A stretch of DNA of 64,000 bases from Wenyingzhuangia gilva (GTDB lineage: Bacteria; Bacteroidota; Bacteroidia; Flavobacteriales; Flavobacteriaceae), in assembly GCF_030519655.1 (NCBI RefSeq), contig NZ_JAUMIT010000001.1, forward strand, positions 372,001 to 436,000. The letters are read 5' to 3'. How positions within the stretch are numbered: position 1 is the stretch's first letter; the number at the start of each line of letters is the position of its first letter. The notes under the pieces are model-generated. The model was not told where the DNA came from, made no database searches, and saw only the letters and a program-made list of their open reading frames with translations. Made by a program: the position numbers and the translations under genes. Positions 1 to 64,000 of this stretch are shown piece after piece.

Positions 1-2352
1 CTATCAGAAATGTTAACACCACAATCGGCAAGAGTGGTAAATGTTGGAGTGGCATCGCATAATATTTTTGATATTTCTTTTGCTTTACAATTAGTAAAAC
101 AAAATCAACTAGAAGATTGTGTTGATTTTGAAATGTTAGAAGGAATGGCCAATCAAACAGTTGACAATTTATTGGCTGAAAAAGTAAGATTACTATTATA
201 CACCCCAACTGTTAAAGAAAACCAATACAACGCTGCCATTGCTTATTTGGTTAGAAGGCTAGATGAAGGTACCCAAGCAGGAAACTTTTTAAAAGAAGGT
301 TACGATTTAAAAGTTGGTTCATCTAAATGGGACAATCTAAAAGAAGAATTCTTAAAATCTATTTCTTTAATGGAAGATTTAGACACCAGTCCTAGTAGAA
401 AACAGGATAGGAATAATGAGAAACCTAAGTTAATGCAAGGTTTTGAAAATGTCCCAAATACAGACTGGAACTTACCTGCAAATATTACTTGGGCTCAAAA
501 AATTAAAACGGATTGGGAAACCCCTGAAAACATTATTGGAACCACCATTCCTGTTGTAGGTGAATTAGACAATAATGAGAGATATACTATTAAAGTAAGT
601 AACTGGTCTGGTACTCCACCTTGGGATTACGAAATGGCCATTAAAGAAGATTATCAAAAAGCTATTGACACCCCTACAGAGTGGCAAAATTTTACGGTTG
701 AAAAAAGGGCTGATTTACTTAAAAAAGCCGCTTTAGAAATAGAAAAAAATAGAGCTGATTTGATTGGTGTTGCTGTAGCAGAGCTTGGTAAAACCATAAA
801 AGAAGTAGATGTAGAGGTTTCTGAAGCGATTGATTTTGCCAACTTTTATGCTGAAAGTAGTTTAGAAATTGCCAAAGAATTTACCAGCGATGACGAAGGA
901 ATTAACTTGATCTTATCTCCTTGGAATTTCCCTATTGCCATTCCTATTGGAGGTGCTTTAGCATCCTTAGCCGCCGGTAAAAAAGTAATTTTAAAACCTT
1001 CAACCAATGCATCAGCCTGTGCTTATTTAACTTGTAAATGTTTATGGGAAGCAGGAATTCCTAAAGATGCATTGTACTTTTTACCTTGTGAAGAAAGCAT
1101 TTTAGATGATTTTTTAAGAAATGGAAATATTTTTGATGCTGTAATTTTAACTGGTGGTACAGAAACTGCTCACTTCTTGTTAGAAAGAAACCCACAGTTA
1201 AACTTATATGCAGAAACTGGTGGAAAAAACAGTACGATTGTAACCAGTTTAGCTGATAAAGAACAAGCTTGTGTAAATATTGTTCAATCTGCATTTGGTA
1301 ATGCTGGTCAAAAATGTTCTGCGACTTCTTTGTTAATTTTAACAGAAGATGTTTTTAACGATAAAGAATTTAAAGCTTTATTAAAAGATGCTGCCATGAG
1401 TAAAGTATTTGGAAATCCTTGGGATTTTGCTACCGAAATTGGACCATTGGCAGTTCCTATTTCAGAAAAAATAAAACACGTAATTCAAAATACGCCAGAT
1501 GATCAATGGTTGGTTAAACCAAGATTAAACGGAAACCATATGTTATCCCCTGGAATTATTTGGAATGTAACTATGGAGGATTATCCATATCAAAATGAGT
1601 TGTTTGGACCTATTTTATCTGTTTTAAAAGCAGACGATTTAAAGCATGCTGTAGAAATTGCAAACAATGTAGAATATGGACTAACAGCCGGACTAGAATC
1701 TTTAGATGACAATGAAATTAACTACTGGAACGAACATATTGAGGCTGGAAATAAATATGTAAATAGATCTACCACAGGTGCCATTGTACAAAGACAGCCT
1801 TTTGGTGGAATTAAAGCTTCTTGTTTTGGTTTTGGAATGAAAGCCGGTGGAATTAATTATGTGTTACAGTTTACCAACATCAAATCTAAAACCACAGATT
1901 GGAAAGAAGATTATCAAAAATGGTATGATGAATTATTCAGCAAAAAAATAGATTATGTAAACCTACGTGGTCAATACAATATCTGTAGCTATAATACTTA
2001 TAAAGAAATTCTATTACTTTATGATGTACATACACCTCAAAAACACATTGACAAAGTAGAATACATTGCTAAATTTTTAAACATTCCATTAATTAAAGAC
2101 ACATGTGGTAATGCCCTAAAACATCACCCAAAAGATTTTACTTGTGTAAGAGCCTTAGGAGTTTTATCTGATCACTTTTTAATTAGATGTCACCAAAATG
2201 CCATCAATGTATATAGAGATGAACCTAGAAATAGCGGACGTATTGAGCTATTAAATTATTTAATTGAACAAAGTTATTCTCACAATTATCACAGATACGG
2301 AAATTTAATGGGTGTTGAATACAACCCAAACGAAAAACCTAAAGTTTATTAG
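1..2352 (+). CDS. putA: Bifunctional proline dehydrogenase / P5C dehydrogenase (PutA), 3' part
   Basis: Oxidises proline to glutamate through P5C. The frame is open to the first base of the window (L-S-E precedes the first ATG at 10), so the 5' end of the gene lies outside. Counting from the ATG at 10, residues 1-100 match the end of a PRODH barrel (FEMLEGMA, LLLYTPTVKE, YLVRRLDE). Residues about 180-640 are an aldehyde dehydrogenase domain with the motif SPWNFPIAIP, the GGxxTA-type loop LTGGTETA and the nucleophile Cys436 in GQKCSATS. A further 130 C-terminal residues follow the ALDH fold; I do not recognise a catalytic motif in them. Fusion of both activities and the ALDH motifs make the call firm; the true N-terminus cannot be seen. 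Confidence 0.93.
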   Translation, partial: LSEMLTPQSARVVNVGVASHNIFDISFALQLVKQNQLEDCVDFEMLEGMANQTVDNLLAEKVRLLLYTPTVKENQYNAAIAYLVRRLDEGTQAGNFLKEGYDLKVGSSKWDNLKEEFLKSISLMEDLDTSPSRKQDRNNEKPKLMQGFENVPNTDWNLPANITWAQKIKTDWETPENIIGTTIPVVGELDNNERYTIKVSNWSGTPPWDYEMAIKEDYQKAIDTPTEWQNFTVEKRADLLKKAALEIEKNRADLIGVAVAELGKTIKEVDVEVSEAIDFANFYAESSLEIAKEFTSDDEGINLILSPWNFPIAIPIGGALASLAAGKKVILKPSTNASACAYLTCKCLWEAGIPKDALYFLPCEESILDDFLRNGNIFDAVILTGGTETAHFLLERNPQLNLYAETGGKNSTIVTSLADKEQACVNIVQSAFGNAGQKCSATSLLILTEDVFNDKEFKALLKDAAMSKVFGNPWDFATEIGPLAVPISEKIKHVIQNTPDDQWLVKPRLNGNHMLSPGIIWNVTMEDYPYQNELFGPILSVLKADDLKHAVEIANNVEYGLTAGLESLDDNEINYWNEHIEAGNKYVNRSTTGAIVQRQPFGGIKASCFGFGMKAGGINYVLQFTNIKSKTTDWKEDYQKWYDELFSKKIDYVNLRGQYNICSYNTYKEILLLYDVHTPQKHIDKVEYIAKFLNIPLIKDTCGNALKHHPKDFTCVRALGVLSDHFLIRCHQNAINVYRDEPRNSGRIELLNYLIEQSYSHNYHRYGNLMGVEYNPNEKPKVY

Positions 2353-2365
2353 TCTATATTTGAAC

Positions 2366-3079
2366 ATGAAACTTTGGATTTTATTATTCTTTTGTTGTTT
2401 AAACTGCTTTTGTCAAAATGTATTGATTAAAGAGGTAACTAAATTTATAGGTATAGACATCTATGAAAACTGTTATTATTTACAAAACAATGCCTTACAC
2501 AAAAGCAGTTTAAAGAACGATTACAAAAACATAGAATACGGCACTCCCGATGTTGTTGATATTAGCAATCCGCTACAAATTTTACTACTGTACAAATTTT
2601 TTAACAAAGTAGTACTATTGGACAATCAACTAAGTTTTATAACACAATTTGAAGTACCCATTGGTACGGAACTTATTGCCAATGCCAGTAAAGACAAAAT
2701 TTGGCTGTATGACAACATGGACATGATGTTAAAACTTTACAATTTTAAGACCCAAAAAACGGAAATTACTTCAATTCCTTTTAAAGAAAATATTTTAGAA
2801 TTAAGAGGAAATTTAAATCAAGCATTGGTGGTTAACAAAGAAAATCAATTGATAAAATTTAACTTCTTAGCAAGAAAAGAAGCTGCCATCAATATAGAAA
2901 ACATTATTTTACCCCTATCCCTTACCAATAATTATGTTATTAAAAATGGAGGATTATATCAAAAAAATAATAAAATCCTTTCTACTCCTGATAAAATTGA
3001 ATCATTTGAAGTAATTAATAACAAACTCTATTTTTTTAAGGAGAACAACATCTACACACTTTCTATTCCTAAAAATTAA
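2366..3079 (+). CDS. Secreted protein of unknown function
   Basis: A 237-residue protein with a clear N-terminal signal peptide (MKLWILLFFCCLNCFCQ, cleavage likely after FCQ). I chose the ATG at 2366 because it places the signal peptide at the N-terminus and starts 13 bases after the putA stop; the longer frame from 2312 would overlap putA and bury the signal. The mature part is rich in short beta-strand-like stretches (for example KIWLYDNMDMMLKLYNFKTQK and NNKLYFFKENNIYTLS), which could be a small beta-propeller, but I see no recognisable catalytic motif. It ends 30 bases before the deoxynucleoside kinase and may be cotranscribed with it. Function unknown. Confidence 0.8.
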   Translation: MKLWILLFFCCLNCFCQNVLIKEVTKFIGIDIYENCYYLQNNALHKSSLKNDYKNIEYGTPDVVDISNPLQILLLYKFFNKVVLLDNQLSFITQFEVPIGTELIANASKDKIWLYDNMDMMLKLYNFKTQKTEITSIPFKENILELRGNLNQALVVNKENQLIKFNFLARKEAAINIENIILPLSLTNNYVIKNGGLYQKNNKILSTPDKIESFEVINNKLYFFKENNIYTLSIPKN

Positions 3080-3109
3080 CTATTTTTAGTGTTTAAACAC
3101 ACAAGTCCT

Positions 3110-3724
3110 ATGCATATAGCAATTGCCGGTAATATTGGAGCGGGAAAAACTACCTTAACAGAACTTTTAGCCAAACACTATAAGTGGGATGCACATTTTG
3201 AAAGTGTTGAAGACAATCCCTATTTAGATGATTTTTACAACGAAATGGAACGTTGGTCTTTTAACTTACAAGTTTATTTCTTAAACACTCGTTTTGAACA
3301 AATTTTAAAAATTCAGAAAAGTGGTAGAAACATTATTCAAGACAGAACCATTTATGAGGATGCAAAAATATTTGCTCCCAACCTACATGCCATGGGTTTG
3401 TTAACCAACAGGGATTTTACCAATTACAGTCAGTTATTTGAATTGATGGAAAACTTGGTAACACCTCCAGATTTATTGGTCTATTTAAGAGCTGATATAA
3501 AGACTTTGGTAGGACAAATTCACAAAAGAGGACGTGAGTATGAAAGCTCTATTAATATTGATTATTTAAGCAGATTGAACGAAAGATATGAAGCTTGGAT
3601 TACTTCTTACGACAAAGGGAAAAAGCTTATTATTGATATTGACAACTTAGACTATGTAAGCAATCCCGAAGATTTAGGGACTATTATTGACCGAATTGAT
3701 GCACAGGTACACGGTTTATTTTAA
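3110..3724 (+). CDS. Deoxynucleoside kinase
   Basis: Phosphorylates deoxynucleosides in the nucleotide salvage pathway (cytosol). The 204-residue protein has the family hallmarks: the P-loop GNIGAGKT at residues 7-14, the DRTIYED segment (DR[ST] motif) at 78-84, and a lid region with HKRGREYES near residue 140. The start at ATG 3110 gives MHIAIAGNIG, the usual beginning in this family. An upstream in-frame GTG at 3089 would add seven residues and is not needed. Which nucleosides it prefers (dA/dG versus dC/dT) cannot be read from the sequence. It converges on nagB, with a shared terminator between them. Confidence 0.93.
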   Translation: MHIAIAGNIGAGKTTLTELLAKHYKWDAHFESVEDNPYLDDFYNEMERWSFNLQVYFLNTRFEQILKIQKSGRNIIQDRTIYEDAKIFAPNLHAMGLLTNRDFTNYSQLFELMENLVTPPDLLVYLRADIKTLVGQIHKRGREYESSINIDYLSRLNERYEAWITSYDKGKKLIIDIDNLDYVSNPEDLGTIIDRIDAQVHGLF

Positions 3725-3742
3725 TCTACTTTTTACAACATA

Positions 3743-3779
3743 AAAAATCCCTCTATCAAAATAAGATAGAGGGATTTTT
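3743..3779. terminator. Bidirectional intrinsic terminator
   Basis: A perfect inverted repeat, CCCTCTATC and GATAGAGGG, with a 7-base loop; the stem extends into an A-tract on the left and a T-tract on the right. It sits between the convergent deoxynucleoside kinase and nagB, so it could end transcription from both sides. Confidence 0.85.
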
Positions 3780-3902
3780 AGTCTAAGGGTAAGGTAAGTA
3801 AATTTAATCTTTAAAATCTTAGATGGGCTACAGATTATAAAGCAGCCCAAATAAGAAACCTAATAAAACTCAAGTCCTTTCGGAACTTAAAAACATAATT
3901 TT

Positions 3903-5831
3903 TTAGTATTCCCATCTAACAAAAGCTTCCATAGCAGCATAAGTTGCCAACCCTAATTTTTGATATAACTTAGCTGTTTCGCTATTTCTATCTTCTGCTC
4001 TTTGCCAGAATTCTCTACTATCTGTTCCTTGGAAAACGACACCATCTTTTTGAGATTGATGTTTAAAGATTCCATATCTCTTTTCTAATACTTGATCTGG
4101 ACTCATTGGTACAGCCATTTCAATTTCATCAACTCCCCATTCTTGCCATGCTCCTCTGTATAACCACAACCAACAATCTTTCATAAAATCTTTTGATTTT
4201 AATCTTTTCATCGATTCAAAAATAGCATCCAAGCAAACTTTATGTGTTCCATGCGGATCTGCTAAATCTCCTGCTGCATAAACTTGGTGAGGCTTAATTT
4301 CTTCAATCAACTTCATCGTTAATTGAATATCTGCTTCTCCAATAGGATTTTTCTGAATGGTTCCAGTTTCATAAAAAGGTAAGTTCATAAAGTGAATTTG
4401 ATGATCCTCTAAACCTACAAAATGGCTTGTTGCACGAGCTTCACCTTTTCTAATAATTCCTTTAATATATCTTACTTCAGGAATATCAACCTCACTATTT
4501 TTTTTATCTTTTAAGAAAGATTTTGCTTTTTCGTAAATCTCCTCAGCATCTTTATTATCTATTCCAAATTGCTGATTATAATCTGTTACAAAGTTTGCAA
4601 AACGCAAAGCTTCATCATCAGCAACAGCAATGTTTCCAGAAGTTTGATAAGCCACGTGTACATCATGCCCTTGCTCTACCAATCTTTTGAAAGTACCTCC
4701 CATACTAATGATATCATCATCTGGGTGTGGACTAAAAATCAATACTCTTTTCCTTGCTGGCTCAGCTCTTTCAGGTCTTCTGCTATCATCTGCGTTAGGT
4801 TTCCCTCCAGGCCAACCTGTAATGGTGTTTTGTAAGTTATTGAATATCTTAATATTGATGTCATACGAATTACCAAACTCAGCCAATAAATCGCTCATTC
4901 CGTTTTCAATATAATCTGCATCTGTTAACATTAAAATAGGCTTGTCTAATTCTAAAGCCAATCCCACAACCGCCTTTTTAGTTAACTGCTCATTCCACTC
5001 CACTTTTTCTACCAACCAAGGCGTTTTTACTCTGGTTAATCTTGATGAAGCTTCTCTATCTACTACAAAAGTCACATTATTGTGTTCCTGTAAAAATGAA
5101 GCTGGAACTTGATTGGTTACAGTACCTTCAACAGCTTTATTTATAATAGCTGATTTTCCTTCACCCCAAGCCAAAAGAATAACTTCTTTAGCTTCCATTA
5201 TTTTTTTAACTCCTAAAGTAATCGCTGTTTTTGGTGTATTACTCAATCCTCCAAAATCTTTACTTGCAGCCAAACGAGTTGAATAATCTAAGGCCACCAA
5301 TCTTGTTTTAGAATTTTGTAAAGACCCTGATTCATTAAAACCAATATGACCGTTTGAACCAATTCCTAACAACTGTAAATCAATTCCTCCTAATTTTTCA
5401 ATTTTAGATTCGTAGGCTGTACAATATTCTTGTATTTTATCTTTATCTAAAGAACCATCTGGTACGTGACAGTTATCTGCATCTATATCAACATGGTTGA
5501 ACAAAGCTTCCCTCATAAAACGTCTGTAACTATTTACAGAGTTTTCGTCCATAGGATAATATTCATCTAAATTAAAAGTGATTACGTTTTTAAAGCTCAA
5601 CCCTTCATTCTTATGTAATTTTACCAACTCGGCATACACATCTCTTGGAGAAGAACCTGTTGCTAACCCTAACACACATTTTTCACCTTTAGCTTGTTTA
5701 TCTTTGATAACATTTGCTATTTGCTGAGCAACAGCTATAGAACCTTTTTTAGCATTTTCAAAAATACTAGTATTAATATTTTCAAACCTACGTTCGAAAC
5801 CAGTTGCTTTATCTATACTACTTTTAATCAT
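3903..5831 (-). CDS. nagB: Glucosamine-6-phosphate deaminase fused to a LmbE/PIG-L-type deacetylase domain
   Basis: A 642-residue cytosolic two-domain protein. Residues about 25-285 are a NagB deaminase, converting GlcN-6-P to Fru-6-P and ammonia: LATGSSP at 56-62, FNLDEYYPM at 86-94 with the catalytic Asp, and GIGSNGHIGFNE at 156-167. After a linker around 340-360, residues 360-640 form a LmbE/PIG-L domain with the metal motif HPDDD at 369-373 and a second histidine-rich segment near DLADPHGTHKV. That fold typically removes acetyl groups from GlcNAc-containing substrates, so the protein could combine deacetylation and deamination, though the real substrate of the second domain is inferred. 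Single-domain NagB is about 260 residues. It is the last gene of the nag operon, 23 bases after the transporter. Confidence 0.95.
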   Translation of the reverse strand: MIKSSIDKATGFERRFENINTSIFENAKKGSIAVAQQIANVIKDKQAKGEKCVLGLATGSSPRDVYAELVKLHKNEGLSFKNVITFNLDEYYPMDENSVNSYRRFMREALFNHVDIDADNCHVPDGSLDKDKIQEYCTAYESKIEKLGGIDLQLLGIGSNGHIGFNESGSLQNSKTRLVALDYSTRLAASKDFGGLSNTPKTAITLGVKKIMEAKEVILLAWGEGKSAIINKAVEGTVTNQVPASFLQEHNNVTFVVDREASSRLTRVKTPWLVEKVEWNEQLTKKAVVGLALELDKPILMLTDADYIENGMSDLLAEFGNSYDINIKIFNNLQNTITGWPGGKPNADDSRRPERAEPARKRVLIFSPHPDDDIISMGGTFKRLVEQGHDVHVAYQTSGNIAVADDEALRFANFVTDYNQQFGIDNKDAEEIYEKAKSFLKDKKNSEVDIPEVRYIKGIIRKGEARATSHFVGLEDHQIHFMNLPFYETGTIQKNPIGEADIQLTMKLIEEIKPHQVYAAGDLADPHGTHKVCLDAIFESMKRLKSKDFMKDCWLWLYRGAWQEWGVDEIEMAVPMSPDQVLEKRYGIFKHQSQKDGVVFQGTDSREFWQRAEDRNSETAKLYQKLGLATYAAMEAFVRWEY

Positions 5832-5854
5832 CTTACTAATTTTTAATATTCAAC

Positions 5855-7180
5855 TTATTTTTTTAACCAACTTTTATATTTATGTCCCCATAATGCAAAA
5901 AACAAAATGATTGCATAACATGGAATTAAAATCCAATAACTACCTGTTGCTGCTTTTGCTGTTGCATCTACCTGATTTACTCCTTCACTAATTAAACTCA
6001 ACTTGTTAGCATCAACCATTCTTCCATATAAAGGTGGAATAATAGCTCCACCAGAAATAGCCATTACTAATAAGGCAGAAGCTGTTTTAGTAAACTTTCC
6101 TAAACCTTTTAGTGTTAAAGGCCATATTGCTGGCCAAACCAAAGCATTAGAAATTCCCAAAGCCGCTACGAACAATACTGAAGTAAACCCTGTAGTATTA
6201 AGAATTAATAAACTGAAGACAATACCCAACAAAGCACTTGCTTTTAATGCAGTATTTTGACTAATGTATTTTGGAATTAATATAGCACCTAATCCATAAG
6301 TTACTACCATGAACAACAGTGTTAATGTGGTGAAAAACTTTGCTTTGGCAGCAGAAAAACCTAATGATATTCCGTATGCAATGATGGTATCCCCAGCAAT
6401 TACTTCAGCTCCCACATATACAAACAATGCTAAAACTCCTAACCATAAATGTGGAAATTGAAAAATGCTTGTTTTGGTTGTTTTTTCAGAAGCATTCTCT
6501 TGACTATCATCAGAGGCAGATTCAACATTAGGTAAAGGTGCTTTTCTAATTAACACTGCAAAAACGACTAACACAACCGACATAACAACATAAGGCATTA
6601 CCACACTGTTGGCCATAGTGTTTAAAAGTTCTGTTTTTTCAGAAGCAGAAACAGTACTTAATTTTACATTTACCTCGTCAATACCAGTTAATAATAATGC
6701 TCCAAAAATAATTGACCCTACAGCCCCTGCCACTTTATTACAAATTCCCATGATAGCAATTCGTTTTGCAGCACTTTCTATAGGCCCTAAAATGGTGATA
6801 TAAGGATTAGCAGCCGTTTGTAATAAAGTCATCCCTGCTCCTTGTAAAAAAATCGCCAATAAAAATACCCAATATGTTCTTGCCTCTGCAGCAGGAATAA
6901 AAACTAAGGCACCTATAGCCATAATAACAAGTCCTAAAGAAATTGACTTTTTATATCCTATTTTTCCTATAACATAAGAAGATGGTAAAGCCATCACAAC
7001 AAATGAAATATAAGAAGCTGTTGCCACCAAATACGACTCAGATTCTGTTAATTCATTAATTGTTTTCATAAATGGAATCAATGCACCATTAATCCATGTT
7101 ACAAATCCAAAAATGACAAATAGCCCTGCTATTATCATCATTGGAACTAAGTTTTTTTGTTTAGTAGTTACTGCTGTCAT
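5855..7180 (-). CDS. nagP: MFS sugar transporter, FucP/NagP type (probable GlcNAc permease)
   Basis: A 441-residue inner-membrane protein with about twelve hydrophobic segments. The N-terminus (FGFVTWINGALIPFMK) and the LLQTAANPYITILGP segment are typical of the fucose:H+ symporter family of the MFS, which in Bacteroidota includes GlcNAc and glucose/galactose permeases. Linkage to nagB on one side and a kinase-like gene and a LacI regulator on the other argues for an amino sugar, probably GlcNAc, as substrate; that is context, not proof. It starts 32 bases after the upstream kinase-like gene stop and very likely shares its transcript. Confidence 0.87.
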   Translation of the reverse strand: MTAVTTKQKNLVPMMIIAGLFVIFGFVTWINGALIPFMKTINELTESESYLVATASYISFVVMALPSSYVIGKIGYKKSISLGLVIMAIGALVFIPAAEARTYWVFLLAIFLQGAGMTLLQTAANPYITILGPIESAAKRIAIMGICNKVAGAVGSIIFGALLLTGIDEVNVKLSTVSASEKTELLNTMANSVVMPYVVMSVVLVVFAVLIRKAPLPNVESASDDSQENASEKTTKTSIFQFPHLWLGVLALFVYVGAEVIAGDTIIAYGISLGFSAAKAKFFTTLTLLFMVVTYGLGAILIPKYISQNTALKASALLGIVFSLLILNTTGFTSVLFVAALGISNALVWPAIWPLTLKGLGKFTKTASALLVMAISGGAIIPPLYGRMVDANKLSLISEGVNQVDATAKAATGSYWILIPCYAIILFFALWGHKYKSWLKK

Positions 7181-7212
7181 TATTTACTTAAATTTTAATT
7201 TTTAAAATCATT

Positions 7213-7887
7213 TTACACAAAACACTCGTTTTTAATTATTTCATTTTTATTCATTTGGCTTACAAAAGAATCTATTAATTTGAATTGGTTTTTAGCCTTT
7301 ATCAGATTTTGTCCTTTATATGTTGATTTATAGTTAAGATCATTATTTAAATAATCTATTAGAAAATTTAAACCCGTAACAAACATCATAATCTTAACTG
7401 ATTGGGCAAGATATTGTTTCTCAAAGAGTGTTAAACCTCCATCAATTTTAGTCAACAAACTCTCTTTATAAGATTTATAAAAACTCATATTGAACTCAAC
7501 CTTTGATATATCTTTTTCGTCATCATCAGCAGTATTACATAATTTTCGAACAGCATCTCCAAACTCACAACAAAACCCTTCAAACGGTTGAATTTTATCA
7601 GTAAAAATTACTCTCGTTGGAATTTCACATTTTTCTTTTAAATCTTGCAATGCATGCATTTCACTTTTAAGCTCTGCAATTTTTGATATACAACTCTTAG
7701 CTTTCAATATTTTCTTTTCACTAGCAAATTCAACAACCCTAGTAAATACATCATAATAATGTGAAACTTTAAAAACACTTAATGCTAGTTCACCTTCGAA
7801 ATTTGACTCCTTTTTAGAAGTATCCATTCGTCGGTTATTTTGATGACTTTTAAAGATGTTTAATCTATATAATCTCTTATCTAACAT
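7213..7887 (-). CDS. Degenerate NahK-like phosphotransferase (probable pseudokinase or decaying kinase)
   Basis: An intact 224-codon frame whose C-terminal half (about residues 105-212) resembles the C-lobe of N-acetylhexosamine kinases of the aminoglycoside-phosphotransferase fold: EFGDAVRKLCNTADDDEKD, then FLIDYLNNDLNYK and KAKNQFKLIDS. The N-lobe is missing. Where family members carry the catalytic H-N-D-T motif this protein reads F-T-D-K (residues 95-98), and the stretch that should hold the metal-binding D-L-D-T loop is only about ten residues long instead of roughly thirty-five. I therefore expect no kinase activity. The start at 7887 is the first ATG; Met21 is an alternative. It leads the nag operon and lies opposite the LacI-family gene. 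It could be a relic or a repurposed regulatory subunit. Confidence 0.65.
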   Translation of the reverse strand: MLDKRLYRLNIFKSHQNNRRMDTSKKESNFEGELALSVFKVSHYYDVFTRVVEFASEKKILKAKSCISKIAELKSEMHALQDLKEKCEIPTRVIFTDKIQPFEGFCCEFGDAVRKLCNTADDDEKDISKVEFNMSFYKSYKESLLTKIDGGLTLFEKQYLAQSVKIMMFVTGLNFLIDYLNNDLNYKSTYKGQNLIKAKNQFKLIDSFVSQMNKNEIIKNECFV

Positions 7888-8061
7888 TTTTTATTTTTTA
7901 GCTTTAATTTTTCAGGCATTAAAACACTAAACAACTCACTTACTATCAACGTTAAAACAAAAAACATAAACTACTGTAAAACAGATTTATAAACAACATT
8001 AATTGTTTTGACTTTGCTAAAGTATAGAATGAAAATGTAAAAAAAAAGAAAAAACACAAAA

Positions 8062-8166
8062 ATGTGCTCGAACACATACAAAATATGTGCTCGAGCACTC
8101 TAAAAAATGTGTTCGAGCACTTTTAAAAATGTTTTCGAACACATTTAAACGTATTTTCGGACACAA
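8062..8166. promoter_or_regulatory. Array of five operator-like palindromes upstream of the LacI-family gene
   Basis: Five 16-bp imperfect palindromes, each centred on a CG step: 8062-8077 ATGTGCTCGAACACAT, 8085-8100 ATGTGCTCGAGCACTC, 8107-8122 ATGTGTTCGAGCACTT, 8129-8144 ATGTTTTCGAACACAT and 8151-8166 GTATTTTCGGACACAA. Centres are 23, 22, 22 and 22 bp apart, about two helical turns, so all sites face nearly the same side of the DNA. LacI-family operators are typically palindromes with a central CG. The array ends 38 bp before the regulator start codon and lies 175 bp from the divergent nag operon, so autoregulation and control of nag genes are both possible. The rest of the 7888-8203 gap is A/T-rich with no promoter I can assign confidently. 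Confidence 0.8.
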
Positions 8167-8203
8167 AAAACAATCGAAAAATGTTTTTTACTATATTTAC
8201 CAT

Positions 8204-9259
8204 ATGAGAAAAAAATACACTATTAAAGATATTGCAGAACTTGCAGGGGTTTCTAAAGGAACTGTTGATCGTGTAATTCATAAAAGAGGGAAGGTTTCTG
8301 AGAAAGCTTTTGTAGATGTTACTCGAATCTTAGAAGAAATCGACTACAAACCCAACTTAATTGCTAGGAATTTAAAAAACAATAAGGTTTACAGCATTTG
8401 TGTATTAATTCCTGATTATCATCTGGATGATTATTGGCTATCTTGTAAAGAAGGGATTCAATCTGTAAAGCAAGAGTTTTCAGCCTTTGATATTGAAATA
8501 AATACATTATTATATCACTCTAAAGACGTTAACTCCTTTTTACAAAAAAGTAATGAAGTACTTAATTTAAAACCTGATGCTGTTTTAATGGTTCCTTCAT
8601 TTCAAAAAGAGTCAGAAACAATTATTAACTTATTAGCTAGTCAAGATATTGTTGTAAGTATTTTTAACAACAACATTCCTAATAATAAGATTTTTAATTT
8701 TGTAGGGCAAGATTTGATTAAAAGTGGTAGAATTGCTGCTAAATTGTTTGATTTAATTTTAGGGAACGGAAAAGTAGCCATCCTTTATATTGGTGCAAAC
8801 TTTAAAAATGCTACCTATTTTCACGAAAAAGACCAAGGATTTAAAGAATATATACAACAAACTGAAACAGCTTTAAGCTCTGTTACTAAAACTTTCTCAT
8901 CTGAAAATTTAGAAATTGAGTTGATAGACTTTTTAAATCAACATCCTGATATAAAAGGGATATTTGTAACAAACTCCAAAACATACATGGTTGCGGAATT
9001 GATAAAAAAACATAAACTAAAAGATCTTAAGTTAATTGGTTATGATTTACTTGAAGAAAACATCACTTACTTAAAAAACAATACTATTCAGTTTTTAATT
9101 CATCAAAATGCAAAACATCAAATACACTTAGGATTAACAAATCTTATAGAACATTTTATGTTTGGCAAAAAAACACCTAAAAGAAATTTATTACCGATTA
9201 ATATTATAAACTCAGAAAATTTAAGTTCTTATACCCAAAAAGAAACAATTTATGAGTAA
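8204..9259 (+). CDS. LacI-family transcriptional regulator with periplasmic-binding-like sensor domain
   Basis: A 351-residue DNA-binding regulator. Residues 5-31 form the LacI-type helix-turn-helix and hinge start (YTIKDIAELAGVSKGTVDRVIHKRGKVS). The rest is a sugar-binding type I periplasmic-binding-like domain (SICVLIPDYHLDDYW, then VGQDLIKSGRIAAKLF and LIGYDLLEENI). I chose ATG 8204, which gives the MRKKYTIKDI start; the 39-codon upward extension would translate the operator palindromes. Divergent orientation to the nag operon suggests it senses GlcNAc or a derivative, and the operator array just upstream suggests it controls its own gene. Ligand and polarity are inferred. Confidence 0.92.
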   Translation: MRKKYTIKDIAELAGVSKGTVDRVIHKRGKVSEKAFVDVTRILEEIDYKPNLIARNLKNNKVYSICVLIPDYHLDDYWLSCKEGIQSVKQEFSAFDIEINTLLYHSKDVNSFLQKSNEVLNLKPDAVLMVPSFQKESETIINLLASQDIVVSIFNNNIPNNKIFNFVGQDLIKSGRIAAKLFDLILGNGKVAILYIGANFKNATYFHEKDQGFKEYIQQTETALSSVTKTFSSENLEIELIDFLNQHPDIKGIFVTNSKTYMVAELIKKHKLKDLKLIGYDLLEENITYLKNNTIQFLIHQNAKHQIHLGLTNLIEHFMFGKKTPKRNLLPINIINSENLSSYTQKETIYE

Positions 9260-9275
9260 CTAATTCTATAGACAT

Positions 9276-9308
9276 AAAAAAGCCCAACTAAATTAGTTGG
9301 GCTTTTTT
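9276..9308. terminator. Bidirectional intrinsic terminator
   Basis: Inverted repeat AGCCCAACTAA and TTAGTTGGGCT flanked by an A-tract and a T-tract, located between the convergent LacI-family and pyrophosphatase genes. Confidence 0.88.
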
Positions 9309-9328
9309 ATACTTATTTATTATATTAA

Positions 9329-10243
9329 TTACAACACTGGAATAATTTGCTTTTTACGAGATACCACTCCTGGTAACACTACCAAATCACTAGTTACTGT
9401 TGCATTAAATTTAGATTCTGCTACTTGTTTCACCACATCATTTGGGACAAATAATGTTGATTCTTCTTTTAAAATATCAACTACAAATAATAAAACCTCA
9501 TCTAGTTCTTCTTTTACTTTTATAGCTTCCATCGCTAATAGAATAGCATCTTTTCTATCTAAAACAATATTTGGACTTGTAGTTTCTAACACAGAAACTC
9601 TGTATTTATTACCACTAGCTTCGTACTTTTTACTATCCATTTTAATCAATTCCTCATCAGAAAAGGCAGAAATATCAGATTTTGCTTCAAACATTTTAGT
9701 AGCATATTCTGTAATATCAATTCCTAACTTAAAAGCCAAATGTTCAGCCATCATTTTATCATCCTCAGTAGTGGTTGGGCTACGGAATTCTAAGGTGTCA
9801 GAAATAATACAAGACAACATTAAACCAGCAATTTCATTTGGCAAGTCTTCAACCTCTTCAGACCCTAAAATTAAATACATTACAGATGCTGTAGATGCCA
9901 AAGGTTTTATGGTAATATCTATAGGTCCAGCCGTTTCTATACCACCTACCAATTTATGATGATCTATAATTTGAGTAATATTACATTCGTTAATGTTTTC
10001 AAACAATTCATCTGGATTATTGGTATCAACAATTACTACTTCATCTTGAGCCGAAACTGAAGTTAAAATTTCAGGAACCTCAAAACCCCAATGTTTTAAA
10101 ACAAATAAAGCTTCTGTATTAGGAGTTCCTAACACATAAGGTTTTGATTCAACTCCTTGTTGATTTAAATACCAAGACCATACAATTGCAGATGCAGTTG
10201 CATCAGTATCTGGAGATCTATGTCCAAAAATTTTTAATGCCAT
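9329..10243 (-). CDS. ppaC: Manganese-dependent inorganic pyrophosphatase (DHH family)
   Basis: Hydrolyses pyrophosphate to phosphate in the cytosol and so pulls biosynthetic reactions forward. The 304-residue length and motif order fit family II pyrophosphatases: GHRSPDTDA at residues 7-15 (metal ligands His8, Asp12, Asp14), VDTNNPDE near 72-79, and the DHH signature DHHKLVGG at 94-101. The C-terminal DHHA2 domain ends in SRKKQ (residues 295-299), the basic SRKKQ-type motif that binds substrate phosphates. A TAttTTTG sequence on the minus strand at 10276-10283 could be its -7 element, but no TTTG lies at the right distance. Single gene unit with its own terminator. Confidence 0.95.
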   Translation of the reverse strand: MALKIFGHRSPDTDATASAIVWSWYLNQQGVESKPYVLGTPNTEALFVLKHWGFEVPEILTSVSAQDEVVIVDTNNPDELFENINECNITQIIDHHKLVGGIETAGPIDITIKPLASTASVMYLILGSEEVEDLPNEIAGLMLSCIISDTLEFRSPTTTEDDKMMAEHLAFKLGIDITEYATKMFEAKSDISAFSDEELIKMDSKKYEASGNKYRVSVLETTSPNIVLDRKDAILLAMEAIKVKEELDEVLLFVVDILKEESTLFVPNDVVKQVAESKFNATVTSDLVVLPGVVSRKKQIIPVL

Positions 10244-10311
10244 ATTTATTAAGTTAAGTCCGTTTTTTCAGAGCACAAAAATACAAATAAAAAAATGTAT
10301 CTGTATATATG

Positions 10312-12825
10312 TTAAAAAGTAAATCCAAAAGACCCTTTTATCCCAAATTTATTGGCATTAGGATGGTCTAAATAACTCCCTCTCCAATAAAAATCTAATC
10401 TAAAAACTTTAAAAATATTATCAATTCCTGCATTATATTCATAATAAACCTTACTAGGAGTAATGGTTTTAGCTTCTAAATTTAAAAAAGGTAAAGATTG
10501 AAATGCTGGTAAATTCCTATCGATATTTACTTGAGAAATGGTTCCGTATGCTCCTTTTATTCCAACAACCTCACGAAGATTTAACTTTCTTAAAAAAGGA
10601 ATTTTACCTAAAATACGTCCATTAAAATTATGTTCTAAATGCAAAGAAGCATAAGTATCTGTCACAAATTCATAATAATTCAACAACCCAAAAGTATTTT
10701 GAATATTAAAAAAGGATTGATTTCCAGGTACAATATTTAAAAGCGCTAAAGAAGCTTCTCCAAATGTTTTACCCACCTCAATTGTAGTGGTGGTTCTACC
10801 AATGCTTCCTATATAAAAAGGTTGCTTGTAATACATTTGTAATTTTTGATAATCAAAATCGCTATTAAACAAAGCTCCAAAACCGTTGGCATAACTTAAA
10901 TAGAAAACAGGAAAATTGTCATTTACATTTTTACGTTCTACTCCGTTCCCAAAAATTTTTCTTCCTGGTGTATATTTAATCGCAAAACCTAATTCTGTTT
11001 GTTGTGTTTCGTTTTGAATATTTCCATACTCATCATAATAAGACAAATTAAAAGCAGTAGAGGCTGATTTTAAATTTCTTTGAACAAAATTCAACTCAAA
11101 ATTGATATTATCAACTGGTTCTGCACTAAAAAACACGTTGGTTAATTTTACATCTGTCAGCAAGTTTGAAGCTCCGCTAGAAAACAATCCAGAGGTAGCA
11201 AAACTTCTACCTAACACATCATTACTTGTAGTTAAACCAGCTCCTGTTTGCTCAACGTCATCTCTATGCCCTATTCCAAAAATTAATCTTTTTTGTTTGT
11301 CGAACATATATTTGTAAGACACTCCATATTTTACTCTTTGATCTTTAAAACCATAAGCAGTATATCCTTGAAGTCGCCACATATCATTCACCCCAAAATA
11401 GGTTCTACCTCCCACTCTAATTCTAATTCCTTCAACATCATTATAATCAAAAGTGGAAAATACAGGACCGTAATCAAAGTTTGGAAACTCTACATATCCT
11501 GTCGCTAAAATCACTCCCAAATTATATATTCTTTTAAACTTTGGAACCGTTTTTAGGGTATCTAACATGGAATAAATTCCCTGTTCATTTTTATCTAGTT
11601 TTTCAATTCTATGCGTTTTCCAATAAGTATCGCCTGCATTGTAAATACTATCAGCAAACACATCTGATTTTTCTTTGTAAAAACTCTCTTTTTTAGGCTT
11701 GTTAAAATTATAAGAATCAAAATAAGTCGTTCTTTTTCCAAAAACTCCCATAGATGATTTTTTCTTTCGCAAACTAAAGTCTGCCATCATGTAATCTTTT
11801 TCTGGAAGGATCACTGAATCATTTTCAACCTTGTAATCACGTTCTAAATAAACCTCTTTGATCCAGTTTAAATTAGCACTTTTAGAAACTTGCATACTGA
11901 TATCTTTCACTGCAAAAACAGTATCAGCAATCCACATATCTCCTTTAAAGGTCAACTCGTTTTTACGAATGGGATAATAAATAATATTATAACACCATTT
12001 TCCAGAAATGGTAGCACTGTCTGCTAACACATAATTGTAAGTATTAACCCCAGCTTTCCCAACAGGACTTGTGAAACTTTTTCCAAACAAACGAATATAA
12101 TCATCGTAAATATCATAATCTACATATAAGTCTTTAATATAAGTGGTAACTCCCTCACCTGCACCAATTCCAGAGTTTTTATTAGCAACCAAATCTTCTC
12201 TAACAGATTGTTTATCTCCTTCATTTCTTCCATAAACATTATAAACAGATTCGTTTATATAAACAGGCAAAAAGTTTTTTCCAGAAACTTTAGAAGTATC
12301 TATTTGTTTAAAAACAAATTCCATCCCTTTAAAAATCTTTTGTTCTGTAAATGAGGAGTCTATATTGTTTAAATCGAACTGAATTTTCTCGTATTTTTCG
12401 TACTGATAATTCGGGAACATTCTAAGTCCGTTACTTTTTTCTCTTGCCCAAACTTTTTCTAGTAATGCAATGGCCGGATTTCCTTTTTTAGGTACCCTTC
12501 CTGTTACAATGGTTACAGTTTGTAGTTGATCGGCACTTTCTTTTAAAACAAATTTAAAATACTGATTTTGTTTTTCTATCGGTAGTATTACTTTATCGAA
12601 CCCAACATAACTTGCTTGTAATTCGGTATGTGTTTTAGGTGATGATAAATAAAAAGTTCCATTCTCATCCGAAACGGTTCCTTCGGTAGTATTTTTAAAA
12701 ATTACACTCGCAAAAGGTAAAGGATTTCCATCAACATCTACCACTACTCCTTTAACCTTAGACTGGGCAAAAGTAGTTATGGTAACCAATAAAAATATAA
12801 TATTAATTAGGGACTTATAATTCAT
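10312..12825 (-). CDS. DUF5686 family outer-membrane protein with carboxypeptidase-regulatory-like N-terminal domain
   Basis: An 837-residue protein beginning with a signal peptide (MNYKSLINIIFLLVTITTFAQ). Residues 22-105 are a CarboxypepD_reg-like beta-sandwich (VKGVVVDVDGNPLPFASVIFKN, TEGTVSDENGTFYL), common at the N-terminus of Bacteroidota surface proteins. The remainder matches the DUF5686 layout, with a long periplasmic region and a C-terminal set of amphipathic strands that ends in an aromatic residue (GSFGFTF), as expected of an outer-membrane beta-barrel. Its function is unknown; a role in outer-membrane transport or assembly is only a guess. It lies downstream of pdhB but a terminator separates them. 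Confidence 0.85.
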   Translation of the reverse strand: MNYKSLINIIFLLVTITTFAQSKVKGVVVDVDGNPLPFASVIFKNTTEGTVSDENGTFYLSSPKTHTELQASYVGFDKVILPIEKQNQYFKFVLKESADQLQTVTIVTGRVPKKGNPAIALLEKVWAREKSNGLRMFPNYQYEKYEKIQFDLNNIDSSFTEQKIFKGMEFVFKQIDTSKVSGKNFLPVYINESVYNVYGRNEGDKQSVREDLVANKNSGIGAGEGVTTYIKDLYVDYDIYDDYIRLFGKSFTSPVGKAGVNTYNYVLADSATISGKWCYNIIYYPIRKNELTFKGDMWIADTVFAVKDISMQVSKSANLNWIKEVYLERDYKVENDSVILPEKDYMMADFSLRKKKSSMGVFGKRTTYFDSYNFNKPKKESFYKEKSDVFADSIYNAGDTYWKTHRIEKLDKNEQGIYSMLDTLKTVPKFKRIYNLGVILATGYVEFPNFDYGPVFSTFDYNDVEGIRIRVGGRTYFGVNDMWRLQGYTAYGFKDQRVKYGVSYKYMFDKQKRLIFGIGHRDDVEQTGAGLTTSNDVLGRSFATSGLFSSGASNLLTDVKLTNVFFSAEPVDNINFELNFVQRNLKSASTAFNLSYYDEYGNIQNETQQTELGFAIKYTPGRKIFGNGVERKNVNDNFPVFYLSYANGFGALFNSDFDYQKLQMYYKQPFYIGSIGRTTTTIEVGKTFGEASLALLNIVPGNQSFFNIQNTFGLLNYYEFVTDTYASLHLEHNFNGRILGKIPFLRKLNLREVVGIKGAYGTISQVNIDRNLPAFQSLPFLNLEAKTITPSKVYYEYNAGIDNIFKVFRLDFYWRGSYLDHPNANKFGIKGSFGFTF

Positions 12826-12831
12826 TTAGAT

Positions 12832-12867
12832 AAAAAAATTCCTTTCTCAAAAGTAAGAAAGGAATTT
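12832..12867 (-). terminator. Intrinsic terminator downstream of pdhB
   Basis: Inverted repeat AAATTCCTTTCT and AGAAAGGAATTT with an 8-base loop. Read on the minus strand it is followed by a T-rich stretch, so it would end the pdhB transcript just before the DUF5686 gene. Confidence 0.75.
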
Positions 12868-12894
12868 AGAATAAGATATGTTGTTACGCAGAAA

Positions 12895-13875
12895 TTACTT
12901 TACGTATAAAGTTGCTTTTACAGCATCAATAACGTCTTGTGCATTTGGTAACCATTCCTCCATTAAAACTGGAGAATATGCTGCTGGTGTGTCTGCAGTA
13001 TTAATTCTTTGAATTGGAGCATCTAAATAATCAAATGCTTGTTCTTGTACTCTGTATGCTATTTCAGTAGCTACTGAACCAAATGGCCAAGCTTCTTCTA
13101 AAATAACCAAACGATTTGTTTTCTTCACAGATTCTATAATCGCTTTAGTATCCATAGGGCGAACAGTACGTAAATCTATAATTTCGATAGAAATTCCCTC
13201 TTTTTCTAAAACCTCAGCAGCTTTGTAAGCTTCTTTGATAATTTTCCCGAAAGAAACCACAGTTACATCTGTACCTTTTCTTTTAACATCAGCAACTCCT
13301 AAAGGAATAATGTATTCTCCTTCTGGCACTTCTCCTTTATCCCCATACATTTGCTCAGACTCCATAAAAATAACTGGATCGTTATCTCTAATCGCAGCTT
13401 TTAATAATCCTTTGGCATCATATGGGTTAGATGGTACTACAACTTTTAAACCTGGAGTATTTGCAAACCAGTTTTCAAAAGCTTGTGAATGTGTTGCTCC
13501 TAATTGTCCTGCTGATGCAGTTGGTCCTCTAAAAACAATTGGACAAGGAAATTGTCCTCCTGACATCTGTCTAATTTTTGCAGCGTTGTTTATAATTTGA
13601 TCAATACCAACCAAAGCAAAGTTAAAAGTCATATACTCTACAATTGGTCTGTTACCAGTCATAGTAGAACCTACGGCAATACCACCAAACCCTAACTCGG
13701 CAATCGGTGCATCAATTACACGTTTGTCTCCAAACTCATCTAACATTCCTTTTGAAGCCTTGTAAGCTCCATTATATTCAGCAACCTCTTCTCCAATCAA
13801 ATAAATGCTTTCATCCAAACGCATTTCTTCGCTCATCGCTTCACAAATTGCCTCTCTAAATTGTATAGTTTTCAT
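12895..13875 (-). CDS. pdhB: Pyruvate dehydrogenase complex E1 component, beta subunit
   Basis: Half of the thiamine-diphosphate E1 enzyme that decarboxylates pyruvate and acetylates the lipoyl arm of E2. The 326-residue length and sequence fit the E1-beta family: FREAICEAMSEEM at the start, the ThDP-contact segment GEEVAEYNGAYKASKG near 28-43, DAPIAELGFGGIAVG at 55-69, and the C-terminal transketolase domain with VIDLRTVRPMD-type sequence (IIDLRTVRPMDTKAI). The alpha subunit and E2 are not in the window, so they must lie elsewhere; a split arrangement is common in flavobacteria. It diverges from etfB. A TAttTTTG at 13901-13908 (minus strand) is a weak -7 candidate. Confidence 0.95.
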   Translation of the reverse strand: MKTIQFREAICEAMSEEMRLDESIYLIGEEVAEYNGAYKASKGMLDEFGDKRVIDAPIAELGFGGIAVGSTMTGNRPIVEYMTFNFALVGIDQIINNAAKIRQMSGGQFPCPIVFRGPTASAGQLGATHSQAFENWFANTPGLKVVVPSNPYDAKGLLKAAIRDNDPVIFMESEQMYGDKGEVPEGEYIIPLGVADVKRKGTDVTVVSFGKIIKEAYKAAEVLEKEGISIEIIDLRTVRPMDTKAIIESVKKTNRLVILEEAWPFGSVATEIAYRVQEQAFDYLDAPIQRINTADTPAAYSPVLMEEWLPNAQDVIDAVKATLYVK

Positions 13876-14017
13876 GTACTCTATTTTATTTAAACGTTCA
13901 CAAAAATAACAAAAACACAGTCATATTTTCTAATATTAAACCAAAATATTTACAAAATTTAATTTACATTAGCTTTTACTTATTTAGAAATATATATAAA
14001 TAGATAAACTTCTCAAT

Positions 14018-14764
14018 ATGAAAATATTAGTTTGTATAAGTCATGTTCCAGATACTACTTCTAAAATCAATTTCACTAGTGATTCGACAGAATTTGATAC
14101 AAATGGAGTACAATTTGTTATAAATCCTTATGATGAGTTTGCATTAACAAGAGCAATCTGGTTTCAAGAAAAACAAGGAGCAACTGTTACTGTGGTAAAT
14201 GTAGGAGATGCAAGTACCGAACCTACTTTAAGAAAAGCATTGGCAATTGGAGCTGATGAAGCAATTCGTATTGATGCAAAACCTACTGATGGTTTTTATG
14301 TTGCACAACAAATTGCAGAAGTATATAGAAATGGAGAATACGATTTAATTTTAACAGGTAAAGAATCTATTGATTACAATGGAGGAATGGTGCCTGGTTT
14401 ACTTGCTTCTTTCTTAGATATTGACTACATTAATGCTTGTATTGGATTAGAAATTGAAGGAAACGCAGTAAGTGCTTCTAGAGAAATTGATGGAGGTACA
14501 GAAAAATTAAGTGCTACGTTACCTATTGTAATTGCTGGGCAAAAAGGTTTAGTTGAAGAAAAAGACCTTAAAATACCTAACATGAGGGGAATTATGATGG
14601 CTCGTAAAAAACCTTTAAATGTTGTTCCTGCTATAGAATGTATAACCACCACTCAAATTACAAACTTTGAGAAAAATGCTGAGAAAAGTGCTTGTAAAAT
14701 GGTTGATGCCGACAACTTAGATGAGTTGATCAACTTACTTCACAACGAAGCAAAAGTAATTTAA
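14018..14764 (+). CDS. etfB: Electron transfer flavoprotein beta subunit (FixA family)
   Basis: Small subunit of the soluble electron carrier that takes electrons from acyl-CoA dehydrogenases and similar flavoenzymes. The 248-residue protein begins MKILVCISHVPDT and has the AMP-binding segment typical of EtfB (VTVVNVGDAS, then LILTGKESIDYNGGMVPGLLA). The conserved recognition-loop region LPIVIAGQKGLVEEKDLKIPNMRGIMMARKKP is split here into short pieces but all are present. It is followed after 49 bases by etfA, and the two are almost certainly cotranscribed. Confidence 0.95.
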   Translation: MKILVCISHVPDTTSKINFTSDSTEFDTNGVQFVINPYDEFALTRAIWFQEKQGATVTVVNVGDASTEPTLRKALAIGADEAIRIDAKPTDGFYVAQQIAEVYRNGEYDLILTGKESIDYNGGMVPGLLASFLDIDYINACIGLEIEGNAVSASREIDGGTEKLSATLPIVIAGQKGLVEEKDLKIPNMRGIMMARKKPLNVVPAIECITTTQITNFEKNAEKSACKMVDADNLDELINLLHNEAKVI

Positions 14765-14813
14765 TTTAAAAACCTTGTGCCTTAAATAATTAGGTAACTA
14801 AAAACATACAAAA

Positions 14814-15773
14814 ATGTCTGTATTAGTATACGCTGACAATAGCGAAGGAAAATTTAAGAAATCTGCCTTAGAGGTAGTTTCTTATGGAAAAGCACTAGCA
14901 AATCAACTAAACACTGATTTAACAGTCATAACAATTAACGCAACTGAGCCTGAACAGTTACAAAAATACGGTGCCAACAAAATATTATTTGTAAAAGATG
15001 ATAGCTTTATTTTTAATGCAAAAATATATGCTGGAATCATTACCGAAGCTGCATTTACTAGTAATACCAACATCATTATAATTGATAGTAGTACTAATGG
15101 TAAATATCTTGCTCCTTTGTTAGCTGCTAAATTTAATGCTGGTTATGTATCAAACGTAGTGAGTGCTCCAAGCAATCTTACTCCTTTTACAGTAAAACGT
15201 AAAACTTTTTCCAACAAAGCATTTAGCAACACTGTAATTACTGCCGATAGTAAAGTCATTGGATTGGCTAAAAATGCTTTCGAAGTTAAAGAAGATCCTA
15301 CAACTGCTGAAGTTGAAGAATTCTCTCCTGTGTTGTTGTCTACAAGTGTTAAATCAGAATCTATTGAAAAAGCATCAGGTAAAATTGCCATTGCAGATGC
15401 AGATATTGTGGTTTCTGGAGGTAGAGGATTAAAGGGGCCTGAAAACTTTAAAATGATTGAAGAGTTAGCAGATGTTTTAGGTGCTGCCACCGCTTGTTCT
15501 AAACCTGTGTCTGACATGGGATGGAGACCTCATGGAGAACATGTTGGACAAACAGGAAAGCCTGTAGCTGCTAATCTTTACATTGCCATTGCCATTTCTG
15601 GTGCCATTCAACATTTGGCTGGAGTAAACGCTTCTAAAACCAAAGTGGTCATCAACACAGATCCTGAAGCTCCTTTCTTTAAAGCGGCAGATTACGGAAT
15701 TGTAGGAGATGCTTTTGAAGTAGTTCCTCAATTAATTGAAAAATTAAAAGCGTTTAAAGTAGAAAACGCATAA
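14814..15773 (+). CDS. etfA: Electron transfer flavoprotein alpha subunit (FixB family)
   Basis: FAD-binding subunit, partner of the EtfB encoded directly upstream. The 319-residue protein has an N-terminal domain of about 190 residues and the C-terminal FAD domain with the family signature: VSGGRGLKGPENF, then ATACSKPVSDMGWRPHGEHVGQTGKPV and IAIAISGAIQHLAGV, and VVINTDPEAPFFKAADYGIVGD. All expected FAD contacts (Arg, Ser/Thr of the PxSD motif, GQTGK loop, SGAIQH, NxDPxAP) are visible. It sits 16 bases ahead of the bifunctional nuclease gene, which may share the transcript. Confidence 0.96.
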   Translation: MSVLVYADNSEGKFKKSALEVVSYGKALANQLNTDLTVITINATEPEQLQKYGANKILFVKDDSFIFNAKIYAGIITEAAFTSNTNIIIIDSSTNGKYLAPLLAAKFNAGYVSNVVSAPSNLTPFTVKRKTFSNKAFSNTVITADSKVIGLAKNAFEVKEDPTTAEVEEFSPVLLSTSVKSESIEKASGKIAIADADIVVSGGRGLKGPENFKMIEELADVLGAATACSKPVSDMGWRPHGEHVGQTGKPVAANLYIAIAISGAIQHLAGVNASKTKVVINTDPEAPFFKAADYGIVGDAFEVVPQLIEKLKAFKVENA

Positions 15774-15789
15774 TTATTAAAAATAAAGA

Positions 15790-16425
15790 ATGAGTTTAGT
15801 ACAATTAGATATTAGAGGAATATCCTATAGCCAAACCCAAACAGGTGCTTATGCCTTAGTATTGAGTGAGGTAAATGGCGAAAGAACCCTTCCAATTGTA
15901 ATTGGTGCTTTTGAAGCTCAATCCATTGCCATTGCGTTGGAAAGCGAAATAACTCCACCAAGACCTTTAACTCACGATTTATTTAAAACTTTTGCCGAGT
16001 CTTATAACATCCGTGTAAAAGAAGTCATTATTCACAAATTAGTTGATGGTGTATTTTTTTCTAGTATGATTTGTATCCAAAATGATGAAGAAAAAGTCTT
16101 TGATGCAAGAACTTCTGATGCTATTGCTTTGGCCATTCGTTTTAATACACCCATTTATACGTATCAAAACATATTAGATAAAGCAGGTATTATTCTTAAA
16201 CAAGAAGATTTTGTAGATGCTCAAGAAGATGATGAAAACGAAAATCTAATGGAAGAAGAAGACGATGAAATTACAGACTTACTGAACAGTTCAAAACCTG
16301 AAGATTTAAAAAAGATATATCAAAACATTTCTACACCAGAACTTGAAAAGAAACTAAATACAGCTATAGAGAAAGAAGATTACGAAACAGCTGCTAAAAT
16401 TAGAGATGAGCTCAACAAAAGATAA
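15790..16425 (+). CDS. Bifunctional nuclease family (DUF151) protein with C-terminal UVR motif
   Basis: A 211-residue cytosolic protein. Residues about 5-130 are a BFN/DUF151 domain (LPIVIGAFEAQSIAIALE, then ARTSDAIALAIRFNTPIY), a fold linked to RNA/DNA nuclease activity in a few studied members. After an acidic linker (EDDENENLMEEEDDE, residues 144-158) the last 40 residues form a UvrB/UvrC-type helical hairpin (ELEKKLNTAIEKEDYETAAKIRDELNK), a protein-protein interaction motif. Biochemical role in this organism is unknown. It follows etfA by 16 bases and is closed by a strong terminator. Confidence 0.9.
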   Translation: MSLVQLDIRGISYSQTQTGAYALVLSEVNGERTLPIVIGAFEAQSIAIALESEITPPRPLTHDLFKTFAESYNIRVKEVIIHKLVDGVFFSSMICIQNDEEKVFDARTSDAIALAIRFNTPIYTYQNILDKAGIILKQEDFVDAQEDDENENLMEEEDDEITDLLNSSKPEDLKKIYQNISTPELEKKLNTAIEKEDYETAAKIRDELNKR

Positions 16426-16452
16426 GTTGTTAATAATGTTTTATAAAATATC

Positions 16453-16485
16453 AAAAGTCGATACCTAAACGTATCGACTTTTTTA
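16453..16485 (+). terminator. Intrinsic terminator after the etfB-etfA-nuclease unit
   Basis: Inverted repeat AAAAGTCGATAC and GTATCGACTTTT with a 6-base loop followed by a T-run. Confidence 0.9.
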
Positions 16486-16514
16486 TAATTTTACCGTTAC
16501 TTATATTTTTTACC

Positions 16515-17339
16515 ATGAAACAATATTTAGATCTAATCAAACACATTCAAGAAAACGGAGTACAAAAAGGAGATCGTACTGGTACAGGAACAAAAAGTGT
16601 TTTTGGATATCAAATGCGTTTTGATTTGTCTGAAGGTTTCCCAATGGTAACCACTAAAAAATTACATTTAAAATCTATTATTCACGAATTGCTTTGGTTC
16701 TTAAAAGGAGAAACAAACATTAAATACTTAAAAGAACACAATGTAAAAATTTGGGATGCATGGGCTGATGAAAATGGCGATTTAGGACCCGTTTACGGAC
16801 ATCAATGGCGTAATTGGAACAGTGAAGAGATTGATCAAATTTCTGAATTGATTGAAACCTTAAAAACCAATCCCAACAGTAGAAGAATGCTAGTTTCTGC
16901 ATGGAACCCTAGTGTATTGCCTGATACAAGTATTTCTTTTGCAGAAAACGTAGCCAACAACAAAGCTGCCTTACCTCCATGCCATGCCTTTTTTCAATTC
17001 TATGTTGCCGAAGGAAAACTATCTTGTCAATTATACCAACGTAGTGCCGATGTATTTTTAGGAGTTCCTTTTAACATTGCATCTTACGCCTTGTTGGTTT
17101 TAATGATTGCTCAAGTAGTTGGTTTAAAACCTGGAGAATTTATTCACACTTTTGGAGATGCACATATTTATAACAATCATTTTGAACAAATAGCGTTACA
17201 ATTAAGTAGAGATCCTAAACCTTTACCTAAAATGATTTTAAACCCTGAGGTAAAGAATATTTTTGACTTTACTTATGAGGATTTTAGTTTAGAAGATTAC
17301 AATCCACATCCATTAATTAAAGGTAAAGTATCTGTTTAA
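16515..17339 (+). CDS. thyA: Thymidylate synthase
   Basis: Methylates dUMP to dTMP with methylene-tetrahydrofolate, giving dihydrofolate. The 274-residue protein starts [15 protein letters not shown] and carries the dUMP phosphate-binding Arg in GDRTGTGT (19-26), the conserved tryptophan-rich block [20 protein letters not shown] (80-99), the nucleophile Cys156 in [10 protein letters not shown], and the QRSAD-type motif [15 protein letters not shown] gap of about 30 residues relative to the short E. coli-type enzyme is not apparent, so length is normal. The folate partner folA lies 1 kb downstream in the same direction. Confidence 0.97.
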
Positions 17340-17351
17340 AAAATCCCCTAA

Positions 17352-18323
17352 ATGAAACTTGTTAAGTTATTTATATTACTACTGTTGATTGTTTCTTGCA
17401 AGAGTAAAAAACAAGTAGTAAACACTAGGATTCCTTTAGAACAAGAAAAACTTCCATTACTAACGAATGATAGTATTCAAAAATTTATTGAGTACGATCA
17501 GAAAATCGTTAATAAAGTAGAAGATCATACAAGTTTTGCCAATCCTATCACAGACCATTTTAAAAAACATATTTCTAACAGTGCATTAAAGAGTGTTGAG
17601 TTTAAAGAATGGAGAAGAAAAATTTACATAGAATTTTCTCTTAACAACAGAAAACAAATTACCTACATAGACACCAACACTTCAACTAAAAAACTAGACA
17701 AACAATTAAAAAAAGCTTTTAAAAAACTGAATTTTAATTTGTTTGAATTTCCCGAATACGACTCTCGTTACAAGTACACTTTAGTTGTTATTCAAGAAGA
17801 TTTTAAAGGAGAACCTATCATAAAATGTAGCGAAAAACTAATAGGATATACCCCTCCTGTTTTTGAAATTTGTAGTGGAGAAACTACCTATCAAGGTGTA
17901 AATAATTGTAACTATTTATACATCTCAAATTATATGTATAATAAATTAGATCTTACATTAATAACCGATAAAGATATAGATTACAAGCACAGTATACTTC
18001 CTAAATTTATTGTTGATGAAAACGGGAAAGTCATTGCCGCAAAAATTGAATCACAGAATAAAGAATTAATGGAAAACTACTACAAAACCATTAAAAGTCT
18101 TCCAAAAGCAGAGACTCCTGCAAAAATTAATGGAGAACCCTACTATTTTGGCTACACCTTTCCATCAACAATTGCCGACCTGGTTAGAAACAATGAGGGG
18201 TTCAGAAAATACTTTTTATACGAAAAAGACAATGGTAAAACTTTGTCTGAAAACATCAAAAACTACATTCAAATACTGGTTCTAAAAAAAGAACGAGAAA
18301 AAATTTATCGCGTAGGTTTTTAA
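17352..18323 (+). CDS. Lipoprotein of unknown function
   Basis: A 323-residue protein with a lipoprotein signal peptide: hydrophobic stretch LFILLLLIVSC with the lipobox cysteine at position 16, followed by KSKKQ. The mature part shows two repeats of a KFIVDENGKVIAAKIES-like pattern near residues 217-232, reminiscent of TonB C-terminal-like or gram-negative energy-transfer domains found in Bacteroidota lipoproteins, but the resemblance is weak. It starts 12 bases after thyA and ends 57 bases before folA, so it is probably cotranscribed with the folate genes. Function unknown. Confidence 0.75.
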   Translation: MKLVKLFILLLLIVSCKSKKQVVNTRIPLEQEKLPLLTNDSIQKFIEYDQKIVNKVEDHTSFANPITDHFKKHISNSALKSVEFKEWRRKIYIEFSLNNRKQITYIDTNTSTKKLDKQLKKAFKKLNFNLFEFPEYDSRYKYTLVVIQEDFKGEPIIKCSEKLIGYTPPVFEICSGETTYQGVNNCNYLYISNYMYNKLDLTLITDKDIDYKHSILPKFIVDENGKVIAAKIESQNKELMENYYKTIKSLPKAETPAKINGEPYYFGYTFPSTIADLVRNNEGFRKYFLYEKDNGKTLSENIKNYIQILVLKKEREKIYRVGF

Positions 18324-18380
18324 AATTCCTAATCATTAATCGTAAAATGATATTATATTGCAGGCGATTAAAAAACAAAT

Positions 18381-18866
18381 ATGATTACACTAATTGCTGC
18401 CATAGGAGACAACAACGAGTTAGGGAAAAATAATGATTTAATTTGGCACTTACCTGCCGATTTAAAAAGATTTAAACAAATAACCACGGGTCACCATATT
18501 ATTATGGGACGCAAAACATATGAATCTATAGGTAAACCATTACCTAATAGAACTACCATTATTATTACTCGCAACAAAAATTACAAAGTAGAAGGTTGCA
18601 TTACCACCAACTCTCTTGAAAATGCTATTGAAATTGCTAAAAATGATGACAATGCTTATGTTATAGGGGGAGCTAAAATTTATAACAAAGCGATTGATTT
18701 GGTTGATGAACTTGATATTTGCGAAGTTCACAGATCTTTTGATGCAGATGTTTTTTTTCCAAAAATTGACAAAAGTATTTGGAAAGAAATAAAAAGAGAG
18801 GAATTTAAGTCAGACGAAAAGAACATTTACGACTACAGTTTTGTAAAATATAAAAGAAGGGATTAA
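18381..18866 (+). CDS. folA: Dihydrofolate reductase
   Basis: Regenerates tetrahydrofolate from the dihydrofolate made by ThyA, using NADPH. The 161-residue protein has the standard layout: MITLIAAIGDNNELGKNNDLIWHLPADLKRFK at the N-terminus (Trp and the catalytic Asp at position 27 in LPADLK), HHIIMGRKTYESIGKPLPNR with the NADPH-binding GRKT, and YVIGGAKIY near residue 93-101. Found two genes downstream of thyA in the same orientation, a common pairing. Confidence 0.97.
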   Translation: MITLIAAIGDNNELGKNNDLIWHLPADLKRFKQITTGHHIIMGRKTYESIGKPLPNRTTIIITRNKNYKVEGCITTNSLENAIEIAKNDDNAYVIGGAKIYNKAIDLVDELDICEVHRSFDADVFFPKIDKSIWKEIKREEFKSDEKNIYDYSFVKYKRRD

Positions 18867-18918
18867 ACCTTTATTAATTTCTTCGGTCTAAATAAACCAA
18901 CCGCGAGAAATAATCAAC

Positions 18919-21321
18919 ATGAATAGAATTTTATTATTACTTACCCTATTTACACAAATTGCCTTTTCACAAACCGATAAAAATTTTATTTCAGGTGTTA
19001 TCATCAACAAAAACACCAAAGAACCCGTTCCATATGTAACCGTATATGCAAAAAATGGAAATGAAATTAAAACCAATTTATCTGATGAATCAGGAGCATT
19101 TAATCTTCAAAACCTTAGTAACAAAACCTATAATTTAACCATTGAAGCCATTGGTTATAAAACCATCAATAAAACCATTGAGTTTAACGGAAAAAATTAT
19201 GTTGATCTAAAAAAAATATTTTTAGAAGAAAATGTTGAAGCTTTAGATGCTGTGGTTCTTAGAGCTGAAACCTCAACTGTAACTCAAAAAATTGACAGAT
19301 TGGTTATTAATGTTGGTAAAGATTTAACTTCTGTTGGTACAGATGCTTCATCGGTATTAAACAATGTGCAATCTGTTTCTGTAGATCAACAAACTGGAGA
19401 ACTTTCTTTAAGAGGAAACACGAATGTTAGAGTATTAATAGATGGAAAACCAACCAATATTCCTACAGATCAATTATTACAACAAATTCCATCTAATGCT
19501 ATTAAAAGTATTGAATTAATTACCAATCCATCTGCTAAATATAATCCAGAAGGAAATAGTGGAATTATTAATATTGAATTGGTAAAAAACACCAGGCAGG
19601 GAATTAATGGTAGTGTAAATGCAAACACTCAATACGGTAGAAACTTTAGACATACAGGTGGTGTAAACCTTAACTACAAAACCAAGAATGTAAATTATTA
19701 CGGAAATTACAACATCAATGGGGGTAAGAAAAATACCTTTGGAAAATTAGATCGTGTTAACCCAGATGAGTCTACAAATTATCAAGACATTAACGGAAAT
19801 GATGATTTCTTAAATCAACTTTTTAAAGTTGGTGTAGATATAGATTTAGCCGAAAAAACAACTATTGGAGTTTCTACCACGCAAAGTTTTGTGGATTTAG
19901 ACTACAGAAACAATACTATTATTTCTGAAACTAAAAATTCAACCCCAACCAGTAATAATATATTTGCTTTTACAAGAAAACCATATAATCAAACTTATAA
20001 TGCAGAATTACATCAACAGTTTGGAGAAAACAAAGATCATGAGTTAAGTTTAGAAGCTATGTACAGTGACCGTACCCAACCAGAAGACAGTCAATGGTCA
20101 AACAGCCTAAACACAAATGATAATAGCACAAATTACACCGAAGATATTTCTAACAAAAACAATCTTACTTTAATCAACTTAGACTACACCCTTCCTTTTG
20201 CTGAAGAAAGCTATATTGAAACAGGTTTGGCCTATAGAGAAGAAAACACTGATAATGAAAACTTTTCTACTCAAGAAGTAAACAATATTGATGGAGATCC
20301 TGTATCAAGAGATTTATCTAACTTTACTTATGGAAGAAAAATATACTCAGCTTATTTTAATTACAAACAACAATTTGAAAAATTAGGAGTTCAAGCTGGT
20401 TTAAGAGCAGAATCATATCATATTGATGGAGATTTCCATACTGATGTAGACAACCAAGATAGTAGTATCAATCAAAAAATAAACTCTTTATATCCATCTT
20501 TTTTTGCTACTTATGAACTGAACAAAGACAACCAAATTCAATTTAGTTATTCTAGAAGAGTAGATAGACCTTCTATTAGGCAAGTAACCCCTATTCGTAG
20601 CTGGGGAACACCTTTAACAACTTCTAGAGGAAATCCAAATTTAAAACAAGAGTTTACCAATTCTTTAGAAGTAAGATACAATCGTGAGGTTGGAATCGGA
20701 AATGTTTCAGCAACTGCCTTTTACAGAAACACCAAAGACAATATTAGTAGAACTATTTCTGTAGACCCAACCATGCCAGAAAGAGCTATTATGTCTTACG
20801 ATAATTTTGATGATACGAATAGCTATGGATTTGAATTGGCATCCTATTTACGAATTCAAAACTGGTGGCGATTAAATGCTAGTACCGATTTTTACACTAG
20901 AGAAATTAGAGGATTTGTAGCAGGAGAAAACAGAAGTGTTACCAACAATCGTTTTAATTTTAGAATAAGTAATACTTTTACTGCAAGTGATAAATTAACT
21001 TTTCAATTATCTACCATGTACCGTGGAGCTAGCGAAAGCTTACAAAGAGTTCGTGAACCAATGCATATGGTAAACACAGGAGCTAGTTATAAAGTATTAA
21101 AAGACAAAGGAACTATTTCTTTAGGTGTTTCTGATATTTTTAACACTTTTGGATTCCGATTTAATTCTGATGCTCCTTTTGAGCAAGACGGTGAATTTAA
21201 ATGGGAAAGTCGTAGAATTACATTAGGTTTTGTATACAACTTTGGTATTAAATCTAAAGAAAAAGAAAATGATAGAGGACAACAAGGTCAAGAAGGCGAT
21301 GGTGGTGGAGACATGTTCTAA
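18919..21321 (+). CDS. TonB-dependent receptor-like outer membrane beta-barrel protein
   Basis: An 800-residue outer-membrane protein. It has a signal peptide (MNRILLLLTLFTQIAFSQ), a CarboxypepD_reg-like domain at about 22-105 (ISGVIINKNTKEPVPYVTVYAKN), a plug domain at about 115-220 (LSLRGNTNVRVLIDGKPTNIPTD, typical plug sequence) and a C-terminal beta-barrel of the OMP_b-brl_3 type. The barrel ends near VYNFG and is followed by a short hydrophilic Gln/Gly-rich tail (GQQGQEGDGGGDMF), unusual because most barrels end at the last aromatic residue. No SusD partner or substrate enzyme is adjacent, so the ligand cannot be guessed. Confidence 0.9.
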   Translation: MNRILLLLTLFTQIAFSQTDKNFISGVIINKNTKEPVPYVTVYAKNGNEIKTNLSDESGAFNLQNLSNKTYNLTIEAIGYKTINKTIEFNGKNYVDLKKIFLEENVEALDAVVLRAETSTVTQKIDRLVINVGKDLTSVGTDASSVLNNVQSVSVDQQTGELSLRGNTNVRVLIDGKPTNIPTDQLLQQIPSNAIKSIELITNPSAKYNPEGNSGIINIELVKNTRQGINGSVNANTQYGRNFRHTGGVNLNYKTKNVNYYGNYNINGGKKNTFGKLDRVNPDESTNYQDINGNDDFLNQLFKVGVDIDLAEKTTIGVSTTQSFVDLDYRNNTIISETKNSTPTSNNIFAFTRKPYNQTYNAELHQQFGENKDHELSLEAMYSDRTQPEDSQWSNSLNTNDNSTNYTEDISNKNNLTLINLDYTLPFAEESYIETGLAYREENTDNENFSTQEVNNIDGDPVSRDLSNFTYGRKIYSAYFNYKQQFEKLGVQAGLRAESYHIDGDFHTDVDNQDSSINQKINSLYPSFFATYELNKDNQIQFSYSRRVDRPSIRQVTPIRSWGTPLTTSRGNPNLKQEFTNSLEVRYNREVGIGNVSATAFYRNTKDNISRTISVDPTMPERAIMSYDNFDDTNSYGFELASYLRIQNWWRLNASTDFYTREIRGFVAGENRSVTNNRFNFRISNTFTASDKLTFQLSTMYRGASESLQRVREPMHMVNTGASYKVLKDKGTISLGVSDIFNTFGFRFNSDAPFEQDGEFKWESRRITLGFVYNFGIKSKEKENDRGQQGQEGDGGGDMF

Positions 21322-21412
21322 CCACTGACAACCTGTCATTTTTATTCTTTTGGTACTCTATTTGTTTAAAGCATAACACAGATTTTAAACAATTAACATA
21401 AATATATTTATT

Positions 21413-23323
21413 ATGGCTAAAGGAAACATTAATGTATCGGTAGAAAACATCTTTCCATTAATTAAAAAATTCTTATACTCCGACCACGAAATCTTTTTAC
21501 GTGAATTAATTTCTAACGGAACAGATGCAACTTTAAAGTTACAACACTTAATCACCATTGGTGAAGCTGAAGGGGTTGAATTAGGAGACGCTAAACTAGA
21601 AGTAAAGATTGATAAAGAAGGTAAAAAACTTCATATTATCGATCAAGGGTTAGGAATGACAGAAGAAGAAGTTGAAAAATACATCAACCAAATTGCCTTT
21701 TCTGGAGCCGAAGAATTTATTGAAAAATACAAGGATAAAGTAGAAGACTCTGGAATTATTGGTCACTTTGGATTGGGATTCTATTCTGCTTTTATGGTAG
21801 CAAGCAAAGTAGAGTTAATTACAAAATCTTATAAAGATGCTCCAGCAGTAAAATGGTCTTGTGATGGTTCTCCAAACTACGATTTAGAAGTTGTAGAAAA
21901 ATCAGAAAGAGGAACTGAAATTATTTTACACATTGCTGAGGACTCAACTGAATTCCTAGAAGAATCTAAAATTTCTGGTTTATTAACCAAGTACAATCGT
22001 TTTAACCAAGTGCCAATTAAATTTGGAACTAAAAAAATAAACGACCCTAACTTTGAACCAAAAGTTACTAAAAAAGAAGACGGTACTGAAGAAAAAGAAC
22101 CTCACAAACAAATAGAAGTTGATAATATCATTAACAACACAAATCCTGCTTGGACTAAAAAGCCATCAGATTTAGAAGCCGATGATTATAAAAACTTTTA
22201 TCGTGAATTGTATCCAATGCAATTTGAAGAACCATTGTTTAACATTCACTTAAATGTTGATTATCCATTTAACTTAACAGGTATTTTATACTTCCCTAAG
22301 TTGTCTAAAAACATGGATATGCAAAAGGATAAAATTCAATTATACCAAAACCAAGTTTTTGTTACTGACAATGTAGAAGGAATTGTTCCTGATTTCTTGC
22401 AAATGCTTAAAGGGGTAATTGATTCTCCAGACATTCCATTAAACGTATCTCGTTCTTACTTACAAGCAGATGGTGCAGTTAAAAAGATTTCTGGTTACAT
22501 CACTAAAAAAATTGCAGATAAGTTAAGTTCTATCTACAAAAAAGACAGAAAAGCTTTTGAAGGATATTGGGATGATATCAAAGTAATTATTGAGTACGGA
22601 ATGTTATCTGACGAGAAATTCTTTGAGAAAGCAAACAAATTTGCTTTGTACCCAACTACTGATGGAGAATATGTTACTATTGATGAAATTAAAGAGCAAT
22701 TTAAAGATGCTCAGACTGACAAAGATGGTAAACTAGTTATTTTATACAGTGCAAACAAACAAGCACAACACAGTTTTATTCAATCTGCTAACGACAAAGG
22801 ATACAAAGTATTATTATTAGACTCTCCTATTGTTTCTCACCTAATTCAAAAATTAGAATCTACTAACGAAAACATAACTTTTGTACGTGTAGATGCTGAT
22901 CATATTGATAATTTAATCAAGAAAGAAGACAATGTAATTTCTAAATTATCTGATGAAGAAAAGGACAAATTAAAGCCAATTATTGAAGCTGCTGTTCCTA
23001 AAGAAAACTATACAGTTCAATTAGAAGCAATGGATTCTAACGCTTCTCCGTTCATTATTACCGTACCAGAATTTATGCGTAGAATGAAAGAAATGAGCGC
23101 TACTGGAGGAGGTGGAATGTTTGGAATGGAAAACATGCCAGAAATGTACAACTTGGTAGTAAACACAAACAACGAATTGGTTTCAGAAATTTTAAATGCC
23201 GATGAAGAAAAGCAAAAAGGATTGATTTCTCAAGCTTTTGATTTGGCTAAATTATCTCAAAACTTATTACATGGTGAAGAGTTAACCAAATTTATCAAAC
23301 GTAGTTATGAGTTGATCAAATAA
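21413..23323 (+). CDS. htpG: Molecular chaperone HtpG (Hsp90)
   Basis: Cytosolic ATP-dependent chaperone. The 636-residue protein has the GHKL ATPase N-terminal domain with LRELISNGTDATLKL (the catalytic Glu and ATP-binding Asn), IIDQGLGMTEEE and the lid motif GHFGLGFYSAFMVA, then the middle domain with NVSRSYLQADG (catalytic-loop Arg) near residue 345-355, and the dimerisation domain. Length is close to the usual 620-630. A G-rich, Met-rich stretch (TGGGGMFGMENMPEM) near residue 565 is a small insertion in the C-terminal domain. It has its own terminator downstream. Confidence 0.97.
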   Translation: MAKGNINVSVENIFPLIKKFLYSDHEIFLRELISNGTDATLKLQHLITIGEAEGVELGDAKLEVKIDKEGKKLHIIDQGLGMTEEEVEKYINQIAFSGAEEFIEKYKDKVEDSGIIGHFGLGFYSAFMVASKVELITKSYKDAPAVKWSCDGSPNYDLEVVEKSERGTEIILHIAEDSTEFLEESKISGLLTKYNRFNQVPIKFGTKKINDPNFEPKVTKKEDGTEEKEPHKQIEVDNIINNTNPAWTKKPSDLEADDYKNFYRELYPMQFEEPLFNIHLNVDYPFNLTGILYFPKLSKNMDMQKDKIQLYQNQVFVTDNVEGIVPDFLQMLKGVIDSPDIPLNVSRSYLQADGAVKKISGYITKKIADKLSSIYKKDRKAFEGYWDDIKVIIEYGMLSDEKFFEKANKFALYPTTDGEYVTIDEIKEQFKDAQTDKDGKLVILYSANKQAQHSFIQSANDKGYKVLLLDSPIVSHLIQKLESTNENITFVRVDADHIDNLIKKEDNVISKLSDEEKDKLKPIIEAAVPKENYTVQLEAMDSNASPFIITVPEFMRRMKEMSATGGGGMFGMENMPEMYNLVVNTNNELVSEILNADEEKQKGLISQAFDLAKLSQNLLHGEELTKFIKRSYELIK

Positions 23324-23353
23324 TATTTGATTAACAAAACCTAAATATACCTA

Positions 23354-23393
23354 AACAGCCTTTATCAAAATTTTGATAAAGGCTGTTTTTTTA
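23354..23393 (+). terminator. Intrinsic terminator after htpG
   Basis: Perfect inverted repeat AACAGCCTTTATCAAAA and TTTTGATAAAGGCTGTT followed by a T-run. Confidence 0.92.
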
Positions 23394-23477
23394 TCTCTCA
23401 AATCTTCTTTATTTGGTTTTCATCATCAATTATTCATTCAAAAAGTTATTTTTGTTAGAACTCAAATAATACAACCT

Positions 23478-24287
23478 ATGGATATCAAAATAGCATTTAC
23501 AGACATTGATGGAACTTTATTAAATTCAGAACGTGAAGTTTCTGAAATGTTAAAAGAGCAAGTAGCTCGAATTACTGAGCAAAATATCCCTTTTATTTTA
23601 ATCTCCTCTCGTATGCCAAGTGCGATGACTCATATTCAAAAAGACCTAAATATTGAGGGCTTACCTCTTATTTGTTACAATGGTGGTTTGGTTTTAGTAG
23701 ATGGAGAAGTTGTAGATGACATTTCTATTGCTCCAACCATTTTAGAAGATATTCTTGAAATAAACAAAGATGGTAAGTTTCATATTAGCTTGTATAACCA
23801 CAACGACTGGTATGTTCCAGAAATGGATTTTTGGGCAAAAAGAGAAGAAAACAATACCAAAGTAACTCCTATTGTAAAACCCACAAAAGACGTAATTGAT
23901 TTATGGATTAGTGAACAAAAAGGAGCACATAAAGTTATGTGTATGGGAGATAAAAAACACATGGATTATTTGTATGCTGAATTAGGAAAACTTCACGGTG
24001 ACAAATTACACTTATACAGATCTAAAGATACTTATATAGAAATTGCCAATAAAGATATTTCAAAACTTACTGGTATTAATGAATTATTGTCTTGTAAATA
24101 CCCTCACTTAACTCTTGAAAACTGTATTGCTTTTGGAGACAATTATAATGACATTGAAATGTTAGAAGCGGTAAAATTAGGTGTGGCAGTTGGAAACGCA
24201 AAAGAAGAAGTTTTGTTAATTTCTGATGCCGTATCAGACACCAACAAAAGAGACGGTGTAGCCAAAGCTATTAAAAACTTTATTTAG
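23478..24287 (+). CDS. Cof-type HAD-IIB family phosphatase
   Basis: A 269-residue cytosolic phosphatase of the haloacid dehalogenase superfamily, subclass IIB. Motif I is FTDIDGTLL at residues 6-14 (nucleophile Asp8, acid/base Asp10); motif II is ISSRM near 42-46; the metal motif IV is FGDNYNDIEML near 226-236. Cof-type enzymes act on sugar phosphates and other small phosphates; the substrate here is unknown. I chose ATG 23478 because the protein then starts MDIKIAFTDIDG; the frame extends 35 codons upward but would read through the htpG terminator. A TAttTTTG at 23447-23454 may be a -7 element. Confidence 0.92.
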   Translation: MDIKIAFTDIDGTLLNSEREVSEMLKEQVARITEQNIPFILISSRMPSAMTHIQKDLNIEGLPLICYNGGLVLVDGEVVDDISIAPTILEDILEINKDGKFHISLYNHNDWYVPEMDFWAKREENNTKVTPIVKPTKDVIDLWISEQKGAHKVMCMGDKKHMDYLYAELGKLHGDKLHLYRSKDTYIEIANKDISKLTGINELLSCKYPHLTLENCIAFGDNYNDIEMLEAVKLGVAVGNAKEEVLLISDAVSDTNKRDGVAKAIKNFI

Positions 24288-24445
24288 GATTTTGTTATTT
24301 AAGAATACCCACTGGTAGTAAAAAATAACTTTTTTGGTCTGTTTTTAATCAAAACTGCAAAAAAAGATCTAATACCCAATATTAGGAATCTTAAAATCAC
24401 TAATTTGCCGTCCGTAAAAAAACTTAATTTAATAATTAATCTAAT

Positions 24446-26152
24446 ATGATTTTATCAATAGCTTCATTTTTGGGCTTTACCCTCTTAGTAGCGCTAATCG
24501 CATGGCTTGCAACTAGAAAAAATGTAAATTCTTCCGACGGATATTTTTTGGGAGGTAGAAGTTTAACAGGACCTGTAATTGCAGGGTCTTTATTATTAAC
24601 CAACTTATCTACAGAACAAATTGTAGGATTAAACGGAGCTGCCTTTGAAGAAGGAGTTGTAGTAATGGCTTGGGAAACCTTAGCTGCTATTGCTATGGTT
24701 CTTACAGCAATGTTTTTATTACCTAGATATTTAAAAGGTGGAATCACAACAGTTCCTCAATTTTTAGAAAACAGGTATGATAAAATGACCAAAACTTGGG
24801 TTTCAGGATTGTTCTTAAGTGGTTATGTAGTGGTGTTATTACCCATTGTACTATATTCTGGAGCTTTGGCTGTAAATACTATGTTTGATGTACCTACTGC
24901 TTTAGGATTAGTGATTCCTGCTGATGTAGCAAGTACTTTAAACCCTACTGAATTATTAGATTTACAAAGAGAATATGACTTTATCGCTTTATGGCCTACG
25001 GTAATTTCTATTGCTTTTATTGGAGTCATTTATGCTGTTTTTGGTGGATTAAAAGCTGTCGCAGTATCAGACTCTATCAACGCTATTGGATTATTAGTGG
25101 GTGGATTGGCAATTCCTTTATTTGGATTGATCGCAATTGGTGATGGTTCTGCAATGGCAGGAATAGATAACTTATTCACTGAATTCCCAGGAAAATTTAA
25201 CGCTATAGGTAGCTCAACAGCATCAGTGCCTTTTGCAACAATCTTTACAGGTTTAATGTTGGTGCAAATGTTCTATTGGGGAACAAACCAAGCAATTATT
25301 CAAAGAGCATTAGGTGCTAAAAACTTAGCAGAAGGACAAAAAGGATTGTTGATTGCATCTTTCTTAAAAATATTAGGACCTTTAATGTTGGTTTTACCTG
25401 GAATTATTGCTTTTTACATGTCTCAACACCCTGAATCTTTCACGTTTTTTGAAGGAGGAAACAGTATCTATAAAGATCAAGCCTATCCATTATTAGTAAA
25501 ACAAGTATTACCTGCCGGAATGGTTGGTTTCTTTGCTGCTGTTTTATTTGGAGCCATCTTAAGTTCTTTTAACGGAGCTTTAAACTCATCAGTAACAATT
25601 TTTGGACTAGATATTTACAAAGCTCATATCAACACAGAAGCTTCAGAAGCTAAAGTGGTTAAAATGGGACAAACTTTTGGAGTGTTTTTAGCTATTGGAG
25701 GGGTTTGTATTGCTCCTTTCTTAATTTACGCAAAAGGAGGTTTATTCAACTATTTACAAGAAATTAACGGATGTTATTCTATTCCAATCTTTACTATTAT
25801 TGTGGTAGGATATGTTACCAAACGTGTTCCTGCAATTGCTGCTAAAGTAGGATTAATTTCCGGAGTTGTTCTTTATACAATTAGTCAATTCGTATTAAAA
25901 CCAATGGTTGTTGAATCGGGTGGTACTTATCCTCACTTTTTACACGTAATGGCTATTCTTTTTGTATTGAACATTATTATTATGTTGATTATTGGTAAAC
26001 TTAAACCAAGAGGTACTGACTTTGTACAAGAATACACTGAACAAGTAGACATCACTCCTTGGAAATATCTAAAACCAGTAAGTATCATGGTAGTGATTAT
26101 TGTTGTGTTGACATATATTTACTTTAGTCCATTAGCTGACTTCTTAAAATAA
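24446..26152 (+). CDS. Sodium:solute symporter (SSS/SLC5 family)
   Basis: A 568-residue inner-membrane protein with about fourteen hydrophobic segments. The N-terminus (DGYFLGGRSLTGPVIAGSLLLTNLSTEQIVGLNG) and the central FYWGTNQAIIQRALGAKNLAEGQKG block are characteristic of SSS transporters that couple substrate uptake to Na+, close to the sugar (SglT-like) branch. Substrate not determinable from context: the flanking genes (HAD phosphatase, DUF4369 lipoprotein) are not a catabolic set. The gap 24288-24445 holds no gene. Confidence 0.9.
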   Translation: MILSIASFLGFTLLVALIAWLATRKNVNSSDGYFLGGRSLTGPVIAGSLLLTNLSTEQIVGLNGAAFEEGVVVMAWETLAAIAMVLTAMFLLPRYLKGGITTVPQFLENRYDKMTKTWVSGLFLSGYVVVLLPIVLYSGALAVNTMFDVPTALGLVIPADVASTLNPTELLDLQREYDFIALWPTVISIAFIGVIYAVFGGLKAVAVSDSINAIGLLVGGLAIPLFGLIAIGDGSAMAGIDNLFTEFPGKFNAIGSSTASVPFATIFTGLMLVQMFYWGTNQAIIQRALGAKNLAEGQKGLLIASFLKILGPLMLVLPGIIAFYMSQHPESFTFFEGGNSIYKDQAYPLLVKQVLPAGMVGFFAAVLFGAILSSFNGALNSSVTIFGLDIYKAHINTEASEAKVVKMGQTFGVFLAIGGVCIAPFLIYAKGGLFNYLQEINGCYSIPIFTIIVVGYVTKRVPAIAAKVGLISGVVLYTISQFVLKPMVVESGGTYPHFLHVMAILFVLNIIIMLIIGKLKPRGTDFVQEYTEQVDITPWKYLKPVSIMVVIIVVLTYIYFSPLADFLK

Positions 26153-26155
26153 GTA

Positions 26156-26186
26156 TTTGTAAATCATAATCAAATAGATATATTTG
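26156..26186 (+). promoter_or_regulatory. Bacteroidota-type promoter upstream of the DUF4369 lipoprotein gene
   Basis: TTTG (26156-26159), a 19-base spacer, then TATATTTG (26179-26186), matching the -33/-7 consensus TTTG-N19-TAnnTTTG. It lies inside the short gap between the symporter and the lipoprotein gene, directly before a terminator hairpin. Confidence 0.7.
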
Positions 26187-26220
26187 TAACCCCACTACTC
26201 TCTTGTAGTGGGGTTATTTA
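26187..26220 (+). terminator. Intrinsic terminator after the Na+/solute symporter gene
   Basis: Inverted repeat AACCCCACTAC and GTAGTGGGGTT with a 6-base loop, followed by a T-rich stretch. The hairpin begins one base after the -7 box of the next promoter. Confidence 0.82.
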
Positions 26221-26230
26221 TTTTATCATT

Positions 26231-26920
26231 ATGAAAAATTTTCTTTATCTAACAGTATGTGCTGTCTTGTTCGTTAGTTGTTCAAAAAGCAAAAACGGAA
26301 ATTTTAATATTCAAGGAAAAATAGTAGGCTTAAAAAAAGGAACTATCTATCTAGAAAAAATTGATATTGACACTACTCAAGTGCTAGATTCTGTTTACGT
26401 TGATAATGGATTAGAAAATTTTTCTTTTTCTGAAAATATTGAAGAAGGTGATCTTTTCTCTATTTCTCTTGATAAATCTATGACAAAGAAAATATTGTTT
26501 TTTGGGGAACCAGGACAAATGAATATTGAAACAGATTTGAATAAATTTATTTCAAATGCAAAAATCACAGGATCTCCACAACAAGATTTGTTAAAAGAAC
26601 ACGATAGTTACACCAAACAAATTCAATATCAAAATTTAGACCTTATCAAAGAAAGATTCATTGCACAAAAAAGTGGTGAATTAGATAAACTTGAAGCGTT
26701 AGATAATAAATACAATAATAATTTAAAGCGTATTTATTTGTTCTCTGCAAACTATGCCATTAATCACAGTAGTGATATTATTGCTGCCTATATTGCGGTG
26801 ACTAGAATGGACAATGCAACGCCTAAATTAAAAAAACAAATTTACGATGCTTTAACTCCAGAAGTAAAAGAAAGTAAATACGGATTGTTACTTAAAAAAG
26901 AATTAGACGCTACTCTTTAA
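26231..26920 (+). CDS. DUF4369-containing lipoprotein
   Basis: A 229-residue lipoprotein: signal LYLTVCAVLFVSC with the lipobox Cys at 17. Residues about 24-125 resemble the DUF4369 beta-sandwich (FNIQGKIVGLKKGTIYLEKIDIDTTQVLDSV), the domain that in Bacteroidota often precedes a thioredoxin-like domain. Here the second half is a charged helical region (residues 130-225) with no CxxC motif, so it is not a thiol-disulfide oxidoreductase. The 3' end overlaps the stop of the convergent DUF4442 gene by 11 bases. Confidence 0.8.
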   Translation: MKNFLYLTVCAVLFVSCSKSKNGNFNIQGKIVGLKKGTIYLEKIDIDTTQVLDSVYVDNGLENFSFSENIEEGDLFSISLDKSMTKKILFFGEPGQMNIETDLNKFISNAKITGSPQQDLLKEHDSYTKQIQYQNLDLIKERFIAQKSGELDKLEALDNKYNNNLKRIYLFSANYAINHSSDIIAAYIAVTRMDNATPKLKKQIYDALTPEVKESKYGLLLKKELDATL

Positions 26921-27365
26921 TTTTAATACTCCAAGAAAACTCAAATCTAGCAACTTCATCACCCATTTCATCAACACCAATGCTCTCTAAAGTAAAGGCA
27001 ACTCCTTCTTTGGTTTCCATGGCAGTATAAATGTGTTTTTGAATGTCAGCTCCATCAATACAAGTAAAACGAATAAGCCCAACCGCTTTTTTTAAAAACT
27101 GGGCATTCATTCTTACCACCAAAGTAGAAAATCGGAGTTTACTTTCTTGAGTTTGTTTTAACACCAATACTCCTGTAGACAATTCTGCGGCCATGGCCAA
27201 TACTGCAAAGTAAATAGACTTAAAAGGATTTTGATTGATCCACTTGAATCTAACTTTAGCCACAGCACTATCATTGTTCAAATCTACCAAGCGTACTCCA
27301 CAAAGATATGCTGCTGGTAGTTTGTATAAAATAAATCTATTAAATTGTTTTACAGTAAGTTTCAT
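26910..27365 (-). CDS. DUF4442 family hotdog-fold protein
   Basis: A 151-residue cytosolic protein resembling DUF4442, a thioesterase-like hotdog family (FKSIYFAVLAMAAELSTGVLV is the long central helix region). Members are often near acyl-CoA enzymes, but function is not established. I chose ATG 27365 (MKLTVKQFNRF) over the first in-frame ATG at 27395, which would add ten unconserved-looking residues. It ends tail-to-tail with the DUF4369 lipoprotein and diverges from the DUF4870 gene. Confidence 0.82.
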   Translation of the reverse strand: MKLTVKQFNRFILYKLPAAYLCGVRLVDLNNDSAVAKVRFKWINQNPFKSIYFAVLAMAAELSTGVLVLKQTQESKLRFSTLVVRMNAQFLKKAVGLIRFTCIDGADIQKHIYTAMETKEGVAFTLESIGVDEMGDEVARFEFSWSIKIKE

Positions 27366-27420
27366 AGTATATTTATCTCTAAGGAAAAGATACACAAATA
27401 AAATTCAAAAAAATAAAGTT

Positions 27421-27774
27421 ATGATAGATACACGCACAGAAAAAACGTTAGCCATAATTATACATTTATCAATATTCTTAAGTGGATTTTTACCTATTGT
27501 AATTCCGTTGCTGATATGGTTATTAAAAAAAGATGAAAGTCAATTTATAAACGAACATGGAAAATCGGCATTAAATTTTCAACTAACCATGCTAATTATT
27601 GGTGCAGGAGGATTCCTTTTTGCTTTATTTACTTTTGGTATAGGAGCTTTTATTATGGTTCCTTTAGCCATTATACTTGGTGTATTATCAATTATTTTTG
27701 TGGTAATTGCTGCTATTAATGCAAGTGGTGGTCAATTATATAAATATCCTATTAGCTTAGAGTTAATTAAATAA
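27421..27774 (+). CDS. DUF4870 family membrane protein
   Basis: A 117-residue inner-membrane protein with three to four hydrophobic segments and the family-type layout: ITRTEKTLAIIIHLSIF-like start (MIDTRTEKTLAIIIHLS), INEHGKSALNFQLTM between the first two membrane helices, and an Ile/Val/Ala-rich last pair. Start taken at ATG 27421; the longer frame from 27235 overlaps the divergent DUF4442 gene. Function unknown. It converges on gldA with three bases between the stops. Confidence 0.85.
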   Translation: MIDTRTEKTLAIIIHLSIFLSGFLPIVIPLLIWLLKKDESQFINEHGKSALNFQLTMLIIGAGGFLFALFTFGIGAFIMVPLAIILGVLSIIFVVIAAINASGGQLYKYPISLELIK

Positions 27775-27777
27775 TTA

Positions 27778-28671
27778 CTAGGCAGTAACTTCTTTAAACA
27801 AAGTTTCTAAGGTTTTATTTTTAGTATTCATCTGCAATATTTTTAATCCTTGTTCTTGTGCAAAATCAAAAATAGCAGCACGTTGATCTTCTTGAGTGTT
27901 AAAGGTCAGTTCCCATTCATTATCATGGTAATTTACCCAAGAAACTAGATTCGAAATTTGTTTGATGAATTGTTCTTCAATTTTAAAATCAAATTCTACT
28001 TGAATGATTTGTTGCTGCCCTGCTTTTAAGGTTGATAATTTTTCATCTACTTTTAGATTTCCTTTGTTAATGATGATTACCCTATCACAAACGGCTTCTA
28101 CTTCTTGCATGATATGTGTAGAAAACAATACGGTTTTTTCTTTCCCAATTTCTTTAATCAACGCTCTTATTTCAAGAATTTGATTCGGGTCTAAACCAGT
28201 AGTAGGTTCATCTAAAATCAACACTTCTGGGTTGTGAATTAAAGCGGCTGCCAATCCAACTCTTTGTTGATATCCTTTAGATAATTGATGTATTTTTTTA
28301 GATGCTTCTGAATTCAATCCTGTTTGAAGAACTACTTTGTCTATTTCACTTTTATCAACCTTATGAATATCTGCAATAAATCTTAAATATTCTTTCACAA
28401 ACATTTCTTTATAAAGCGGGTTGTGTTCTGGCAAATACCCTATATGTTTGTTGGTTTGTTTTTGGTTAGGAATTACAGGAATATCATTAATATAAAGTAC
28501 ACCTTCTGTAGGAGTTAAAAATCCTGTTAACATTTTCATTAAGGTAGATTTTCCTGCTCCATTGGGTCCTAAAAACCCAACAATTTCTCCTTTGTTAATC
28601 TCAAAATCTAAATTATTTACAGCAATCTGTTCGCCGTACTTTTTAGAAACATGAACTACCTTAATAGACAT
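27778..28671 (-). CDS. gldA: Gliding-motility ABC transporter ATP-binding protein GldA
   Basis: A 297-residue ABC ATPase: Walker A GPNGAGKST at 35-43, signature LSKGYQQRVGLAAAL, Walker B ILDEPTTGLD, and the switch His in FSTHIMQEVE. Overall sequence (SIKVVHVSKKYGEQIAVNN start, IGYLPEHNPLYKEMFVKEYL) fits GldA, which with GldF and GldG forms an ABC transporter needed for gliding in Flavobacterium. gldF and gldG are not adjacent, which is common. I chose ATG 28671 (MSIKVV) over the first ATG at 28701. A simple multidrug-type ATPase is the alternative but less likely. Confidence 0.85.
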   Translation of the reverse strand: MSIKVVHVSKKYGEQIAVNNLDFEINKGEIVGFLGPNGAGKSTLMKMLTGFLTPTEGVLYINDIPVIPNQKQTNKHIGYLPEHNPLYKEMFVKEYLRFIADIHKVDKSEIDKVVLQTGLNSEASKKIHQLSKGYQQRVGLAAALIHNPEVLILDEPTTGLDPNQILEIRALIKEIGKEKTVLFSTHIMQEVEAVCDRVIIINKGNLKVDEKLSTLKAGQQQIIQVEFDFKIEEQFIKQISNLVSWVNYHDNEWELTFNTQEDQRAAIFDFAQEQGLKILQMNTKNKTLETLFKEVTA

Positions 28672-28743
28672 CCTTTTTAATTTTAATGCTAAATTAAACA
28701 TTCTTTCACTACTTTTAAAGAAAGAAAAAAATTGATTATCACT

Positions 28744-29481
28744 ATGAAAAAATTATTGTTATTATTCGTTACAGCCATATTACTTATCAGTTGTGAAATA
28801 CAAGAAGAAATATATTTACACAATGATGGAAGTGGAAACATAAACTTTGTAATTGACTACGGAAATCAACTTTCTACCATGAAAGGTTTTGTGAATAATA
28901 ATTCCAAAAACAAAATTAATATAGGTAAGAAAACAGATACTATTATTTATTTTAAAGATATTATAAATCAAAAGAAAGATAGTATTGATTTGTTAAGTCC
29001 CGAAGATCAAAAAATCATTCATCAGCTAAAGAGTTATAGTATGCGAATGAACATCGATCCAGAAAAAGAAATTGGAATGATGGCTATATCTAATCAATTT
29101 AAGGACATCAGTAAAATGGGTCAATTTGAGGAGTTAATGCAAAAAGCTTCGTCTATTGACAAAAAAAATAAAGCAACTAAGAACCCCATTAAATACAATA
29201 CAGGTTTTGACTTTAAAAGAAAAAAATTTAAGAGATTTGTAATTGAGAAAAAACTATCTGAAGAAGATGAAAATAAATACCAAGCTTACGTAAAAAGCAG
29301 CAAACTATTTTTTAGCGGTATCAATTACAAGCTGGTATATCATTTTGATAGAAAAATAAAAAAAGTTACTAATAAAGATGCCATTATTAGTGATGATTAT
29401 AAAACTTTAGAAATAAGCTATCCTATGGATACCTTAACGCTAAATCCATATTTATTAGAATTTGAAGTCACATTTAAATAA
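28744..29481 (+). CDS. Lipoprotein of unknown function
   Basis: A 245-residue protein with the lipoprotein signal LLLLFVTAILLISC (Cys18). The mature protein begins EIQEEIYLHNDGSGNINFVIDYG, a pattern seen in several flavobacterial lipoproteins of unknown function, and is rich in lysine and charged residues in the middle. Start at ATG 28744; an ATG four codons upstream is possible. Its 3' end overlaps the start of lipB by 20 bases, so the two genes form a translational unit. Confidence 0.78.
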   Translation: MKKLLLLFVTAILLISCEIQEEIYLHNDGSGNINFVIDYGNQLSTMKGFVNNNSKNKINIGKKTDTIIYFKDIINQKKDSIDLLSPEDQKIIHQLKSYSMRMNIDPEKEIGMMAISNQFKDISKMGQFEELMQKASSIDKKNKATKNPIKYNTGFDFKRKKFKRFVIEKKLSEEDENKYQAYVKSSKLFFSGINYKLVYHFDRKIKKVTNKDAIISDDYKTLEISYPMDTLTLNPYLLEFEVTFK

Positions 29482-30175
29482 AAAAGTAATCTACCAAAAC
29501 ATTGGTAAAAAAGGATACAAAGAAACTTGGGATTATCAAGACCAATTGTTTCAAGAAATTATCCAATCTAAAATGGACAATCGCAGAAATGATACTGAAG
29601 TTCCTACTAAAAATTATTTCTTGTTTGTAGAACATCCACACGTGTACACTTTAGGAAAAAGTGGAGATATTTCTAATTTATTACTAAACGAAAAACAACT
29701 AGAAGCCAAAGGAGCAACTTTTTACAAAAGCAATAGAGGTGGCGATATTACGTATCACGGTCCTGGACAAATTGTGGGTTATCCTATTATAGATTTAGAC
29801 AATTTTTTTACGGACATCCACAAATACCTTCGTTTTTTAGAAGAAGCGGTTATTTTAACTTTGGCTGAATACGGAATAAAATCTGAAAGAAGCACAGGTG
29901 AAACCGGTGTTTGGCTAGATGTTGGAACTCCTTTTGCAAGAAAAATTTGTGCTATGGGCGTTCGCAGTAGTCGTTGGGTAACCATGCACGGTTTTGCTTT
30001 AAACGTAAATGTTGATTTAGGTTATTTTGACAATATTATCCCGTGTGGAATTAAAGGAAAAGCCGTGACTTCTATGCAATCGGAATTGGGTAAAAAAATA
30101 GAGATTAAAGATGTTCAAGAAAAATTGCTAAAACATCTTGGAGATCTTTTTGAATGGGAATTGGTCAATACTTAA
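29462..30175 (+). CDS. lipB: Lipoyl(octanoyl) transferase LipB
   Basis: Transfers octanoyl from acyl carrier protein to lipoate-dependent apoproteins such as PDH E2. The 237-residue protein contains the family motifs: [39 protein letters not shown] and the catalytic pair [14 protein letters not shown] (Cys and Lys). There is no ATG before the conserved VIYQNIG start; the only canonical start is TTG at 29462, which lies inside the 3' end of the upstream lipoprotein gene (20-bp overlap). The stop shares a TTAA tetranucleotide with the stop of rnhB. Confidence 0.95.
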
Positions 30176-30774
30176 AACAAGCTCAACTGATCATCTGGCA
30201 ATAATTTAAAAGTTTTTCTGTGATGTTCGCAACTTCCAATTTTTAAAATAGCCCTTCTGTGTTCTTTGGTTGGATATCCTTTATTTTTCTTCCAATTATA
30301 AGCGGGGAAATCTTCATGAATTTTTTCCATGTAAAAATCTCTATAAGTTTTTGCCAAGACTGATGCTGCTGCAATAGACAAATACTTTCCATCTCCTTTT
30401 ACTATGGTCTCGCTAGGAATATCTTGATAAGGCCTAAACTTATTTCCATCTACAATAATAAACTTTGGTTTTATACTCAATTCATCAATAGAACGATGCA
30501 TAGCGGTAATAGAAGCCTGTAAAATATTTATTTCATCAATCTCTTGTTGATATACAAAAGAAACGCCAAAAGCAATCGCTTCTTTTTCTATAATTGGCAA
30601 CAACATTTTACGTTGTTTTTCCGTTAATTTTTTAGAATCATTTAATAATGGATGATTAAAGTTTTCTGGCAAAATAACTGCTGCTGCTACCACAGGCCCC
30701 GATAAACAACCTCTACCAGCTTCATCCGTTCCTGCTTCTAAAATATGTCCTGAAAAATTTATCGCTAATCCCAT
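30172..30774 (-). CDS. rnhB: Ribonuclease HII
   Basis: Cleaves RNA in RNA-DNA hybrids and at single ribonucleotides in DNA. The 200-residue protein has the RNase HII signature [21 protein letters not shown] with the first catalytic Asp-Glu, [13 protein letters not shown]-type segment ([16 protein letters not shown]), VDGNKFRP (second Asp) and [12 protein letters not shown] (third Asp). I chose ATG 30774 ([10 protein letters not shown]) over the first ATG at 30795. It runs convergent with lipB, both stops sharing TTAA at 30172-30175. Confidence 0.95.
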
Positions 30775-30825
30775 ATTGATACTTGTACTGCCCAATATTA
30801 ATCAAACTAATTCGTTTAAAAAAAT

Positions 30826-30833
30826 TACCTTTG
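30826..30833 (+). promoter_or_regulatory. Possible -7 element of the porin gene
   Basis: TACCTTTG matches TAnnTTTG and lies 17 bases before the porin ATG. No TTTG is present 19 bases upstream, so this is only a partial match. Confidence 0.35.
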
Positions 30834-30850
30834 TCTTGCAATTATTGAAT

Positions 30851-32812
30851 ATGAAAAAATACATCTTCCTTTGGATACTTTTTATCACGGCGTTCCCTAT
30901 ATTTTCTCAGGAAAATGAAATCGTAGAAACCAACATAGAAATACAAAAAGAAAAAAAGTCTGAAGACATTCCTTTGGATAGTATTAAGAACATGTACGGT
31001 GCAAGATATGTTGATTATAAAATGATTACTTATGACCAAGACACTGTACAAATAGACACCACTTTAACTATTCAAAAATATTTTGCTCATAATTACACAC
31101 ATCAAGATGATTTTGAATGGTTGGCCTTTGCAAACATGGGACAAACCTTTAATAAATTAGGGTATGACTTTGTTAACAATCAAATCACACCAAAACTTGG
31201 AATTACAGCAAAACAATATAATTTTTATAAAGTTGAAGATATCAACTACTATCACGTTCCCACACCAACAACTATTTTAAATTATAGATCTGGATTCACA
31301 GGACAGTATTTAAACTCTTTATTTACCACTAATTTTGGTAGATATAATAATGTTGCAATTAACTACAAAGGTCTAAGATCTCAAGGAGACTATCAAAGGG
31401 TTAGGGTTAGTCATGTTAATTTTAGTTTTGCCTACAGCTATTTTAATCCTGCCAAAAGATATCAATTTAGAACCCACATTATTTCTCAGAAATTAAGCAA
31501 TTTTGAAAATGGAGGTTTAACAGAGAGTTCTGTCATTAATTTCAAAAATGACAATCCTGACTTTTCTGCCAGAAGTCGAATCAATGTAAATTTAGCAAGC
31601 TCAGAAAGTTTTCTAAAATCAACCAGATATTATTATGAGCACGAACTCAGAATTCTAAACTCTAAAGATAGTTTAGATCAACATTTAACAAACTTAAAAT
31701 TAGGACATCATATTAGTTACGAAAAATCAAAATATACTTTTGACTCTAGTGATACTCAATATTTTGATAACAATCCTAATATTTATGGAACAAGATTAGA
31801 TACCATTAATAGTGGAACTAGTGATAAAACCGACTTTACTGAAACTGAAAATCAGGTATATTTAAAGTTCAATTCTCCTTGGATTTTAGGAAACTTTAAA
31901 GTTTTTAGTAGTCTTTATAACTTTAATCAATCCTATGATAATTCTTTAATTGTAGGTAGTAACATTATTCCAAAAAGCAAAACCACTAGTTATACATCGG
32001 CAGGAGCCAACTGGAATGGAAAACTAAAAGGAATCTTTTTAAACGCATATGCGGAACAAGTAATTAGCGGAGGTAACTTTGGAAGCAACCTACATGTTAA
32101 TGCCGGATTTAAACTAAAAAACAATACCCTGGCTAGGGCTGGAATTCAATTAAAAACAGCAGCTCCAAATACAAACACGATGTACTATCAATCTAATTTT
32201 AGCAACCTTAATTGGAATCAAAATTTTGAGAACATTGTTTATAGAACTATCTATGGAAACATTAAAACCAAATGGATCAATGCTGATGCTTATATTCATC
32301 AAATAAAAAATTATACGTACTACAATAGTAATAGTGTAGCGAGCCAAAACACAGAGACTATTGACTATTTAAAAGTGAAAGTAAATAACGAGTTTAAGTT
32401 TGGAAAATTTAGATTGAACAACACCATTATGTATCAAAAATTGGCACGTGGTAGCGATGTTTTTAGAGTCCCTGAATTTGTTACTAGAAATACTTTATAT
32501 TACCAAGATTACTTTTTTAAAGGAAAACCTTTATTGGCACAAATTGGAATTGGCTTTAAATATTTTACCAAGTATTATGCAAATGCTTTTAATCCTGTGT
32601 TAAATGAATTTTATCTTCAGAATAACACCCAAATTGGAGACTATCCTACTTTTGATGTTTTTGTAAATGGAGAAGTAAGACGTACCAGAATCTATTTTAA
32701 AGTAGAGAATGTAACCGCTGCTTTAACAGGAAGAAATTACTTTGTAACCCCTAACAGCCCAGCTAGAGACCTCTCAATTAGATTAGGATTAATTTGGAAT
32801 TTCTGGAATTAA
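30851..32812 (+). CDS. Putative porin (outer-membrane beta-barrel)
   Basis: A 653-residue outer-membrane protein with a signal peptide (MKKYIFLWILFITAFPIFSQ) followed by a charged linker and a long series of amphipathic strands typical of the Bacteroidota putative-porin family (for example QTFNKLGYDFVNNQITPKLG, PTPTTILNYRSGFTGQYLNSLF). The last strand ends LSIRLGLIWNFWN with terminal aromatic residues. Start at ATG 30851 places the signal peptide first; the frame extends 25 codons upstream into rnhB. It is convergent with the next gene, both stops in TTAA at 32809-32812. Confidence 0.85.
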   Translation: MKKYIFLWILFITAFPIFSQENEIVETNIEIQKEKKSEDIPLDSIKNMYGARYVDYKMITYDQDTVQIDTTLTIQKYFAHNYTHQDDFEWLAFANMGQTFNKLGYDFVNNQITPKLGITAKQYNFYKVEDINYYHVPTPTTILNYRSGFTGQYLNSLFTTNFGRYNNVAINYKGLRSQGDYQRVRVSHVNFSFAYSYFNPAKRYQFRTHIISQKLSNFENGGLTESSVINFKNDNPDFSARSRINVNLASSESFLKSTRYYYEHELRILNSKDSLDQHLTNLKLGHHISYEKSKYTFDSSDTQYFDNNPNIYGTRLDTINSGTSDKTDFTETENQVYLKFNSPWILGNFKVFSSLYNFNQSYDNSLIVGSNIIPKSKTTSYTSAGANWNGKLKGIFLNAYAEQVISGGNFGSNLHVNAGFKLKNNTLARAGIQLKTAAPNTNTMYYQSNFSNLNWNQNFENIVYRTIYGNIKTKWINADAYIHQIKNYTYYNSNSVASQNTETIDYLKVKVNNEFKFGKFRLNNTIMYQKLARGSDVFRVPEFVTRNTLYYQDYFFKGKPLLAQIGIGFKYFTKYYANAFNPVLNEFYLQNNTQIGDYPTFDVFVNGEVRRTRIYFKVENVTAALTGRNYFVTPNSPARDLSIRLGLIWNFWN

Positions 32813-34332
32813 TTTTTTACCAACTGACTGATATTTAACTTAATTCCTGCATCTAATAAAATTGGTGTAAAATTACCATTAACAGCTCTTACTTGACCTG
32901 CATTCATAATAAAGCTCCAACGCTTGTTTATTTGTTTTTCTACTCCTAAAGTATATTGATAAATCAATCCGCTTCCTAAATTAATACTACCTCCACCACC
33001 AGCACCGACTAACCCCTTAGCCGTTGCACTCCATGAAGCACCTAAAGGATAATAGTATTGCAATCCTAACCAACCTTCGGCATAAGCACCATAATTCCCT
33101 TGGTAAGCCCATACCGTAGCCCCAACAATGCTTATGTGATTGTTTATTTTCTTTTCTAATTCAAATCCTATAGAATTAAAAACATCATCATAGACTCTAC
33201 CACTTTTATCCTTTTTATTTCCAGAAAAATAAGCCCTGTTATAAGTACTAAAACTAAATTCTTCTTTCTTTAAATTATCTGACTCAACCAATTCAATGGA
33301 ATGAATTTCAGGATTTTTATATAGCTTAAATCTTTTCCCTAAAGAAACATCTAAATGATTAGATTCAAAATTTCCATTAGGAGCATAGGTGTTTCCATAA
33401 CTTATATTAAATAAATAATCCGAGAAACGAAATCCAACACCCGCTTCAATTTGAGTAGCAAAACCACCACCAAATTGCACATTCCCACCTCCTGCACCTC
33501 CAACAAGTCCTTTGGCATCAATAGACAACCAATTGGTTATAGGCAATTCATATCCAACTCCAGACAAAAGCATCATAAAACCATCTACTTCTCCAATAAA
33601 AGCTCCTCCTAGTTTTAAAATCCCATAAAAATTATTGTAATGGCCACTTTTAATCATTGCTCCTATTAGTGATATATTTGGAGCATTTTTATCAACAGTA
33701 AAATCTGTTTTTAAAGGTCCCTTTTTATAATTAAATAAGTTCATAGAAAGTGCACTTATTTCTATGGTATTAAAAAAGGTAGCCGTATTTCCTTTTTCAA
33801 TTGTATTAATATTATTAGCTAAATAAGTATTGGTATTAATAGTGGCTCCTACATTAAAATTAAAACTATTAATAGCTCCACTAGGAAAATCAACCAATGA
33901 GACTCCAGCTCTAAGAGAAATGTTTTTACTTACAAAAGCTTCTAAGTCAAAATGAGGCCTAACCATTAAACCACCTCCGTCTGGTGCTCCACTTCCTCCT
34001 CCACCTCCTAGAAAAAGCCCCGCATCATAATAAAGCCAATCCTTAATAATAGGTTTCTGAATTCCCCCTGTAATTCCAAACACAAATAAACCAGATCTTA
34101 TTCCTGTTAAAGCTGAGTAAGCATTCACACCAAAATACCATTTTGGTGCCTTAGGTATTAATCCAAACACTTCATAGCCATGACCTAAAAAACCTAAATC
34201 TTGTTCTCCCTGCATTCTCACAATTTCACCAGAAAGGCGAATTCTAGAAGAAAGTCTTTCAACTTGGTATTTATTTTGTGAAAAAGATACAAATGAGCAA
34301 ACGAGTAATAAAATTGTAAATATTCTTTTCAT
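32809..34332 (-). CDS. Outer-membrane protein with three internal glycine-rich repeats
   Basis: A 507-residue protein with a signal peptide (MKRIFTILLLVCSFVSFSQ). I do not recognise the family. It is built from three diverged repeats of about 100 residues, at roughly 66-167, 235-335 and 402-500. Each has the same order: a W/Y-x-G strand, a segment like PITNWLSIDAKG, a Gly-rich turn (LFLGGGGGSGAPDGGG, LVGGAGGGNVQFGGG, LVGAGGGGSINLGSG), then GxxxQxxxGVxxxxxxxxxF and, in repeats two and three, APNGNF or AVNGNF followed by LDxxxxxxL/F. Alternating hydrophobic residues suggest outer-membrane beta strands. It starts two bases after dtd and may be cotranscribed with dtd and rsgA. Confidence 0.75.
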   Translation of the reverse strand: MKRIFTILLLVCSFVSFSQNKYQVERLSSRIRLSGEIVRMQGEQDLGFLGHGYEVFGLIPKAPKWYFGVNAYSALTGIRSGLFVFGITGGIQKPIIKDWLYYDAGLFLGGGGGSGAPDGGGLMVRPHFDLEAFVSKNISLRAGVSLVDFPSGAINSFNFNVGATINTNTYLANNINTIEKGNTATFFNTIEISALSMNLFNYKKGPLKTDFTVDKNAPNISLIGAMIKSGHYNNFYGILKLGGAFIGEVDGFMMLLSGVGYELPITNWLSIDAKGLVGGAGGGNVQFGGGFATQIEAGVGFRFSDYLFNISYGNTYAPNGNFESNHLDVSLGKRFKLYKNPEIHSIELVESDNLKKEEFSFSTYNRAYFSGNKKDKSGRVYDDVFNSIGFELEKKINNHISIVGATVWAYQGNYGAYAEGWLGLQYYYPLGASWSATAKGLVGAGGGGSINLGSGLIYQYTLGVEKQINKRWSFIMNAGQVRAVNGNFTPILLDAGIKLNISQLVKN

Positions 34333-34334
34333 AA

Positions 34335-34787
34335 CTATTCTTTATTGTGGGAATCCATAGTAATGGTTACAGGTCCATCATTTACCAAAGCAACTTTCAT
34401 ATCTGCTCCAAACTCACCACTTTGAACTTTTTTAGAAAGTAGTTCTTGTAAACGTTTTTTAAAATTTTCGTAGAGTGGAATGGCAATTTCTGGTCTTGCA
34501 GCTTTTATATAACTAGGCCTATTTCCCTTTTTGGTCAAGGCATGTAAGGTAAACTGACTTACAACAATTACCTCTCCATCAATATCTTGTAATGATAAAT
34601 TCATCAAACCTTTATCATCTCCAAATATTCTTAATTTAATAATTTTCTGACACAACCATTCAATATCTTCTTGGGAATCTTCGGGTACAATTCCTACCAA
34701 CACCAATAATCCTTTCGCTATTTCAGCCACTTTTTGTTGCTCAATCGTAACTGATGCTTCACTAACTCGCTGAATAACTACTCTCAT
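34335..34787 (-). CDS. dtd: D-aminoacyl-tRNA deacylase
   Basis: Removes D-amino acids (and glycine from tRNA-Ala) from charged tRNAs, a translation proofreading step. The 150-residue protein has the standard motifs: MRVVIQRVSEASVTIE at the start, the active-site SQFTLHA motif (VVSQFTLHALTKKGNRPSY) and the Gly-cisPro-type loop NDGPVTITMDS at the C-terminus. The start codon overlaps the rsgA stop (TAATG), so translation is likely coupled. Confidence 0.96.
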   Translation of the reverse strand: MRVVIQRVSEASVTIEQQKVAEIAKGLLVLVGIVPEDSQEDIEWLCQKIIKLRIFGDDKGLMNLSLQDIDGEVIVVSQFTLHALTKKGNRPSYIKAARPEIAIPLYENFKKRLQELLSKKVQSGEFGADMKVALVNDGPVTITMDSHNKE

Positions 34788-35725
34788 TATTTAAAAACGT
34801 CTTGTCTATAATGTTCCTCATCTTCGCTTAATAATTGAAGATAACTTTCATACCTAGTTTCTGCTATTTTTCCTTCTTCCAAAGCATCTTTCACTGCACA
34901 TTTAGGTTCATTCAAATGAAGGCAATTGTTAAACTTACAATCTGATTTTAAAGCAAACAATTCAGGAAAATAATCTGTAACCTGATATTTATCAAAATCT
35001 ACCACTCCAAAGCCTCTAATTCCAGGCGTATCAATAATATAACCTCCAAAAGACAAGGGATACATTTCTGCAAAAGTAGTAGTATGTTGACCCTGCTGAT
35101 GTTGTTCAGAAATGGCTTTGGTTTTTAAATCTAACGTAGGCTCTAAAGCATTCACCAAAGTAGATTTTCCTACTCCAGAATGTCCAGCAAATAAACTCAC
35201 TTTATCTTTCATCAAGGCTTTAACAAGGTCGATGTTTATTTTTTCAGTAGCAGAAACATCAATACATTCATAACCAATACTGGTATAAATATATTTAAAA
35301 GCTTCTCTGAATTCATCCATTTCCTCATCATGTGTATCTACTTTGTTAAACAACAAAATAGTTTTGATGCTATACGCTTCAGCAGTGGCTAAAAATCGAT
35401 CAATAAAAGTAGTGGTGGTTTCTGGATTGTGTAGCGTTACAATTAAAAAAGCGATATCAATATTAGAAGCAATGATATGTGTTTGTTTAGATAAGTTTAC
35501 GGATTTACGAACGATGAAATTTTTACGTTCGTGAATTTCTTTAACAACTCCCGTTTCCTTTTTAGGTTCCAATTCAAAAGTCACCTCGTCCCCTACTGCA
35601 ATAGGATTGGTGCTTTTAATTCCCTTCATTCTAAACTTACCTGGAATTCTACATTGATGCACTTCTCCGTCTTCAGTTCTTACTGAATACCAACTTCCTG
35701 TAGATTTTGTAACAATTCCATTCAT
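34787..35725 (-). CDS. rsgA: Ribosome small-subunit biogenesis GTPase RsgA
   Basis: Circularly permuted GTPase that checks late 30S subunit maturation. The 312-residue protein has an N-terminal OB fold (TGSWYSVRTEDGEVHQCRI), then the permuted G motifs in the expected order: G4 LFNKVD near 130, G1 GHSGVGKSTLVNAL near 183, G2/G3 QHTTTFAEM and DTPGIRGFG, and the C-terminal zinc site CKFNNCLHLNEPKC. It heads the rsgA-dtd unit and follows the terminator of the aromatic operon. Confidence 0.97.
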   Translation of the reverse strand: MNGIVTKSTGSWYSVRTEDGEVHQCRIPGKFRMKGIKSTNPIAVGDEVTFELEPKKETGVVKEIHERKNFIVRKSVNLSKQTHIIASNIDIAFLIVTLHNPETTTTFIDRFLATAEAYSIKTILLFNKVDTHDEEMDEFREAFKYIYTSIGYECIDVSATEKINIDLVKALMKDKVSLFAGHSGVGKSTLVNALEPTLDLKTKAISEQHQQGQHTTTFAEMYPLSFGGYIIDTPGIRGFGVVDFDKYQVTDYFPELFALKSDCKFNNCLHLNEPKCAVKDALEEGKIAETRYESYLQLLSEDEEHYRQDVFK

Positions 35726-35802
35726 GCGGTAAAAATAGTAGTTCCTATTTACTTATTGTATTGGAAAGATAAAAATTTATTTCTTATATGTGGATAAAAC
35801 AA

Positions 35803-35837
35803 AAAAACGGGAACAAGTTAAACTTGTTCCCGTTTTT
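35803..35837 (-). terminator. Intrinsic terminator of the aromatic amino acid operon
   Basis: Inverted repeat AAAAACGGGAACAAGT and ACTTGTTCCCGTTTTT with a 3-base loop, 20 bases past the aroG/CM stop. Flanked by A and T tracts, so it may work both ways. Confidence 0.88.
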
Positions 35838-35858
35838 AATATAACAAAGTGATTATAA

Positions 35859-36941
35859 TTACTTAGAAGTAACTATTTCTTCTTGTTTGTTGATAGACTC
35901 TTGGTGAATTGCTTTAAAAACAGACTCGATAAATTCTTGGCTTAAACCAGATTTTTCTCCAACAGCAACCATGTTTTGTAAAATTTCTCCCCAACGAGCA
36001 TCTTGTAAAACAGAAATGTTTTTAGATTTTTTAACCTCACCTATTTGAACGGCCACTTTCATACGCTCAGCTAAAGTATCAATTAAGTGATTATCAATCA
36101 CATCAATCTCAGCTCTTAACTGTTGTAACTGATCTAAAGTTTCTCCTTCAGCTTTAGGCTTACGAACTTTTAAATCATTCATAATTTCTACCAAACGAGC
36201 AGGAGTAATTTGCTGTGCAGCATCAGACCAAGCTTCATCTGGAGTAATATGAGTTTCAATCATCAATCCTTCGAAGTTTAAATCTAAAGCGATTTGAGAA
36301 ATTTCTTGGATTCCAGTTCTGTTTCCACAAATGTGAGATGGATCGTTGATAATTGGTAAATCTGGGAATTGACGTTTCAATTCAATTGGCAATTGCCATT
36401 GAGGAACGTTTCTGTAACGAGTTTTTTTGTAAGAAGAGAATCCTCTGTGAATAACTCCTAAATTTTTAATATTTGCTTTATACAAACGCTCAACACCACC
36501 TAACCATAAAGCTAAATCTGGGTTGATTGGGTTTTTAATTAAAACAATTTTATCTGTACCTTCTAAAGCATCTGCTACTTCTTGAACCGCAAATGGGTTT
36601 ACAGTAGTACGAGCACCTAACCATAAGATATCAACATCAGCTTCTAAAGCTAATTTTACGTGAGCTACATTAGCAACCTCAACAGCAGTTAACAATCCTG
36701 TTTGTTCTTTTACTTTCTTTAACCAAGGTAATGCTACAGCACCAACTCCTTCAAAACCACCTGGTCTAGTTCTTGGTTTCCAAACACCTGCTCTAAATAC
36801 AGTTACATCTGTGTCTTTTAATTCGTGAGCAATTTTTAATACTTGCTCTTCTGTTTCTGCACTACAAGGTCCAGCAATTACTAGAGGATGATCTAATTTC
36901 ATGTCATCCAACCACGTTCTTAATTCTTTTTTGTTTTCCAT
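35859..36941 (-). CDS. Bifunctional 3-deoxy-7-phosphoheptulonate synthase / chorismate mutase type II
   Basis: Catalyses the first step of the shikimate pathway and the chorismate-to-prephenate branch step. The 360-residue protein has an N-terminal DAHP synthase domain of the KDO8PS-like type (about residues 10-255: VIAGPCSAETEEQV, FRAGVWKPRTRPGGFEGVG, NDPSHICGNRTGI) and a C-terminal AroQ-type chorismate mutase (about 270-350: LRAEIDVIDNHLIDTLAERMKVAVQIGEVKK). This domain order is typical of Bacteroidota. It is the last gene of the pheA operon, 18 bases after tyrA, and feeds prephenate to both PheA and TyrA. Confidence 0.95.
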   Translation of the reverse strand: MENKKELRTWLDDMKLDHPLVIAGPCSAETEEQVLKIAHELKDTDVTVFRAGVWKPRTRPGGFEGVGAVALPWLKKVKEQTGLLTAVEVANVAHVKLALEADVDILWLGARTTVNPFAVQEVADALEGTDKIVLIKNPINPDLALWLGGVERLYKANIKNLGVIHRGFSSYKKTRYRNVPQWQLPIELKRQFPDLPIINDPSHICGNRTGIQEISQIALDLNFEGLMIETHITPDEAWSDAAQQITPARLVEIMNDLKVRKPKAEGETLDQLQQLRAEIDVIDNHLIDTLAERMKVAVQIGEVKKSKNISVLQDARWGEILQNMVAVGEKSGLSQEFIESVFKAIHQESINKQEEIVTSK

Positions 36942-36959
36942 CTTAGTAATTATATACTT

Positions 36960-37808
36960 TTATTTTTGAATTCCTTTTAATACTTCCTTTATATGATTTG
37001 TTTCCAACATTGTTTTTTGCAAACCTTCTTTATTTTCTTCTATGATTAAATTCTTAAATGCAGTTAAATTATCTATATACTCATTTAATGAACTTAAAAT
37101 ATTCTCCTTGTTTTCTATAAAAATCGGAGTCCACATGTTTGGAGAACTTTTTGCCAAACGAACGGTAGATTCAAAACCAGAACCTGCCATGTCAAAAATA
37201 TTCTTCTCGTTCTTTTCTTTTTCCAATACTGTTTTGCCTAACATAAAAGAACTAATGTGAGATAAGTGAGAAACGTAAGCAATGTGCTTGTCGTGCTCTG
37301 CACTATTCATAAAAATAGTTCTCATGTTTAAAGCATTAAAAATATGCAATACTTTATCTACAGCTTTCTTACTACTTAGCCCTTTATCACAGATAATATT
37401 TACTTTATCATCAAATAAATTATAAATAGCCGCTTCTGGTCCAGAGTGTTCTGTACCCGCTATTGGATGAACGGCCACAAAATTAGTTCTTTTTTCGTGA
37501 TTTTCAACTGTTTTACTCAGTTTCTCTTTCGTAGAACCCATATCAAACACAATAGCGTTGTTTTTAATGGTATTTAACACATTTATAGCTAGGTCAGGTA
37601 AAAAATTTACAGGTACTGCCAACACAACCACATCACTGTCAGTAATTTGATGAAAGTCTACTATTTTATCAACTATACCAAGTTCTAATGCTTTTTGGGC
37701 ATTGTTGTTATTGGTATCGATTCCTTGAACAGTATACCCTAGACGTTTCTTTAATTCTAATGCTAAAGATCCTCCTATTAACCCTAACCCTATGATTGTT
37801 ACTAACAT
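36960..37808 (-). CDS. tyrA: Prephenate dehydrogenase
   Basis: Converts prephenate to 4-hydroxyphenylpyruvate on the tyrosine branch. The 282-residue protein starts with the NAD(P)-binding motif IGLGLIGGSLALELK (residues 5-19), has AVPVN after the nucleotide fold, FDMGSTKEKL and the catalytic His in HPIAGTEHSGPEAA, then the helical dimerisation domain. No ACT or chorismate mutase domain is fused; the mutase is supplied by the next gene in the operon. Confidence 0.95.
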   Translation of the reverse strand: MLVTIIGLGLIGGSLALELKKRLGYTVQGIDTNNNNAQKALELGIVDKIVDFHQITDSDVVVLAVPVNFLPDLAINVLNTIKNNAIVFDMGSTKEKLSKTVENHEKRTNFVAVHPIAGTEHSGPEAAIYNLFDDKVNIICDKGLSSKKAVDKVLHIFNALNMRTIFMNSAEHDKHIAYVSHLSHISSFMLGKTVLEKEKNEKNIFDMAGSGFESTVRLAKSSPNMWTPIFIENKENILSSLNEYIDNLTAFKNLIIEENKEGLQKTMLETNHIKEVLKGIQK

Positions 37809-37846
37809 AATTTTAATACTCTATCTATGCTTTATCTATACTTTAA

Positions 37847-38998
37847 CTATGCCTTTACCCTAGCTAAAACTTGTTCTAAATTTTCTTCCGAAACACATAA
37901 GGATAATCTTATATATCCCTCTCCGTTAGAGCCAAAAACAGTTCCTGGTGTGATAAATACATCTTTTTCGTACAACATTTTGTCTGTCATTTGTTCTGAT
38001 GTAATTCCTTCTGGTAGTTTTGCCCATACAAACATTCCTACATGACTTTTATCGTAAACACAATTTAAGCTGTCTAATATTTGATAAACAATTTGTCTAC
38101 GTCTGTGATAATGTTCATTGATGCTTTTAAACCAGTCTTTTGACAAGTGTAAAGCTTCAATGGCTCCTTTTTGAATTCCATAGAACATTCCAGAATCCAT
38201 ATTACTTTTTACTTTTAATATTTGGTCTAAATATTCTTGAGCTCCAACAAACATTCCAACTCTCCAACCTGCCATGTTAAAAGTCTTACTCAAAGAATTT
38301 AACTCTAAAGCAACTTCCTTAGCTCCTTCAAAGTTTAAAATACTTTCAGGATTTTCGTTTAACACAAAACTATATGGATTGTCGTTTACCAATAATATTT
38401 GATGCTTTTTAGCAAAAGCAATTAACTTTTGATATATCTTATTTTTGGGCGTTGCTCCTGTTGGCATGTGTGGATAATTGATCCACATGATTTTTACTTT
38501 CGTTAAATCTAGCTTTTCTAAAGCTTCCAAGTTTGGCAACCAATGATTGTTTTCTACTAAATCATAAAAAACAGGTTCTGCACCTACCAACTTTGTTACT
38601 GAGGTATATGTTGGATATCCCGGATTTGGCACTAACACCTGGTCTCCTGGATTTAAAAAAGCCATCGACACATGCATAATTCCTTCTTTTGACCCCATTA
38701 AAGGCAATACTTCTGTATCAGGATTTAACGTTACTTTGAAATTTGCTTGATAGAAAGAAGCCATGGCTTGTCTTAAGGCTGGTAATCCTTGGTAAGATTG
38801 ATATCCATGTGCTGTTGTTTCATTTGCAGCCGTATTTAATGCTTGTAAAACTTTTTCATCAGGTACTAAGTCTGGACTTCCAATTCCTAAACTGATGATT
38901 GGTTTTCCCGCTGCTCTTAGCGCTGCTACTTCTCTTAATTTTTTTGAGAAATAGTATTCTTTTACTTCGTCTAATCTGTTTGCTGCCGAAACAATCAT
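37847..38998 (-). CDS. Class I PLP-dependent aminotransferase (probable aromatic aminotransferase)
   Basis: A 383-residue PLP enzyme of fold type I: N-terminal LGIGSPDLVPDEKVLQAL, the cofactor Asn/Asp region LLVNDNPYSFVL, the Schiff-base lysine in LNSLSKTFNMAGWRVG, and the C-terminal Arg in GYIRLSLC that binds the substrate carboxylate. Placed between pheA and tyrA, it most likely converts phenylpyruvate and 4-hydroxyphenylpyruvate to phenylalanine and tyrosine; specificity is inferred from position. Its start overlaps the pheA stop (TAATG). Confidence 0.9.
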   Translation of the reverse strand: MIVSAANRLDEVKEYYFSKKLREVAALRAAGKPIISLGIGSPDLVPDEKVLQALNTAANETTAHGYQSYQGLPALRQAMASFYQANFKVTLNPDTEVLPLMGSKEGIMHVSMAFLNPGDQVLVPNPGYPTYTSVTKLVGAEPVFYDLVENNHWLPNLEALEKLDLTKVKIMWINYPHMPTGATPKNKIYQKLIAFAKKHQILLVNDNPYSFVLNENPESILNFEGAKEVALELNSLSKTFNMAGWRVGMFVGAQEYLDQILKVKSNMDSGMFYGIQKGAIEALHLSKDWFKSINEHYHRRRQIVYQILDSLNCVYDKSHVGMFVWAKLPEGITSEQMTDKMLYEKDVFITPGTVFGSNGEGYIRLSLCVSEENLEQVLARVKA

Positions 38999-39813
38999 TA
39001 CTTGTTATTTTTATATTCTCCTAATATTTTTAAACTCGACACCTTACTTCTGATGTCTACCAATGCATTTTTGTATTCTTGGTAATCCTCAAAAACCAAA
39101 TCTGCAAAAAACGCATATTCCCATGGGGTTTCTATAATGGGTAAAGATTGTATTTTAGATAAATTCACTTTGTGATTTGCTAACAACATCAATACTTCTC
39201 CTAAGGAACCACTTTCGTCTTTTAGCACAAATTTTAAAGAAGCTTTGGTCTCTTCAGGGTTGTTTAAAGACTCCTTCTTTTGTAAAATCACAAACCTTGT
39301 GTAATTATGTTTGATGGTTTGAATTTGTTCTGCAATCATTTCTAAGCCATATATTTCTGCTGCCTTATCACTAGCAATGGCTCCCACTTTTTTGAGTTGA
39401 TTCTCTTGAATTCTCTTGGCGACTTCTGCTGTATCTGTGTCCTCAATCAATTTGATATGAGGATAATCTTTAAAAAAACTTCTACATTGTAACAATGCCA
39501 TGGGATGAGAATACACCTTTTTGATTTCCTCTATTTTTTGACCTGGTAAAGTCATTAAATTTTGATTTATTCCTAAATAATACTCTCCAACAATGGCTAA
39601 ATTATTTTCGTCAATTAAAGTGTAATTTGGAATGATTGCCCCTGCTATAGAATTTTCAATGGCCATAACTAAATAATCTGCTGTTCCATTTAACAAAAGA
39701 CTAGGCATTTCTCCAAAAGTCATGCATTCTATCAACTCGATGTCTTCTCCAAAATAGTTTTCAGCTACGATATGATGAAATGACCCTTTTATTCCTTGAA
39801 TTGCTATTTTCAT
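38998..39813 (-). CDS. pheA: Prephenate dehydratase
   Basis: Converts prephenate to phenylpyruvate, the committed step to phenylalanine. The 271-residue protein has the PDT domain (IAIQGIKGSFHHIVAENYFG at the start, AIENSIAGAI and the conserved Thr-Arg-Phe in NYTRFVIL) followed by an ACT domain at about 195-270. In the ACT domain the usual Phe-binding motif E-S-R-P reads Q-S-L-P (KIQSLPI), so allosteric inhibition by Phe may differ from the E. coli type. First structural gene of the Phe/Tyr operon; preceded by a leader peptide and terminator that look like an attenuator. Confidence 0.96.
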   Translation of the reverse strand: MKIAIQGIKGSFHHIVAENYFGEDIELIECMTFGEMPSLLLNGTADYLVMAIENSIAGAIIPNYTLIDENNLAIVGEYYLGINQNLMTLPGQKIEEIKKVYSHPMALLQCRSFFKDYPHIKLIEDTDTAEVAKRIQENQLKKVGAIASDKAAEIYGLEMIAEQIQTIKHNYTRFVILQKKESLNNPEETKASLKFVLKDESGSLGEVLMLLANHKVNLSKIQSLPIIETPWEYAFFADLVFEDYQEYKNALVDIRSKVSSLKILGEYKNNK

Positions 39814-39827
39814 TTTCTTTTTTTGAC

Positions 39828-39855
39828 AAAAAAAAAGTCTCGATAAATCGAGACT
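39828..39855 (-). terminator. Attenuator terminator in the pheA leader
   Basis: On the minus strand AGTCTCGA, a 4-base loop and TCGAGACT are followed by nine Ts, only 14 bases before the pheA ATG. A full terminator between promoter and first gene implies premature termination. The 5' arm lies in 39847-39858 and can alternatively pair with GAGACTTTT at the end of the leader peptide frame (39891-39899). Confidence 0.85.
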
Positions 39856-39880
39856 TCCAGTTATGCTGTTTTATATAAAA

Positions 39881-39955
39881 TTAACACACGAAAAGTCTCT
39901 TTTCTTCCATAAAGAAGAAAAAATAATAAAATCCGTTAGTGTTAAATAATTTCAT
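39881..39955 (-). CDS. Phe/Tyr-rich leader peptide of the pheA operon
   Basis: A 24-codon frame, ATG at 39955 to TAA at 39881. It encodes MKLFNTNG, then FYYFFFF, then MEEKRLFVC. Seven Phe and two Tyr in 24 residues, with seven aromatic codons in a row at positions 9-15, is the hallmark of a ribosome-stalling control peptide. The operon behind it makes exactly these two amino acids. Bases TTTTCTTC within the Phe codons can pair with GAAGAAAA just downstream (segments 1 and 2). GAGACTTTT in codons 20-22 can pair with GGAAGTCTC of the terminator stem (segments 2 and 3). The frame is too short to judge by codon statistics; the combination of content, position and alternative structures supports it. 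Confidence 0.85.
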   Translation of the reverse strand: MKLFNTNGFYYFFFFMEEKRLFVC

Positions 39956-39973
39956 GTTCGTGATATAATACGG

Positions 39974-40004
39974 CAAATGTAAAAATTAAATCAACATTGA
40001 CAAA
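39974..40004 (-). promoter_or_regulatory. Promoter of the pheA operon
   Basis: On the minus strand TTTG (40004-40001), a 19-base spacer and TACATTTG (39981-39974) match the Bacteroidota consensus exactly. Transcription would start near 39967, about a dozen bases before the leader peptide ATG. Confidence 0.8.
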
Positions 40005-40106
40005 CATTAATTTTGTTTTTTTTGTTCAGTGTACTTCTCGATATTCATTTAATTTATTTTATTTCATAAATGCACTCGAAGTGACTGGGGGAAATTTTAG
40101 TTATGA

Positions 40107-40630
40107 TGCATCTCGACTGCGCTCGATGACCGATGGCGAGGATTTAGTGAAGAGTGAGAAGTGAGTGGTGAGTAGTGAGAAGTTCTCGGTTATAAGTTGT
40201 CTGTTTTTGAGAGAAGTTCTTCTATGTTCGATGTTTGATACTCAAGGGGGCGGGGTTGATGTTTAAAGTTCAAAGTTTAAGATTCAACGATGGAGAATTT
40301 CATGAGTACATGATTTATTCCTTAGATTTATCGGTTTAAGAACTGTTTCTTATTAGTATAGAGAGTGCATCTCGACTGCGCTCGATGACCGATGGCGAGG
40401 ATTTAGTGAATAGTGAGAAGTGAGAAGTGAGTGGTGAGTAGTGAGAAGTTCTCGGTTATAAGTTGTCTGTTTTTGAGAGAAGTTCTTCTATGTTCGATGT
40501 TTGCTACCCAAGGGGCGGGGTTGATGTTTAAAGTTCAAAGTTTAAGATTCAACGATGAAGAATTTTATGAGTACATGATTTATTCCTTAGATTTATCGGT
40601 TTAAGAACTGTTTCTTATTGGTATAGAGAG
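40107..40630. repeat. Near-identical direct tandem repeat, two units of about 260 bp
   Basis: Unit 1 runs 40107-40365 and unit 2 40366-40630; a third copy begins at 40631 but stops after about 25 bases. Each starts with CATCTCGACTGCGCTCGATG and ends with CTGTTTCTTATT followed by GTATAGAGAG. Unit 2 differs by a few substitutions and an extra GTGAGAA, so the duplication looks recent relative to the rest of the cluster. Confidence 0.85.
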
Positions 40631-41095
40631 TTCATCTCGACTGCGCTCGATGACCATATACAAACAGATTTATTTAATAACGAATTGAGAAATTTCAACT
40701 ATGAATTGATCAAGGGCATACGCTCTCTTAAAAAAGACTAAACGCACGAACATTCAACACATTATAATTCAACCTCATAGTATTCTATTCATTTTGCATC
40801 TCGACTGCGCTCCTTTATATTAGTAACGTGTATTTTTTTTAACTTTAGAAAAGAGAAAAGGAAGTTTAAGGTTGGGATGCTGAGACATATTCAGTGAACC
40901 TTGTATAAAAAAACTTAATCGTCAGTCTTCTATAAATCAGGATGGCTTAACAACACAGTTAAGGAAAGCCATATTAGCCTTTTAAGCTTTGTTATGCCTG
41001 ACACTTCTCGATACATTTTTTCGTTCCTCAAAAATTACTCGAAGTGACAATTTACATATCTAAAACTCTACAAGAAAGGAAGTACCCATATGAGC

Positions 41096-41127
41096 AAAAA
41101 AAAAGAGACAACTTTCGTTGTCTCTTT
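41096..41127 (-). terminator. Intrinsic terminator of the tRNA-Thr gene
   Basis: On the minus strand AAAGAGACAAC, a GAAA tetraloop, then GTTGTCTCTTT running into a T-tract; it starts two bases after the tRNA 3' end. Confidence 0.9.
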
Positions 41128-41129
41128 GG

Positions 41130-41203
41130 AGCCGATAATAGGACTCGAACCTACGACCTGCTGATTACAAATCAGCTGCTCTAGCCAGCTGAGCTATATC
41201 GGC
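41130..41203 (-). tRNA. tRNA-Thr (anticodon TGT)
   Basis: Complete cloverleaf on the minus strand: acceptor GCCGATA with TATCGGC, D-stem GCTC/GAGC with the loop AGCTGGCTA, anticodon stem GCTGA/TCAGC around the loop TTTGTAA (anticodon TGT), variable region AGGTC, and T-arm GTAGG-TTCGAGT-CCTAT. The discriminator is T and CCA is not encoded. Confidence 0.96.
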
Positions 41204-41213
41204 GTTGCGGATG

Positions 41214-41244
41214 CAAATATAGTTGGTTTTTACAATTCACCAAA
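41214..41244 (-). promoter_or_regulatory. Promoter of tRNA-Thr
   Basis: Minus-strand TTTG (41244-41241), 19-base spacer, TATATTTG (41221-41214), an exact match to TTTG-N19-TAnnTTTG placed 11 bases before the tRNA 5' end. Confidence 0.78.
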
Positions 41245-41640
41245 TATTTTTTTAATAAAAAATAGTGTTTTTTTTAGCCCGAAAATAAATCATTAAAAAT
41301 CAGTTAAATAGGAAGTTTTCATTGTTTGGCACTTTAACAAGCTCTGCAAAAGTATTTTGTTAAATTCCAAAACGCTACCTTGATCTGTTATGTAACGACT
41401 ACAAAGTTTATGCATTTATTGATGTTTTCTTTATTCATTTTTGCTTGATACTTCGATTAGCTCAATGCAAGTATAAAACAAACCAAAAATCAAGATATGT
41501 TTGGTGAAGAATGAGTGGTGAGAAGTTGTCTGTTTTGAGAGAAGTTCTTCGATGACCGTTGGTCGGGGTTCGGGATTTGGGTTCAAAGTTGAAAGTTCTA
41601 GAATTGGTAAAGAGTGAAAAGCGAATAGTAAATGTTGAAA

Positions 41641-41783
41641 AATAAAGAACTGCCTGCTACATAAACTAACCATCATGATTCTTTTTTAATTCTCATACTT
41701 TGTCTTGACACAAAGTACGCAAAAGTCAAGACTCTAAAAAGAACATTGCTAAAATTCTAATCTCATAACCGAAAACAAAAGAA
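41641..41783. repeat. Repeat unit A, copy 1 (short)
   Basis: Begins AATAAAGAACTGCCTGCTA and includes the hairpin GTCTTGAC / GTCAAGAC (41702-41709, 41725-41732). It diverges from the other copies after GAAAACAAAAGAA and continues into unit C. A preceding stretch (41510-41640) matches the sequence before copies 4 and 5. Confidence 0.85.
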
Positions 41784-41796
41784 ATTACTGCGTAAC

Positions 41797-41930
41797 AATG
41801 CTAAATATTATTATCTTCCAGCCCGCCATCTGGCTCGTTCACTAAAAGAATCTACTAGATTCTTTTTCAACGCTCCGCCCTGCTACGCACTTCCATGATT
41901 GCATGATTTATTTCTTAGATTTATCAATAT
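41797..41930. repeat. Repeat unit C, copy 1
   Basis: About 130 bp from GCTAAATATTATTATC through GCCCGCCATCTGGCTCG to GATTTATC; almost identical to 42615-42745. It contains the palindrome AGAATCTA-C-TAGATTCT followed by Ts, which could act as a terminator. Confidence 0.85.
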
Positions 41931-42308
41931 ATTCTATTCTTCTATTCACTGTTATCGATACTAGCTTCTTATGTTCATTTTGTCTTGATACAAAACGAAC
42001 CAAAAAATCAAGATAAATCTTATGAAATTACTACGTAACAGTCATTCCATCATTCCATGCTCTTTAGCTTTGCTACGCACTTACATGATTGCATGACTTA
42101 TTTCTTAGATTTATCGTTTTAGAAACTGTTTCTTATTGGGATAAAAAGTGCATCTCGACTTACTGCAACAAGCTCAGCACAGGCCGCTCGATGACTGATC
42201 ATGAAGATTAGTGAGGAGTGAGAGGTTGTCGGTTATAAGTTGTCGGTCTTTGAGGTTCGCACTTCGACAAGCTCAGTGACCTAAGATTAGTGAGGAGTGA
42301 GGAATGAA

Positions 42309-42580
42309 AAATAAAGAACTGCCTGCTATATAAACTAACCATCACTATTCTTTTTTAATTCTCATACTTTGTCTTGACACAAAGTACGCAAAAGTCAAGA
42401 CTCTAAAAAGAACATTGCTAAAATTCTAATCTCATAACCGAAAACAAAAGAACTCTCTGCGTTCAAACAGCTTTTGTTTTTACGGCCATTTCAATTGAAT
42501 TTTTTACGCAATACCCTTTTATGTCAATTAAATTCTACATTAATACTTCCATAAGCTCAGCACAAGTACAAAACGAACCA
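42309..42580. repeat. Repeat unit A, copy 2
   Basis: About 270 bp, from AATAAAGAACTGCCTGCTA through GTCTTGAC/GTCAAGAC (42371-42378, 42394-42401), CTGCGTTCAAACAGC and ACGCAATACCC to CCATAAGCTCAGCAC. Nearly identical to copies at 52930, 53513 and 54316. Confidence 0.88.
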
Positions 42581-42614
42581 AAAAATCAAGATAAATCTTA
42601 TGAAATTACTGCTT

Positions 42615-42745
42615 AACAATGCTAAATATTATTATCTTCCAGCCCGCCATCTGGCTCGTTCACTAAAAGAATCTACTAGATTCTTTTTCAACGCTCCGCC
42701 CTGCTACGCACTTCCATGATTGCATGACTTATTTCTTAGATTTAT
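42615..42745. repeat. Repeat unit C, copy 2
   Basis: Near-identical copy of 41797-41930, again directly after a unit A copy plus an ATCAAGATAAATCTT segment, so the order A-C is itself repeated. Confidence 0.85.
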
Positions 42746-43019
42746 CGTTTTAGAAACTGTTTCTTATTGGGATAAAAAGTGCATCTCGACTTACTGCAAC
42801 AAGCTCAGCACAGGCCGCTCGATGACCGATGGTGAGGATTAGTGAAAAGTGAGTGGTGAGTGGTGAGAAGTTCTCGGTTATAAGTTGTCTGTTTTTGAGA
42901 GAAGTTCTTCGATGGCCGTTGGTCGCTACTCAAGGGGCGAGGGTTGATGCTTAAAGTTTAAGATTCAACGATGAAAGTTAAAGGTGAGATGCTGAAACAA
43001 GTTCAGCATGACGAAACAA

Positions 43020-43931
43020 TTAAAAAGTTGCTACTAAGGTTAAGCCATTGTATTTAGAAGAGACAGATGGGATGCATTGAATAGCAATTTCTTTTTCCTT
43101 GTTTGGCAATAAGCCCCTTGCTTTCCAGCTACTTCTTACAATGGACCTCCCAATAACGGTTCCTATGATTCCCCCTGCTACCATATCGGATACCCAATGT
43201 CTATGACTTTTAATATCTGCTAAAAATACAGCCGTCATGAACCCATAAGGAATCCAGTAATTGTCAAACTCCATTTGAAATACTTTTGCCATGGCAAAAA
43301 AAGCAGTGGCATGTAAAGATGGAAAAGAAGTTCCATGGGGTCCTTCAAAAATATACTCCCCTTCTCTAGAATTAAAAAAATCAAACGGATTATCTGTTGG
43401 ATTTTCAAAATCCGCTGTCTTATTCTTTAAACTAACATATGGTCTTGATCTTCCAAACACAGTTTTTAGCATTACGTGAGAAATAGCAATAGAATATGCT
43501 AAAGCTTTGAAGCTGTTAATGGCTGCATATTGTCCTTTTTCATATCCTGAAAAGAAGGAGCCTGCATATATCCCTGCCATGGTATAAAATATGTAAGCAT
43601 CATTTCCACTTAACCAAGGAAACTCATTATTGTTAATCGCTATATTGGGTAATTTGTAATCAATTCTGGTTTCAATTTCTTCTTGATAAAACTGTGTGAC
43701 TGGTTTATCTACCAACACCAATGCTCCCACTACACCAGTATACAAGGCTGTTTTTTTCCAATCCTCTGACACATTCTTTCCCATGTAAACAAAATCAGAG
43801 GGAATGGTTTTGAATGAAGTTTTGATGACCTCCCCTGCTAAGTTTAAGGTTCTGGGAAAATAAGATTTTTTTGTCTCTTGGGCAGTGAGCAAAAAAGGAA
43901 TCACTAAAAAAACTATGTATATCTTTTTCAT
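43020..43931 (-). CDS. PAP2-family membrane phosphatase
   Basis: A 303-residue protein with an N-terminal signal-like stretch (MKKIYIVFLVIPFLLTAQ) and the three PAP2 motifs: KTVFGRSRP at 156-164, PSLH at 204-207 and SHRHWVSD at 242-249 (catalytic His245). The family dephosphorylates lipid pyrophosphates or lipid phosphates at the membrane. Located behind wzc, it may recycle undecaprenyl pyrophosphate released by polymerisation, but this is inferred. Start at ATG 43931 gives the signal peptide; the first ATG at 43988 adds nineteen residues. Confidence 0.88.
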   Translation of the reverse strand: MKKIYIVFLVIPFLLTAQETKKSYFPRTLNLAGEVIKTSFKTIPSDFVYMGKNVSEDWKKTALYTGVVGALVLVDKPVTQFYQEEIETRIDYKLPNIAINNNEFPWLSGNDAYIFYTMAGIYAGSFFSGYEKGQYAAINSFKALAYSIAISHVMLKTVFGRSRPYVSLKNKTADFENPTDNPFDFFNSREGEYIFEGPHGTSFPSLHATAFFAMAKVFQMEFDNYWIPYGFMTAVFLADIKSHRHWVSDMVAGGIIGTVIGRSIVRSSWKARGLLPNKEKEIAIQCIPSVSSKYNGLTLVATF

Positions 43932-43996
43932 CTCTATCACTTTATTCTCTATGATACAAAAAGTGTCTAGAAAATTAATTCTAAACACTTTGTTAA

Positions 43997-46375
43997 CTAT
44001 CGTTTAAATATTTTTTTGAAAAAATTATTTTTCACTTGGTCCTCTTCTCCATAACCATAGCCTCCATAGGTATAATATCCTCCATACCCATAGGATCTTT
44101 CATGACTCATGGCATTTATCAAAATCGAAATGTTTGGCAAACGTTTTTCTTGGTATAATTTCTGAGGCACTTCTAACAAACGTTTGTCTAGGTAATTTGC
44201 TCTTGCTACATACACAAACATATCTGCATATTTACTGATCATTAAGGTATCTGTTACCAAGTTGACCGGAGCAGTATCTACCACAATGTAATCATACACT
44301 TCTTTTAATTCTTCAAACATGGTTTGCACTCTAGGACTCAACAATAATTCTGCCGGATTTGGTGGTACTACTCCAGAACTTAGCACGTGTAAATTGTCTA
44401 CTTCTTGTATAGGGAATACTACCTCCGTAATTTTTTCTACCTGTCCAATGAGGTAGTTGCTGACCCCACTTCTGTTGGGTAAGCCTAAGTATTGTGTAAT
44501 TTTAGGTGCTCTTAAATCTAATCCAACTAAGAGTACTTTTTTTCCAGTTAATGCTAAAGAAGAAGCCGTATTTACAGCGACAAAGGTTTTTCCTTCTCCT
44601 GAGACCGTAGACGTTACAAAAATGACTTTAGATTTCTCTGTGACCCCTGATAAAATAAAATCTAAATTGGTTCTCAACAATCTAAAAGCCTCTGCAGAAC
44701 TAGATCTACTCCCTTGCTTGATGATTACTTTTTCCTCAGATTTGTCAAAAGGAATGTCCCCCAAAATTGGAATAGATACCTGTTTTTCTATATCAGCTCT
44801 GGAATGGAATTTGGTATCTAATAACTCTCTGACATAAATAATAACAAAAGGAATGATTAACCCTATGATTAATCCTGCTAAAGCAATGATGGCTTTTTTG
44901 GGAGCCACTGGCTTTTTGTTGCTATAAGCCCTGTCAATGATTTTTGCGTTGGACACCGTTACCGCTAAGGAAATTTTATTTTCTTCCTTTTTTTGTAATA
45001 AATAGGAATACAATTGGGCAATGATTTCCTGTCTTCTTAAAATGGTGCGATATTCACGAACTTGTTGGGGCATTGAAGAAATTTTACCATCGTATTGACT
45101 CTCTTTTTCTTTTAGAGAATTGATGGCAATTTGTAGTTGCTGTTTGCTGTTGATTAATGATTTCTTGATGTTCTCTCTTAGATTCCCTAATTCAACATTT
45201 AAATTTTGTACGACTGGATTGGCAGGTGATGAGGTTCTTAACAATCTATTTCTCTCTAGTAATAACTGATTGTAATTTGCTACAGAGACACTTAACTGCG
45301 TGTTGTCTTCTACCCCAATGCTTGCCGGCAACAAGTCAAAATCTTCTTTTTGCTTTTGGATGTTTTCGATCATGAACTGTACCACACTTAGCTGTGTTGA
45401 TTTTTGGAATAAAACTTGTTCATTTAAAGATTTCTCTTCCACAAATAACTTTCCTTGCTCTTGTATGTTTGTGATCTGTTTGTCTTTTTTATATACTTCT
45501 TCTAGACGATCTACCTCATCTAGTTCTTTTGTGATTCCTTCTAAACGTTCTTCAATAAAAGCATCTGTTTTTTTCCCTACCTGATTTTTATCTTCAATAG
45601 ACATTTGGTTGTATAAATCTATTAAGGTATTTAAAATCAATTCTGCTTTTTCTTTTACCGGATATTGTATTCCAATATTGATGATGTTTGCATCGTCTAC
45701 TTCAGATACCGATACCTTGCTTTTAAAATCCTCTATGGTCTCATTTAAACTTTTAAACTTCAATTCATAGCTATTGTCTGCTTCTTGGTTGAATTTTACG
45801 AAATTTGGTGTAAGTAAAAATTCATAGTTCCCAATTTTTAGTTTTTCTCCAAATTTTGCTATGACCTCTTCATCTGTTCCCTCTAATTGATACTCGAACT
45901 GTTCCTTATTTAAAATTGTGATCTCTAAAACAGTATCCAATTTATAAAAAGCCTCTTTGTCTGATAAAATCTGGTATTTTAATGGTAGATTCTTAAATTT
46001 TTCTACTTTTTTTAGTCCTTGCTGCTGAAATATCGAGACATTTAAATCTAGTTCTCTTACATAAGCTTCTGCTAAGGTTCTTGATTTGATGATTTCTATT
46101 TCATCCATTACATTGTTCTTTCCTCCCAAGCCTAAAGCTGACAAGTCTTGGAAAGCTGATAATTCAGAAGCCGCTCCTCCTTCTTCTTTGACTAAAATGG
46201 TGGCATTGGTTTGGTATATATTTACTTTAGATTTGGCATAGAATACTGCTATTCCTACACATATTACCGTTGATAATAAAAACCACTTCCAATGGATTAA
46301 GTATTTTTCTATTTCCGCTCGAATGTCTATGCTATCGTTTTCTTTGGTAAATATATTTTCTGTATTGTTTTCCAT
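43997..46375 (-). CDS. wzc: Polysaccharide co-polymerase / tyrosine autokinase (Wzc type)
   Basis: Controls chain length and export of capsule or EPS together with Wza. The 792-residue inner-membrane protein has an N-terminal Wzz domain with TM helices near residues 33-50 and 500-520, a long periplasmic coiled-coil region between, and a cytosolic BY-kinase: Walker A VSGEGKTFVAVNT, A' VLLVGLDLRAP, Walker B YDYIVVDTAPV. The C-terminus carries a tyrosine-rich cluster (SYGYGGYYTYGGYGYG), the usual autophosphorylation sites. It begins three bases after wza. Confidence 0.95.
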   Translation of the reverse strand: MENNTENIFTKENDSIDIRAEIEKYLIHWKWFLLSTVICVGIAVFYAKSKVNIYQTNATILVKEEGGAASELSAFQDLSALGLGGKNNVMDEIEIIKSRTLAEAYVRELDLNVSIFQQQGLKKVEKFKNLPLKYQILSDKEAFYKLDTVLEITILNKEQFEYQLEGTDEEVIAKFGEKLKIGNYEFLLTPNFVKFNQEADNSYELKFKSLNETIEDFKSKVSVSEVDDANIINIGIQYPVKEKAELILNTLIDLYNQMSIEDKNQVGKKTDAFIEERLEGITKELDEVDRLEEVYKKDKQITNIQEQGKLFVEEKSLNEQVLFQKSTQLSVVQFMIENIQKQKEDFDLLPASIGVEDNTQLSVSVANYNQLLLERNRLLRTSSPANPVVQNLNVELGNLRENIKKSLINSKQQLQIAINSLKEKESQYDGKISSMPQQVREYRTILRRQEIIAQLYSYLLQKKEENKISLAVTVSNAKIIDRAYSNKKPVAPKKAIIALAGLIIGLIIPFVIIYVRELLDTKFHSRADIEKQVSIPILGDIPFDKSEEKVIIKQGSRSSSAEAFRLLRTNLDFILSGVTEKSKVIFVTSTVSGEGKTFVAVNTASSLALTGKKVLLVGLDLRAPKITQYLGLPNRSGVSNYLIGQVEKITEVVFPIQEVDNLHVLSSGVVPPNPAELLLSPRVQTMFEELKEVYDYIVVDTAPVNLVTDTLMISKYADMFVYVARANYLDKRLLEVPQKLYQEKRLPNISILINAMSHERSYGYGGYYTYGGYGYGEEDQVKNNFFKKIFKR

Positions 46376-46378
46376 GAT

Positions 46379-47167
46379 TTATCTCGTTAAAATAGAAATA
46401 ATTGTGATTAATAACCCTGTTGCGGATATGATATATGAATTTGTAGGAGAACTTATTGCTGCATTAACTCTCGGTTTGTTTGGTTCTATATAAATCACAT
46501 CATTCTGTTGTAAATAAAAAGCTGGAGAATTCATAAATCCCTTAGACCTCAAGTCGATATGGTAGTATTTTATTGCCCCTTCTACATCTCTCATTATTTT
46601 AATATTATCTCGCTTTCCATGAATGGTTAAATCTCCCGCCAAACCTATGGCTTGTAATACCGATATTTTATCTCTATTGATAGTGTATTCACCAGGCCTA
46701 GCTACTTCTCCTAGGATTGATATTCTAAAATTCACCAATTGTACATTGGCTTTGACATCTGGTAAAAAGGGTTTGATTTTTTTTTCTAGGTGTTTTTCTA
46801 ATTGTACCCTTGTGAATCCAGCCACTTTTAAATCTCCCAATTGAGGAAAACTAATACATCCGTCTTTGTCTACCAAATAAGATTGTTGTTGTTGCTGTCC
46901 ATTTGCAGTCAGTCCTCCAGTATTAAATGAGCTTAAGTATAAATTAAAAGGTCTGGCTGCTTCTGGGTTGATGGATGAGATGTTGATCGTTAATCGATCG
47001 TCTGGTTTGATTGTTAGAGGATTGAAATGTACACTGTCCATTTCTAACACATTACTTTGTTCTGTTTTATCATTTACATCCTGCAAGTAAATGATGTCTT
47101 TTCTAGAAGCACATGAGATTACTCCTAGGGTTAATAGCGATAAAACAATTTTTTTTATTCCTTTCAT
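46379..47167 (-). CDS. wza: Outer-membrane polysaccharide export lipoprotein (Wza type)
   Basis: A 262-residue lipoprotein, signal KKIVLSLLTLGVISC with the lipobox Cys19. It has a poly_export domain (PDDRLTINISSINPEAARPF), then SLBB-type repeats (VRISILGEVARPGEYTINRDKISVLQAIGLAGDL), and a hydrophobic C-terminal helix (SYIISATGLLITIISIL) that could form the outer-membrane helical barrel seen in Wza. Start at ATG 47167, one base after the stop of the upstream dehydratase gene. Confidence 0.93.
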   Translation of the reverse strand: MKGIKKIVLSLLTLGVISCASRKDIIYLQDVNDKTEQSNVLEMDSVHFNPLTIKPDDRLTINISSINPEAARPFNLYLSSFNTGGLTANGQQQQQSYLVDKDGCISFPQLGDLKVAGFTRVQLEKHLEKKIKPFLPDVKANVQLVNFRISILGEVARPGEYTINRDKISVLQAIGLAGDLTIHGKRDNIKIMRDVEGAIKYYHIDLRSKGFMNSPAFYLQQNDVIYIEPNKPRVNAAISSPTNSYIISATGLLITIISILTR

Positions 47168-47168
47168 A

Positions 47169-49058
47169 TTATTTGTTATCAAGATTTTCAAATATAGAAT
47201 TATTAGATATAAATTCGGGTACAATTTCCTTCATTTTTTCTACAATTTGTATATTATTTTCTGGGTGATTGATTTCAATTAATTGGTTGATTAAGTTCGT
47301 TTTTTCTTCTACTTCTAAAATTTCAGATTTGTTGATCATTATTTTTTGATGATGGGTTGGCAACGCATTTTCACCATCATTTAACAATTCTTCGTATAAT
47401 TTTTCTCCTGGTCTGAGTCCTGTAATTTTGATGTCAATATCATCAGGATATTGCAAACCTGATAATTTTATCATTCTCTTTGCTAAGTCGATGATTTTGA
47501 CAGATTTCCCCATGTCAAAAATAAAAATTTCTCCTCCCATTCCCATGGCCCCTGCTTCTATCACCAACTGACAAGCTTCTGGGATGGTCATGAAATATCT
47601 TGTGATTTCAGGATGTGTTAAGGTGATTGGTCCTCCTTCTGCTATTTGTTTTTTAAACAATGGGATTACGGAGCCATTTGACCCTAACACATTTCCAAAT
47701 CTGGTGGTGATAAACTTTGTTCCATTGGTTCTTTTATTTTTTGTACCTATGTACAATTCAGCCACTCTTTTGGTTGCTCCCATTACGCTGGTTGGGTTTA
47801 CCGCTTTGTCTGAAGAGATCATTACAAACTTCTCTATGTTAAATTTACAAGACAAATCTGCGATGATTTTGGTTCCTACTACATTTACTTTTACCGCTTC
47901 ATAAGGATTTGCCTCCATCAAAGGCACGTGTTTGTATGCAGCTGCATGGAAGACCAAATCGGGTTGATGTACTTTAAATATCATTTCCATCATTTTTACA
48001 TCTCTTACATCGGCCACATAACAAGCGATATTTGCTTTTTTAATTCTTTTTAAACTTTGCTGTAAATCGTATAAACAAGACTCTGCCTGGTCTATTAATA
48101 TCAATTTTTTGCAATTATAATTCGCTAATTGCTCCACTATACCAGTCCCTATGGAACCTGCCGCACCGGTTACCAATATCACTTTATGGCTTACTTCGGC
48201 TTCTATTAAGGTGTTTTTTATGTTTATAGGACTTCTGTTTAATAAATCCTCTATCCTGATTTCTTTGATTTGATTGATACTTAAATCAGCCTCTACCCAG
48301 TTGACTACAGGAGGCACCATTTTGACTTTTACTCCAAGCGTTAAGAACTTATCTGACACCTCTAAAAGTCTTTTTTGAGAAATTTTGTCCGTCGCAATGA
48401 TTACTTCTTTTATCCTTCTAGAATTCACAAAATATTCATCAATTTTTTCCAAACCATAAATATTAATTCTATCAATTTTTTTTCCTTGTTTTCTAGGATC
48501 ATCATCTATAAAGCAACGAACCTTATTTCGTTGTGCATTTTCTTTTTCTAAAGCAGAATAAACAATTGTTCCTAATTCTCCCGCACCAAAAATCATGATG
48601 TTTATGGTGTCCATTGGATTTTTTATCAATGTTTTGTATACAAACTTGAATAAAAATCTACTTGTTACCAATGACATTACGTTGAGTAAAAACAAAACGA
48701 TGATGTAAGAAAATGGTAAAATATAATGAGCAGATATGTTTAACCTTTCATTGGCATAATTTACCAAGGCAAATAAAACACTCATCAAAGTAATACTTGT
48801 GTATAAACTAATGGTATCTCTTAGTCCCGTGTACCTGATAACCCCTTTGTAAGAGCCTACAATTAGAAAAGAAATTAACGCTACGACTAAAATATAGGGC
48901 AATTGAATTAATAGTTTTATATAATCAATCTCCCTCGAAAAATTTTCTAAAATAAAATAAGTTAGAATAAAATTGATTGTAACAATCAATAAATCTATCA
49001 ACAATACTAGATATCTAGGAATGTTGTTGCTAATTTTTTCAATAATATACTTTTTCAC
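47169..49058 (-). CDS. Membrane-bound nucleotide-sugar dehydratase (FlaA1/CapD/PglF type)
   Basis: Probably UDP-GlcNAc 4,6-dehydratase making UDP-4-keto-6-deoxy sugars for the polysaccharide. The 629-residue protein has four N-terminal TM segments (about 15-125), a first Rossmann fold (IMIFGAGELGTIVYSAL) and the catalytic SDR domain (VILVTGAAGSIGTGIVEQL, then MISSDKAVNPTSVMGATKR with the catalytic Lys and, as in large members of the family, Met in place of Tyr). The start is GTG at 49058; no ATG exists nearby in frame. A TATATTTG lies at 49071-49064 (minus strand), close enough that the transcript could be almost leaderless. Confidence 0.92.
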   Translation of the reverse strand: MKKYIIEKISNNIPRYLVLLIDLLIVTINFILTYFILENFSREIDYIKLLIQLPYILVVALISFLIVGSYKGVIRYTGLRDTISLYTSITLMSVLFALVNYANERLNISAHYILPFSYIIVLFLLNVMSLVTSRFLFKFVYKTLIKNPMDTINIMIFGAGELGTIVYSALEKENAQRNKVRCFIDDDPRKQGKKIDRINIYGLEKIDEYFVNSRRIKEVIIATDKISQKRLLEVSDKFLTLGVKVKMVPPVVNWVEADLSINQIKEIRIEDLLNRSPINIKNTLIEAEVSHKVILVTGAAGSIGTGIVEQLANYNCKKLILIDQAESCLYDLQQSLKRIKKANIACYVADVRDVKMMEMIFKVHQPDLVFHAAAYKHVPLMEANPYEAVKVNVVGTKIIADLSCKFNIEKFVMISSDKAVNPTSVMGATKRVAELYIGTKNKRTNGTKFITTRFGNVLGSNGSVIPLFKKQIAEGGPITLTHPEITRYFMTIPEACQLVIEAGAMGMGGEIFIFDMGKSVKIIDLAKRMIKLSGLQYPDDIDIKITGLRPGEKLYEELLNDGENALPTHHQKIMINKSEILEVEEKTNLINQLIEINHPENNIQIVEKMKEIVPEFISNNSIFENLDNK

Positions 49059-49223
49059 AGCCGCAAATATATGATTTCCATCTTATTTCCCCTCTTTGTT
49101 TGTCTGTGTAATTCAAAATAACATTGGATTTTTCAATTCCTTATTGCTCCTCTATTCTTTTTGATCTTTCTTATTTAGAAAGCCATCCTAAGTCTTTATT
49201 TAGTTCTTCTGCTTTTTATTGGT

Positions 49224-50357
49224 TTATTCGTTTAATAGCTCCCTACATAAAGTTAAATGCTCTTTCACCACTCTTTTTTTATCGAACTCTTTTTCAGCTT
49301 TTTGCCTTGAAGCTTTTCCCATTTTTGTTCTGTCTTCTGGACTGTTGATTAATTTCTCTATGGCTTCTGCCAATTCTAAAACAGATTTAACAGGTACTTT
49401 ATAACCATTCTTCCCTTCCTGTACACATTCTTTACAACCAATGGCATCGGTAGTAACAATAGGTTTTCCCATGGCACAAGCTTCCATTAGTACAACGGGT
49501 AATCCTTCTCTGTAAGAAGGTAAAACAACAATGTCTGCCTTTTCATATTGGGAAACCATATCATTTTGATTTCCAATCCATTCTAAATATCCCTCTATTT
49601 GATATTTTTCTAAATATTCTAAGGGAACTGCTTCTTTGTTTTCTGTGTCTAAACGACCACACAACACAAATATTGCCCTGTGATTGTATTTTTTTTTCAA
49701 CAAAATTGCAGCTTCCACAAACTCTCTAACTCCTTTATCCCATAGCATTCGTGTAGGTAATAATATTCTTACCTTATCGGATAATGGTTGCTGAGTAGAC
49801 GAAAACTTCTCTAAGTTTACACCAATCCCTTTGATTACGTTTACAGTATTTTGAATATTGATTATGTTAAGATTTCTCAATTCTTGACAGTCCTCTTCAT
49901 TTTCAAAAATTAGACTATTCTTCTTTTTGTTGAATCCATAACGCATCATTTTTATCATGATTTTTTGCACCCTTCCTTTACGTTGATTGGTGAAATTATA
50001 TCCTAAACCACTTATTGAATTCAGGGTACTTATTCCTAAAAACTTTGACACAAGTGTACCGTAAATAACAGGCTTCATGGTTACTTGGTATACTACTTCT
50101 GGATGTAATTTTTTGTATAAAAAATATAATTTACAAAAGGTCTTAAATTCTTTGACCAAACTTGTTCCAGAGCGAGAAATGTCAATATTGACAAATTCAA
50201 ACCCTTGTTCTTTTATTTCATGTTCTCTCCCAGTACCTTTCGCAGCAATTACCACTCTCCAGCCTCTATTTAATGCCTCATTGGCTATTTCTAACCTATG
50301 AAGTAAAAAAAGCCAATCTACATTGACGACCATTAATAGTAATTTATCTCTTTTCAT
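49224..50357 (-). CDS. Glycosyltransferase family 4
   Basis: A GT-B glycosyltransferase of about 377 residues. The C-terminal donor-binding domain has the GT4 pattern LLPTRMLWDKGVREFVEAA, VLPSYREGLPVVLMEACAMGKPIV (E-x7-E motif) and TTDAIGCKECVQEGKNG. The N-terminal domain begins KLLLMVVNVDWLFLLHRLEIA with the conserved glycine-less loop of the WbpX/PglA-like branch. I chose ATG 50357 (MKRDKL); ATGs at 50363 and 50375 are alternatives, all overlapping the upstream wzy-like stop. Acts on the cytosolic face of the membrane; sugar specificity unknown. Confidence 0.9.
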   Translation of the reverse strand: MKRDKLLLMVVNVDWLFLLHRLEIANEALNRGWRVVIAAKGTGREHEIKEQGFEFVNIDISRSGTSLVKEFKTFCKLYFLYKKLHPEVVYQVTMKPVIYGTLVSKFLGISTLNSISGLGYNFTNQRKGRVQKIMIKMMRYGFNKKKNSLIFENEEDCQELRNLNIINIQNTVNVIKGIGVNLEKFSSTQQPLSDKVRILLPTRMLWDKGVREFVEAAILLKKKYNHRAIFVLCGRLDTENKEAVPLEYLEKYQIEGYLEWIGNQNDMVSQYEKADIVVLPSYREGLPVVLMEACAMGKPIVTTDAIGCKECVQEGKNGYKVPVKSVLELAEAIEKLINSPEDRTKMGKASRQKAEKEFDKKRVVKEHLTLCRELLNE

Positions 50358-51507
50358 ATCCATTTGTCTTATCAAGAAGTCTTTTATCTATTTGTATCCA
50401 TCCATAAAAAAAGTAAGGTAAAAACATTATTTTCATTCTGTTTCCTAAGCCTAAATTATACAAATAAGAAGCAAATAATAACATCAAAGCTACTGCTGCC
50501 ATGAAGGAAAATTGCACTTCTTTTTCAATTGTCATTTTTAATTTATTTTTGATACACACAAAACCTATATACAACATAACCCCAACATAATATATATTTT
50601 CTAAAGCCACCAATGCCTGTAAGGTATTTTTAATTTTATATACATACGGCAAAGGCATCCATAAAAGGTATAAAATTCTTGTTCCTATATTTGTATCTTC
50701 TATGCTAATGGCACTCCCACCTTTATCCTCTGAACCACTATTAAAACTTTCGATGTACCTTAATATACTTTCCAAACTTAAGGATTCAAATTTTAAAAAG
50801 AATTTCATGAGTAATATTATGCCTACACATATTAATATTATAAAGGTAACAACTATTTTAATTTTATACTTTTTAGGTGTTTTTTTATCACTTAGTTTAA
50901 AAAGGAACAAAACAAATAATAATATCAAACCAACATGTGGCCTTATTAAAAATATAAGTCCCAACACCAAGAATGTCAAAACATTACTTTTTTTATTATT
51001 TATTATTTCTAGCAGCACAACCATTAACCACAACAATAAGGGTTCTTTTCCTAAAAAAGCAGTCCACACATGAATGGTTGGAATTAAATAAAATAACAAA
51101 TACAGTATTGATGTTTTTTCTAAGGTTCGTATTCCAATTAACTTGAAGTATTTAAAAAAAGCTACATAACTAATGGTTGCGAAGATTAAAAACAAGACCT
51201 CTATTCCCACTCCAGCTTTTACCAAAGGATAAATTAGAAAAGCTATAAAATCATGACCTAAGCCTAATAATGGTAACCATGAATTACTATCTGTAGCCAT
51301 TGTAAAAAAATCTTTGGGGTCATTAATGTTCGAAAAACTATTTAAGTAAACTGCGAACACTATGGAGACTGAATAATGGATTAGCGTAAAAAGCACTAAA
51401 AATGTTTTGATCTTTACACTGGTTGTCAGTTCTAGCTTTTTTTTTAATAGGTACCCCACATATCCCAATACACCTACACAAATTCCTAATTCTAAAATAT
51501 TCATCAA
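50344..51507 (-). CDS. Polytopic membrane protein, probable O-antigen/EPS polymerase (Wzy-like)
   Basis: A 387-residue inner-membrane protein with about ten hydrophobic segments and a large hydrophilic loop around residues 235-270 (LESILRYIESFNSGSEDKGG). Membrane topology and position, directly next to the flippase and a glycosyltransferase, suggest the repeat-unit polymerase. Wzy proteins are too diverse to call from motifs. It starts immediately after the flippase stop and its 3' end overlaps the GT4 start. Confidence 0.68.
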   Translation of the reverse strand: MMNILELGICVGVLGYVGYLLKKKLELTTSVKIKTFLVLFTLIHYSVSIVFAVYLNSFSNINDPKDFFTMATDSNSWLPLLGLGHDFIAFLIYPLVKAGVGIEVLFLIFATISYVAFFKYFKLIGIRTLEKTSILYLLFYLIPTIHVWTAFLGKEPLLLWLMVVLLEIINNKKSNVLTFLVLGLIFLIRPHVGLILLFVLFLFKLSDKKTPKKYKIKIVVTFIILICVGIILLMKFFLKFESLSLESILRYIESFNSGSEDKGGSAISIEDTNIGTRILYLLWMPLPYVYKIKNTLQALVALENIYYVGVMLYIGFVCIKNKLKMTIEKEVQFSFMAAVALMLLFASYLYNLGLGNRMKIMFLPYFFYGWIQIDKRLLDKTNGYEKR

Positions 51508-52734
51508 CTAACTATTCACTTTAAAAAAACACCAAGATAAACCACTATACACAACTCTTGCTGATAAAAAAGAAACTGCTGCTCCAATAATTGGATATAA
51601 GGGGACTAATACAATTGCCGTTATCAACATACTAAAGGTAGATATTAATGTTATTCTTCCAAATAATTTGTCTTTGTATTGAGTTAACAACCCATTGACT
51701 CCATAACTAGAAACCAATGCTGCTAAAAAAGGAATAGGGCTTAGAATTTTTACAATCCTCACCATGTTTTGCATCATTAGTTCTGATTCAAAATTTAACC
51801 ATGTTATTGTTAAAAATTCCCCTAAAAAAAACATCGATATGCTTACGAATAAGCCTAAACTATTTAAGATTTTTCTTGTTTTTAGTTCTATGGCTTTGTT
51901 TCTATTTACCCATGGGAAAAAAGCATTGGTTAAAATTGTGTTTAGGGTTGTGAAAGCTGCTGTGAACTTGACTCCAATCTGTGTTAAACCTACCAAAGAT
52001 GGCCCTGCTAACATTCCTGACAGTAACACAATTAGCATTCCTGAAGTTGATGGCAGTAATAAGTTTATAAAGGAATGAAAATGTACTTTAAGATAGTTTA
52101 ATACTGCTTTACAAGGAATTAATTTGATTTGAATTTTATATTTTTTAACAACCCATGCAAAAGAAAAAACAGCACTTATTAACAAACCTATCGCTTCATA
52201 TAAAGGGATTACCCTATAATCAGAGGGTACAACCACATACTTTAAAACCAAACCTGTAAATATTACCGTTGCACTAAGATGAATCAGCGTTATGAACTTC
52301 ATTTTTTCTATCCCCATAAAAAACCATCTTAAAGAGAACAAATCGCCTAACAACAATAAAGAGGCAAAAAAATACAAATGAAAATGTTCTGAAAATTTAG
52401 GAATTACCAAACTAATTGCTAAAAACAACACAAATAAAAGTACAAATAAAAATAATTTTACTGACAAGACTTCATTGAAAATGAGATTTACTTTTATCTG
52501 ATCATTTTTGTGTTTTGCCAACTCCCTTACTGTTGACAAATTAAATCCATAATTTAAAACATTCACAAAAAACCAAACCAAAGACATCGCCAAAGCATAT
52601 ACCCCATAGTTATGTAAACCTATTTTTAATATCAAATAAGGGATTAACCACAGGCTTAATCCCAAATCAATTACTTTTAAAGAAAACAAGGCACTGATAT
52701 TCTCTATTAATTGAAAGACTTTTTTATTGATCAT
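51508..52734 (-). CDS. Oligosaccharide flippase (Wzx-like)
   Basis: A 408-residue membrane protein with about twelve hydrophobic segments of the MATE/MVF (polysaccharide exporter) type. The N-terminus (LFSLKVIDLGLSLWLIPYLILKIGLHNYGVYALAMSLV) has the GLxxYG-type pattern seen in Wzx proteins. It would move lipid-linked repeat units across the inner membrane. First gene of block 1, reading away from repeat cluster 2. Confidence 0.85.
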   Translation of the reverse strand: MINKKVFQLIENISALFSLKVIDLGLSLWLIPYLILKIGLHNYGVYALAMSLVWFFVNVLNYGFNLSTVRELAKHKNDQIKVNLIFNEVLSVKLFLFVLLFVLFLAISLVIPKFSEHFHLYFFASLLLLGDLFSLRWFFMGIEKMKFITLIHLSATVIFTGLVLKYVVVPSDYRVIPLYEAIGLLISAVFSFAWVVKKYKIQIKLIPCKAVLNYLKVHFHSFINLLLPSTSGMLIVLLSGMLAGPSLVGLTQIGVKFTAAFTTLNTILTNAFFPWVNRNKAIELKTRKILNSLGLFVSISMFFLGEFLTITWLNFESELMMQNMVRIVKILSPIPFLAALVSSYGVNGLLTQYKDKLFGRITLISTFSMLITAIVLVPLYPIIGAAVSFLSARVVYSGLSWCFFKVNS

Positions 52735-52929
52735 GTTCAGGATCCAATGTTGTTTTTATGTTCTCAAAACTGATTTCTACAGAAACGCAAAATACTATAC
52801 TTTTTTGATGATTTCATCCTGTTGATTGATAAAAAACAAAAAAATGTAATATCAAGACTTGATCAGTGATGATACCTTGTGAGTTTAGAAGTGAGTGGTG
52901 AATGGTGAGGAGTTAGTAGTTAGTAGTGA

Positions 52930-53300
52930 AAAATAAAGAACTGCCTGCTAAATAAACTAACAATCACGATTCTTTTTTAATTCTCATACTTTGTCTTGAC
53001 ACAAAGTACGCAAAAGTCAAGACTCTAAAAAGAACATTGCTAAAATTCTAATCTCATAACCGAAAACAAAAGAACCCTCTGCGTTCAAACAGCTTTTGTT
53101 TTTACGGCCATTTCAATTGAATTTTTTACGCAATACCCTTTTATGTCAATTAAATTCTCCTTTAATACTTCCATAAGCTCAGCACAAGTGCAAAACGAAC
53201 GAAAAAATCTAGGCTACATAAATTCATCCTATGTTTTAAATTTTCTCTAACTTCAAACTTTTACATTTTCTTTTAACTTCTTATGTTCATTTTGTCTTGA
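52930..53300. repeat. Repeat unit A, copy 3 (long form)
   Basis: Long form of unit A, about 370 bp: beyond the CCATAAGCTCAGCAC box it continues GTGCAAAACGAACG, AATCTAGGCTACATAAATTC and CTTCTTATGTTCATTTT. The hairpin arms GTCTTGAC / GTCAAGAC lie at 52993-53000 and 53016-53023. Confidence 0.88.
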
Positions 53301-53512
53301 TACTTCCACAAGCTCAGAACAGGCCGCTCGATGACGATGGCGAGGATTAGTGAAAAGTGAGTAGTGAGTGGTGAGGAGTTCTCGGTTATAAGTTTTCTGT
53401 TTTTGAGAAAAGTTCTTCGATGTTCGATGTTCGGGGTTCGGGATTTGGGTTCAAAGTTGAAAGTTCAAAGTTTTAGAATTGGTAAAGAGTGTAAAGCGAA
53501 TAGTGAATGTTG

Positions 53513-53880
53513 AAAATAAAGAACTGCCTGCTAAATAAACTAACCATCACTATTCTTTTTTAATTCTCATACTTTGTTTTGACACAAAGTACGCAAAAGT
53601 CAAGACTCTAAAAAGAACATTGCTAAAATTCTAATCTCATAACCGAAAACAAAAGAACTCTCTGCGTTCAAACAGCTTTTGTTTTTACGGCCATTTCAAT
53701 TGAATTTTTTACGCAATACCCTTTTATGTCAATTAAATTCTACATTAATACTTCCATAAGCTCAGCACAAGTGCAAAACGAACGAAAAAATCTAGGCTAC
53801 ATAAATTCATCCTATGTTTTAAATTTTCTCTAACTTCAAACTTTTACATTTTCTTTTAACTTCTTATGTTCATTTTTGCT
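53513..53880. repeat. Repeat unit A, copy 4 (long form)
   Basis: Near-identical to copy 3; the first hairpin arm has one change (GTTTTGAC), which weakens the stem. Ends into TGATACTTCGACTAGCTCAGCAC. Confidence 0.88.
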
Positions 53881-54315
53881 TGATACTTCGACTAGCTCAG
53901 CACAAGTACAAAACGAACCAAAAAATCAAGATAAATCTTATGAAATTACTACGTAACAGTCATTCCATCATTCCATGCTCTTTAGCTATGCTACGCACTT
54001 CCATGACTCCATGACTTATTTCTTAGATTTATCAATAAATTCCATTCTTCTATTAATTGTTATCAATACTAGCTTCTTATGTTCATTTTGTCTTGATACT
54101 TCCACAAGCTCTGCACAGGCCGCTCGATGACCGATGGCGAGGATTAGTGAAGAGTGAGTGGTGAGAAGTGAGTGGTGAGAAGTTCTTGGTTATAGGTTGT
54201 CTGTTTTTGAGAGAAGTTCTTCGATGACCGATGTTCGGGGTTCGGGATTTGGGATTTGGGTTCAAAGTTGAAAGTTCTAGAATTGGTAAAGAGTGTAAAG
54301 CGAATAGTGAATGTT

Positions 54316-54685
54316 GAAAATAAAGAACTGCCTGCTAAATAAACTAACAATCACGATTCTTTTTTAATTCTCATACTTTGTCTTGACACAAAGTATGCAA
54401 AAGTCAAGACTCTAAAAAGAACATCGCTAAAATTCTAATCTCATAACCGAAAACAAAAGAACTCTCTGCGTTCAAACAGCTTTTGTTTTTACGGCCATTT
54501 CAATTGAATTTTTTACGCAATACCCTTTTATGTCAATTAAATTCTACATTAATACTTCCATAAGCTCAGCACAAGTGCAAAACGAACGAAAAAATCTAGG
54601 CTACATAAATTCATCCTATGTTTTAAATTTTCTCTAACTTCAAACTTTTACATTTTCTTTTAACTTCTTATGTTCATTTTTGCTT
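54316..54685. repeat. Repeat unit A, copy 5 (long form)
   Basis: Near-identical to copies 3 and 4, with arms GTCTTGAC / GTCAAGAC at 54380-54387 and 54403-54410 and a changed loop (AAGTATGC). Confidence 0.88.
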
Positions 54686-54767
54686 GATACTTCGACTAGC
54701 TCAGCACAGGCCGCTCGATAACCGATGATGAAGATTAGTGAAGAGTGAGGGGTGAAGAATTTAGAAG

Positions 54768-55748
54768 TTAGGAATTAGGAAGATATCGTTGTTTATTTAC
54801 TTTTATGATGTTTTCCATCTTGATGTAAATTAACACATATAAAATAATCATCAAAAGTATTATCCCTACTGTAAACATGTAGTGTATTTCTATTGGATAA
54901 GGTATAACAAACCTAATAAACACCACTATTACTAACTGTAAAACACTATACAATCCTGCTACCTGAAGATGTGTTAATGGTGTTCTGTCTACTAACTTTT
55001 GATATATATGATGTCTGTGTGCCTCTGTTATATTTTCTTTTATCAGTGCTCTATAAAACACTGTGATGGTTGCATCTATCCCATATACTACAAACAATAG
55101 AATATAAATTGGGGATTGAAATTTATACAACAAGGTAAGGATCATGTATGCCAAAATTATAGCCATAGACATACTTCCAATGTCTCCCGCGAAAAAACGT
55201 GCTTTCTTTCTAAAATTATAATATCCAAAAACCACCAAAGCCAAAAGTTCATAAGCAATCAGTTGATTGCTTATTACAGGAATGTTAAAGTTGACTGTGT
55301 ATATTCCTATCAACACCGCTATGCTATACAAACCTGTAATTCCATTGATTCCATCCATGAAATTATAAAAATTAATAAAGGCTGTTCCTAAAAAAATAGT
55401 TATTAAAGGAATCCAAATGGGTAAATTAAAAAAACCTATTTGATAAATCACTAAAGTTACTGTTACCATCTGAAAAGGAAACCTAATTTTAGGACTTAGT
55501 GTAACCAGGTCATCTATAAAACTTACTGTGGCTATTAATAAGACGGCTATTGAGAAGTAGATCTCTGTGAATCCTACTGACATTTGATCTAATAAAAAAG
55601 CAACAACAAATAAAATTCCTCCTCCTCTGATGGTGGGCACCGTATGAGAGCTCCTCTGATTTGGTTTGTCAATGATGTTTAATTTGTCTGCTAACTTTAA
55701 ATACACTACTGATAAGAAACAAAGCAGTAAGAAGGTGATGATGTACAT
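54768..55748 (-). CDS. WecA/TagO-like undecaprenyl-phosphate sugar-1-phosphate transferase
   Basis: A 326-residue polytopic inner-membrane enzyme of the MraY/WecA (GT4-PNPT) family, transferring HexNAc-1-P to undecaprenyl phosphate to start a glycan chain. Motifs in order: NIIDKPNQRSSH (24-35), IRGGGILF, the Asp-Asp pair SFIDDLVTLSPKIRF, FYNFMDGINGITG (catalytic Asn/Asp) and AHRHHIYQ near the end. About ten TM segments. It lies directly downstream of a second, unrelated initiating enzyme. Its stop is at the edge of repeat cluster 2. Confidence 0.93.
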   Translation of the reverse strand: MYIITFLLLCFLSVVYLKLADKLNIIDKPNQRSSHTVPTIRGGGILFVVAFLLDQMSVGFTEIYFSIAVLLIATVSFIDDLVTLSPKIRFPFQMVTVTLVIYQIGFFNLPIWIPLITIFLGTAFINFYNFMDGINGITGLYSIAVLIGIYTVNFNIPVISNQLIAYELLALVVFGYYNFRKKARFFAGDIGSMSMAIILAYMILTLLYKFQSPIYILLFVVYGIDATITVFYRALIKENITEAHRHHIYQKLVDRTPLTHLQVAGLYSVLQLVIVVFIRFVIPYPIEIHYMFTVGIILLMIILYVLIYIKMENIIKVNKQRYLPNS

Positions 55749-55829
55749 ATCGTTCTTGATATCCTATTTTATTAGGGATCAATAAATGGGTTGTTATTCT
55801 ATACTTCTATTTTATCAACAAATTTGCTA

Positions 55830-57221
55830 TTAAAATGCGTTTTCATCTTTTTTAAAGAACATAGACCAAGCTGTGATACAAATAATTTTTATATCTAAGA
55901 AAAAACTCCAGTTTTCAATATACCAAATATCTGCTTCTGCTCTGTTTGCCATGTCTTTAACAAATTTGGTTTCTCCTCTAAATCCATTGATTTGTGCCCA
56001 ACCAGTTACCCCTGGTTTTGCAAAATGACGTACCATAAATTTGTCAACCAATACTCGATATTCTTCTGTATGTTTTAGCATGTGAGGTCTTGGCCCCACC
56101 AAAGACATGTTATTGATTAGTACGTTGATGATTTGTGGTAGCTCATCAATACTTGTTTTGCGCATAAAAGCTCCGAACTTGGTAATTCTTTTGTCTCCTT
56201 TGGTTGCTTGTTTCGAATCTGAATCTTCATTTACCTCCATACTTCTAAACTTTAAACACTTAAAAGACTCCCCATCTCTACCTGTTCTTAATTGAGAAAA
56301 GAATACTGGTCCTTTGCTTGTTAGTTTTATGATGATGGCAATGATTGGAAATAACCATGAAAAAATTAAGATGATTACCGCTAAAGAAAACACCAAATCA
56401 AAAATTCTTTTGATGAACCTATTTGACAAACTTTGTAAAGGTTCCTTTCTCAATTTCATTACTGGAATGTTCTGCACATAATCAATGGTAAATACCTGAG
56501 ATAAATACTCTGAAAACTCAGGAATTACCCTCACACGAATCATGTTGTTATCCGCATATTGAAACAAATCATTGATCAACTTACTTTGTGAATATGGTAA
56601 AGAGACAATGATTTCATCTATAGTATTTTCTTCAAAAAAAGCAAAAACTTCACTTAAATTCCCTTTGTAATAATCTTTGATTTCTTCTGTGATTTTTGCA
56701 TCTGTGAATACTCCCAAAATATTAAATCCATAGCTAGGATTGACGTATATTTTTTTTATCAGACTGGTGACATTTTTGTTCATCCCTACCATGACTATTC
56801 TACTTTCTTTATTCCCCTTTCTTCTGGTGTACTTTAACCAATAAGTCAGGGCCATTCTCCAAATAATCATTAATACAAAAAAAGTCAACAAAGTTGCCAA
56901 CACAAAACTTCTTGAAAACTTATAATTGGTTCCTATGAAAATTAATCCTGTGCTGATAAAACCAAAAATTAAAAATGCTCTGGTATTTTTGGTAAATACT
57001 CTGTGCATTTGAATGATTCTAGGCACATCATACAAACCTGATTTTAATCCTACAATTGCCCATACTATTAACCATGCTAATATTAACCCATTGTATAATA
57101 TTTTGTCTGGTATTTCCCAATTAAAAATGGTTTGTTTGGCTAAAAAAAAGGATATTAATAACAACAGTAAATCTACTGTTAAAGAAAGAATGGATATGTT
57201 TTTATTCTTTTGTGCGAACAT
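55830..57221 (-). CDS. Undecaprenyl-phosphate glucose/galactose phosphotransferase (WcaJ-like)
   Basis: A 463-residue polyisoprenyl-phosphate hexose-1-phosphate transferase. It has four N-terminal TM segments, a CoA-binding-like Rossmann domain (IVMVGMNKNVTSLIKKI), then a fifth membrane helix and the catalytic bacterial sugar-transferase domain: KRIFDLVFSLAVIILIF, KGPVFFSQLRTGRDGESFKCLKFRSM, RKTSIDELPQIINVL and LVGPRPHM, GVTGWAQINGFRG. Full-length for the family. It would start the repeat unit with a hexose-1-phosphate. First gene of block 2. Confidence 0.94.
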   Translation of the reverse strand: MFAQKNKNISILSLTVDLLLLLISFFLAKQTIFNWEIPDKILYNGLILAWLIVWAIVGLKSGLYDVPRIIQMHRVFTKNTRAFLIFGFISTGLIFIGTNYKFSRSFVLATLLTFFVLMIIWRMALTYWLKYTRRKGNKESRIVMVGMNKNVTSLIKKIYVNPSYGFNILGVFTDAKITEEIKDYYKGNLSEVFAFFEENTIDEIIVSLPYSQSKLINDLFQYADNNMIRVRVIPEFSEYLSQVFTIDYVQNIPVMKLRKEPLQSLSNRFIKRIFDLVFSLAVIILIFSWLFPIIAIIIKLTSKGPVFFSQLRTGRDGESFKCLKFRSMEVNEDSDSKQATKGDKRITKFGAFMRKTSIDELPQIINVLINNMSLVGPRPHMLKHTEEYRVLVDKFMVRHFAKPGVTGWAQINGFRGETKFVKDMANRAEADIWYIENWSFFLDIKIICITAWSMFFKKDENAF

Positions 57222-57234
57222 GGCTTTTTTTTAG

Positions 57235-58002
57235 TGAAATTAATCAAAGTAAAACTAACAACAGAATTAATTTTGTTTTCTTAACATAGTTTAATGAACA
57301 AACTTAAAAATATTTTGTGATATATGTTAGTGATGATTTGTTTAAAATACTTTATTTGATGATGGCGTTTTGGTTAAGAAGGCTCAACGCTGGTTTTTCA
57401 AGGTTGAGAATAGTGGATAGTGAGGAGTGAACGGTGAATGGTGAGGAGTGTTTAGTATGAACGCTCCTTGCTTAAAAATCTAAACTCAAAGATTTTAAAG
57501 CTTTAGTTTATTACTCTTTCTTGACACTTCGATTAGTTGCTACAAAAGAAGCCACTAAAACTGCTATAAAGGACTTCAAAACTAACTGGGATCTAAATTT
57601 TCTTGTGCTATTAAAAGTTTGGAAAACAATTGGGATGAGCTTACTGTATTCTTTGATTTTCCAATTGAAAAAAGCACCATCATTTACACCACAAATCTTA
57701 TAGAAAATCTGAACGGAAATAATAAGGAAATACACCAAAAAAACTCTAGTTTACAACATATGAAGCTGTTATGGGATCTGTATTTCTAGCCCTTAGAGGA
57801 AGTACTAAAAAATGGACAATGACAATCCGAAATTAGGGAGTCATACTCAATCAATTTTTAGCTCTATTTGAAAACAGGATTCGACTTTAAATAACTTAAC
57901 CCTGAAGTTTTAACACTTATACACTTTTTAGGATCGTATCTTCTAAATTAGAAAACACTCTTTTTAACTCCTCATCTTGTGCTAAGAATAAGAAGTAATT
58001 TT
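57235..58002. other. Gene-free gap with repeat debris and an IS remnant (cluster 3)
   Basis: 770 bp between block 2 and block 3. 57360-57460 carries the GTGAGGAGTGAACGG-type strings seen in clusters 1 and 2; 57530-57893 is the IS256 remnant; 57894-58002 holds a 31-codon open stretch on the minus strand directly behind the GT2 gene. No promoter recognised. Confidence 0.7.
57530..57893 (+). pseudogene. Decayed IS256-family transposase, C-terminal remnant
   Basis: Translating across frames gives recognisable IS256 transposase pieces: VATKEATKTAIKDFKTNWD near 57533, then after a frame change AIKSLENNWDELTVFFDFPI and IIYTTNLIENLNG (57607-57714), then after another change AVMGSVFLALRGSTKKWT with TIRN, stop, GVILNQFLALFENRIRL (57769-57893). 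The conserved Trp codon in IRNWG is TAG here. At least two frameshifts and one nonsense change, and loss of the N-terminal two thirds with the first catalytic Asp residues, make it inactive. Left and right inverted repeats were not found. Confidence 0.85.
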
Positions 58003-58764
58003 CTAGCTGTAAGTTTTAATTTTAGGAATGATGTATTGTGGAATTTTTCTTGCTATTTTGCAAAACAAGGTAAACTGTCCCCATAAGTTTTTCTTCCTTA
58101 TGATTTGTAAATCCTCTGTTGACTTTAACTTTTGTAATTTAGGAGTCGTACTTTTTCCTCCTAAGCGCATTTTTACCACCCAATTATTTAAAAATTGTTT
58201 TTTGATGTTTTTTTCTTGAAACCATCTTAAGGAAATTTCGTAATCACTGGCTATTCGGTAAGACTCATCATACATTCCATATTTGTTGAATACCTCCTTT
58301 TTTACATAAATGGTAGTATGTAAAGGAATCCAACCAAAGTTTAAATATCTTTTCTTATGATTTTTTGCTTTGTATATACGTTTTACCTGTGTGATGTCTT
58401 CTTTGTTCACGTACATTCCATTGGCATATACTAAATCTGCTTGGGTTTGTTGAAAAGTGTCTGCAATTTGTTGGATGGTGTTTTTACTATAAAACAAATC
58501 ATCTGAATGCAAAATTCCAATTATATCACCAGTCGCTGCTTTGATTCCTTTGTTTAAAGCGTTGTATAACCCTTTGTCTTTTTCTGAAAGATAATAGCCC
58601 AATTGAGGAATATAAGGTTCTATTTCTTTTTGAGTTCCATCCTTAGAACCTCCATCAATGATGATATGCTCTATGTTTTTATAACTTTGACTCAAAACAG
58701 ATTGAATGCAACTTTCTATACAAGCTGCATTGTTATATACAATGGTGATGATAGATATTTTCAT
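58003..58764 (-). CDS. Glycosyltransferase family 2
   Basis: A 253-residue GT-A glycosyltransferase. It has the typical nucleotide-binding start ISIITIVYNNAACIESCIQSVLSQ, HIIIDGGSKDGT, and the DxD-like metal motif GILHSDDLFY near residue 81-90, then SEKDKGLYNALNKG, a pattern of the WcaE/WbbD-like colanic-acid branch. Cytosolic or membrane-associated, adding one sugar to the lipid-linked unit. Starts eight bases after the upstream GT2 gene. Directly behind its stop lies a separate 31-codon open frame. Confidence 0.92.
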   Translation of the reverse strand: MKISIITIVYNNAACIESCIQSVLSQSYKNIEHIIIDGGSKDGTQKEIEPYIPQLGYYLSEKDKGLYNALNKGIKAATGDIIGILHSDDLFYSKNTIQQIADTFQQTQADLVYANGMYVNKEDITQVKRIYKAKNHKKRYLNFGWIPLHTTIYVKKEVFNKYGMYDESYRIASDYEISLRWFQEKNIKKQFLNNWVVKMRLGGKSTTPKLQKLKSTEDLQIIRKKNLWGQFTLFCKIARKIPQYIIPKIKTYS

Positions 58765-58772
58765 GTTGATTC

Positions 58773-59678
58773 TTATTTAGTACTGTACTCCTTTTTAATA
58801 AATTCAATTATTTCTTGCTCGTCATTTTTAAATTTTAATTTTAATTCATAAATTTTGGCATCCACTAAAAAACGATACCAAAACCCTTGGAGTATGTGCC
58901 ATACAAAACCAGACTTCCCATCTAAAAATCCTAGTTTAAAAAAATATCTATATGAAAAATAAATAAAAGGTCTTAAAAATAATGGAAATTTTAAATATGC
59001 TAATTTTAAATATCTTTTCCTTTGTTCCCCAGTTCCAAAAAAATTAGGTTCTACACTACTTTTAGAAAATATTTGATATTTAGTATCTAATAAATCAACT
59101 ACTTCTCTAGTTGCATAGTGGTTGTGTTTGTCTGTCCACCAAGTTAAATTATTAAAATTTTCATCTACTTGTACACAATCTAATTGTGTAGTGGTTCCTT
59201 CGGTTAATTTGATATGTTCATCCATCCACCTATTTTCACAAAACCCCTTACCATATTTCCATATTTTTAAATGCCATACAGGAAACCAACCTCCATGTAA
59301 TAATGGTTTATCCATGAAAATTATTTTTCTTTTTATATATATCCCCGTTATGTCTTGATCAAGGTTTGACAAAGACTTCTTTAAATCTAATTTTTTATTA
59401 TCTTCATAATATTCATCAGCATCTATACGCCATACCCATTGTGATTGAATATCACAATTTTCTAAAGCCCAATTAAACTGCGTTGCATAGTTTACCCATG
59501 GATTTTGATATACTCTGGCTCCTAAACTCTCTGCTATTTCTAAAGTCTTGTCTTTACTAAAAGAGTCTACAATAAAAATTTCATCAACTGTATTTTTTAA
59601 GGAGTTTATACATCTTGAGATATGTTGTTCCTCATTATATGTTAAAATTATTGCTGCAATTTTATTTAGTGAATCCAT
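58773..59678 (-). CDS. Glycosyltransferase family 2 (WaaE/KdtX-like)
   Basis: A 301-residue GT-A enzyme: AAIILTYNEEQHISRCINSLK start, EIFIVDSFSKDKT, and the DxD motif WVWRIDADEYYED near residue 84-96, followed by HGGWFPVWHLKIWKYGKG. This layout resembles the WaaE/LgtF group of beta-glucosyl or heptosyl transferases. Precise donor unknown. Its start overlaps the stop of the upstream acetyltransferase gene by one base, so translation is likely coupled. Confidence 0.9.
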   Translation of the reverse strand: MDSLNKIAAIILTYNEEQHISRCINSLKNTVDEIFIVDSFSKDKTLEIAESLGARVYQNPWVNYATQFNWALENCDIQSQWVWRIDADEYYEDNKKLDLKKSLSNLDQDITGIYIKRKIIFMDKPLLHGGWFPVWHLKIWKYGKGFCENRWMDEHIKLTEGTTTQLDCVQVDENFNNLTWWTDKHNHYATREVVDLLDTKYQIFSKSSVEPNFFGTGEQRKRYLKLAYLKFPLFLRPFIYFSYRYFFKLGFLDGKSGFVWHILQGFWYRFLVDAKIYELKLKFKNDEQEIIEFIKKEYSTK

Positions 59679-60232
59679 TATTTTAACTCTCTTTTTTTTA
59701 TAAATTTAGCAGGATTCCCACCTATAACTGTCCACTCTTCTACATTTTTAAACACAGCCGATCTAGCTCCAATTACAGAACCCTGTTTAATAGTTACTCC
59801 AGGGCCAATAAATGCATCTGCAGCCACCCACACTTTATCCTCTATTATTATTGGTGCTAAAAACAATTCATGATTTAAACTTGTAAAATCATGACTTGAA
59901 GCACATAAGTAAGTTTTTTGTGATATAGTTACATCTGAACCAATTTTAATCATCCCTTGATTATAACAATCTACTTTAGGACCTAAACAAGAATATGCTC
60001 CCATTTTTAAATTCCAAGGAGCCCATATTTTAACACTAGAATTTACCATTGCATTCCAACTTATTTGAGCCCCAAATAATCTAAGAATGAAAACTCTCCA
60101 TTTTTTAAAAACACGTAACTTAAAAGGCTTAAATAAAAAAATGTAAACGACTCCCCATAAAGCTCTTTTAATTTTGTTCTTAAAAGAAAACTTATGTCTT
60201 GTTGTTGTATTATTAACTATTCCCTCATCCAT
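59678..60232 (-). CDS. Putative colanic-acid-type acetyltransferase (WcaF-like, hexapeptide fold)
   Basis: A 184-residue left-handed beta-helix acetyltransferase. Hexapeptide repeats run from about 60 to 165 (VKIWAPWNLKMG, IKIGSDVTISQKTYLCASSHD, KVWVAADAFIGPGVTIKQGSVIGARS), with the catalytic His in CASSHDF and the GGNPAKFIKKR C-terminal motif. The N-terminal region with WGVVYIFLFKPFKLRVFKKWRVFILRLFGA matches WcaF-type enzymes. It would O-acetylate a sugar of the repeat unit. Confidence 0.9.
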   Translation of the reverse strand: MDEGIVNNTTTRHKFSFKNKIKRALWGVVYIFLFKPFKLRVFKKWRVFILRLFGAQISWNAMVNSSVKIWAPWNLKMGAYSCLGPKVDCYNQGMIKIGSDVTISQKTYLCASSHDFTSLNHELFLAPIIIEDKVWVAADAFIGPGVTIKQGSVIGARSAVFKNVEEWTVIGGNPAKFIKKRELK

Positions 60233-60243
60233 TTTGCTATCTA

Positions 60244-61380
60244 TTATGAGTTAATTGCCTCTACTAAAAAATTAATTGATTTTTGTCTTTCCTCCTCCAA
60301 TACTTTATTTGCATAGGCGAAATCTATATCTAAAAAACCTTCTGGATATGGACTATTTTCTTTTATTAACCTATTTTCTAAATTTACCATTCTCAATAAA
60401 TTTTCTTGTCTGGCATTGTTATTTTTAGTTGCTGGAGCAATTGTGTAAAATGGTTTTTGAAAAATTAAAGAAAAAACTGATCCATGAAAAGAATTGGTTA
60501 AGACAAAAGATGCACCTGCATATAGACCTAAAAACTCTGAAGGTCCCGCATCCACAATATTTAATATTGATGCATCTTTCTCTTTGTTTACAGAATTAAA
60601 ACAAACCCTTATGATTTTATATCCAGTTTGTTTTTGTATTTCTAGTGCTAAATTTGTTATGTATGGTGAATATGTAAGTATATACATCAAAATATATGGT
60701 TCTTCACTTTTATACTTAACCATTTTAGATTCCCATTCAGATTTGGTCAGTAACAAAGTAGGATCTACAACCTGAGTAGCTTCTCTATTCGTAATTTCTT
60801 TTATGAGTTTAACACCCGATGATTCTCTACAAGAAATAACATCTAAACTTTCAAAACACTTTTTATATGTGGGATAGAAATCTTTGTTTAAGCTTCCTAC
60901 ACCAAAACTAGATGCAAAAGAAATTCTCTTTTTATCTTTTGGAGCAAAAGTTAAAAAGTATGGTTCAATAGATGTTCTCGTATTTGGGTTCCATACTTGA
61001 TCACTTCCTACTATATATACATCATAATCCTTTTTATTATCATATAATTCAGAAATACTTCTTATGGGTTTAGAAATATTAGTATTTTCCTTATGAAACT
61101 TATCAAATCTTTCTTTTCTTATTTTTGTGTTTTGTGGATGCGTTAACTTGTTATATTTATCAATCCACTTTAACACTATCCCTTTTACATTCGTAAGTAT
61201 ATCTATTTTAACAATAGGATTAGATTTTTTTTCTGGTCTATAATCTTTATGTTTGTAATATAAATAATTAATAATCTCATTATCATAACCTAAATCTCTA
61301 AGCTTTATGTTTAATGCAGATGCTTGAAGTTCCGCACCGTAATTATTAACGTTAAGTATTGTGATAATTCCTATTTTCAT
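60244..61380 (-). CDS. Polysaccharide pyruvyl transferase family protein
   Basis: A 378-residue cytosolic protein of the PF04230 family, which adds ketal-linked pyruvate from PEP to sugars of EPS or capsules. Sequence marks: IITILNVNNYGAELQASAL at the start, VYIVGSDQVWNPNTRTS, FASSFGVGSLN, RESSGVKLIKEI, VVDPTLLLTKSEW and the His-containing TNSFHGSVFSLIFQKPF. Together with the acetyltransferase next to it, it suggests an acidic, decorated repeat unit. Confidence 0.93.
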   Translation of the reverse strand: MKIGIITILNVNNYGAELQASALNIKLRDLGYDNEIINYLYYKHKDYRPEKKSNPIVKIDILTNVKGIVLKWIDKYNKLTHPQNTKIRKERFDKFHKENTNISKPIRSISELYDNKKDYDVYIVGSDQVWNPNTRTSIEPYFLTFAPKDKKRISFASSFGVGSLNKDFYPTYKKCFESLDVISCRESSGVKLIKEITNREATQVVDPTLLLTKSEWESKMVKYKSEEPYILMYILTYSPYITNLALEIQKQTGYKIIRVCFNSVNKEKDASILNIVDAGPSEFLGLYAGASFVLTNSFHGSVFSLIFQKPFYTIAPATKNNNARQENLLRMVNLENRLIKENSPYPEGFLDIDFAYANKVLEEERQKSINFLVEAINS

Positions 61381-61407
61381 AATTGTATTGGTATTTAGAC
61401 TATAATC

Positions 61408-62493
61408 TTATTTGTTTTTTAACACACGTTTATACATATCAAAAATAGCACTACCAACAGATGATATGGTATATTTATTATTAATTAATTCAATCCCATT
61501 TTCTCCCATTTTCTTTAATTGATCTGAAGATAGCGAGCTTAACTCTAATATTGTATTTTTTATATTTTCTACACTTAAATCAATCCATTTCCCACAATGG
61601 AACTCATTAAGTTCCTCCCATGGTGTCCCCATTGTAGTTATTGCTGGTACTCCAACTGCTAATGCTTCTGCTACAACAATTCCAAAATTCTCACTATAAG
61701 TTGGCAGAATGAATATATCTGCACTACGAATAAAATCCCACTTTGTTTCGCCATATTTAGATCCAACAAATGAAATTCCTTTAATTTTTTTTACTTCAAT
61801 ATCTTTTTTAAGATTTTTTATATATTCCGCATTACCATCACCTGCAATTTCAATAGACCAACCAATATCTTGAATTTGCTCCCATGCATCTATAAGTAGT
61901 TCTATACCTTTCTTTGGGTGAATTCTTGATAGGAACACTATTTTTTTTGTCCCAAAAGTTTTCTTTACGTCCTTAACCTCATCCAACACTATACCATTAG
62001 GTATAATCTTCTCTGTATTATTAAAACCTAACTTATGAATATTATCTCTTTCTAGAGTACAAGTAGCATGAATCGCTTCAGCTAGTTTCAAATCACGTTT
62101 TTGATATAAAAACATAGCTATTCTCTTTTTCCAAGGGTTATTATTCATAATCCAAGGCTCTAACATTCCTCTAGGTGTAATTATATATGGGATGCCTTTT
62201 ATTCTAGCTATTAATGCCATTACATGAATGTATGGATCCCAAACGTGTTGTAGATGTATTAGGTCTACTTTGTCTTTAGATAAAAACATACCATCTTTAA
62301 ACAATTTAAAAATAGTCTTAAAAGATACTTTAAATTTTGCTGTTGTATTAACTTTAACAGGGTTCTTACTAGGTCTGGTATATATTTCTATATCAACCCC
62401 TAATTTTGAAAGAGCCTCACAACTTTGTGGCACACTCCTAGAAGGCCCCCCGGCACTAATATCTAAAGAACCTACTACATGAATTACTTTCAT
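61408..62493 (-). CDS. Glycosyltransferase family 4
   Basis: A 361-residue GT-B enzyme: VVGSLDISAGGPSRSVPQSCEAL at the N-terminus (GGxxR/S loop), YIITPRGMLEPW in the acceptor domain, and the GT4 C-terminal motif IVFLSRIHPKKGIELLIDAW and FILPTYSENFGIVVAEALAVGVPAITT with the E-x7-E pair. The PRGMLEPW motif is common in colanic-acid WcaI/WcaL-like and capsule enzymes. Starts one base after the stop of the upstream GT2 gene. Confidence 0.93.
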   Translation of the reverse strand: MKVIHVVGSLDISAGGPSRSVPQSCEALSKLGVDIEIYTRPSKNPVKVNTTAKFKVSFKTIFKLFKDGMFLSKDKVDLIHLQHVWDPYIHVMALIARIKGIPYIITPRGMLEPWIMNNNPWKKRIAMFLYQKRDLKLAEAIHATCTLERDNIHKLGFNNTEKIIPNGIVLDEVKDVKKTFGTKKIVFLSRIHPKKGIELLIDAWEQIQDIGWSIEIAGDGNAEYIKNLKKDIEVKKIKGISFVGSKYGETKWDFIRSADIFILPTYSENFGIVVAEALAVGVPAITTMGTPWEELNEFHCGKWIDLSVENIKNTILELSSLSSDQLKKMGENGIELINNKYTISSVGSAIFDMYKRVLKNK

Positions 62494-62494
62494 A

Positions 62495-63328
62495 TTATGT
62501 ATATTTTTGTTTAAATAAAACTGTATTTAATTTATCTGGAATTATATTTAGAAAAATTAAAAATAAATAATATACAGCTGCGTTTAAGATGCCTTTGTGC
62601 TGTTTTCTATAATAAAAATTGATATTAGGGTTGGAACCTAATGGTGAATACAATCTCTTAAATCTTTTCAGAAGTGTACTATTATTTAATCTTACTCTAC
62701 AGATGTTGTTTACACCACAACTTCCTATGGGCTTAGTAGTACTCATAACTTGTATTCCTTTCTTTATTGCTCTTAAACCATAATCAACATCCCCTAAATC
62801 ATGATGAAAAACTTTATCCATAAACCCAATTTTCTCAAAAACAAATCTTGGTATCAAAACAAAATTTCCATTTAAAAAAGTAATCGACTTCATTATACCT
62901 TTAGGAATAATGATATTTTTGTTCTCGTCAAACCCTCCATATATTATTTTATTTTTATCATGATTTTCAATGACTCCAGAAACAATTGCTTTATGCTCCT
63001 TTATTTCAGAACATTTTAATATTTCCTCAAAAGCATCTTTATACAAAATGACGTCATCGTTAAGCCATAAAAAGAAATCGTATTTATTTTTTTCACTAGC
63101 ATGTTTCCATGCTATATTCATTCCTCTACACCAAAACAAGTCTCCTTTTCCCTTTATTATATTCACTTGGGGAAAATGTTCTTTAATAGCACTATAAGTA
63201 CCATCACTAGAATTATCATCTACTAAAAAAACATCTATATCATTTCTTAATTGAAAGAAATGATTCAAGCATCTTAAAGTTATTTGCTTTCTATTAAAGC
63301 AAGTTAGTAAAACAGCTATATTATTCAT
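62495..63328 (-). CDS. Glycosyltransferase family 2 (rhamnosyltransferase-like)
   Basis: A 277-residue GT-A enzyme: IAVLLTCFNRKQITLRCLNHF, VFLVDDNSSDGTY, the metal motif FFLWLNDDVILYKDA near 86-100 and HHDLGDVDYGLRAIKKG, which is the acceptor-side ED/DxDYGLR pattern of the WbbL/RfbF-like group. Donor unknown. It follows the membrane protein gene by six bases. Confidence 0.92.
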   Translation of the reverse strand: MNNIAVLLTCFNRKQITLRCLNHFFQLRNDIDVFLVDDNSSDGTYSAIKEHFPQVNIIKGKGDLFWCRGMNIAWKHASEKNKYDFFLWLNDDVILYKDAFEEILKCSEIKEHKAIVSGVIENHDKNKIIYGGFDENKNIIIPKGIMKSITFLNGNFVLIPRFVFEKIGFMDKVFHHDLGDVDYGLRAIKKGIQVMSTTKPIGSCGVNNICRVRLNNSTLLKRFKRLYSPLGSNPNINFYYRKQHKGILNAAVYYLFLIFLNIIPDKLNTVLFKQKYT

Positions 63329-63334
63329 ATTTCA

Positions 63335-64000
63335 CTAGTATTTTATGGTGTAATTACTATTAAACATATTTCTTATATAAAAAAGTATTTCTTTATCATT
63401 TAATTTTCTTAAATCATTATTTAGACACATCGCAATAGGAATAAATAAAAATAAAGAATAGATACTGAAAAACAGTCTATCTTCTATAAAAGAAAACATT
63501 GATTTATATGCGACCCATAAGCCCAAACAAATACATAGCCAATTATTAGATTTATAAACACCTAAATATGATGCTCTAATAAAAAGAACCAAATAACAAA
63601 ACATACCTAAGAAACCACCCCATTGTATGTAGTTTAGCATTCCTGATTCTGTTGCTCTTCTTCCCTCAGCATATATCTTTTTTAAATCTCCCCAACTTAC
63701 TTTGGATAAATATGTTTTGGTTTTCCCATTCGCCCCTAACCCAAATAAAAGTGCATCTTTTTTATTTAATGCAGAAAACACATCTGTATAAATACCCGTT
63801 CTAGAATCTACCGTCACTTCTTGATCACCATAGTCCCCTGTATCTAACTCATAACTCCCAACATACTCTCCAATTTTAAAGATGTTAAACCCACCAGTAA
63901 GTCCTAAAAAGAGTAAAAATACCGGAACATATAATAGTATTCTTCTAAATGTTTTGATGAGTTTATACATAATTTCTAAATTTCTAAAATAGAATGTAAA
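63335..64000 (-). CDS. O-antigen polymerase/ligase-like membrane protein, partial
   Basis: At least 211 residues, with about five hydrophobic segments. The frame remains open from the ATG at 63970 to the window end, so the gene probably continues upstream. The segment LLFGLGANGKT, the large hydrophilic loop and RRATESGMLNYIQWGGFLGMFCYLVLFIRA followed by FIEDRLFFSIYSLFLFI resemble the C-terminal half of Wzy or WaaL-type proteins, in which a loop faces the periplasm and is followed by two or three helices. The locus also has another Wzy-like protein. Call is by topology and context only. Confidence 0.65.
   Translation of the reverse strand, partial: FTFYFRNLEIMYKLIKTFRRILLYVPVFLLFLGLTGGFNIFKIGEYVGSYELDTGDYGDQEVTVDSRTGIYTDVFSALNKKDALLFGLGANGKTKTYLSKVSWGDLKKIYAEGRRATESGMLNYIQWGGFLGMFCYLVLFIRASYLGVYKSNNWLCICLGLWVAYKSMFSFIEDRLFFSIYSLFLFIPIAMCLNNDLRKLNDKEILFYIRNMFNSNYTIKY

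Follow-up and report, generated by a model that had tools for sequence, protein, structure and literature searches.

A very probable leader-peptide attenuator with Phe and Tyr control codons before the pheA operon of Wenyingzhuangia gilva and its relatives in the class Bacteroidia

The pheA operon of W. gilva lies on the minus strand of the 64-kb stretch of DNA analyzed here (the window), and immediately before it are found a short frame crowded with Phe and Tyr codons and a hairpin ending in a run of T residues. The question raised by this arrangement is how the operon is controlled. The parts, their conservation, the exclusive and covarying pairings, the spacing and the association with the start of the operon, all examined by sequence analysis, lead us to conclude that a ribosome-mediated (trp-type) attenuator in this region very probably governs transcription of the pheA-aminotransferase-tyrA-DAHP synthase/chorismate mutase operon.

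The elements, all on the minus strand, begin with the putative promoter element TTTG (40001..40004), designated −33-like after the Bacteroidota consensus. After 19 nt this is followed by the −7-like element TACATTTG (39974..39981), which is separated by 18 nt from the leader ATG at 39955. The leader frame, MKLFNTNGFYYFFFFMEEKRLFVC, consists of 24 codons and a stop codon (39881..39955) and contains no Trp codons; its codons 9–15 (39911..39931) read F-Y-Y-F-F-F-F, that is, five F and two Y. The pattern TWY x7, representing seven consecutive F/Y codons, occurs only once in the window, at this site, where 0.04 would be expected by chance (four of 100 shuffles had one). At the sequence level, and with translation predicted, this is the short frame with a cluster of product codons that is characteristic of trp-type attenuators. 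The sequence before the leader ATG lacks a Shine-Dalgarno sequence, and A is found at −3 and at −6. An intrinsic terminator stem-loop of 11 pairs, four of which are G-C, is predicted at 39833..39858, the sole one in 39600–40300 (0.3 expected); its U tract of nine T (39828..39836) ends 14 nt before the pheA ATG, placing it ahead of the first structural gene, again as in trp-type systems. The initial annotation had described this order of elements, the 24-codon frame with its aromatic run and the U-run terminator 14 nt before pheA, and proved correct to the base.

As to the TTTG-N19-TACATTTG promoter that it had also proposed, the Bacteroidota-style motif TTG-N17-22-TAnnTTTG is present upstream of 42 of 138 distinct leaders, compared to 0.7% of shuffled sequences, while neither the full motif nor its −7 part is found before 53 of the 138; by a sigma-70 scan alone the promoter does not rise above chance (three found, 2.8 expected). 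With the spacing of 4–5 nt between the −7 element and the start that is taken from F. johnsoniae (PMC6847099), transcription would begin approximately 4–5 nt 3′ of TACATTTG, giving a predicted untranslated region of some 13–14 nt.

Downstream, also on the minus strand, pheA (38998..39813) specifies a prephenate dehydratase with an ACT domain (Pfam PF00800 and PF01842, above cut-off; the NCBIfam prephenate dehydratase models score below cut-off) and would be the first regulated gene. It is followed by a class I/II aminotransferase (37847..38998; PF00155), tyrA for prephenate dehydrogenase (36960..37808; NF006307, above cut-off) and a DAHP synthase (DAHPS) fused to chorismate mutase (35859..36941; PF00793, PF01817). 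All NCBIfam matches to the aminotransferase are below cut-off and no aromatic-specific model ranks first; an aromatic substrate would fit the operon. Profile matches place rsgA and dtd (D-aminoacyl-tRNA deacylase) collinearly downstream (34335..35725), possibly co-transcribed with the aromatic operon. The enzymes of the Phe and Tyr branches are thus found together with the enzyme through which the entire aromatic pathway is entered, and the earlier statement that the operon makes both amino acids is borne out by the presence of both pheA and tyrA. The order pheA-AAT-tyrA-DAHPS is retained in 78 of 80 named relatives, the two exceptions being one contig too short for DAHPS and one locus without a detected tyrA; 44 of the 80 have the complete order through to dtd.

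PheA matches were obtained from 44 of 60 relatives, 268 of 299 family genomes and 172 of 198 phylum genomes, in addition to the 80 named genome loci. The set examined comprises 182 loci (up to L182) with 173 distinct upstream regions; it is biased toward close PheA matches, and many of its members come from one family. A leader was scored where a frame with at least five aromatic residues in nine was followed by a terminator within 200 nt. The initial annotation had held that a lack of conservation of the frame or the arms in close relatives would speak against it; such a leader and terminator precede pheA in 165 of the 173 distinct regions, in 28 of 30 loci from the 60-relative sample and in 24 of 28 loci outside Flavobacteriales. 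Leaders are present in eight of the nine families of the class Bacteroidia examined (f1, f9, f15, f17, f18, f19, f22, and f23, not f5). In a control by a similar test on the 80 named loci, 68 of 78 pheA genes scored versus eight of 593 other genes. As the aromatic frame alone was found at 58 of these 593 genes, the specificity lies in the combination of frame and terminator.

Four of the eight misses possess a leader elsewhere. In L151–L153 the gene order is DAHPS-aroB-aroA-pheA (Pfam bears out the gene families in the one genome checked, L231) and the leader, for example MLITAAIYFTFFYFYFRSQNRIGAVYCPVKN, lies with its terminator before DAHPS, from which it appears that the attenuator tracks the start of the aromatic operon and not pheA itself. 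In the fourth, L019, approximately 650 bp separate the leader from pheA, with repeated sequence in between. No leader was found at L020, L178, L180 and L181 (four of the 173 regions); at each, an open stretch on the same strand reaches to 12–36 nt before pheA, which may therefore be internal to another transcript. The repeats between the aromatic leader and pheA (L019/L234) come in blocks of about 110 bp bounded by CGGGAT, an arrangement suggestive of an insertion that pushed leader and gene apart.

One critical question is which amino acids would be sensed. In the 138 distinct leaders F, Y and W account for 23.2%, 14.6% and 2.3% of residues, the values for six neighboring window proteins being 4.6%, 3.6% and 1.1%; the richness in F and Y is partly by construction, the leaders having been selected for F/Y/W clusters. 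Among 285 close and non-independent leader pairs, changes in the aromatic codons fell at position 3 in 198 cases, at position 2 in 165 and at position 1 in 30. Leader composition, together with operon content, suggests dual sensing of Phe and Tyr. An attenuator that effectively senses Phe alone (or Tyr alone), with the remaining codons as passengers, would agree with the excess of F over Y in the control run of W. gilva and with classical enterobacterial pheA leaders, whose control codons are Phe. We regard this as unlikely given that both F and Y are present in 138 of 138 distinct leaders (selected for aromatic content), that the commonest aromatic-codon change is an F/Y exchange at the same codon (111 pairwise cases in the same non-independent pairs) and that the operon holds both pheA and tyrA. 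W occurs in 72 of the 138 leaders, in 65 of these inside the cluster or within the four residues before it; Trp sensing is possible in some lineages, the leader of W. gilva excepted.

The leader RNA of the proposed dual Phe and Tyr attenuator folds with −35 kcal/mol (z = −5.48), a value equalled by none of 200 shuffles. Arm 2 (GAGACTTTT, 39891..39899, minus strand), the 5′ side of the antiterminator, starts 11 nt past the last aromatic codon and lies within the leader frame. It pairs with arm 3 (GGAAGTCTC, 39850..39858, minus strand), which is common to the antiterminator (2:3) and the terminator (3:4). Covariation of the arms was assessed in an alignment of 30 leaders. For the terminator, 96.3% of cells are paired, eight of ten pairs have changed on both sides and the covariation score was unmatched by 500 shuffles (0/500) or by any slid version. 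For the antiterminator, 85.1% of cells are paired and the score of 0.258, versus 0.170 in shuffled alignments, was reached by none of 500 shuffles, slid versions being lower; two count measures were not above the shuffles (44 and 108 of 500 reach them), and sliding the pairing by one column gave equal values. In 14 of the 30 leaders, W. gilva among them, the outermost antiterminator pair (col 80:144) is disrupted.

Across 125 distinct loci the native arm 2:3 duplexes average −13.1 kcal/mol versus −9.3 with partners swapped (0/5000 permutations), although such permutation values overstate independence, PheA similarity having been the basis of selection and relatedness being common among the loci. 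Against dinucleotide shuffles, p ≤ 0.05 was obtained in 149 of 154 cases, with p = 0.01 for W. gilva; because arm 2 was picked by best duplex, only these swap and shuffle comparisons are meaningful. Arm 3 being shared, any change in it calls for matching changes in both arm 2 and arm 4, and three-way changes of arms 2/3/4 do recur across loci (GAGAC/GTCTC/GAGAC, GGGAC/GTCCC/GGGAC, and AGGAT/ATCCT/AGGAT). On average 8.1 positions of arm 3 are paired in both structures (127 loci), making antiterminator and terminator mutually exclusive. The exclusive 2:3 and 3:4 pairings of the initial annotation, with arm 3 common to both and arms that covary, thus stand. The 1:2 pairing that accompanied them, TTTTCTTC:GAAGAAAA, covaries in the leader alignment no better than shuffles and does not overlap the 2:3 arm, and as a conserved element this hairpin was set aside for want of covariation. 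A larger 1:2 fold, predicted for the first half of the leader when free of ribosomes, gives a weak signal, with 63.3% of cells paired and shuffles doing as well on two of the five measures. The consensus fold of the 30 leaders consists of the terminator stem only, and beyond that stem the antiterminator was the sole supported pairing found in the alignment.

The spacing of these parts is tight. The terminator stem ends 114–143 nt from the leader AUG in 134 of 136 loci, the last aromatic codon is 5–24 nt from arm 2 (mode 11; 136 loci) and the leader stop codon lies 3′ of the start of arm 2 in 130 of 136. Judged by the footprint of the E. coli ribosome, arm 2 would stay free while a ribosome is stalled on the control codons and would be covered by one that has reached the stop codon, which is the spacing of a trp-type attenuator. 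A Shine-Dalgarno-like 4-mer is present at the leader start in three of 138 leaders, while A is found at −3 in 98 and at −6 in 82 of 136; in F. johnsoniae, ribosome profiling has pointed to A residues at −3, −6, −12 and −13 as likely positive determinants (PMC6847099).

Could the aromatic peptide instead be a functional small protein, such as a membrane peptide, with the hairpin as its terminator and pheA expressed from another promoter? That the frame is well conserved, hydrophobic and widespread speaks for such a protein, but outside the aromatic cluster the peptides vary in length and sequence among relatives, and arm 2, in W. gilva inside the frame, covaries with arm 3 outside it. Furthermore, the 14-nt gap between the U tract and pheA is too short for an intervening promoter, and the leader and terminator head the aromatic operon even when its first gene is not pheA, so that we consider this explanation highly improbable. 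An attenuator sensing a protein or metabolite (riboswitch or T-box-like), with the short frame incidental, is scarcely credible, for while a terminator with an alternative pairing is common among attenuators, Rfam at gathering thresholds matches only a tRNA elsewhere in the window, the 30 leaders reveal no domain beyond the terminator stem and antiterminator, and the aromatic frame is kept at the codon level.

For the ribosome-mediated attenuator we infer the start and termination of transcription, the stalling of the ribosome and the sufficiency of either Phe or Tyr as follows. RNA polymerase would start approximately 13–14 nt 5′ of the leader AUG, where ribosome loading would proceed without a Shine-Dalgarno sequence. 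With charged tRNA-Phe and tRNA-Tyr plentiful, the ribosome would reach the stop codon and cover arm 2, arms 3 and 4 would form the terminator and transcription would end before pheA. Should tRNA-Phe or tRNA-Tyr become scarce, the ribosome would stall at codons 9–15, with 11 nt or more still between it and arm 2, which would then be free to capture arm 3; no terminator would form and the operon would be transcribed.

Leader-peptide attenuation is a classical mechanism. The enterobacterial PheL and pheST leaders encode an aromatic leader peptide, the stalled ribosome selecting between an antiterminator and a U-run terminator, and the genes downstream function in the biosynthesis or charging of Phe. 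The W. gilva leader, known from its sequence, resembles them in its aromatic peptide, in the predicted choice of antiterminator or U-run terminator and in the Phe biosynthesis gene that follows; it differs in having no detectable homology to them, in mixing in Tyr codons, in lacking a Shine-Dalgarno sequence and in heading an operon that adds tyrA and DAHP synthase. A Rfam search of the 64-kb window at gathering thresholds gave no match to the pheA leader region. When a 501-base region was searched at a lowered threshold, RF01859 (Phe_leader) had the top bit score, 22.9 bits (gathering score 55; E = 0.17), and unrelated families scored alike (a Streptococcus sRNA at 22.8 bits, a human lncRNA with E = 0.1), which puts the RF01859 score at chance level; this family was accordingly ruled out for the leader. 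Multivalent attenuators, in which one leader responds to several product tRNAs, are known from the E. coli thr (Thr/Ile) and ilvGMEDA (Leu/Val/Ile) operons. The leader proposed here would be similar in serving several product tRNAs, but of the aromatic family: Phe and Tyr, with Trp in some lineages.

Within the Bacteroidota, Bacteroid-trp (RF01692) is listed as a cis-regulatory candidate (PMC2864571). It is likewise a Bacteroidota leader element, differing in its Trp codons and trp gene. In the window it gave no match at the gathering threshold, and none at E up to 10 in 39700–40200; its one match in the W. gilva genome is elsewhere, at 46.7 bits versus a cut-off of 49. This sub-cut-off match (L183; C1:575163-575284, minus strand) precedes a gene for anthranilate synthase component I (Pfam), and near it lie a frame, MKLDRKNTWWWYTLN, with WWWY and, by inspection, a terminator-like hairpin. 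Taken beside the pheA leader, it would appear that W. gilva splits aromatic control between two attenuators.

The setting in a Bacteroidota genome with weak use of Shine-Dalgarno sequences, pointed out in the initial annotation, was upheld as to the absence of such a sequence; it is not wholly new. In a 2021 transcriptome paper on F. psychrophilum, pheA is described as preceded by a structured 5′ element that has no Rfam hits and is shared with other genera of the Flavobacteriaceae, and section 19 of the paper speaks of "strong clues" for leader-peptide attenuation before amino-acid operons (PMC9723704). That element precedes the same gene in the same family as the W. gilva leader; section 19 gives no leader sequence, arms or spread beyond the family, to which the supplement of the paper may add. 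A B. thetaiotaomicron map notes short frames that recall leader peptides (PMC7366714). Among the matches listed in a search that excluded subscription papers and supplements, PMC9723704 was the sole paper on pheA attenuation in Bacteroidota. New here are the anatomy, the occurrence in eight of nine families of the class, the apparent transfers to other classes and the tandem copies. With a classical mechanism and this earlier report, the attenuator is best described as partly reported, with a new comparative anatomy.

The spread was also followed with a covariance model (R1) that includes the W. gilva leader. In the W. gilva genome R1 assigns 108.7 bits to the pheA leader, by construction, and 34.7 bits to the next match. 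The seven next-best places are not near pheA; for detecting additional aromatic attenuators across a genome, R1 was rejected. At E ≤ 0.01, matches were obtained in 99 of 198 class genomes, a figure that is not a count of pheA leaders since many of the listed matches are confined to the 3′ half of R1. Of its best 20 class-wide matches, 19 are before pheA; at the other, L230, no aromatic leader was seen at the match itself, one frame passing the loose criterion being located about 1.6 kb away.

In 20 further genomes of other classes with a distant PheA, no leader with terminator was found in the region adjoining pheA, to which the scan was confined; two of them have a weak TTG-started frame without a terminator. 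The leader is present in four other-class genomes with a Bacteroidia-like PheA (L158, L161, L167, and L174). In a tree of 50 PheA proteins, a 100/100 branch divides these four, which fall with the Bacteroidia, from 16 leaderless other-class rows, and at least three label changes are forced; this small tree was rooted at its midpoint, and support for the precise positions of L158, L161 and L167 is weak. The simplest reading would be horizontal transfer of operon and attenuator together. We think it an evenly balanced proposition that the class Bacteroidia possesses a single ancient, Shine-Dalgarno-independent master sensor of Phe and Tyr, and of Trp in about half of the distinct leaders, which would set DAHP synthase and both terminal branches, move with a rearranged or transferred operon and sometimes occur in tandem.

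For classical attenuation to work, translation must be tightly coupled to transcription and ribosomes must load promptly. The conservation of an attenuator across families whose mRNAs lack Shine-Dalgarno sequences would imply that coupling and fast initiation without such sequences are reliable there, and the attenuator could provide a clean native reporter for testing both. The pheA leader is also a candidate Rfam family, and its recognition allows the regulation of a core biosynthetic operon to be annotated in many genomes.

Tandem aromatic leader frames were observed before pheA in three genomes outside Flavobacteriales (L177, L171, and L166). Both frames are followed by terminators in L177 and L166; in L171 a terminator for the second frame was not found. 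In the W. gilva window itself, 40040–43000 is a stretch of approximately 3 kb without long frames, containing near-copies of blocks such as GCATCTCGACTGCGCTCGATGACCGATGG and AGTGAGAAGTGAGTGGTGAGTAG, and amid these repeated blocks lies a tRNA-Thr gene (41127–41203, minus strand).
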